DNA of 26,223 bases from a virus: IMG/VR virus record IMGVR_UViG_3300003267_000349, positions 1-26,223 of that record; one strand, given 5' to 3'. A program made the position numbers and the translations under genes. Of this stretch, positions 1 to 26,223 are shown in pieces; the first letter of the stretch is position 1; each line of letters opens with the position of its first letter. The notes below the pieces were generated by a model that saw only the letters and a program-made list of their open reading frames with translations, had not been told where the DNA came from and searched no databases.

Positions 1-398
1 TCCGCCTTGTGGCATGGGACGCACAATGTCCGATAATTTTCGTCCTCGCTGTTCCCGCCCTCAATCAGCGGCAGTTCATGATCCGCCTGCCACCATGAGT
101 AGCGCAGCCCTGCCATTCCCGCAGGCCGCATCTCGGGGTGAAGTAAATCCATCAACGTAGGAATTTCGTGCGGGAATCGGTCGTGCAATTTCTTCGTATA
201 CTCGGCGCGCATCCGAATGGTATCCGCGCCACAGCACGAGCACACGCCTCCGTCGCGAGCGAACAGCTTGGCCCGCGCGTCCTCGTGGTTCTCGTTTTGA
301 TTACGATACCGCTTGTAGCATTTCACGCTCACGTAAGAGCGACGATTCGCAGGCACGGTTATGCCGCACCCACATTTACAAAGTACGACGGGCAGCAT
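1..398 (-). CDS. HNH endonuclease, partial (3' end beyond window edge)
   Basis: Reading the minus strand from the ATG at 398 gives 132 residues that run off the left edge. The N-terminus has a CKCGCG zinc-ribbon motif (residues 8-13). A CSCC pair follows at 53-56, then a classic HNH core: Asp106-His107 in a WQADHELP stretch, a GGNS turn, Asn121, and LCVPCH with Cys126, Cys129 and His130. This matches the beta-beta-alpha metal HNH nucleases common in phages, which cut DNA and may aid packaging or act as homing enzymes. It is the last visible gene of the leftward operon and overlaps the preceding gene by 23 bases. The start is chosen because it precedes the first cysteine motif; no good ribosome site is visible. 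HNH identity is firm; the role is not. Confidence 0.85.
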   Translation of the reverse strand, partial: MLPVVLCKCGCGITVPANRRSYVSVKCYKRYRNQNENHEDARAKLFARDGGVCSCCGADTIRMRAEYTKKLHDRFPHEIPTLMDLLHPEMRPAGMAGLRYSWWQADHELPLIEGGNSEDENYRTLCVPCHKA

Positions 399-693
399 GG
401 GATTTGGCGATTTTGAGCAGTTCGGGGGCATACATAGACCAAGTTCGCTTGCCGTTAGCAAGCCGCGTCAGCACTCGGATAATCGCGGCCCTCTTGATTT
501 TGGTGTCGAATTTCCCGCGCCTCACGCCGCGATGTGAGCGATACTGTGAGCACAGATTCCTATACCAAAGCGGTGGAACGGATACGTTAACCCGAATCTG
601 GTCCCACGGATTGATAGCCCGCTTGCTCGGCGCCAGCACTGTAGCGAGTGGGCTGGATTCGAGTTCGGCGAGCATTTCCACCAGCGCAGTCAT
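376..693 (-). CDS. Hypothetical phage protein
   Basis: A protein of about 105 residues of unknown function. The start at 693 is preferred because its ATG overlaps the stop of the upstream gene as ATGA; an in-frame ATG three codons earlier, at 702, is also possible. The protein is basic and aromatic in its middle (WYRNLCSQYRSH), followed by a probable basic helical region (IKRAAIIRVLTRLANGKR), which hints at nucleic-acid contact. That is inference only. The opposite strand holds an overlapping frame, but its protein is low-complexity Ser/Arg/Ile and lacks operon linkage. Confidence 0.65.
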   Translation of the reverse strand: MTALVEMLAELESSPLATVLAPSKRAINPWDQIRVNVSVPPLWYRNLCSQYRSHRGVRRGKFDTKIKRAAIIRVLTRLANGKRTWSMYAPELLKIAKSHAARRTL

Positions 694-998
694 AAGTGAC
701 ATGGCTCGTTTTTAGGCTTCTTTGAAGCCTGCGACACAAATAAATACGCCTCATGCTCAAACGGCTTGCAGGGCCGTTCGGCGATATGGCAGTTGTCGTA
801 GACCTCCGGATGTATCGCAAATATAAGGGCTCTATATTCTTCTCGTATTTTGTATTTTTCATCCCAAGGACCCGCAGATTCGTATTTTTGGTCTCCTTCC
901 CAAAGTATATCTGAGATTTCGTCGATTCGAAATCGAGGAAGCAGGATGGGATTCTCTTTAGAGCCCAGTTTGGCATTTATATCGTGTCCAGTTTTCAT
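690..998 (-). CDS. Hypothetical phage protein
   Basis: An unrecognised protein of about 102 residues beginning MKTGHDINAKLGSKENP. The start at 998 is chosen because it forms an ATGA overlap with the stop of the upstream gene; a longer form from 1028 would overlap by 34 bases. The composition is balanced and soluble, with many acidic and aromatic residues (RIDEISDILWEGDQKY) and no transmembrane segment. It lies in the middle of the leftward chain of coupled genes, so it is probably an early or accessory protein. Confidence 0.7.
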   Translation of the reverse strand: MKTGHDINAKLGSKENPILLPRFRIDEISDILWEGDQKYESAGPWDEKYKIREEYRALIFAIHPEVYDNCHIAERPCKPFEHEAYLFVSQASKKPKNEPCHL

Positions 999-1291
999 AC
1001 GCACCACACCGCATTCTTTAAATCCCACACCGTCATCTTCGGCTGCTCCGCCTCCTCCCGTCCCTTCGCCTTTGGCGCTTTACCGGACCAGGCGAGATCC
1101 AGATACCGCTGGAGTATGGCCGCATCAGTCTTGGCCTCCGCTTCGCTCGCGTGCGTGAATGAGATCGCCGGAAAATCGCCTCCGCGGAAAAGGCGAGGTC
1201 CCGCCGGCTCCGTTTTCAGGTACGACGTCGCCATCAACCGCCAGCAGTCGGCGTCCCAGTCTAATTCGACGGTGATCGTCGGGGTGTTCAT
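995..1291 (-). CDS. Hypothetical phage protein
   Basis: A 98-residue protein, MNTPTITVELDWDADCW onward, of unknown function. The ATG at 1291 shares one base with the TAA of the upstream gene (TAATG) and follows a purine-rich GAGGAG ribosome site on the minus strand, so this start is better than an upstream GTG. The N-terminal half looks like beta strands; the middle (HASEAEAKTDAAILQRYLDLAW) is a probable helix. It is the third gene from the left in the coupled minus operon. No catalytic motif is evident. Confidence 0.7.
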   Translation of the reverse strand: MNTPTITVELDWDADCWRLMATSYLKTEPAGPRLFRGGDFPAISFTHASEAEAKTDAAILQRYLDLAWSGKAPKAKGREEAEQPKMTVWDLKNAVWCV

Positions 1292-1551
1292 TACCACTCC
1301 TCTACCACATTCTCCGGCATGGTGACGCCGGCTTTTTTGATTTCATCCACCTCCCAATGCGAGATCCCCAGTTTCTTCGCCATGCTCAACTCGCAGGCTT
1401 TGTGAGTATCGCCGCGCGTGATGTTGCTGTGGCTGGCGCAGAATCTCATCCCATCTGGAAGCTCGCCGAGCGCGAGGTTGTGGCGCTTGAGCCATGCGAG
1501 TCTCGGGGAATCCATGGTTACGTCGGCGGCGTTAAAGAGTTCGTCGGTCAT
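1291..1551 (-). CDS. Hypothetical phage protein
   Basis: An 86-residue unknown protein. The start at 1551 overlaps the stop of the upstream gene as ATGA and is preceded by GGGGAAAA on the minus strand, a usable ribosome site. The sequence (MDSPRLAWLKRHNLAL, later MAKKLGISHWEVDEIKKAG) is soluble and probably helical at its C-terminus. No family is recognised. Translational coupling on both sides supports it as a real gene. Confidence 0.7.
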   Translation of the reverse strand: MTDELFNAADVTMDSPRLAWLKRHNLALGELPDGMRFCASHSNITRGDTHKACELSMAKKLGISHWEVDEIKKAGVTMPENVVEEW

Positions 1552-1856
1552 TTTTTCCCCATTTTAACCGACATAAGAGTTTCGCCGTTTTGCTTCAGGA
1601 AATTAGTGCAAAGCTGACCCTTTCCGTCGTCCATCCAAGTGATCGGGTAATTAAATTTGAAGCTATCCGAGAATGATGCATTCAAATTCTTGCCATCTTT
1701 TTCCGCTAAAAGTTTGGCGGTTTCATACATCAACTCTCCGCATGATTTCGTTTCCGCGAAGAGTTTTCCAATTTCATTCATGCAGTCCTGAATTCGATCA
1801 GCGGGTGCTTTGGAGAACACGTCTTGAAGTGTCGTTAATTGGTAGCTCGTGCTCAC
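1548..1856 (-). CDS. Hypothetical phage protein
   Basis: A 102-residue protein starting at a GTG (1856) that overlaps the upstream stop as GTGA. The N-terminal half is helical (LQDVFSKAPADRIQDCMNEIG), and the C-terminal part contains ITWMDDGKGQ, a pattern that resembles small phage early proteins of unknown role. The junctions on both sides are four-base overlaps, which makes a GTG start credible. No enzyme motif was found. Confidence 0.7.
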   Translation of the reverse strand: MSTSYQLTTLQDVFSKAPADRIQDCMNEIGKLFAETKSCGELMYETAKLLAEKDGKNLNASFSDSFKFNYPITWMDDGKGQLCTNFLKQNGETLMSVKMGKK

Positions 1857-2023
1857 AGCTCATATTTCTCCAGTAAACGTGATACCACTTCTTTCTGCGC
1901 CGTCGTAAATTCCGTGCGAGCGCGATTGCTGTGCACGAATTCCGATTCCCATTCAGTCAGTTCCGGATCGCCATCAAGTTCGCGTACCACCCGAGCGCAG
2001 GTTTCATTAGATGGAAGGGTCAT
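1853..2023 (-). CDS. Small hypothetical phage protein, first gene of the leftward operon
   Basis: A 56-residue acidic protein starting at the ATG at 2023. A longer in-frame extension to 2236 exists but would run through the divergent control region and into the opposing regulator gene, and it reads as unlikely hydrophobic sequence. The body (LTEWESEFVHSN, then TAQKEVVSRLLEKYEL) has the pattern of small phage proteins in which a W-x-x-x-F helix is followed by a K/E-rich helix. It would be the first gene transcribed leftward. Function unknown. Confidence 0.6.
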   Translation of the reverse strand: MTLPSNETCARVVRELDGDPELTEWESEFVHSNRARTEFTTAQKEVVSRLLEKYEL

Positions 2024-2101
2024 GCGAAGAGTGAGCCAAATTATTTTCACGAAAGCAAACAAAAGCTCGCATATCGCGCAAAATAATATCTGATACCCAA
2101 A
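2024..2101. promoter_or_regulatory. Divergent control region between leftward and rightward early operons
   Basis: These 78 AT-rich bases separate two diverging operons, so promoters for both must lie here or in the flanking gene starts. A TAATAT hexamer at 2084-2089 is a possible -10 box for the rightward genes, and the other strand carries a TAATTT box. No good -35 partner was found for either. The Xre-type protein encoded immediately to the right is a likely ligand. The call rests mainly on gene arrangement. Confidence 0.4.
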
Positions 2102-2371
2102 GTGAGCAAACGAAAAACCCGCAAAGGCCCTAGTCACGTCGAGCACACGCTGGCAGATCAGCCAGAGAATCGTGCGGCGCTGTATAATATGGCAGTCGCA
2201 CTCAAGCGACTCCGTGAGAAACACCGCATCGGTCAAGTTGAACTCTCCGAATTAGTCGGCTGCTCCCGTTCCGTGATCGACAAATTGGAGCGCGCCCAAA
2301 ACTTTCCCTCCTTCTCAGTTTACCTCTCGCTTGTCCGCACGCTGAATGCGGGGAAGGTGCCGCTGACATGA
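2102..2371 (+). CDS. Xre/Cro-type helix-turn-helix regulator
   Basis: An 89-residue DNA-binding protein starting at GTG 2102. After a basic N-terminus, residues about 33-86 form an Xre-type fold: VALKRLREKHRIGQVELSE is helix 1-2, then LVGCSRSVIDKLERAQ is the recognition helix, then PSFSVYLSLVRTL. Such proteins repress or activate phage early promoters by binding short inverted repeats. It sits at the head of the rightward operon and opposite the leftward one, so it probably controls the divergent region next to it. The gene overlaps the next one as ATGA. Confidence 0.8.
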   Translation: MSKRKTRKGPSHVEHTLADQPENRAALYNMAVALKRLREKHRIGQVELSELVGCSRSVIDKLERAQNFPSFSVYLSLVRTLNAGKVPLT

Positions 2372-2502
2372 CCGCAATATTTATAATCGGTGGCACAATC
2401 GTTGCCGGGCTGCTCATCTTCGCCTTTGGCATCTTTATTGGCCATGAGATTTCCAAGTCTCAGCCGCCTAGCGCGCAGGAAGAAGAGCAGAATCAGGGAT
2501 AA
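2368..2502 (+). CDS. Small single-pass membrane protein
   Basis: A 44-residue protein starting at ATG 2368, overlapping the regulator stop as ATGA. Residues about 3-25 are one continuous hydrophobic segment (IFIIGGTIVAGLLIFAFGIF), followed by a short polar tail ending EEEQNQG. It would insert once in the inner membrane with an acidic tail. Function unknown. Small phage membrane peptides in early operons can act in lysis timing or superinfection exclusion, but nothing here decides between these. Confidence 0.65.
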   Translation: MTAIFIIGGTIVAGLLIFAFGIFIGHEISKSQPPSAQEEEQNQG

Positions 2503-2521
2503 ATTTTCACCTAAAAATAAA

Positions 2522-2863
2522 ATGATAATCCGCGCAAAAATCGACGTCACCAAAATTTCCAAAAACCACATCTACGTTGGTGAGAAAGGAAAATATATCG
2601 ACATCACGTTGCTGGAAAACCGCGACGGCCCTGACCAATTCGATAATGATTTTATGGTCGTGCAGGACTTGGGTAAGGAGGCTCGCGAGCGCGGCGAGAA
2701 AGGTCCGATTCTCGGTAACGGTAAATTCGTGGGCCAGCGACCACAGGCGCACACCGACGGTGCGCAGCCCACTCGTCCCGCAACCGGCCGATATTCGTCG
2801 CCATCGCCAAAGCCAGCGGGGGCACCTCCCGCCGTCGATCTCGACGAAGACGTACCGTTCTAA
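2522..2863 (+). CDS. SSB-like phage protein with acidic DEDVPF tail
   Basis: A 113-residue protein starting at ATG 2522 (MIIRAKIDVTKISKNH). The first 75 residues look like beta strands (IYVGEKGKYIDITLLENRDG, then FMVVQDLGKEARERGEKG). A Pro/Ser/Ala-rich linker follows, and the extreme C-terminus reads DLDEDVPF. In bacterial single-stranded DNA-binding proteins a near-identical acidic tip (DDDIPF) recruits replication and repair partners after a disordered linker. The layout here is the same, so a DNA-replication accessory or ssDNA-binding role is inferred; the N-terminal fold itself is not a recognisable SSB OB fold. No strong ribosome site is visible. Confidence 0.6.
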   Translation: MIIRAKIDVTKISKNHIYVGEKGKYIDITLLENRDGPDQFDNDFMVVQDLGKEARERGEKGPILGNGKFVGQRPQAHTDGAQPTRPATGRYSSPSPKPAGAPPAVDLDEDVPF

Positions 2864-2869
2864 CCCTTT

Positions 2870-2924
2870 CCCACCCCGGTTAACCCGTGCTTGCACGGAA
2901 CCTTGTTCTTTATACCGGGGTGGG
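2870..2924 (+). repeat. Nested inverted repeat (two-tier hairpin)
   Basis: A perfect 11-base inverted repeat, cccaccccggt at 2870-2880 and accggggtggg at 2914-2924, encloses a second small hairpin, ccgtgc at 2885-2890 with gcacgg at 2893-2898. It lies in the gap after the SSB-like gene. No T-run follows the outer arm, so a classical intrinsic terminator is doubtful. It could be an RNA processing or stability element or a protein-binding cruciform. Confidence 0.6.
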
Positions 2925-2973
2925 GATTAATCTTCATAGTAACTCAACCGCGGCTACGCTGTCCCCACCTATT

Positions 2974-3141
2974 ATGTTAGACCATCTTATCCGGGTACTC
3001 GTAGCCGCGCTCGTAGCGTGGATTCTGTTTTACGTCGTGTCGCTGTTCGTCAAAGATGGCACGATCATGAAAATTGTGGGTATCATCATTGGGCTTATTC
3101 TGCTTCTCTACGGGCTGAAAGAGTTTGGGGTAAGCTTATGA
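2974..3141 (+). CDS. Small membrane protein (two predicted TM segments)
   Basis: A 55-residue protein; the ATG at 2974 is chosen because the upstream in-frame extension crosses the hairpin region and is not protein-like. Two hydrophobic stretches, about residues 5-22 (LIRVLVAALVAWILFYVV) and 32-48 (VGIIIGLILLLYGL), are joined by a short polar loop with KDGT. The size and hairpin topology resemble small holin-like or phage membrane proteins. A lysis role is a guess, because no endolysin is visible beside it. Confidence 0.65.
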   Translation: MLDHLIRVLVAALVAWILFYVVSLFVKDGTIMKIVGIIIGLILLLYGLKEFGVSL

Positions 3142-3182
3142 TTTGTTCTTGAACTGTCCACAATCCCTGTTGTCTCTATTTC

Positions 3183-3512
3183 ATGCTGACAATTATTCTA
3201 TTTTCGGTAATTGCGGCGTTAATCGTCATCTCAACCAAACTCATCATGACAAAGCTCTCCGAACTCCAGCCGCAGCTCGACGCTGTGAACGCCACGCTCC
3301 AAAAAGTACAAACCGAAGTCAGCACACAGGCCGCTAATTTGCAGGCTCGCATCGCTGAACTCGAAGGCTTGATCAACAATTCGTCCGATCCTGAACTGCC
3401 AGCCGCCGCCGAAGCATCGCTGACGGCTCTCAAGGATTCGGCCGCTGCTTTGGACGCCCTCAATCCCGACACGACCGACACCACGCCAACCGAGCCAACG
3501 CCAACTCCATAA
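3183..3512 (+). CDS. Membrane-anchored coiled-coil protein
   Basis: A 109-residue protein from ATG 3183. Residues 3-21 are hydrophobic (IILFSVIAALIVIS) and could be a membrane anchor. Residues 22-75 form a heptad-like helix (LSELQPQLDAVNATLQKVQ...), and the C-terminus is a Thr/Pro/Asp-rich tail. An alternative start at the ATG at 3246 would give a soluble coiled-coil protein of 88 residues. It is the last gene before a strong terminator. This arrangement, anchor plus coiled coil plus Pro-rich tail, resembles some spanin-like or holin-associated proteins, but there is no lipobox or other decisive motif. Confidence 0.6.
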   Translation: MLTIILFSVIAALIVISTKLIMTKLSELQPQLDAVNATLQKVQTEVSTQAANLQARIAELEGLINNSSDPELPAAAEASLTALKDSAAALDALNPDTTDTTPTEPTPTP

Positions 3513-3537
3513 TTACCCTGGTACAAATGCGAGTCGG

Positions 3538-3570
3538 AAAGCCCGATCAGAAATGGTCGGGCTTTTTATT
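3538..3570. terminator. Bidirectional intrinsic terminator
   Basis: Arms aaagcccgatc (3538-3548) and ggtcgggcttt (3555-3565) pair over 11 positions with one G-U, a six-base loop, and a following T-rich tract. It sits between convergent genes, the coiled-coil gene (+) and the glycosyltransferase gene (-), and the A-run on the other side would serve transcripts coming from the right. This is the clearest terminator in the window. Confidence 0.88.
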
Positions 3571-4168
3571 TCCCAAACTCGGTGGTGCGGCTGTCGTACC
3601 GATGAAGGAATAGTGGCTCATCAATTTTGTGCCACGACTTCACCTCTGGCAATGCTTGCTTCAAGTAGAACCAATCCTCCGCTCCGTCATAATGTGCGGG
3701 GAAAGAAAATCGTCGGGCGAATCCGGTTCTCCAGCTCGACCAATGCCATGGCGGTCGTACGATGTCCGAATAGCGTCCGCCCGGTAAATGCTGGGGTTGT
3801 TCGCATTCTGCACCAAGCATCGTGCGTACCCGAAAAGGCGGCGATCCGTTAAATGTAACGGAAGCATCATAGGCGATCAGATCGTAATCGCCGGTCAGAT
3901 GGGGAAGCAACGCTGAGAAAAAATTGGGTGCCACGGAATCGTCATCGTCGCAGTGCATCAAGTAGCGGCCCGCAGCCATTTGCATCAGCGAATTTCGCTT
4001 TGATCCGAGATGGCGCGTTTTATTGTCCATTAGAACGAGCACTTCCATGCGCGGATCTGCCTGCGCTGTGAGTATGTCAATTAACTGGGTGAGCTTGGAT
4101 AGGCGCGCCGGAATACTCGGAATCAAAACCGAAAGCAGGATTTCGGGGGGCATAAAAGGAGTTTGCAT
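3566..4168 (-). CDS. Family-2 type glycosyltransferase (GT-A fold)
   Basis: About 200 residues on the minus strand. The sequence opens with the GT-A nucleotide-binding strand (SVLIPSIPARL), then LGSKRNSLMQMAAGRYLMHC followed by the metal/nucleotide-sugar motif DDDD at about 74-77, and later GAEDWF (Glu164-Asp165), the position of the GT2 catalytic acid. It should transfer a sugar from a nucleotide donor to an unknown acceptor. It resembles the glycosyltransferase at 12501-13244. It is the only minus-strand gene between two rightward blocks. Starts at 4153 and 4219 are also possible; 4168 and 4153 leave room for the divergent control region. Family call firm, acceptor unknown. Confidence 0.8.
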   Translation of the reverse strand: MQTPFMPPEILLSVLIPSIPARLSKLTQLIDILTAQADPRMEVLVLMDNKTRHLGSKRNSLMQMAAGRYLMHCDDDDSVAPNFFSALLPHLTGDYDLIAYDASVTFNGSPPFRVRTMLGAECEQPQHLPGGRYSDIVRPPWHWSSWRTGFARRFSFPAHYDGAEDWFYLKQALPEVKSWHKIDEPLFLHRYDSRTTEFGK

Positions 4169-4191
4169 AAAAATCTGGACAACCGCAAGCG

Positions 4192-4207
4192 TACAACTGA
4201 GTTTGTA
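4192..4207. promoter_or_regulatory. Possible operator, small inverted repeat
   Basis: TACAA at 4192-4196 and TTGTA at 4203-4207 form a perfect five-base dyad with a six-base spacer, just ahead of the Xre-type gene that starts at 4213 and beside the start of the divergent glycosyltransferase gene. Xre-type proteins bind such dyads and often regulate themselves. A dyad this short can occur by chance. Confidence 0.25.
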
Positions 4208-4212
4208 GCTTA

Positions 4213-4470
4213 ATGTCACTGCACGCGCTCCTCCAAGAAATCAAGGCTTTCGAAAAAAAACAGCAGGAGGATGTCGCTGCGGTAGAGCGCAAGTGGCGGG
4301 ATTTCGGTGAGACCGTTAGGCAGACAAGGAAGCAGCGTAATATCGCACTCGCCACCTTCTCGCGCAAACTCGGCGTCTCCAAATCCATGACCGGATTCCT
4401 CGAATCCGGCAAACGCCGCTGGAATTTAGGGATGGCAAAAAGAGCAGTAGAAATATTAACTAATGAATAA
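4213..4470 (+). CDS. Xre/Cro-type helix-turn-helix regulator (second)
   Basis: An 85-residue protein. Residues 1-30 are a charged helix (LLQEIKAFEKKQQEDVAAVE). Residues about 31-83 carry an Xre-type fold: FGETVRQTRKQRNIALATFS, then RKLGVSKSMTGFLESGKRRW with a typical recognition helix, then the closing helix. It likely binds DNA as a dimer, possibly the dyad just upstream. It is distinct from the regulator at 2102 and heads the block leading to the structural genes, so it may be a middle or late gene regulator; that is inference. Its stop overlaps the next gene by eight bases. Confidence 0.8.
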   Translation: MSLHALLQEIKAFEKKQQEDVAAVERKWRDFGETVRQTRKQRNIALATFSRKLGVSKSMTGFLESGKRRWNLGMAKRAVEILTNE

Positions 4471-4678
4471 CAACATGGCCCACAAAAAATCAATTAAAAG
4501 CGGATTGCAGTTTGTGCGGAGCGCGTCAGCCAGATCCAACGGACACAAATTCGTCCAAGGTCTCAATCGCGCGATCAGAAATTACGAAAACGCGGAAAAC
4601 TATTCGTATTATACGAGAGCAGCCATTGTCGTATCTCTGACCGAAATCAGGGATTTGATCAAAGCTCACATGTTATGA
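4463..4678 (+). CDS. Small basic hypothetical protein
   Basis: A 71-residue basic protein, MNNNMAHKKSIKSGLQF onward, from an ATG at 4463 that overlaps the preceding gene by eight bases; an ATG at 4475 is an alternative start. It is rich in Lys, Arg, Asn and Tyr and looks helical (LNRAIRNYENAENYSYY). Function unknown; the charge would suit nucleic-acid contact. It ends in an ATGA overlap with the next gene. Confidence 0.6.
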   Translation: MNNNMAHKKSIKSGLQFVRSASARSNGHKFVQGLNRAIRNYENAENYSYYTRAAIVVSLTEIRDLIKAHML

Positions 4679-4974
4679 ATCCTTTTTTTCTGCTTTTGAT
4701 CTGCGGTTTCGCTGTTTGGCGGGGCGCCGAACTCGTCGCCTTCGACAATGGGCCTTTCCGCCTTTTCAAGCACCTGCGAGATTCCTGCAAAGGCCATCCA
4801 GTGCTGTGCGAACTGCTCACATGCGCTTATTGTGTGAGTGGGTATCTCGCGTTAATAGCCGCTTCTTGGATCGCATATTTCAGATTCATTGATCCCATTC
4901 AATTGCCGCTTTGGTGGTTTGGCATTTGGGGTGCGGCCATGGCAGTGATGCGCGCCGTGAGGGAGAGGGAATGA
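4675..4974 (+). CDS. DUF1360-like membrane protein
   Basis: A 99-residue membrane protein with about three hydrophobic segments (residues 3-16, 46-68 and 76-92). The core motif CELLTCAYCVSGYLAL, with Cys50 and Cys53 at the edge of a membrane helix, matches the DUF1360 family, small membrane proteins of unknown function found in phages and in some bacteria. It overlaps its upstream neighbour as ATGA and its downstream neighbour likewise, and it ends in a purine-rich stretch that serves as ribosome site for the next gene. Family assignment is by motif memory and moderately sure. Confidence 0.7.
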   Translation: MNPFFLLLICGFAVWRGAELVAFDNGPFRLFKHLRDSCKGHPVLCELLTCAYCVSGYLALIAASWIAYFRFIDPIQLPLWWFGIWGAAMAVMRAVRERE

Positions 4975-5075
4975 GCGATCGATACAAACTTATCTGTTGG
5001 CTGATCGCGATTGCGCTGACGATGGCATTTGTTTGGTTTATCGTGCGCCACGACAATATCCTCGACGTCGGATGA
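4971..5075 (+). CDS. Tiny single-pass membrane protein (34 aa)
   Basis: The ATG at 4971 overlaps the stop of the DUF1360-like gene as ATGA and is preceded by GGGAGAGGGA, one of the better ribosome sites in the window. The 34-residue product has one hydrophobic helix (ICWLIAIALTMAFVWFIV) and a short polar tail ending ILDVG. Its position directly after another membrane protein suggests the two work together. Function unknown. Confidence 0.6.
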   Translation: MSDRYKLICWLIAIALTMAFVWFIVRHDNILDVG

Positions 5076-5422
5076 ATGACGTCGCTTCAGTTTCGGATGA
5101 AGAAGTTTCCCGATCTCAGGAAGACGAAGTAAAAGCGCGCCAGCACTACGATCAGTTTTTCTGCAAAGATAACGTCACGATTTCGGTGAAGAGCGTGTAC
5201 CGGCATCACCACAATCCGAAGAATCTGGACCGCATGGCGCTCATCACGCAGTTGAAAGAGATCGCGAAAGCCCGCGGATACAATGTCACGGAATCGGAGA
5301 GTAATTTCACGCGGACGAAATACATCCATTTTAAAAAGTATCGGCTGGATGGGCCGGTGACTGCCGCTCCCCTCATGATTCCCGACGCGCCGAAGCCCGA
5401 AGATGTGGTGTTGGATGTGTGA
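5072..5422 (+). CDS. Hypothetical phage protein
   Basis: A 116-residue soluble protein. The ATG at 5072 overlaps the stop of the preceding tiny gene as ATGA, which favours it over an upstream in-frame ATG at 4997. The N-terminal third is acidic (SVSDEEVSRSQEDEVKARQ). The middle holds a helix with RMALITQLKEIAKARGYNV, and the C-terminus ends PDAPKPEDVVLDV. No family is recognised. Confidence 0.65.
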   Translation: MNDVASVSDEEVSRSQEDEVKARQHYDQFFCKDNVTISVKSVYRHHHNPKNLDRMALITQLKEIAKARGYNVTESESNFTRTKYIHFKKYRLDGPVTAAPLMIPDAPKPEDVVLDV

Positions 5423-5431
5423 TGCCCCTTT

Positions 5432-5671
5432 ATGAAACACATTATTTCTGAAAAAGAGAAGCCGCCACTCGGCCTCATGGGGGGATCGGTACATGATTAC
5501 GAGCGGGGTAAAGATCCGTTCGCGAGGGAATGTATGCCAGAAGAATTTCAAGACCGTTTCCCCGACAAACCGGCGGCAATGGGGTGGCTCGCGCTGGATT
5601 GGTGTGGGAACGTCATCGGCTTTGCCAAAGATGGCGACGTGATCACGCTGTCCGAGGATGCCCGTAAATAA
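5432..5671 (+). CDS. Hypothetical phage protein
   Basis: A 79-residue acidic soluble protein beginning MKHIISEKEKPPLGLMGG. The middle (KPAAMGWLALDWCGNVIGFA) is compact and hydrophobic; the ends are charged. There is no membrane segment. It follows its neighbour by nine bases and precedes the HNH gene by 35. Function unknown. Confidence 0.6.
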   Translation: MKHIISEKEKPPLGLMGGSVHDYERGKDPFARECMPEEFQDRFPDKPAAMGWLALDWCGNVIGFAKDGDVITLSEDARK

Positions 5672-5706
5672 TTGACTATCCCTTACCCCCTAGAAAGCTG
5701 CAAAAA

Positions 5707-6495
5707 ATGGCTGACAGTGAATCACAAGCCCCGATTGATGCGCCCCAAGGCGTCGTTATGCGCTGCTGCGTCACCTGTGGAGAAATAAAGCCAGAAACCG
5801 ATTTTTATTTCAAGGATGGCACGCGGATTAAGCGCAAGGAAAGCTGCAAGATTTGTGTGCGAATTAGGGTAAAGAAATTCTACACGGAAAATCCCGATCG
5901 TTTCGCTAAAAACACCCCGGAGGGAAAGGAGGCTTCGAAGAAAAAATGGCGTGAAGAATATTGGAAAAACCCGGATAAATACCGGAAAATAGCCTTAAAT
6001 TCATTCTACAAGAGACACGAATCAGCCCTGGCGAAACAGAGGGAAAATTACCATAAAGACCCCGCAAAATATGTAGCCCTAGCAGCCAAGTGGAATAAGG
6101 AGAACCCCGAAAGAGTAAAGGCATGGGCAGCGGCCAATCGAGAAAGAATTAATCTCTCCCAGAGAAAACACCGATTGAATTTTCCTGAGACGGGATTCAT
6201 TTCGCGCGCGAATCGGCGTGCACGAAAGTCCAGCAGTCCAGAGAGACTGAAAGCGGGAATTCGTGAAAGACTAATGATTGAACAGAAAGGATTGTGCCCA
6301 TACTGCAAGGCAGACCTTAATTCCGGGGTTAAGCATTTAGATCATTTGATCCCCTTGGCCAAGGGAGGGCGCCACTGCAACGCGAACATGCAGTTAACCT
6401 GCAAGCCTTGCAATCTTCGTAAGCAGGCCAAAGACCCAATTTTATTCGGCCGAGAAATGGGAATTTTTATACCGAGCACGCAGCTCGCAATCTAA
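5707..6495 (+). CDS. Zinc-finger/HNH endonuclease
   Basis: A 262-residue nuclease. An N-terminal zinc finger has Cys21-x-x-Cys24 and Cys47-x-x-Cys50. A long helical middle with repeated N-P-(D/E)-(K/R) units (NPDKY, DPAKY, NPERV) probably contacts DNA. The C-terminal HNH domain has Cys197/Cys200, Asp212-His213 in HLDHLIPLAKGG, Asn227 and Cys232/Cys235. This layout is typical of phage free-standing or homing nucleases and of packaging-linked HNH proteins. It ends one base before the portal gene, the slot where a terminase subunit often stands. The gene looks richer in A than its neighbours, consistent with later acquisition. Confidence 0.88.
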   Translation: MADSESQAPIDAPQGVVMRCCVTCGEIKPETDFYFKDGTRIKRKESCKICVRIRVKKFYTENPDRFAKNTPEGKEASKKKWREEYWKNPDKYRKIALNSFYKRHESALAKQRENYHKDPAKYVALAAKWNKENPERVKAWAAANRERINLSQRKHRLNFPETGFISRANRRARKSSSPERLKAGIRERLMIEQKGLCPYCKADLNSGVKHLDHLIPLAKGGRHCNANMQLTCKPCNLRKQAKDPILFGREMGIFIPSTQLAI

Positions 6496-6496
6496 C

Positions 6497-8743
6497 ATGG
6501 CAACCGGTTCGCTTCTTTCCAACGATAACGAGTACAACGGGAGCAACGACAGCTACGGCGATTCGCCAGAGGTAACGGAATCTTCGCTGAAGGCTACTAA
6601 CCGTGTCGTTTCGTCCATAGATCAGGCGGTCGCGATGACTGAAACCGACATCCAAGATGCCAAGAAATTAATCAATAACGCCAAAAAAATTGCCGCAAAG
6701 AAAAATGGGGCGCCTCCTTACAATCCAAGGAAACTAAAAGATCAGGGAAAAAGCTTTAAAGCAAATTTTTCTACTCGCTTCTTGCAGAAGGAGTTAAATA
6801 GGGCAGCACCCAGATTATACATGCCGATATTACAGGCTTCAACTTTGACCGCCGCCGAACTCCCTGCTGGCTGGCCGAAGGGTCAAGAGAAGACCGAGTT
6901 TTTCCGACAAACAATTACGCGTGCGATCCGCGGCTGGCGTAAAAACGATTCTTTCTGGCGCGGGCTCATGCAGGAAGTCACCGACTTCGGTTTCGCTTTC
7001 GCCGCTTGGACCGACAAATACGAATGGCGCCCGCATCTTTGTCGCATGGATCGCGGATTCGTTCCGCGTGGAACGGAAATCATGGACGACAAGCTGGCGC
7101 GCTTCACGTTGAAGTGGGATTACCAGCCGTGGGAGCTTTTGCAGTTGGCCAAAAAATCTGTGGATGGCGGATCAGACAAGTGGAATAAGGATGCCGTGGC
7201 CGCTGCGGTGGACGCGGCATCCCTTCCGGCACTGCCCAATGATCTTAGCCAACTTCGTAAGTGGGAAGACCTGATCCGCGAGCAAAGCTGGGATTACAAT
7301 TACACAAAGGGCCAGAAGGTCATCGAATGCCGTCATCTGTACGTCTTGGAATTCGACGGGAAGGTGAGCCATTACATTTTGTGGCCTGGTGGTCGAGGCA
7401 ACTACAAGCTTCTGTACGAGGATCTTGATTGTGAGGACGGCACGGACTCTGTGGTAATTCCGCTCACGTTCGGTTACGGCGACGGAACGATCCATGGCTC
7501 TTGGGGCGCGGGCCAGTTGCTCTACGATTTGGCTTCGCGCGTAGAAAAGGCTCGCTGCGATTCTTTCGACAACCTCGCGATGTCGAACAAGACGAAGATT
7601 CAGGTGCCGAATGCGAAAGACGCGGCCGGCGTACAGTTGCTCGTGAACGACACGAATATTATCGTCGCCGGTGGCCAGTTTGCCCCGTCCGGCGCCGTGG
7701 CGTCTGCGAATCCGCAGGGTTATATCGAAATGGACAACGCCGCCACGCGCTGGGCGCAGGAGATCGTCGGATCGTACCTTCCGCCCGCGCCGCGTCAGGC
7801 GAGCAAAGCCGCAACGCAGCTTGCGGATCAGGCGATCAGCGCCGAGGAAGCTGTCCAGCAAGACGTGCTGGAAAATTCTCTTAAGCAGGTGGCGCTTGTC
7901 ATCGCAAACATGACACGCCGTATGCTCGATCCTGATTCAGATGATGAGTACGCCCAAGCGATCCGCAAAAAACTTTTGGGCGACAATGTGGGTTGGATAA
8001 AGTCGATTTGGAATAAGGCGCGACGCTCGATCAAGTTTTTGCAGAAGATCACGCCGCCTCCCCCGATCGCTTTGTCCGAGGAAGAACTGGACATCTTGAT
8101 CAATCAGCCAGTGATTCAGAGCGTATCGGATTTCACGCCGTATGCAGCGCAACAGCGCGGAGCGTTCGCGGCATCGGTGCAAAATAATCCCCTATTCCGA
8201 CAGAACGCCGTAGCGCGCTTCATGGCGGCGGGCGTGCCGAGCGCGGGACAATCGTTCGTGGATGAGATTGTGGCACCGGAGGGCGATACATCCACGCAAG
8301 CTGCACAGCAACGTCAGCAGGAAATGGAATCGGCGACGATGACCGTGATCGCGAAGGCGCTTCCAGTAATTCCGACAGACGACCACTTTATTCACTGGAG
8401 CGTTATCGAGCCACAGATTGAGCAGGGCATCAAGATGGGCGCGATACCCCAGGCGACAGCCGCCTTGAGTCACGCAGCAGCGCATTTTGCGGCCGGTCAG
8501 GCCAACAAGTCGTGGCCCCCCGATCAAATCAACGCCGCCAAGGCCCGTCTTGGCCAGCTCCAGCGCGCACTGGAGGCGAAGACGCAGGAGCAGCAAGAAC
8601 TACAGCAGGCACAGCAGAATCTCGCTGCGCAGCAACAGAAGGCCGCACAGATCGCAGCTTTGAGGCAGCAGGCCGGCGGCGGCAACGTTGTCCCCATGCC
8701 GCCCCAGCCACCCCCGCAGGCCGCTCCTCCGCAGGCCATCTAA
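6497..8743 (+). CDS. Portal (head-tail connector) protein
   Basis: A 748-residue protein, close to the 725 residues of the P22 portal. The central part holds the mixed alpha/beta body (NDSFWRGLMQEVTDFGFAFA, then GQLLYDLASRVEKARCDSF) seen in portals of short-tailed phages. The C-terminal 150 residues form a Gln/Ala-rich coiled coil (EQQELQQAQQNLAAQQ) and a Pro-rich tip, matching a barrel or crown region. Portals form a ring of twelve at one capsid vertex and carry the DNA channel. Position ahead of scaffold-like and capsid genes agrees. No terminase gene is seen upstream in the window. The call is by composition, size and order and could be off only in subfamily. Confidence 0.85.
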   Translation: MATGSLLSNDNEYNGSNDSYGDSPEVTESSLKATNRVVSSIDQAVAMTETDIQDAKKLINNAKKIAAKKNGAPPYNPRKLKDQGKSFKANFSTRFLQKELNRAAPRLYMPILQASTLTAAELPAGWPKGQEKTEFFRQTITRAIRGWRKNDSFWRGLMQEVTDFGFAFAAWTDKYEWRPHLCRMDRGFVPRGTEIMDDKLARFTLKWDYQPWELLQLAKKSVDGGSDKWNKDAVAAAVDAASLPALPNDLSQLRKWEDLIREQSWDYNYTKGQKVIECRHLYVLEFDGKVSHYILWPGGRGNYKLLYEDLDCEDGTDSVVIPLTFGYGDGTIHGSWGAGQLLYDLASRVEKARCDSFDNLAMSNKTKIQVPNAKDAAGVQLLVNDTNIIVAGGQFAPSGAVASANPQGYIEMDNAATRWAQEIVGSYLPPAPRQASKAATQLADQAISAEEAVQQDVLENSLKQVALVIANMTRRMLDPDSDDEYAQAIRKKLLGDNVGWIKSIWNKARRSIKFLQKITPPPPIALSEEELDILINQPVIQSVSDFTPYAAQQRGAFAASVQNNPLFRQNAVARFMAAGVPSAGQSFVDEIVAPEGDTSTQAAQQRQQEMESATMTVIAKALPVIPTDDHFIHWSVIEPQIEQGIKMGAIPQATAALSHAAAHFAAGQANKSWPPDQINAAKARLGQLQRALEAKTQEQQELQQAQQNLAAQQQKAAQIAALRQQAGGGNVVPMPPQPPPQAAPPQAI

Positions 8744-8796
8744 GAAGCTACAATTTTTGTTGCATTCAGGGCGCGGAATAATCTCTATCGTTTGAA

Positions 8797-9051
8797 ATGG
8801 CTGCTGAGCTTTCCAAAAAAACGATCATGGCTTGGCGTGCGTTCACGGCGACAGCAGAATTTCGATCTGGCGTGGATTATCTGAAAGAGGTTCAGGCGCC
8901 AAAAGTGAGGGGCGGAACGGCCCTTGAACTGATGGAGGCCGGGTTAAAATGGGGCGCGTACTTCGAAGCCCTGAATGATCTCACTGAAATTCTCTGCGAC
9001 ATCCCCAAGGCGGAAGAAAGCGCCGAAGACCCAGGACTGGAAAAAATCTAA
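8797..9051 (+). CDS. Small hypothetical protein between portal and scaffold
   Basis: An 84-residue, mostly helical soluble protein beginning MAAELSKKTIMAWRAFTATA. It contains a central Trp/Tyr-bearing helix (LELMEAGLKWGAYFEALND) and ends with an acidic stretch. Unknown family. Its place between portal and scaffold genes, 53 bases after the portal and three bases before the scaffold start, suggests a head-assembly accessory role. Confidence 0.65.
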   Translation: MAAELSKKTIMAWRAFTATAEFRSGVDYLKEVQAPKVRGGTALELMEAGLKWGAYFEALNDLTEILCDIPKAEESAEDPGLEKI

Positions 9052-9054
9052 TTT

Positions 9055-10569
9055 ATGGCCGAACCCACACTTCCCGAAATCGCCCCGAATACCACGCCAA
9101 CCTCCAGTACGAGGCCAGCCGCTGCGCCGATCAGCCGTGAGCAGATGGCTGCGGAGCTGGGCAAGAGTCTGAAACCCGCCGGTGATCGTCCAGTTCCGCG
9201 ACAAGAGCCCGCGCGCGAAACCGTTCCAGATAAGCCCAAGGAATACGTTCCGAAAAGTCCGCAGGATCTTTCGAAAAATGCACCTACCGATTTCACTTCC
9301 GGGTTGCGCGATAAGGTGCTGAAAAAAGAGGAGCCATCGAAGCCAGAGCCAAAGGCCGAGGCCGAAAAAAAGCTGGAGGTTAAAAAACCCGCAGTTTCTG
9401 CCGACGATGCGGCCCCGCCCGAGAAGCCAAAGCACGATGAGGAAGTTCCAGAGGAACAGCGCCAAGTGATGCCGCATGACAAGCCGGACACGGCGCGGCG
9501 CATCAAAGCAATTCTCGCAGAATCCCGGAAGAAAGATGAAGCGATGGCCACGCTCACGAAAGAGCTGGAGGAAGCACGCAAAGCTGCTGTCGCGAAGCCC
9601 AGCGATGCGAATCTGGACGAGTTCACAAAACTCAAAGAAGAGCACGCCAAGGCGAGTGACGAACTGATAAAATTCCGTCGCCGATACGAAATCGACAATG
9701 ACGAGACGTTTAAGAAAACGTATGACGAACCGCTTTCGGCCGCAGAAAGCGCGATCGAGAACACGCTTAAAAAATACAATCTCGGTGACGCCACGCTGAA
9801 GGCGATTAAAGACGAAGGCGGGTTTGGAGCCTTCAGCCGTTCGATGAAGACGTTCCCGATTGTGCAGACCGATCCGGACACGGGCGAAAAAAAGACGATC
9901 CATATCACCGCCCAAGAGCTGGCGCGTAGCTGGCTAAACAATGGTCTCGCAGTCGCCGACGCCGAGTTCATCAAGTCCGCGGTAGGTAAGCAGGCGTTGC
10001 TGACGGAAGAAAAGAAATCAGCCACAACGCGCGCCATGGATGAAGCGAAGCAATTTTTTGAGACGCGCCAGAAGCAGATGGCAGAGGCGGGCGAAGCGCA
10101 AAAAAAGAAGGACGCGGAGATGTCCCAAGCCTACCAAATCTGGCTCAAATCCACGACCGAAACAACCGACTGGCTGAAGGATGAACCTATTCCTGAAGGA
10201 ACGCCTGAAGCAAAGCGTAAGCAAATTGAGGAACGCAACGAATTCAATAAACAGCTTCGCGACGGGTTGGCTGCGCATCCTAAGACACAGGAAGATTACC
10301 AGAAGTTGAAGCTGGAGTCGGCCGAGAGCCATCATTTGCGCCGCGAACTCGGATCGCGCGACGAGCGAATAAAGGCTTTGGAGGCTGAACTGGCCCGCGT
10401 GAAAGCCGGAACACGCACGACGTCCAAAGCGGGCTCGCTGCTCACGAATCAGGGCAAGGCGGAGCCGGAGGAGAAGAAGCCGGATTTGTCCAACCCAATG
10501 AAGTCACTGAAAGATCGTATGCGCGAGCGCATGCAATCCAGCAAGGGGAGCATTGAGGACGAAGGATGA
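9055..10569 (+). CDS. Scaffold-like coiled-coil protein
   Basis: A 504-residue, highly charged protein. Residues 1-150 are Pro/Lys/Glu-rich and probably disordered. Residues about 155-240 are coiled coil (AILAESRKKDEAMATLTKEL...), a compact middle follows (ATLKAIKDEGGFGAFSRSMK), and residues 330-450 are again helical. The basic C-terminus (MKSLKDRMRERMQ) resembles the capsid-binding end of phage scaffolding proteins. Between portal and capsid genes, scaffold is the expected gene. It is longer than P22 scaffold (303 residues). The two long frames on the opposite strand here are products of biased codon use. Function inferred from order and composition. Confidence 0.7.
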   Translation: MAEPTLPEIAPNTTPTSSTRPAAAPISREQMAAELGKSLKPAGDRPVPRQEPARETVPDKPKEYVPKSPQDLSKNAPTDFTSGLRDKVLKKEEPSKPEPKAEAEKKLEVKKPAVSADDAAPPEKPKHDEEVPEEQRQVMPHDKPDTARRIKAILAESRKKDEAMATLTKELEEARKAAVAKPSDANLDEFTKLKEEHAKASDELIKFRRRYEIDNDETFKKTYDEPLSAAESAIENTLKKYNLGDATLKAIKDEGGFGAFSRSMKTFPIVQTDPDTGEKKTIHITAQELARSWLNNGLAVADAEFIKSAVGKQALLTEEKKSATTRAMDEAKQFFETRQKQMAEAGEAQKKKDAEMSQAYQIWLKSTTETTDWLKDEPIPEGTPEAKRKQIEERNEFNKQLRDGLAAHPKTQEDYQKLKLESAESHHLRRELGSRDERIKALEAELARVKAGTRTTSKAGSLLTNQGKAEPEEKKPDLSNPMKSLKDRMRERMQSSKGSIEDEG

Positions 10570-10751
10570 AAATAAATATAGAAATCGAAGTGCAGGTGGA
10601 CGATTTTTCCGCGCCTATTTTTGAAGATGTTTCCGAGGCACTAAGGAAGCAGCTTCCGTACATCCATATTTCATGGAACGATCCGTGTTTGGGTCGCGTG
10701 GTGGGCGCTAAGATTATCGTAAACGAAATTCGCGAAGGGAACTGCTGTTAA
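10566..10751 (+). CDS. Small hypothetical protein
   Basis: A 61-residue protein that overlaps the scaffold-like gene as ATGA and has a purine-rich ribosome site (GAGGACGAAGG). Alternating hydrophobic residues at the start (MKINIEIEVQVDDF) and near the end (VGAKIIVNEI) suggest a small beta/alpha fold. It ends directly before the next ATG with no gap, so it is coupled to the HTH-glycosyltransferase gene. Function unknown. Confidence 0.6.
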   Translation: MKINIEIEVQVDDFSAPIFEDVSEALRKQLPYIHISWNDPCLGRVVGAKIIVNEIREGNCC

Positions 10752-11837
10752 ATGAAACTTGATCTCTACAAACTCGTATCCTCAAAGATTAAAGACCTGG
10801 GGATCGAAGGTGCCGCAGAATTCTTTGATGTTTCACCACTCACGATCAACTCTTGGAATATCGGCAAAACTGAGCCCAAGCTGAAGCAGATTCAGCGTGT
10901 CGTTGACGAGCTGCCTGACTACGTGCCTGAGCCCGATCCGGAGTGGCAGGAGCTGAAGAAGATCATGCCGGCCAAAAACTGGATGGCGATGGTCGAGGAA
11001 ATTCGCAAGGAGGAAGAAGCAAAGCCTAAGCAGCCAGTTCAGCTTCCGGGTGATCCCGTGCCTGCGCCCGCAGAGAACTGGGATGACGCACCGGCCGTTA
11101 CTCCCGTCGCCCAGAACGGCGCTGTAACGCTGCTCATGCCGATGATGGATGGTCTCGCCGCCGAGACATTCACGACGTTGGTTCGCGCTTGCAAACTCTA
11201 CGGCATGGAGAAAATCAGCATCATTCCGAAGTGGCGCACGCTGATTGTAGAAGCCCGCAATGATCTGGCTCAGATGGGGCTCAAGACCAATTCCGAATGG
11301 TTTATCTTCATCGACGCCGACGGCGTGTTCCCCTGTGGCTCAGGCGCTCTACTGAAGAAAATCGGTCTCAACCTACCAGAGCCGAAAGCGAGCCGGAATT
11401 TTATCGAACGGCTGATGTCGCATCCTTCGGACAAGCTTATTGTCGGGGCGCTCTATAAGGATCGCCGCGGTGGCACACGGGCACAATGCGAGCGCGGATT
11501 TCGTTCGGATCAAGAGAACTCGCGCCTGCTCGCGCTGTTCGATCCTGCGTCGAAAGGAACTGATGTGCTTGAGGAAAATGGATGGGTTGGATTCGCCGCG
11601 GTGCGTATTCACCGATCAGTTTTCGAAAAGATGATCGAGGCCGCGAAGCCCGGTGGTGTACTAGCAGAGATTGCGCCGCCGCCAGGACGCGAAGCTGAGC
11701 CATATGGTTTCTTCGACACGACCCGCGTTGCTCGCGGCGAAGACGTGAAATTCTGCCGGCGTGCGGGACAGATCGGGATTAAGACGTGGGTGGATGTGGG
11801 ATGTCTTTTGGGCCACTTTGGCGCCCGGATCTACTAG
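10752..11837 (+). CDS. HTH domain fused to a GT-A glycosyltransferase domain
   Basis: A 361-residue two-domain protein. Residues 1-53 resemble a helix-turn-helix unit (IEGAAEFFDVSPLTINSWNIGK) of the kind found in phage regulators. A charged, Pro-rich linker follows (about 55-120). Residues 125-361 are a GT-A glycosyltransferase: TLLMPMMDGLAAETF opens the fold, EARNDLAQ at 167-174 and the Asp-x-Asp motif in FIDADG (188-190) mark the sugar-nucleotide site, and GEDVKFCRRAG plus CLLGHFG near the end match this family. Sugar transfer is well supported; a DNA-binding role for the N-terminus is not proved, and it may serve for protein contact. It opens the modification cassette. Confidence 0.75.
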   Translation: MKLDLYKLVSSKIKDLGIEGAAEFFDVSPLTINSWNIGKTEPKLKQIQRVVDELPDYVPEPDPEWQELKKIMPAKNWMAMVEEIRKEEEAKPKQPVQLPGDPVPAPAENWDDAPAVTPVAQNGAVTLLMPMMDGLAAETFTTLVRACKLYGMEKISIIPKWRTLIVEARNDLAQMGLKTNSEWFIFIDADGVFPCGSGALLKKIGLNLPEPKASRNFIERLMSHPSDKLIVGALYKDRRGGTRAQCERGFRSDQENSRLLALFDPASKGTDVLEENGWVGFAAVRIHRSVFEKMIEAAKPGGVLAEIAPPPGREAEPYGFFDTTRVARGEDVKFCRRAGQIGIKTWVDVGCLLGHFGARIY

Positions 11838-11838
11838 C

Positions 11839-12504
11839 GTGAAGATTTTAGCTAAATTCCCCACCCGATCCCGCCCCCAGCGTTTCCTTTCCACGCTGAA
11901 GGGCTGGATTGAGAACGCGAAGAAGCCAGGTGACGTCACGTTTCTGGTCTCCTACGATCACGACGATGAGACGATGACCCCTCCGATTCTCGCGGCCACG
12001 CAAGGGCTGGCGTGCAAGGTGCGGTTGTTTCGTGGGGCGAGCAAGACGAAGATTCAGGCAATCAATGCAAACGTCAGCGAAATGATGGGGTGGGATGTGG
12101 TGCTGGTTGTAAGCGATGATTTCTTTTGCAGGCGAAAGGGATGGGACACGTTTATTTCGGAGAAAATGGAGCAGCATTTTCCGGATACGGATGGATCGTT
12201 GTGGATTTACGATGGATCGCAGCGTAAGATAAACACGCTCCCCTGTCTCGGCCACAAATACTATCGACGCACGGATTTTATTTATCACCCCGATTACAAA
12301 AGTTTTTACTGCGATAATGAGCAGACTGAAGTGGGCATGGCTCTCGGAAAACTCGCGTTCATTGACGAATCAATCGCATCGCACGAGCATCCCTGCTGGG
12401 GTGGCGGAATGAAGCAGGACGATCTTTACCGACGCAACAATGTGTACTGGCCGGAAGATCAGCGAACTTTTAATCGCAGGAAGGCCGCAGGATTCCCCAC
12501 ATGA
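11839..12504 (+). CDS. Glycosyltransferase (GT-A-like)
   Basis: A 221-residue protein starting at the GTG at 11839, one base after the stop of the previous gene; a longer form from 11761 would lie inside that gene. VKILAKFPTRSRPQRFLSTL is the first GT-A strand and helix; KTKIQAINANVSEM is followed by VVLVVSDDFF, where Asp93-Asp94 take the place of the usual DxD metal site. A second acidic cluster (CDNEQTEVG) and HEHPCWGG complete the pattern. It should transfer a sugar. It overlaps the next gene as ATGA, so the two enzymes are co-translated. Acceptor unknown. Confidence 0.75.
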   Translation: MKILAKFPTRSRPQRFLSTLKGWIENAKKPGDVTFLVSYDHDDETMTPPILAATQGLACKVRLFRGASKTKIQAINANVSEMMGWDVVLVVSDDFFCRRKGWDTFISEKMEQHFPDTDGSLWIYDGSQRKINTLPCLGHKYYRRTDFIYHPDYKSFYCDNEQTEVGMALGKLAFIDESIASHEHPCWGGGMKQDDLYRRNNVYWPEDQRTFNRRKAAGFPT

Positions 12505-13244
12505 TGACGCTCCCCTTATTTCTGCTCAGCAGCCAAGACGAATCGCACTTTGCGGCGTCCACTCTAAATGTAGGTGGCACTCCCCCAAAACTTTCAATTC
12601 TCATCGCCACGGTTCATAATCGCCAAAAGGAGTATCAAAAATTATTCGAGGAACTGGTGCGCCAAGGCGAAGGCAAGGAAATTGAGATTTGTGTGATCTG
12701 TGACGCGAAGGAAATTTCGATTGGCAAGAAGCGCCAAAAACTTCTTGAGCAAGCGAGGGGCGATTACGTTGCATTCATTGACGATGACGACTGGATTTCC
12801 GAAACCTACGTGGACGACATCCTGAAGGCATTGGAGCAACCATTTGATTGCGTCGGCTTCAAAATCACTTGCACCACGAACGGCCAAAATGAGCAATCTG
12901 CCATCGCAAGCATGCGGTATAAAAAATGGCAGGAGAACGTGGATGGCTACGCACACGCACGCTCTACTTACCACAAAACTCCACACAAACGCGAAATCGC
13001 CCTCAAAGTAGGTTTCCACGATGTCCGCTACGGCGAAGACCGGCCGTACAGCATGGGCCTGATGAATCACGTCGCGACAGAATATTTTATCGACAAGGTG
13101 CTGTATTTCTACCGCTACCGGACGAACGAGCCCTTCATGCAGAAATACGGGATACTTCCCCCGGCTCGTCCCGCTGCTTCTTCTCGACCAACCCCAAAGC
13201 ATGGAGGGAAAATCCGTCGGGATAAGAACGGGAGGCCGATTTGA
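12501..13244 (+). CDS. Family-2 glycosyltransferase (GT-A fold)
   Basis: A 247-residue enzyme. After about 30 residues the GT2 core begins (SILIATVHNRQKEY). IGKKRQKLLEQARGDYVAF precedes the DDDD motif (94-97), and YGEDRPYS carries the catalytic Glu-Asp (179-180). The C-terminal 30 residues are Pro/Arg/Lys-rich and probably flexible. The G-x-KR...G-x-Y...DDDD layout is shared with the leftward glycosyltransferase at 3566-4168, so the two look paralogous. The gene overlaps both neighbours (ATGA at its start, TTGA at its end) and belongs to the modification cassette. Confidence 0.85.
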   Translation: MMTLPLFLLSSQDESHFAASTLNVGGTPPKLSILIATVHNRQKEYQKLFEELVRQGEGKEIEICVICDAKEISIGKKRQKLLEQARGDYVAFIDDDDWISETYVDDILKALEQPFDCVGFKITCTTNGQNEQSAIASMRYKKWQENVDGYAHARSTYHKTPHKREIALKVGFHDVRYGEDRPYSMGLMNHVATEYFIDKVLYFYRYRTNEPFMQKYGILPPARPAASSRPTPKHGGKIRRDKNGRPI

Positions 13245-13897
13245 GGGGCGTCGCCTTCATCAATGTTGGTATCGGCGAATGGTACTGTCACGGAAGCGAT
13301 CGGCTGAAAGCTTCGCTGGAAGCCAACAATTTCTCCGGCGACATTCTGATCTGGAAAGACTGGCCGGAGATTCCTTTCCCGCGCGACGTCATCTATACCT
13401 GTAAAGCCGCAGCGTTTCAGATGGCGATCGACGCTGGGTATTCGACGATCATCTGGGGCGACTCGTCGATTTACGCGCGGGCTGACGTCACGCCTTTCGT
13501 GGCAACCGTCGTCGATAAAGGCATGTGGATTGGTCAGAGTGGCTATAATGGGGCGCAGACGTGTACGGATGCGTGCCTACGGTATTTCGGAGTGACGCGG
13601 GACCAAGCCGAGAAAATGCCCGACACGGCCACAGGGTTGTTTGGCGTGAACATGGATGCGCCATTTGCGAGGGAGTTCATCGAGACGTGGATCAAAGCCG
13701 CCAGAGAGGGCGCGTTCAACGGCTCACGGCATCACTCAGGACAGTCGGCGGACCGGCGCTTTAAGTTCGGACGCCAGGATCAGAGTGCGGCCACGATGAT
13801 TTGCGGGAAGATGGGGATTAAACTGAATGCGTTCAGCGAGTATGTGGGCTACGCATGGGACAAATATCCCTCGACATTTAAATGCCAAGGGATGTAG
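13241..13897 (+). CDS. Glycosyltransferase-like protein (nucleotide-diphospho-sugar transferase type)
   Basis: A 218-residue protein with a TTG start at 13241 that overlaps the previous stop as TTGA and is preceded by GGGAGG, one of the best ribosome sites in the window. CKAAAFQMAIDAGYSTIIWG leads into the acidic site IIWGDSSIYA, and the later segment RFKFGRQDQSAATMI matches the D-Q helix found in families that move sugars from nucleotide donors (GT8-like and related). The middle (GLFGVNMDAPFAREFIETW) is typical of the same enzymes. The family is recognised by motif only, so the exact class is open. It is part of the cassette. Confidence 0.6.
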   Translation: MRGVAFINVGIGEWYCHGSDRLKASLEANNFSGDILIWKDWPEIPFPRDVIYTCKAAAFQMAIDAGYSTIIWGDSSIYARADVTPFVATVVDKGMWIGQSGYNGAQTCTDACLRYFGVTRDQAEKMPDTATGLFGVNMDAPFAREFIETWIKAAREGAFNGSRHHSGQSADRRFKFGRQDQSAATMICGKMGIKLNAFSEYVGYAWDKYPSTFKCQGM

Positions 13898-13916
13898 ATA
13901 CTACCAAAATTGTAGC

Positions 13917-14588
13917 ATGAAAGACTATTCACAATCGGGTGAGCAAAAAATTATCCTCGATTACTTCAAGGCGCCACGTTGGACCAAACTCACGGGTACG
14001 TTCTTAGATATTGGCGCGAACGATGGATGCACGCTCTCTAACACCTACGCTCTCGCGCAGAACGGCTGGCGCGGCGTACTCGTGGAACCCAGCCCCGCCG
14101 CCTTCGCGAAGCTGCTCGATCTCTACGCGCCCAGTGTCTATGGTCAGACGCAAAATCTATCTCAGCTAAAAACTGGTTTCGCGACTCTGGTGCGCGCAGC
14201 GATCACCGACAAAAACGGCCCAGTTGATTTCTACGACAGTGGCACCCACCTAAAAAAAGGTGATGTAGCTTTGTTGTCCACAACTCGGCCGGAGGAAATG
14301 GGCCGCTGGAAGAAATCGGGCGAGCAGTTCACTAAGACGACAGTGCGTGGCATTACGTTCGAAACGCTGATGAAGGAGACGGGGGAGCGGCAGTTTGATT
14401 TTATTTCGATCGATGCGGAAGGGATGGATTATGAAATCCTGAAACAGATCGACCTAAAATCCGTCGGCTGCCAGCTCCTCTGCGTGGAGTACAACGCGAA
14501 GGACGCGGCGAAGTTCATCGCTTATGCGCGAGAGGCGGGGATGGGGCTGCTGCATCGCAACTACGAAAATTTACTTTTTTGCCGATGA
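13917..14588 (+). CDS. FkbM-type SAM-dependent methyltransferase
   Basis: A 223-residue enzyme. The ATG at 13917 is chosen because the upstream in-frame sequence lies inside the previous gene. TFLDIGANDGCTL (28-40) is the glycine-rich SAM-binding loop. VLVEPSP (54-60) ends the second strand with the acidic ribose contact, and FISIDAEGMDYEIL (162-175) is the hallmark FkbM motif. Family members O-methylate sugars, lipids or peptides. Here the enzyme directly follows several glycosyltransferase genes, so methylation of the added sugar is the natural inference. It overlaps the next gene as ATGA. Family call is strong. Confidence 0.88.
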   Translation: MKDYSQSGEQKIILDYFKAPRWTKLTGTFLDIGANDGCTLSNTYALAQNGWRGVLVEPSPAAFAKLLDLYAPSVYGQTQNLSQLKTGFATLVRAAITDKNGPVDFYDSGTHLKKGDVALLSTTRPEEMGRWKKSGEQFTKTTVRGITFETLMKETGERQFDFISIDAEGMDYEILKQIDLKSVGCQLLCVEYNAKDAAKFIAYAREAGMGLLHRNYENLLFCR

Positions 14589-14965
14589 AAACTTCTACTG
14601 AAATCAATCACATCTTCGCTGAAAAAATTGTCGGATGGTCCGATATCACATATCAATGCCCGTGGGAAAAATGCGTGTTCGGAGCGGGACAATTATTCGG
14701 CACAATCCATGGCCATAAAGCCCCAATTCCGAATTACGTGGAATCGGCAGACGCTTGTCTTCCTATTCTTTTTGAATGGTTTAATAGCGGGCGAGGCACA
14801 TTTTCTATTTCACCCATTAATTCGGAAGCCGCAAAATCAAAGGCGTGGTGCGTTGATATAGTTGATAACGAGCTTAATATTGGAAACGGACTTATTGGAG
14901 GAAATCTTCCTCTGATAATTGTGAGCGCGCTATTAAAGGCGCATGGCGTGGATACAGGGGAGTAA
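14585..14965 (+). CDS. ABA-sandwich-like phage protein
   Basis: A 126-residue protein starting at ATG 14585 (ATGA overlap with the methyltransferase); a TTG two codons upstream is less likely. The pattern INHIFAEKIVGW near the start, PNYVESADACLPILFEWF in the middle and PLIIVSALLKAHGV at the end matches the phage ABA sandwich domain (Phage_ABA_S), a small fold of unknown function common in tailed phages. It closes the modification cassette before the long gap ahead of the capsid gene. Confidence 0.7.
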   Translation: MKTSTEINHIFAEKIVGWSDITYQCPWEKCVFGAGQLFGTIHGHKAPIPNYVESADACLPILFEWFNSGRGTFSISPINSEAAKSKAWCVDIVDNELNIGNGLIGGNLPLIIVSALLKAHGVDTGE

Positions 14966-15182
14966 AATAATCAGTGTCATGAAAACCTGCAGGATTCCAA
15001 TGGTCGTTTCCGGAGCGAGACTGACAAGGAGTTTGAAAAACGATTTGGTAAAGTTGCTCTGATTGTCAGGAGATCGGCGCGATCTTCCCGCGCGCCAGAT
15101 CGCGGCCAGAATAATGAGAGAAGAAAATCCTTACGCGAAACCTCTCTCGGCCTCGACATTCGGGAGCGTAAAATAATTTATT
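14966..15182 (+). other. Gap region with a startless open frame
   Basis: After the TAA of the ABA-sandwich gene the same frame stays open for 72 codons, up to a TGA at 15182-15184, but contains no ATG, GTG or TTG near its start. The first part reads like protein (NLQDSNGRFRSETDKEFEKR) and then becomes Arg/Ser-rich. It may be a stop-codon readthrough extension, a decayed gene or chance. A short ATG frame at 14980 gives only 27 residues, and a 60-codon minus frame here looks like a shadow. No gene is called. Confidence 0.35.
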
Positions 15183-15407
15183 GACGGACCTAAAAATCCG
15201 TCCGTGATTTCCAGCACGGAACAGGAGTAATCCTGAAGTCGAAAAGTCCGTAAGAACGGCGAGGCCGTTTTCCTACGTTCGCAAACGGGGCTTGGCTTGG
15301 ATAAAACCTAACGGCCACGGGAACACAAGCGGCGCCGACTTCTCGGTGCGCTGGCCCGTGCGTGTATTGCCCTCTTTAGCGTACCGAGGAACAACCTCAA
15401 TCCTCTC
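15183..15407 (+). promoter_or_regulatory. Structured leader upstream of the capsid gene
   Basis: This 225-base stretch has several hairpins. acggac (15184-15189) pairs with gtccgt (15200-15205), or alternatively tccgtg (15201-15206) pairs with cacgga (15215-15220). cagga-GTAA-tcctg forms a GNRA-looped stem at 15222-15235. aacggc (15255-15260) pairs with gccgtt (15264-15269), while ccgttt (15265-15270) can instead pair with aaacgg (15283-15288). A long two-part stem, cacggg/cccgtg outside (15316-15360) and a ten-pair inner stem with a CTTC loop, ends 47 bases before the ATG. TTGACG at 15181-15186 could be a -35 box, but no convincing -10 follows. Likely a 5' leader controlling capsid expression. 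Confidence 0.5.
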
Positions 15408-16658
15408 ATGGCAACCAATCAGTCGATTTGCGATTTCGATCCGTCAGACTTCGCAAGTGCTCTCGCAGAACAGAATTCGATCATCAAAGTGGCGATTACT
15501 CAGAACATTGCCTTCATGGACCCGTATTCCAACGTCGTTATGCAGGACACGTTCGAATCCGGCTACGGTGAACAGCAAATCTACGCCGCCTCCCCGCGCG
15601 TCGCGATGAACCAGTCTTCGGTTCGTCCGCAGTTCACGAACTTCGCCGCCTCTTGCCAACTCACGCCCACGCAGGCCAACTGGGGTAACGAAAAGTACGT
15701 TTCGACTCCCGGAGTTCTGGAAGGCCAGAGCCAGCCAATCTGCGTTCGTCAGCAATACTTCGTGGTTGAAAAGCTCCTCACGCAGTCCGTCGAATCTCTC
15801 AAGCAAGGCATCACTGACGTCGTCTCCTGGGACATTCGTGCACAGTTGCTCGATCTTTCCGGCATCAAGTTCGTCGTCCCCGCTCCTGGCACGCCACCCG
15901 AGGCTGGCTTCACCGGTTACGAGTGGGCGGTTTCGACCGACTTCAACGGCCAGCTCCCTGGCGGCCGTCTGACGTTCCAGTATGCGAAATGGCTTCGCGA
16001 CAAGATTTTCTATCAATTCCGCCCACCCGGTTTCGGCCGAGGCGCTGATACCTATGCGGTTCTCATCACCAGCTATGAGCTGAACGACGAACTCCGCACG
16101 GACGCTCCAGTGAACAACACGCTCATTGCGTCCACGACCGGTGGCTATTCCGACGGCCATGACGGCTTGTGGAATTACGCCTTCATTGATTCCAACTTCC
16201 GCGGGATCAAGTTTGCGATCGACCCAACCCCGCTGCGCTTCGACGTACTGGATGCCGACGGAAATCCGGACCTGATCGAAGTGTATGAGCAGGTTAACAC
16301 CAACGACACTGGCCAAACTTGGCGTACCCGGCCTCAGTGGGAAAACGCGAATTATGAAGTCGCTTTCATGATCTTCAGCAAGTCCGCGTTTGCCCGCCTG
16401 ACGCCCGAAGGCTTCACCGGTGAAGATGGCGCAAAGTGGCCAACCGGCATGTTCGGTGGCGAACTCGAATGGTTCAATCCGAAGGAAAGCTGCAATCGCT
16501 GGCAGGACTTCGGCTGGTTCCAGTTCCGCATCGTTCGCGCGATTCAGCCGATGGCTCCGCATTTCGTGGCGGCCATTCTGTCGAAGCGTTGCCGGGGGGC
16601 GTTTACGGACGCCACAGATATTTGCGTGGACATAACCGACGTCGATGTTTCAGTCTAG
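15408..16658 (+). CDS. Major capsid protein
   Basis: A 416-residue protein starting MATNQSICDFDPSDFASALA. Its composition (many Phe, Trp, Asn, Pro; few Lys), even spread of beta-rich segments (KFVVPAPGTPPEAGFTGYEW, then ELEWFNPKESCNRW) and strongly preferred codons are those of an abundant virion protein. The length fits HK97-fold capsid proteins of short-tailed phages. It follows the portal and scaffold genes, has its own structured leader, and is followed at once by a terminator, as expected for a heavily expressed unit. The C-terminal DVDVSV tail is acidic. No close family can be named by eye. Confidence 0.8.
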   Translation: MATNQSICDFDPSDFASALAEQNSIIKVAITQNIAFMDPYSNVVMQDTFESGYGEQQIYAASPRVAMNQSSVRPQFTNFAASCQLTPTQANWGNEKYVSTPGVLEGQSQPICVRQQYFVVEKLLTQSVESLKQGITDVVSWDIRAQLLDLSGIKFVVPAPGTPPEAGFTGYEWAVSTDFNGQLPGGRLTFQYAKWLRDKIFYQFRPPGFGRGADTYAVLITSYELNDELRTDAPVNNTLIASTTGGYSDGHDGLWNYAFIDSNFRGIKFAIDPTPLRFDVLDADGNPDLIEVYEQVNTNDTGQTWRTRPQWENANYEVAFMIFSKSAFARLTPEGFTGEDGAKWPTGMFGGELEWFNPKESCNRWQDFGWFQFRIVRAIQPMAPHFVAAILSKRCRGAFTDATDICVDITDVDVSV

Positions 16659-16659
16659 T

Positions 16660-16693
16660 CATAAGTAACGTAATATAAGTTACTTATGTTTTT
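16660..16693 (+). terminator. Intrinsic terminator after the capsid gene
   Basis: cataagtaac (16660-16669) and gttacttatg (16679-16688) pair perfectly over ten bases with a nine-base loop, followed by TTTTTAT. It begins two bases after the capsid stop codon. The stem is AT-rich, so it may be leaky, but with the T-run it is a convincing terminator. It also separates the capsid gene from the convergent HNH gene. Confidence 0.8.
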
Positions 16694-16698
16694 ATCAG

Positions 16699-17361
16699 TC
16701 AGTCCCAGTTTTCTATCTGGGGCTGACGTTTTCTCTCAACTGGGGTGTTGATGCAATCTTCAGCACTCCAGCCCATTTTCAGTCTTCCGTGAATTACGCC
16801 CACTCCCAGTCCAAGTTCTCTTTCCCATGCTCCAACGCATTGGGTTTTTCCGTTGTAAGTGAGAAGGACGGAGTTTCTTTTGTTTCCGCCTTGCGTGTTG
16901 TCGTCGGCCCAGCGGCAATTTTCCTTGGAGTAGCCGAGCTCATTTTTGATTCGATCGAGCGAGTGCTTGGGCGATGGGCGCGGACCCATATCCTCAAGAA
17001 AGTTTTTAAATCCATCGTCCCCTCGCCAGCGATCGCATACGGTAATTCCGCGAGCGCCGTAATCGACGTACCGAGGATTTTTGGGATTGTGACACCTTTG
17101 CTTCAGGCCGACCCACGTATCGTATCCGATCGGCCTGTCCTTGGTGACAATGTTCGGGTCTCGCTGAAGTCCCTCGTATTGGGACTCGTGGCGCAAGCAG
17201 CCGCACGATTTAATGTTGCCCGACTTGAGGTGGCCCGCAGTGCTGCTGTATTCTTTGCCGCACTCGCAGAGGCACACCCATCTCGTGGGTTTGATTTCTC
17301 CATCTCTACGCAGGACGGTAAGCCGTCCGAATTTTTGACCAGACAAATCCTGAAGTTTCAT
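16699..17361 (-). CDS. HNH/AP2-type homing endonuclease
   Basis: A 220-residue nuclease on the opposite strand to its neighbours. The N-terminal zinc ribbon has Cys30, Cys32, Cys34 (VCLCECG) and Cys53, Cys55 (SCGCL). The HNH core reads QRCHNPKNPRYVDYG, then VCDRW, LDRI (135-138) and NCRWA (148-152). The C-terminal part (YNGKTQCVGAWEREL, later GRLKMGWSAEDC) is the AP2-like DNA-binding unit usual in this family. These free-standing phage enzymes cut DNA and spread by homing. The start at 17361 is chosen to open at the conserved MKLQDLSGQKFGRLTV; an upstream start at 17415 is possible. Inverted placement between capsid and head-fibre genes points to insertion. Confidence 0.9.
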   Translation of the reverse strand: MKLQDLSGQKFGRLTVLRRDGEIKPTRWVCLCECGKEYSSTAGHLKSGNIKSCGCLRHESQYEGLQRDPNIVTKDRPIGYDTWVGLKQRCHNPKNPRYVDYGARGITVCDRWRGDDGFKNFLEDMGPRPSPKHSLDRIKNELGYSKENCRWADDNTQGGNKRNSVLLTYNGKTQCVGAWERELGLGVGVIHGRLKMGWSAEDCINTPVERKRQPQIENWD

Positions 17362-17379
17362 GACGTTGATTTTCCTAAC

Positions 17380-17432
17380 GACGTTGTGAGAAAAATACTG
17401 GCGATTGCGCCACAACGTCAGGGCGCATTTTT
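17380..17432 (+). terminator. Possible terminator with competing hairpin
   Basis: tgcgcc (17406-17411) and ggcgca (17422-17427) form a six-pair stem followed by TTTTT, a weak intrinsic terminator on the plus strand. A longer nine-base repeat, gacgttgtg (17380-17388) and cacaacgtc (17411-17419), would use the same bases and exclude it. The 243-base gap from 17362 to 17604 otherwise holds no gene. A regulatory switch is possible but unproved. Confidence 0.35.
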
Positions 17433-17604
17433 CGGGGAGCTACCCCTAGCCAGTGCCATCACTTCAAACTGATGACCTGACCGAATCAAACCTTTTCTGC
17501 ACGGTCCCGCGGATCACCTCACGAACCGCCTTTGAATTCTTCTTTGCCGGCCACGCCGGTTTAACAGACTCCGGAGAGACCGGGGAACGAAACAAATCAA
17601 AACT

Positions 17605-17802
17605 ATGGCCGGACAATATGCGAGTGCGGGGTATCCCTCTTTAGGGTGGGCCGAGTTGTGGCGAATGATTTCCCGCAACTGGTATGAAATCGCCGTGGCC
17701 AATGGTTACAATGGCACACTGGAGCCGAACTCGCTCGACAACGAAATCAGCGCAATGCGCAAGGTTTGCTACTACACGGCTTGGGTCGTGGATAACGCTT
17801 AA
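17605..17802 (+). CDS. Small virion-type protein sharing a domain with the next gene
   Basis: A 65-residue protein beginning MAGQYASAGYPSLG and ending MRKVCYYTAWVVDNA. The next gene product begins MAGQYPSMGYVADS and continues LLRKICNNTAQIVDNG, so the two share the start and a small R-K-(I/V)-C-x-x-(T)-A helix; this protein has extra sequence between and no glycine linker after. Such units occur at the N-terminus of head-fibre or head-decoration proteins in related phages. This one may cap or compete for the same attachment site. Function inferred from the shared unit and position after the capsid gene. Confidence 0.65.
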   Translation: MAGQYASAGYPSLGWAELWRMISRNWYEIAVANGYNGTLEPNSLDNEISAMRKVCYYTAWVVDNA

Positions 17803-17807
17803 AATTT

Positions 17808-18371
17808 ATGGCCGGACAATATCCATCAATGGGCTATGTGGCAGACAGCCAAACCGTCTTGCTCCGAAAGATTTGCAATAACACCGCGCAGATCGTGGAC
17901 AATGGCGGGGGAGGCGGCGGTGGAGCGGTGACGAAGATCATCGCAGGTACAGGCATCGGCGTCAGCCCTGGTACCGGCGTTGGGAATGTCACGATCAGCG
18001 CCACAGGCACGAACGGCAACGCCTTCTCCTCCTCCACCAACAACACCGGCAATACGACGATCACGCCGACGAAGCCCAACCAGACTTACGCGCTTACCTT
18101 CACCGGTGCCGCCGGCAATCGCATTATCATCCTCGACGTCGCGGGTCGAACTTCGGGCGACAAGATTTTCTTGGACCTCGTATTCCCAGCCACGTCGGGC
18201 TTGGTTATTTCGGTGCGCAATGCGACGTCAGGCGGCACGCTGCTCCTTCCCGCCGAATCCTTCGGGGCTCCGCAGACCTTCACTACCGACGGCAACGTTT
18301 TGTCAGCGCACTGGGAATTCACCTTCAACGGTACGGCGTGGATTTATGACACGTCCAACCTTCCTGCGTAA
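17808..18371 (+). CDS. Head-fibre-like protein with glycine hinge
   Basis: A 187-residue protein in three parts: an attachment unit (residues 1-32, MAGQYPSMGY...RKICNNTAQIVDN), a run of seven glycines (about 33-39), and a Thr/Gly/Asn-rich beta region (GTGIGVSPGTGVGNVTIS onward) with a C-terminal beta domain (GNRIIILDVAGRTSG, later AHWEFTFNGTAWIY). This layout resembles head fibres or short decoration fibres of podoviruses, which may bind the host or carbohydrates. It shares its attachment unit with the preceding protein. It overlaps the next gene as TAATG. Confidence 0.65.
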   Translation: MAGQYPSMGYVADSQTVLLRKICNNTAQIVDNGGGGGGGAVTKIIAGTGIGVSPGTGVGNVTISATGTNGNAFSSSTNNTGNTTITPTKPNQTYALTFTGAAGNRIIILDVAGRTSGDKIFLDLVFPATSGLVISVRNATSGGTLLLPAESFGAPQTFTTDGNVLSAHWEFTFNGTAWIYDTSNLPA

Positions 18372-18649
18372 TGAGCCACAAGCCATGCCATCATTCTTGT
18401 GACTTTACCGATGGCGACGATCCATCAAACGACAGTCCGCTCAAGGACAAAGGCTGCTGCACGCCAATTCCCGTCAAGATCGACTGCTTGGCGCCGGTTG
18501 TGCCGGCGTTTCCGTGCGACGAGGAAGACCCGGAGATTGCTTACGATCCCGAGACTGAAGAATTTTCCGCGCTCAGCACCATGTATACAAACCAATGCTC
18601 CCCTTGGACAACCGGCTCCGGCGATCCGTGGAAAGCGATAATCATTTGA
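18371..18649 (+). CDS. Small cysteine-rich acidic protein
   Basis: A 92-residue protein with eight cysteines and three histidines (KPCHHSC, KGCCTP, KIDC, FPCD, NQC), many Asp and Pro residues, and no membrane segment. The cysteines do not form regular C-x-x-C pairs, so disulfides or a loose metal site are equally possible. Its TAATG junction with the fibre-like gene and its place in the head/tail block suggest a minor virion protein. Other frames here give Arg/Ser-rich nonsense. Function unknown. Confidence 0.6.
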   Translation: MSHKPCHHSCDFTDGDDPSNDSPLKDKGCCTPIPVKIDCLAPVVPAFPCDEEDPEIAYDPETEEFSALSTMYTNQCSPWTTGSGDPWKAIII

Positions 18650-18653
18650 TCCC

Positions 18654-19073
18654 ATGCCCCAAGTAAACGACGACAATTTCCCAAACAAGATCCCGGTGGC
18701 AGCGGATTATATTCCGTGGATTCAAAACTCGGATGACAGTGCGTGGACGGCCACCATGCAGCAACTGGCGACTCTATTCCAATCTCTCGCCTCCCTCAAT
18801 CTCAACGTCTCGGTCATCGCGGTGAATACCGTGCTGACCACGCAGCAGCTTGTGATCGGTAATTCAGGCGGCGCGATCAATGCCACATTGCCGGTGAATT
18901 CCACCAACACGGGCCGAGGATTTAGATTCTTCAACAAGGGCGCGGGAGCTATGACCATACTCCCCAACGGCTCCGATACGATCGCCGGAGATGCTTCATT
19001 GGTATTGGCTCAGTATGAATCTGTCACGCTCTATTCGGACGGGCTTGGCATGTGGTCAACTTTCGATTCTTAA
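18654..19073 (+). CDS. Fibre-like beta protein
   Basis: A 139-residue protein. The N-terminal 45 residues are helical (DYIPWIQNSDDSAWTATMQQ). The rest alternates beta strands with Asn/Gly/Thr turns (VLTTQQLVIGNSGGAINATL, then FRFFNKGAGAMTILPNGSD), as in small tail or head fibre domains. The C-terminal half has the same look as the end of the preceding fibre-like protein (both close on an aromatic-rich strand), so the two may be distantly related. Likely a virion surface protein; inferred only. Confidence 0.6.
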   Translation: MPQVNDDNFPNKIPVAADYIPWIQNSDDSAWTATMQQLATLFQSLASLNLNVSVIAVNTVLTTQQLVIGNSGGAINATLPVNSTNTGRGFRFFNKGAGAMTILPNGSDTIAGDASLVLAQYESVTLYSDGLGMWSTFDS

Positions 19074-19080
19074 TATTCCC

Positions 19081-19392
19081 ATGAAAATGATTATGCTGGG
19101 AAGGAAGATGGGCGGCGGACTTACGGCGGCCGAACCCATGAAAGATCGGATTATCCATCCGACGCTGCACTTCAACCATTCGGAAGAAATCAAACTGCCG
19201 AAGGAAGGCCATGCGGTCATCAAATTTCGGCGCGTGCGCACGGGCTCCGATGACTCCGACCCGGAAGACCCACGCTTCAGCCATGAGATCGAAATCCACG
19301 GCATTGAACTCAAAGACGCTCCCGATGAAGAAAAGGCTGAGGAAAAATTGAAGATGGGTCTGCGCAAGGCGCTCAACAAGGAGAAGAAATAA
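19081..19392 (+). CDS. Hypothetical structural-region protein
   Basis: A 103-residue protein beginning MKMIMLGRKMGGGLTAAE; the ATG at 19081 follows the previous stop by seven bases, and a longer upstream form would lie inside that gene. The middle is a predicted beta unit (KEGHAVIKFRRVRTGSD), and the C-terminus is a Lys/Glu-rich helix (EEKAEEKLKMGLRKALNKEKK). The sequence could be a small head completion or linker protein. Function unknown. Confidence 0.6.
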   Translation: MKMIMLGRKMGGGLTAAEPMKDRIIHPTLHFNHSEEIKLPKEGHAVIKFRRVRTGSDDSDPEDPRFSHEIEIHGIELKDAPDEEKAEEKLKMGLRKALNKEKK

Positions 19393-19393
19393 A

Positions 19394-20362
19394 GTGTTCG
19401 TTTCGGACATCTACCCCGAAGCCAAGAGGGCATTTGCTGGCTGCGAAGAACCCGAAATTCTTCGCCGGTTGACGGACGCCGTAAGCTTGCTCGCGAATTC
19501 CGGAATTTTGGATGTGAACTTAGGCGAGATGGAACTTTGCGTGTGCGACGGCTGCGTAACCCTTCCGCGCGATGTCGGGACGGTGCTCGGCATTGACGTG
19601 TGCGGCCAACCGACGCTGCTCCAAGACCAGTGGTTCAAATACCACATCAACGGCCCTGGCACTTGCGGTGGATGTGGCGTGATTACCGAGATGGGCCAAG
19701 TCTGCACGTACAAAGACCCGGCAGAGCCGGCATATCTGATTGCGGAAGTTACGAGCGCTGCGGACAACAATAAAAAGCTGCGCGTGTTTGCGACGGACGT
19801 GAGCGGCAAAAAGATTTTCACGCCCGGTCCCGGAGGCACCCTACAGGAAGGTTTTCTGGTGCCGATGATTTTCGGTTTTCCTAAGCCGGCTCCCGGTGTT
19901 CCTCCGTTGGGTAAAATCTATCGCATCAGCCGCGATGAAACGAAAGACTTCGTGAAGCTCATCGCGGTGCGCGCCTCCGACGGCGTGAGTCAGACGCAGA
20001 TAGGGCACTACGAACCATCGGAAACGCTGCCAACGTATCGCCGCATCAAGGTGCCCCATAAGTCTTCAATTCTCGTGAAGTACAAGAAGGCTAATCTGGA
20101 GCTTCGCTCGCAGCGGGATTGGATCAATCTGGATAATAGGCAGGCGCTTTATCTGGCGTGCCGTGCGATCAAGTTTCAAAACGACGACAAGTTTTCTCAG
20201 GCGATCGCCGCTGAGGCGCAGGCCATTCGGATTTTGAATCAGGAAGCCGAATCCAAACTCCCGGCCGGACCGCGTGTGCCGCAGATAATTAATAATGTGT
20301 ATCGCGATGACGACACTCTTCTGGGCAACGGGTACACCAACGGCTGGGGAGGCTGGAATTAA
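19394..20362 (+). CDS. Head-to-tail adaptor / tail tube-like protein
   Basis: A 322-residue protein with a GTG start at 19394, one base after the preceding stop codon. It begins with a helical part (AKRAFAGCEEPEILRRLTDAVSLLAN) and then reads CVTLPRDVGTVLGIDVCGQP, DQWFKYHINGPG and YRRIKVPHKSS, an order I associate with a family of podovirus-like tail/adaptor proteins (equivalent in place to gp11 of T7-type tails). The end is helical (LYLACRAIKFQNDDKFSQA). It sits just before the large tail protein, which supports a role in the head-tail joint. Family recall is from memory; no alignment was run. Confidence 0.6.
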   Translation: MFVSDIYPEAKRAFAGCEEPEILRRLTDAVSLLANSGILDVNLGEMELCVCDGCVTLPRDVGTVLGIDVCGQPTLLQDQWFKYHINGPGTCGGCGVITEMGQVCTYKDPAEPAYLIAEVTSAADNNKKLRVFATDVSGKKIFTPGPGGTLQEGFLVPMIFGFPKPAPGVPPLGKIYRISRDETKDFVKLIAVRASDGVSQTQIGHYEPSETLPTYRRIKVPHKSSILVKYKKANLELRSQRDWINLDNRQALYLACRAIKFQNDDKFSQAIAAEAQAIRILNQEAESKLPAGPRVPQIINNVYRDDDTLLGNGYTNGWGGWN

Positions 20363-23300
20363 TGGTCGCCGATCCTTCAGAACCTAAAGATTACGTTGCT
20401 GGAAGCTCCAGCCTTGTGATGGGGAGTGATAGCTACTCATCGCCCACAGAGTTGGGGGATATGGAATATGTGATGGGGCAGAATGTGACATGCCGCGGCG
20501 GAATCGTTCAAACTCGCCCAGGATCGAAGTCTCACTATTGCATGCCCGATGGGAATCTTCAGGGATTTAAAGTTTTCATTCCTGACAATGGAGTTGCCCA
20601 TCATGTTTTCGCGGTGGATGGAAATATCTATGTTTCGGCAGCTCCATTCACAAGTTACCGACGGCTCTGGAATTTAAAGTTTTCAAAGACGGCAAAATAT
20701 GTGGCTTGGGCGGTGTGTCTCAAAAGCACCGATTACGACAATTCTGGAAATTTGATCGTTCTGGATAAGCCTTATTCGGTGCTTATAATCCAAGATGGAC
20801 TCACGCGCGCGGGCTATTGGGATGGAGGAAATTCAGGGCACCTCAATCCTGCCTCGGCGCCATTTCCCGACAACACTGACATTGTTCCTGGGTATCAAGA
20901 AACCCCGATAGGGCTGTGGATGATCTGGAGTGGCAACCGCCTTTGGGTGAGTCGCGGCAATCAAATTTTCGCGGGTGACATAGGCAATCCGCTGAAGTTT
21001 ACGGAAACCCTTTATCTGAACGAGGGCCGAGCATTTAATCTGAGCGGGCCATGCAACGGAATGATCGAAGTCCCGGCCGATGCAGCAGGAGCAAAAGGGT
21101 TCATCGCTTTCACCGAAACCGATGGTACGCTGTTCGCCTCTTATATTCAGGATCGGACAACTTGGCTGGCCACTCCGCTTTTCCAAAATACGATTTTGCC
21201 CCAGATTGGATGCGTGGCACCGCGCTCGCTTGTAACGCAATATGGGCTGAACTGGTGGTTTGGTCCTCGTGGATTCACGAATATCAATTCTGCGCTTCGC
21301 CAGAACATCACGAGTAGGATCGATTACCAGGACAACGAAATGTTTTCCTCGAAAGCATATCTCGGTCCCGATCTTTCTGGAATCTGTGCGAGCTTCTACG
21401 AGAACTATCTTCTCGTCTCAGTTCCAAGTTGCGATGTGAGAAATCGCCATACGTGGGTTTTGGATCAAGCGCCGTTTGAAAACAATGCCCCGGCATGGCC
21501 CGGATTTTGGACGGGATGGCGCCCGGTGGAATGGAGCCGGGGAATCATTAATGGATCTGAAAGGATATTTCTTGCGTCCGTGGATTACGACGGTAAAAAT
21601 CGGGTGTGGGAAGCGATGCTGTCTGAAAAAACTGACAATGGATGCCGAATCACCTGCTATGCTCAATTGCGTGATCACGCCGCGGGGAATCTCGGACAAA
21701 AGAAATACGATTGGAGTAAGTTCTTCCTTTCCCAGATTTATGGGGAAGTGGATTTGAATGTGTACGTCGCATCCACGAAGGGTGCGTATCAGTTGCTCAA
21801 AAATTACCACATCGTCGCCACCGAGGGACAGATTTTCGCGGATACTGAATACTCTGAAAGCGGACCTTTGATGATGGGGAACCGTGTGCAGTCTCGCACG
21901 ATTAGAACGCCCTCTGATCCCGATGCCAGTGACTGCAATGCCTGTGGCGTCGAGAGCAAGGAAGGTAATATGATAGATTACGCTTTCACGCACTTGCTCG
22001 CGTGGTCCGGACAGATGGGGATAAAAGCATATCAGATGCATATGCGCGAATCACCGGAGCGGTTTGATGGTGATTGTGAAGAGCCGGAAGTGGGGCCTCT
22101 CGCTCTTAATGCGGCAGGTTGCTCCGTACGGGGTCTCTTTGTTGATAGCGGACCATTTCAAAGTTTCACTGGATCGGCTGATGGCGTTGGCGCAACGCGC
22201 AATGGGGGAACTGCCTTTGTTCGACGGGAATCTCGATCCGTAATTTCCCAAGAAAACGCTGATGAACTGGCTAAGTGCGCGGTACAGAAAACCATCGCGT
22301 ACTTACAGGACAAGGATGTTTTGACGGGCGTTTATGGGTCAGGGGAAGCGGAGATCGGTTCGGGCACCTATCTCGTGGTGGAGGCCCCCTTCGAAGAGGA
22401 ACCTGTTGTCGTTGTTCCTTATGACGTTTTTGCACGCTTCCGAAACAACATTCCGAGTGGTGAGCTGTTCGAATTGGCCACCGGAATAAACGAGTTCGAC
22501 ATTCTGTTTCAGGACGGATTTTATTATCTTTTCCACGATGACAAAACACAAACGGTCATCCGTAAGGCATCCACGATATTGGGGCTGCAAAGTGCGGGCG
22601 CAATTATTGGAACTGCTTCAGGCCGATACCCGGCGGCTATAAAAGTTGGCTCGGTATGGCATCTCTGGACGTGGGATCAACCCAATAACATTAGTAAGCA
22701 TTACACGGGCAGTTTCCCTCAAGGCCCCTATACTTTCAGTGATTCACTTCCCTTGAATTATGCCGATTTCGCGGTCACGCTTTTCAATGACGGGATTTAC
22801 TACGGTTGCTACAAAGATTTAACATCGGCGCCTTATCGCGTCGGAATCATGATGGCAAACGACCCCTCGGGGCCTTGGACAGACTTAGGAAAGACTTTCC
22901 CTCCTACTGTTCCATTGTGGTATGCAGAAGAGCAAGCCGATCCCTCGGTGTTTCAGATTTTCGGAGTCCGGTATATATTGTTCGCCGCCTTCGATGGGAT
23001 TTTTCAACGATGCGCGCTTTGTATTCTGAATGAAGATATGACGGTAAAACACCCTCCTGTTGTCATTCGTGATCCCATCGCGTCGTGGGAACAGAACAAT
23101 GGCAGTCCGAAGGTTTTCAATCCGGTTTGGCTGAACAGCCCAGAACTTCCCAATCAGGACAAAATTTTCTACGCCCAAAATCCCAATGCGGCGGTTCCTG
23201 CCGGATGGGGCTATCTTGCCAAAGGACCGGCGCCGCAGGACGGTCGAGAATTCTTGGATTTAACCCGTCTTGATTTTGTCACGGGGTATGATGTGGCGAC

Positions 23301-23832
23301 TGGTATATCATATAACTTTTATGGAACCGCGTCCATTGTTGGTCAGGCCCTTGTTACCACTACCATGCCAGGGGGACTCTATGGGTTTACTAACCTTTTA
23401 GATGTATCTGAATTCACGATTTTTGTTGATGCTCAGCCATCAACGTTGATCGCCGATTACCAGCTTTTGATTCGGCTTTCCACGCTCAATCCCGTGGTTA
23501 ATCCCATCGTGGCCATATGGATTGATCCCACCGGACATGCCTATTGCGAGATTCACGACACGGCCGGAACGCACAATTTATCCCTCACCGGAACCACCGT
23601 TATGGTCAATGGATCGCGCTATAAAATCGGCCTCAAACTTGTGGGCGGAACGGCGCGATTGTATGTTAATGGATCGATCGAAGCTTCCGGCGCATATTCG
23701 GTTCCCGTGATTGGACTGGGAGAATGGTCGGTCGCGAATAAGAAAGGCAAGACGGCCAGCGCTAGTCAGCAATTCGCAGGCACGATCCGTCAAGTGTTCG
23801 CAACTGAAGGAGACGTTCCACTGCCATCATGA
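20362..23832 (+). CDS. Large tail protein with GH43-like and lectin-like C-terminal domains
   Basis: A 1156-residue protein, TAATG-coupled to the adaptor gene. The N-terminal part carries the signature QNVTCRGGIVQTRPGSK (about 40-56), typical of podovirus tail nozzle proteins (T7 gp12-like), followed by repeated beta-strand units to about residue 650. From about 690 to 930 the sequence changes to a propeller-like pattern (DILFQDGFYYLF, HLWTWDQPNN, GIYYGCYKDLTSAPYR, GPWTDLGKTF) like GH43-type glycan-binding or glycan-cleaving propellers. From about 960 to the end it looks like a LamG/concanavalin lectin (VSEFTIFVDAQ, ARLYVNGSIEASG). Likely both tail hub and receptor-binding or depolymerase protein. 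Confidence 0.75.
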   Translation: MVADPSEPKDYVAGSSSLVMGSDSYSSPTELGDMEYVMGQNVTCRGGIVQTRPGSKSHYCMPDGNLQGFKVFIPDNGVAHHVFAVDGNIYVSAAPFTSYRRLWNLKFSKTAKYVAWAVCLKSTDYDNSGNLIVLDKPYSVLIIQDGLTRAGYWDGGNSGHLNPASAPFPDNTDIVPGYQETPIGLWMIWSGNRLWVSRGNQIFAGDIGNPLKFTETLYLNEGRAFNLSGPCNGMIEVPADAAGAKGFIAFTETDGTLFASYIQDRTTWLATPLFQNTILPQIGCVAPRSLVTQYGLNWWFGPRGFTNINSALRQNITSRIDYQDNEMFSSKAYLGPDLSGICASFYENYLLVSVPSCDVRNRHTWVLDQAPFENNAPAWPGFWTGWRPVEWSRGIINGSERIFLASVDYDGKNRVWEAMLSEKTDNGCRITCYAQLRDHAAGNLGQKKYDWSKFFLSQIYGEVDLNVYVASTKGAYQLLKNYHIVATEGQIFADTEYSESGPLMMGNRVQSRTIRTPSDPDASDCNACGVESKEGNMIDYAFTHLLAWSGQMGIKAYQMHMRESPERFDGDCEEPEVGPLALNAAGCSVRGLFVDSGPFQSFTGSADGVGATRNGGTAFVRRESRSVISQENADELAKCAVQKTIAYLQDKDVLTGVYGSGEAEIGSGTYLVVEAPFEEEPVVVVPYDVFARFRNNIPSGELFELATGINEFDILFQDGFYYLFHDDKTQTVIRKASTILGLQSAGAIIGTASGRYPAAIKVGSVWHLWTWDQPNNISKHYTGSFPQGPYTFSDSLPLNYADFAVTLFNDGIYYGCYKDLTSAPYRVGIMMANDPSGPWTDLGKTFPPTVPLWYAEEQADPSVFQIFGVRYILFAAFDGIFQRCALCILNEDMTVKHPPVVIRDPIASWEQNNGSPKVFNPVWLNSPELPNQDKIFYAQNPNAAVPAGWGYLAKGPAPQDGREFLDLTRLDFVTGYDVATGISYNFYGTASIVGQALVTTTMPGGLYGFTNLLDVSEFTIFVDAQPSTLIADYQLLIRLSTLNPVVNPIVAIWIDPTGHAYCEIHDTAGTHNLSLTGTTVMVNGSRYKIGLKLVGGTARLYVNGSIEASGAYSVPVIGLGEWSVANKKGKTASASQQFAGTIRQVFATEGDVPLPS

Positions 23833-23888
23833 ACGCCATTTTATTGACTCTCTTTCTGAAAAATACGTATTGGGGAAATGAGCAATGA
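23829..23888 (+). CDS. Possible 19-residue micro-gene
   Basis: The ATG at 23829 overlaps the large tail gene stop as ATGA, and its own TGA overlaps the next ATG (23885) in the same way. The product, MNAILLTLFLKNTYWGNEQ, is a short hydrophobic peptide. Perfect coupling on both sides is the only support. It may be a leader peptide that passes ribosomes to the next gene, not a functional protein. Confidence 0.4.
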   Translation: MNAILLTLFLKNTYWGNEQ

Positions 23889-24049
23889 CGACGCCCTTTT
23901 TGGCTCTAGCCCCACAAATTCCAAGGGTTGTCGATATTCCTTATGCGGCATTCGCTCCGATATGCGTGGATTGCACGGATTGTTCCGACGTAAGCGATTC
24001 AACCGACGCCACGGATTCAACCGATTCGGGTGAGGATGTAATGATTTAA
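23885..24049 (+). CDS. Small protein with Asp/Ser/Thr-rich tail
   Basis: A 54-residue protein. The N-terminal half is hydrophobic and Pro-rich (FLALAPQIPRVVDIPYAAF). Then come three cysteines in CVDCTDC and a tail built on D-S-T-D repeats (SDSTDATDSTDSG). The start overlaps the preceding micro-gene as ATGA, and the next gene starts two bases after its TAA. A Ca2+-binding or disordered acidic tail is possible; nothing establishes it. It lies between tail and fibre genes. Confidence 0.5.
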   Translation: MTTPFLALAPQIPRVVDIPYAAFAPICVDCTDCSDVSDSTDATDSTDSGEDVMI

Positions 24050-24050
24050 T

Positions 24051-24950
24051 ATGTCCTCAAATACTTTACCAATTACGATCCAGATGGGATCGCTCCCACC
24101 TGTAATAGCGTGGACACCTCAACAGCTTGCCGATGCGATCGCCGAGCGCCTATCGCTTGTCACCTCGCAGTCATTTGCTCTTTTTGTTACCGGCTCAACA
24201 GAGCCGTCTTCAAATGTAGGCCCGTGGCTTAAAGACGGAAATTCATGGTGGGTATGGAGTGACGTCGATGGCGGCTATGTCCCCCAGACTATCAACTCTT
24301 CTTCCCTTGGCTACATAATCAGTAGCACACAGCCAGATCACAATTTGTATCAAGTGTGGATTCAGACGGAAGTGAGCGGATCGCCCATTGCAATCAAGAC
24401 TTATTTCTCTGGCTCATGGGTGGACGTCTACGCGGCAAAGTTCGCGAACTATTCCACGACAGCAGAAATGAATGCGGCTATCGCGGCGGCCGTTTCGGGA
24501 ATTCAGCCGTTCCAGCCGTATCCTGCCCAAGCGGGTGTATTCACTCCTCAAGTTGTTCCTGTGGATGCTGCCGCTCATTTGGTGGCTTTTGATACTGCGA
24601 TTATCAATCCATCCCCGTCTCCGTTTAATCTTACGACAAAGAGATATGTCGCTCCCGTTTCGGGAATCTACTCGGTCAGTTTCACTTCTCAAATCACGAA
24701 TAACACCGGGACACCCGCTTCCATGCAGGCTGAAATTCAGCTTTTCAAAAACGGAATGGTTACAAATTTTGGCGCTGTTGATGAAACCCCAACCCCATCA
24801 GGAAGCAGGTGGTTTCCCAAGCTTCCCAGCATGATGATTGAAATGTCTGTGAATGATTACTTGGAACTATGGGTCATGCTAGACGACGGCGTTAACACCG
24901 GTAATTGTAATCTTGAGCAGACGTACTTCAACGTTGTCAGGGTAAGCTGA
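24051..24950 (+). CDS. Fibre protein with C1q/TNF-like C-terminal domain
   Basis: A 299-residue protein. Residues 15-35 hold a helical segment (PQQLADAIAERLSLV). Residues 45-130 are Trp-rich beta units (GPWLKDGNSWWVWSDVDGGY), and a short helical linker (TTAEMNAAIAAAVSG) precedes residues 170-299, which look like a C1q jelly roll: YVAPVSGIYSVSFTSQ, MQAEIQLFKNG and NDYLELWVMLDDG are its typical strands. C1q-type domains trimerise and are used by many phages as fibre tips for receptor binding. It lies after the tail protein and next to modification genes, so it is one possible target of them. Confidence 0.75.
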   Translation: MSSNTLPITIQMGSLPPVIAWTPQQLADAIAERLSLVTSQSFALFVTGSTEPSSNVGPWLKDGNSWWVWSDVDGGYVPQTINSSSLGYIISSTQPDHNLYQVWIQTEVSGSPIAIKTYFSGSWVDVYAAKFANYSTTAEMNAAIAAAVSGIQPFQPYPAQAGVFTPQVVPVDAAAHLVAFDTAIINPSPSPFNLTTKRYVAPVSGIYSVSFTSQITNNTGTPASMQAEIQLFKNGMVTNFGAVDETPTPSGSRWFPKLPSMMIEMSVNDYLELWVMLDDGVNTGNCNLEQTYFNVVRVS

Positions 24951-25564
24951 TGAAGCAGATTCAAACGACGCTATTGGTAGATAATTTCTACTCCTGTCCT
25001 CTGGCCCTCCAGCGTGTCGCGAAATCGCTCACGTATGGCGATAAGGAATACGAAGGGCACACATACAAGGGAGTGGGGCTAGGATTTGAGCCAGAGAATA
25101 TTTGGGATTATATTTCGCTCGCTCTAAACAGAAAAGTTACGCCATCTGGTGTGTCTCTGTTCCGTTTAGGCACGGCGACTGAAGCGCCCACAACCTATAT
25201 TCACGCCGATGGGGGGATTGCGACGGGAGCCGCAGTGCTGTATTTGAGCGAAGCTCCCCCCGAGATTGCGATGGCGGGAACTGCATTCTGGAGGCACAAA
25301 GAAACTGGTCTCACCGAATGGCCGAGCGAACAATGGTGCCGGGAAAACATTGGCGATTCCGTGAAAGCCGTTCAGGATTTTTGGAAGAAGCTCGATGACG
25401 AAGGAGCAGACGAATCTAAATGGCAAATGACCGATTTGGCTGGCCAGAGGTTTAATCGCATATCGCTGTATCCTTCAAAATATTTTCACTCTCGCTACCC
25501 AAAAGACGCTTGGGGATCGACCGCTGAAGATGGGCGGATAACTTGGACTGGATTCTACTCGTGA
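24950..25564 (+). CDS. Fe(II)/2-oxoglutarate oxygenase-like protein (DUF6445 type)
   Basis: A 204-residue protein whose ATG overlaps the fibre stop codon. The predicted double-stranded beta-helix core has His85-x-Asp87 in IHADGG, followed by AAVLYLSEAPPEIA and AGTAFWRHKETG, and a distal His180 in KYFHSRYP, with Arg196 in GRITWTGF at the place that binds 2-oxoglutarate. HxD...H...R is the metal/cosubstrate signature of these oxygenases, and the layout matches DUF6445. It would hydroxylate or otherwise oxidise a protein or sugar. Its place directly behind a fibre gene suggests the fibre as substrate; that is inference. Confidence 0.72.
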   Translation: MKQIQTTLLVDNFYSCPLALQRVAKSLTYGDKEYEGHTYKGVGLGFEPENIWDYISLALNRKVTPSGVSLFRLGTATEAPTTYIHADGGIATGAAVLYLSEAPPEIAMAGTAFWRHKETGLTEWPSEQWCRENIGDSVKAVQDFWKKLDDEGADESKWQMTDLAGQRFNRISLYPSKYFHSRYPKDAWGSTAEDGRITWTGFYS

Positions 25565-25998
25565 TTCGAGCCGTCACAGTAAATGAAATCAAATCGCTCC
25601 TCTATCTCGGCCCGAAATTCTGGAAGGAAGGGAATCTTCCGGGGGAGTTTATTCCGGCTGTTTTTGAGCGCCGTTGGTCGGTGTTCATTGCGTCAGGCGC
25701 TGGGCGCATTTTCGCATATTTCGCGGGCGCTGTTCCCGTGGGCGCAATCGGCATCGTCATCAGCAACGATTTCAACGACGATGCCCGCGTGGCAAGTGAG
25801 GCTTTCTGGTTTGTCGGAGAAGAAAACCGGGGGATTGGGCTGCGACTCTTCCGCCACGCCAAAAACTATGCCATTGCTTCCGGCTGCAAGCGCATGGCAA
25901 TGGTCCATCTTATTGACTTACATCCAGACAAGCTCAAGAGATTTTACGAAAGCGAAGGATTTCGCTGCATCGAACACCTCTACCTGACCGAACTTTAA
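25561..25998 (+). CDS. GNAT-family N-acetyltransferase
   Basis: A 145-residue protein with a GTG start at 25561 that overlaps the preceding stop as GTGA; an upstream ATG at 25543 is an alternative. The mixed alpha/beta fold shows IGIVISNDFNDDARVASEAF, then the acetyl-CoA loop NRGIGLRLF (89-97; R/Q-x-x-G-x-G/A type) and a C-terminal strand and helix with RFYESEGFRC, a common GNAT ending. It transfers an acetyl group from acetyl-CoA to an amine. It is translationally coupled to the oxygenase gene, so both may modify the same target. Family call firm, substrate unknown. Confidence 0.85.
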   Translation: MIRAVTVNEIKSLLYLGPKFWKEGNLPGEFIPAVFERRWSVFIASGAGRIFAYFAGAVPVGAIGIVISNDFNDDARVASEAFWFVGEENRGIGLRLFRHAKNYAIASGCKRMAMVHLIDLHPDKLKRFYESEGFRCIEHLYLTEL

Positions 25999-25999
25999 C

Positions 26000-26223
26000 A
26001 TGGCTGCTGCATCAACAATCATTGCCGGAGCGGGGCTTGGTCTTTCAGCGGTGGGCGCAATATCAAATGCCGATGCACAAAGAAAGGCGCTTCATGCACA
26101 GCAGGACGCGGCGAACGCAGCAAATGACCCGACAAAAAACGGATCGGTGGACATCAATGCGTTGGACCAACAGGCGCGTGATATTGCGAGGAAAAACGCA
26201 ATTGATTCGGCCGCGCTTGAAAA
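26000..26223 (+). CDS. Probable internal virion / DNA-ejection protein, partial (5' part)
   Basis: Starts at ATG 26000, one base after the acetyltransferase stop codon, and runs off the right edge after 74 codons. The first 20 residues (IIAGAGLGLSAVGAI) are a hydrophobic Gly/Ala segment, followed by an Ala/Gln/Asp-rich helix (NADAQRKALHAQQDAANA). Short Gly/Ala-rich openings followed by long Ala/Gln helices are common in podovirus ejection proteins. With only the start visible the assignment is tentative. Confidence 0.5.
   Translation, partial: MAAASTIIAGAGLGLSAVGAISNADAQRKALHAQQDAANAANDPTKNGSVDINALDQQARDIARKNAIDSAALE

Follow-up and report, generated by a model that had tools for sequence, protein, structure and literature searches.

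The locus considered here raises the question of why a set of sugar-modifying enzymes should be encoded within the head operon of a virus, and whether their products act on the virion, on the host surface or on the viral DNA. The window, i.e., the whole stretch of 26,223 nucleotides analysed in this work, comprises positions 1-26,223 of a 44,568-base virus record, the virus presumably being a tailed phage. A first-pass annotation of this DNA had proposed a cassette of four glycosyltransferase-type genes and an FkbM methyltransferase gene, involved in the stepwise building of a methylated glycan.

The cassette and its enzymes

Positions 10752-14588 of the window are occupied by five tightly packed genes, g1 to g5, lying between a scaffold-like gene and a probable capsid gene (Table 1). 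The labels of the two bordering genes are putative, being derived from gene order, length and conservation in two related contigs, L001 and L004. In Pfam and PHROGs the scaffold-like gene had no informative family match, and the capsid-like protein and the product of the 61-aa ORF had no family match; the capsid and portal proteins found no match among phage records, and a search of solved structures based on the capsid alignment yielded no informative result. Starting at the scaffold-like gene and ending at the 128-aa gene, the successive intergenic distances are -4, 0, 1, -4, -4, 19 and -10 bases, so that this stretch can be read as a single, closely coupled block, and 442 bases then separate the 128-aa gene from the capsid-like gene. 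The near-overlapping junctions inside the head operon, described in the first-pass annotation, are thus confirmed (-4 to 19 bases between g1 and g5), with the scaffold and capsid labels inferred as above. An HNH endonuclease gene directly follows the capsid gene, and a large protein of the window shows a weak GH43-like match. Searches for tRNA genes and Rfam families gave no match, and promoter-like sites were not more frequent than in shuffled sequences.

Table 1. Coordinates of the cassette genes, their borders and a related gene in the window
Feature	Position	Strand	Assignment and evidence
Extra g3-family GT2 glycosyltransferase, not part of the cassette	3566-4219	-	PF00535, E=8e-7; phrog_14775, E=3.8e-22; 26% identity to g3, E=6e-16
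Scaffold-like gene (504 aa), upstream border	9055-10569	+	Follows portal-like gene; L004 homologue, 28% identity, E 5e-23
61-aa ORF	10566-10751	+	Overlaps scaffold-like gene and abuts g1
g1	10752-11837	+	HTH (residues ~1-53) joined to GT-A-like domain (~125-361); DxD at D188/D190
g2, glycosyltransferase	11839-12504	+	GTG start; phrog_14945 (glycosyltransferase), E=8.8e-13; conserved S-D-D motif
g3, GT2-family glycosyltransferase	12501-13244	+	PF00535, E=1.3e-11, 45.1 bits (cut-off 23.3)
g4, predicted GT-A-fold protein	13241-13897	+	TTG start; predicted structure
g5, FkbM-family SAM methyltransferase	13917-14588	+	PF05050, E=1.1e-17, 65.1 bits (cut-off 22.7)
128-aa ORF	14579-14965	+	Overlaps g5 end; homologue at L001:10-360, 30% identity, same overlap in L001
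Probable major capsid protein (416 aa), downstream border	15408-16658	+	73% identity to L001, 36% to L004; gene order shared

All five cassette genes have homologues and conserved motifs and are therefore regarded as real genes. Their assignment as four glycosyltransferase-type genes and an FkbM gene holds, being supported by Pfam for g3 and g5, by PHROGs for g2, by a structural model for g4 and, only suggestively, by GT-A-like matches for g1. None of the five products contains a membrane-spanning stretch (0/5), and no gene for donor-sugar synthesis was found within the cassette, so the donors would be supplied by the host.

The g1 protein matches phrog_1574 (E=1e-7), to which no function has been assigned. 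The HTH fusion ascribed to one gene of the cassette was corroborated for g1, as its N-terminus aligns to an HTH_3-like domain of the L004 homologue (E=3e-4) and is modelled as confident helices; in that homologue PF01381 itself scored below the cut-off (E=5e-4). The DxD motif is invariant across 13 aligned sequences. Foldseek related the g1 model to GT-A enzymes at an E-value of 4e-6, with TM scores of at most 0.38 of the query length and a model pLDDT of only 68. The fold matches include LH3 and COLGALT1 (collagen hydroxylysine glycosyltransferases) and polypeptide GalNAc transferases, all with query TM below 0.4; these enzymes act on protein side chains, a hint from the model that the glycan could be started by g1.

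The start of g2 was placed at its GTG codon, a longer reading frame from position 11761 overlapping g1. Among named proteins, Streptomyces phage glycosyltransferases come closest to g2 (25-27% identity); a peptide-pattern scan returned no relatives of g2, which surfaced only via g4. In g3 the D-x-DD motif is invariant in four homologues, and relatives lack a counterpart of the N-terminal ~28 and the C-terminal ~30 residues. The g4 protein belongs to no sequence family of Pfam or PHROGs. It carries the W-x-D-x-S and RQDQSAA motifs, invariant in four phages, and is predicted to have the GT-A fold: its model (pLDDT 83, built from a three-sequence alignment) had 218 PDB matches at E<=0.001, the top ones being GT-A enzymes, with domain 1 of PBCV-1 A064R among them (E ~4e-6), and its best match in BFVD was an uncharacterised phage protein (TM 0.81). 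The GANDG motif of g5 is invariant in four homologues, and identity among the g5 proteins of the window and of contigs L041, L051 and L002 amounts to 39-49%.

Relatives of the head genes and of the cassette

A related capsid-like protein was detected in just two contigs, L001 and L004 (the latter also as L038). L001 begins directly before its homologue of the 128-aa gene, and its initial 19 bases close with a Tyr-Cys-Arg-stop sequence that overlaps the start of the gene behind it, an arrangement shared with the window; this remnant is compatible with the presence of an FkbM gene there, being too short for proof. Besides the scaffold homologue (Table 1), L004 encodes homologues of the window portal (38%) and capsid (36%) proteins. 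Its scaffold-to-capsid row opens with a g1 homologue (40% identity), which occupies the corresponding position and shares the HTH fusion. This is followed by genes for an HNH protein, a GT9-like protein, two SAM methyltransferases, a GT32-like protein and a GT2 enzyme, and by another three genes without assignment; g2-g5 were not detectable in this slot. Both L004 and the window thus hold glycan genes there, i.e., the slot is kept, g1 is constant and the other content is exchanged. The close relatives are all metagenomic contigs of unstated completeness, hence absences from them carry little weight.

A scan with g4 led to L041 (and L040), and then to L047 and L051. In these contigs, which belong to phages with unrelated head proteins, g2, g3, g4 and FkbM are grouped, with 33-50% identity to the window. 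In L041 the order is g2-g3-g4-methyltransferase-FkbM-GT-GT25 (46, 50, 47 and 48% identity to window g2, g3, g4 and g5, respectively), and the cassette lies downstream of a portal gene (phrog_7376) and immediately upstream of scaffold-like and capsid-like genes. No relation was detectable between the capsid-like proteins of L041 and the window, and G+C content is 35% in L041 as against ~50-57% around the window cassette. L051 has five adjacent genes in the order g2-FkbM-g3-g4-methyltransferase. L047 has g2-g3-g4-methyltransferase, with no FkbM gene in that 15-kb record; the g2 proteins of L047 and L051 are 36 and 33% identical to that of the window. Both contigs share structural genes with L041, and their cassettes are convergent with, and outside of, the structural operon. 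Being kept in the window, L041, L047 and L051, the set has been retained in two or more head-gene lineages that are unrelated to each other; four distinct phages carry this unit in the collections searched.

The first-pass annotation had named beforehand, as evidence against its reading, a scattering of the genes in relatives away from any virion context. This was mostly not seen, since g2-g3-g4 stay together with FkbM and/or the second methyltransferase beside structural genes in L041, L047 and L051; on the other side, the convergent position outside the operon in L047 and L051 departs from the arrangement of the window.

In contrast to the other four genes, g1 lies outside the transferable unit and remains with the head genes, as in the window and L004. 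A search with FkbM additionally revealed L002 and L003, in which a larger sugar cluster of nucleotide-sugar enzymes, glycosyltransferases, methyltransferases and two FkbM genes is followed by a gene whose 810-aa product contains a very long Ser/Thr repeat, and by tail-like genes. That protein, recognised by eye only, is a plausible O-glycan acceptor.

Comparison with known glycosylation systems

The nearest precedent in layout is found in Cluster O mycobacteriophages, for which Firecracker, Catdawg and Dylan (records L052-L054) were compared. Their gene order is portal, O-methyltransferase, three glycosyltransferases, protease and capsid (PMC4351075), as also seen in L052, and modification of the capsid by these genes was proposed in 2015 on the grounds that few capsid peptides were seen by mass spectrometry (PMC4351075). 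The Cluster O genes (gp35-gp38 in Corndog) resemble the window cassette in combining a methyltransferase with glycosyltransferases in overlapping genes of the head operon, in the portal-capsid interval. They differ in gene families: g2-g5 gave no profile match to Firecracker gp33-gp36 at E<0.1, and the Cluster O methyltransferase is not recognisably FkbM and was not matched by the g5 profile. Moreover, a capsid maturation protease separates the Cluster O cassette from the capsid gene, and no HTH fusion is annotated there.

Two publications cite more recent work in which glycans were reported to occur on the capsid and tail tube of mycobacteriophages, including Che8 and Corndog, and to shield the particles from antibody (PMC12363180; PMC12619734). 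In the former, Che8 gp110 and Corndog gp38 are given as indispensable to virion glycosylation, which is described as demonstrated among phages for only a few mycobacteriophages (PMC12363180). The clusters Che8 gp108-gp110 and LittleE gp15-gp21 are related to the window cassette through g3, the profile of which matched LittleE gp15 (E=7e-43) and Che8 gp108 (E=1e-36), so that homology, in addition to layout, connects the cassette with virion glycosylation. Che8 gp110, considered as another relative of g3, proved to be unrelated to it. The glycosyltransferase row of LittleE sits directly after the capsid gene, whereas the Che8 cluster lies near the genome end, distant from the head genes. In contrast to the window, no FkbM is annotated in the Che8 and LittleE clusters, and g2 and g4 lack a clear counterpart there; across these and the Cluster O clusters, no homologue of g2, g4 or g5 was recognised. 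The last glycosyltransferase of L041, GT25, is homologous to Che8 gp110 and Firecracker gp36, and no member of the gp110/gp38 family was recognised in the window cassette.

In the chlorovirus system PBCV-1 A064R/A061L, a capsid glycan is built by virus-encoded glycosyltransferases, followed by methylation of a sugar (PMC9614988). The likeness to the window extends to this combination of activities and to the g4 fold, which corresponds to A064R domain 1, a resemblance of fold only (~11% identity) and one common to many GT-A enzymes. PBCV-1 differs as a eukaryotic virus with three domains in one protein and an N-linked glycan.

The description of the cassette as an undescribed system is accordingly to be narrowed. 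The g4 family had no match among annotated phage records or in the genome collection scan, and the novelty lies in the HTH fusion, in the FkbM cap and in this particular combination of genes; glycosyltransferase and methyltransferase genes inside a head operon were already known, and so was this kind of system.

A putative pathway of virion glycosylation and its alternatives

We consider it probable (roughly 65%) that g1-g5 constitute a cytosolic pathway, produced together with the head proteins, which places a short O-methylated glycan on a virion protein, i.e., a capsid, decoration or tail protein. One glycosyltransferase, perhaps g1, would attach the first sugar to the acceptor protein; g2, g3 and g4 would lengthen the glycan from host nucleotide sugars; and g5 would methylate a sugar hydroxyl, this order of action being a guess. 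The g3 paralogue on the minus strand may supply a further step. The most likely benefit would be a change in binding at the virion surface, of or by the virion. A soluble protein target agrees with the lack of membrane-spanning stretches in g1-g5, and glycosyltransferase genes lie beside or inside the virion operon in the window, L004 and L041. The virion proteins contained no clear candidate for a Ser/Thr-rich acceptor stretch and no acceptor motif; the capsid C-terminus has 4 Ser/Thr among its last 20 residues. Counted against modification of the virion are the convergent cassettes outside the structural operon in L047 and L051, the failure to recognise the essential gp110/gp38 family in the window cassette, and the lack of a match between the window FkbM and the Cluster O O-methyltransferase.

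Serotype-modifying phage glycosyltransferases are known (PMC12619734), and the weak GH43-like match indicates that surface sugars may matter to this phage; the cassette could alter a glycan of the host surface, be it LPS, capsule or S-layer, late in infection, e.g., against trapping of progeny on debris or against other phages. We nevertheless regard this as unlikely: the cassette includes no membrane-anchored transferase, flippase or polymerase-like gene, its products have no membrane span, and its site in the head operon, the repeated link to head genes and the homology of g3 to virion-glycosylation clusters fit less well with a host target. There is very little to be expected of the notion that the genes are accessory cargo that landed in the operon and is drifting, with no coordinated action on virion or envelope. 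The scaffold-capsid content is indeed wholly different in the window and L004, g1 excepted, and HNH endonuclease genes, typical of insertion, occur in the L004 row and after the window capsid gene; yet the joint persistence of four genes in unrelated phages, at 33-50% identity and with their motifs conserved, argues for long selection as a set.

Least probable in our estimation, with only a slight chance, is the decoration of phage DNA bases, with g1 recruited to DNA through its HTH. The HTH-like domain would suit this role, and DNA-hypermodifying viral glycosyltransferases are known (cited in PMC12619734). However, g1 is absent from the transferable unit g2-g5, and the thymidylate-synthase-type hydroxymethylase (PF00303) was found in 0 of 5 records, which are possibly incomplete, while the control was positive in 9 of 14 genomes. 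A search for TET/JBP (PF12851) gave no match in the records, but says little, as its positive control was silent too.

Taken together, a stepwise-built methylated glycan on a virion or host target, made with the virion, as the first-pass annotation had it, is supported as the likeliest of several readings and has a precedent with experimental support in Cluster O. The recurrence of g2-g3-g4-FkbM in otherwise unrelated phages further suggests a transferable kit for methylated-sugar decoration of virions. A bolder version, which we put forward tentatively and hold to be possible but doubtful, is that a module of g2-g3-g4 with FkbM and/or the second methyltransferase moves between unrelated tailed phages, inserts beside head genes and gives different capsids the same methylated glycan, the g1 fusion staying with one head lineage as a first step or a timing switch.

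The cassette provides a first functional context for two unassigned groups of phage proteins, phrog_1574 and the g4 family, and offers a compact enzyme set for testing what such sugar coats do. The preservation of the set, with its methylating cap, across unrelated phages suggests that sugar decoration of virions is a traded trait of environmental phages.

Glycosyltransferase-type genes within and outside the proposed sugar-modification cassette

The fusion of an HTH-like domain to a putative glycosyltransferase domain (g1) is kept in two distant phages, namely that of the window and L004 (a contig with a capsid-like protein 36% identical to that of the window), immediately 3' of the scaffold-like gene, and the HTH is missing from all remaining aligned g1 homologues. 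A further GT2 gene, encoded on the strand opposite to the cassette, lies beyond its reported span; sequence comparison of its product with g3 revealed 26% identity.

Coordinates of the features discussed
Feature	Sequence	Position	Strand	Remarks
GT2 glycosyltransferase, g3 family	window	3566-4219	-	phrog_14775
HNH/endonuclease VII-like gene	window	5707-6495	+	phrog_1035, E=9e-21
putative HTH-glycosyltransferase fusion (g1)	window	10752-11837		homologue in L004, 3757-4677
128-aa ORF	window	14579-14965	+	no family; overlaps FkbM (g5) stop
HNH endonuclease	window	16699-17415	-	phrog_374, E=4.6e-60
1156-aa protein	window	20362-23832	+	weak GH43 glycosidase-like stretch, weak lectin-like C-terminus
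810-aa protein and adjoining phage sugar cluster	L002	13256-15688 and 3434-13002

Genes around the head genes

The 128-aa ORF has a counterpart at the equivalent position in L001 (a contig with a 73% identical capsid-like protein), where a 259-aa HNH-like ORF separates this counterpart from the capsid gene. In the window, a hairpin resembling a terminator (16698-16727) follows the capsid-like gene, and the HNH gene comes directly after both. Only about 300 bases occupy the site of the HNH gene in L001; the plus-strand ORF found there in the window (16789-17472) is probably spurious. The endonuclease VII-like gene immediately precedes, on its 5' side, the portal-like gene.

Tail-spike-like protein and a possible glycan acceptor

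The 1156-aa protein shares 71% identity with L001, limited to its first ~670 residues, a pattern that fits a tail spike whose tip has been swapped; its GH43-like stretch (E=7e-6) fell under the cut-off. The larger cluster of L002, a contig retrieved via FkbM, comprises nucleotide-sugar dehydrogenase-like, dehydratase-like and asparagine-synthase-like genes, glycosyltransferases and two FkbM genes. The 810-aa protein adjoining it, in which Ser/Thr residues number in the hundreds and are arranged in tandem, is a possible O-glycan acceptor.
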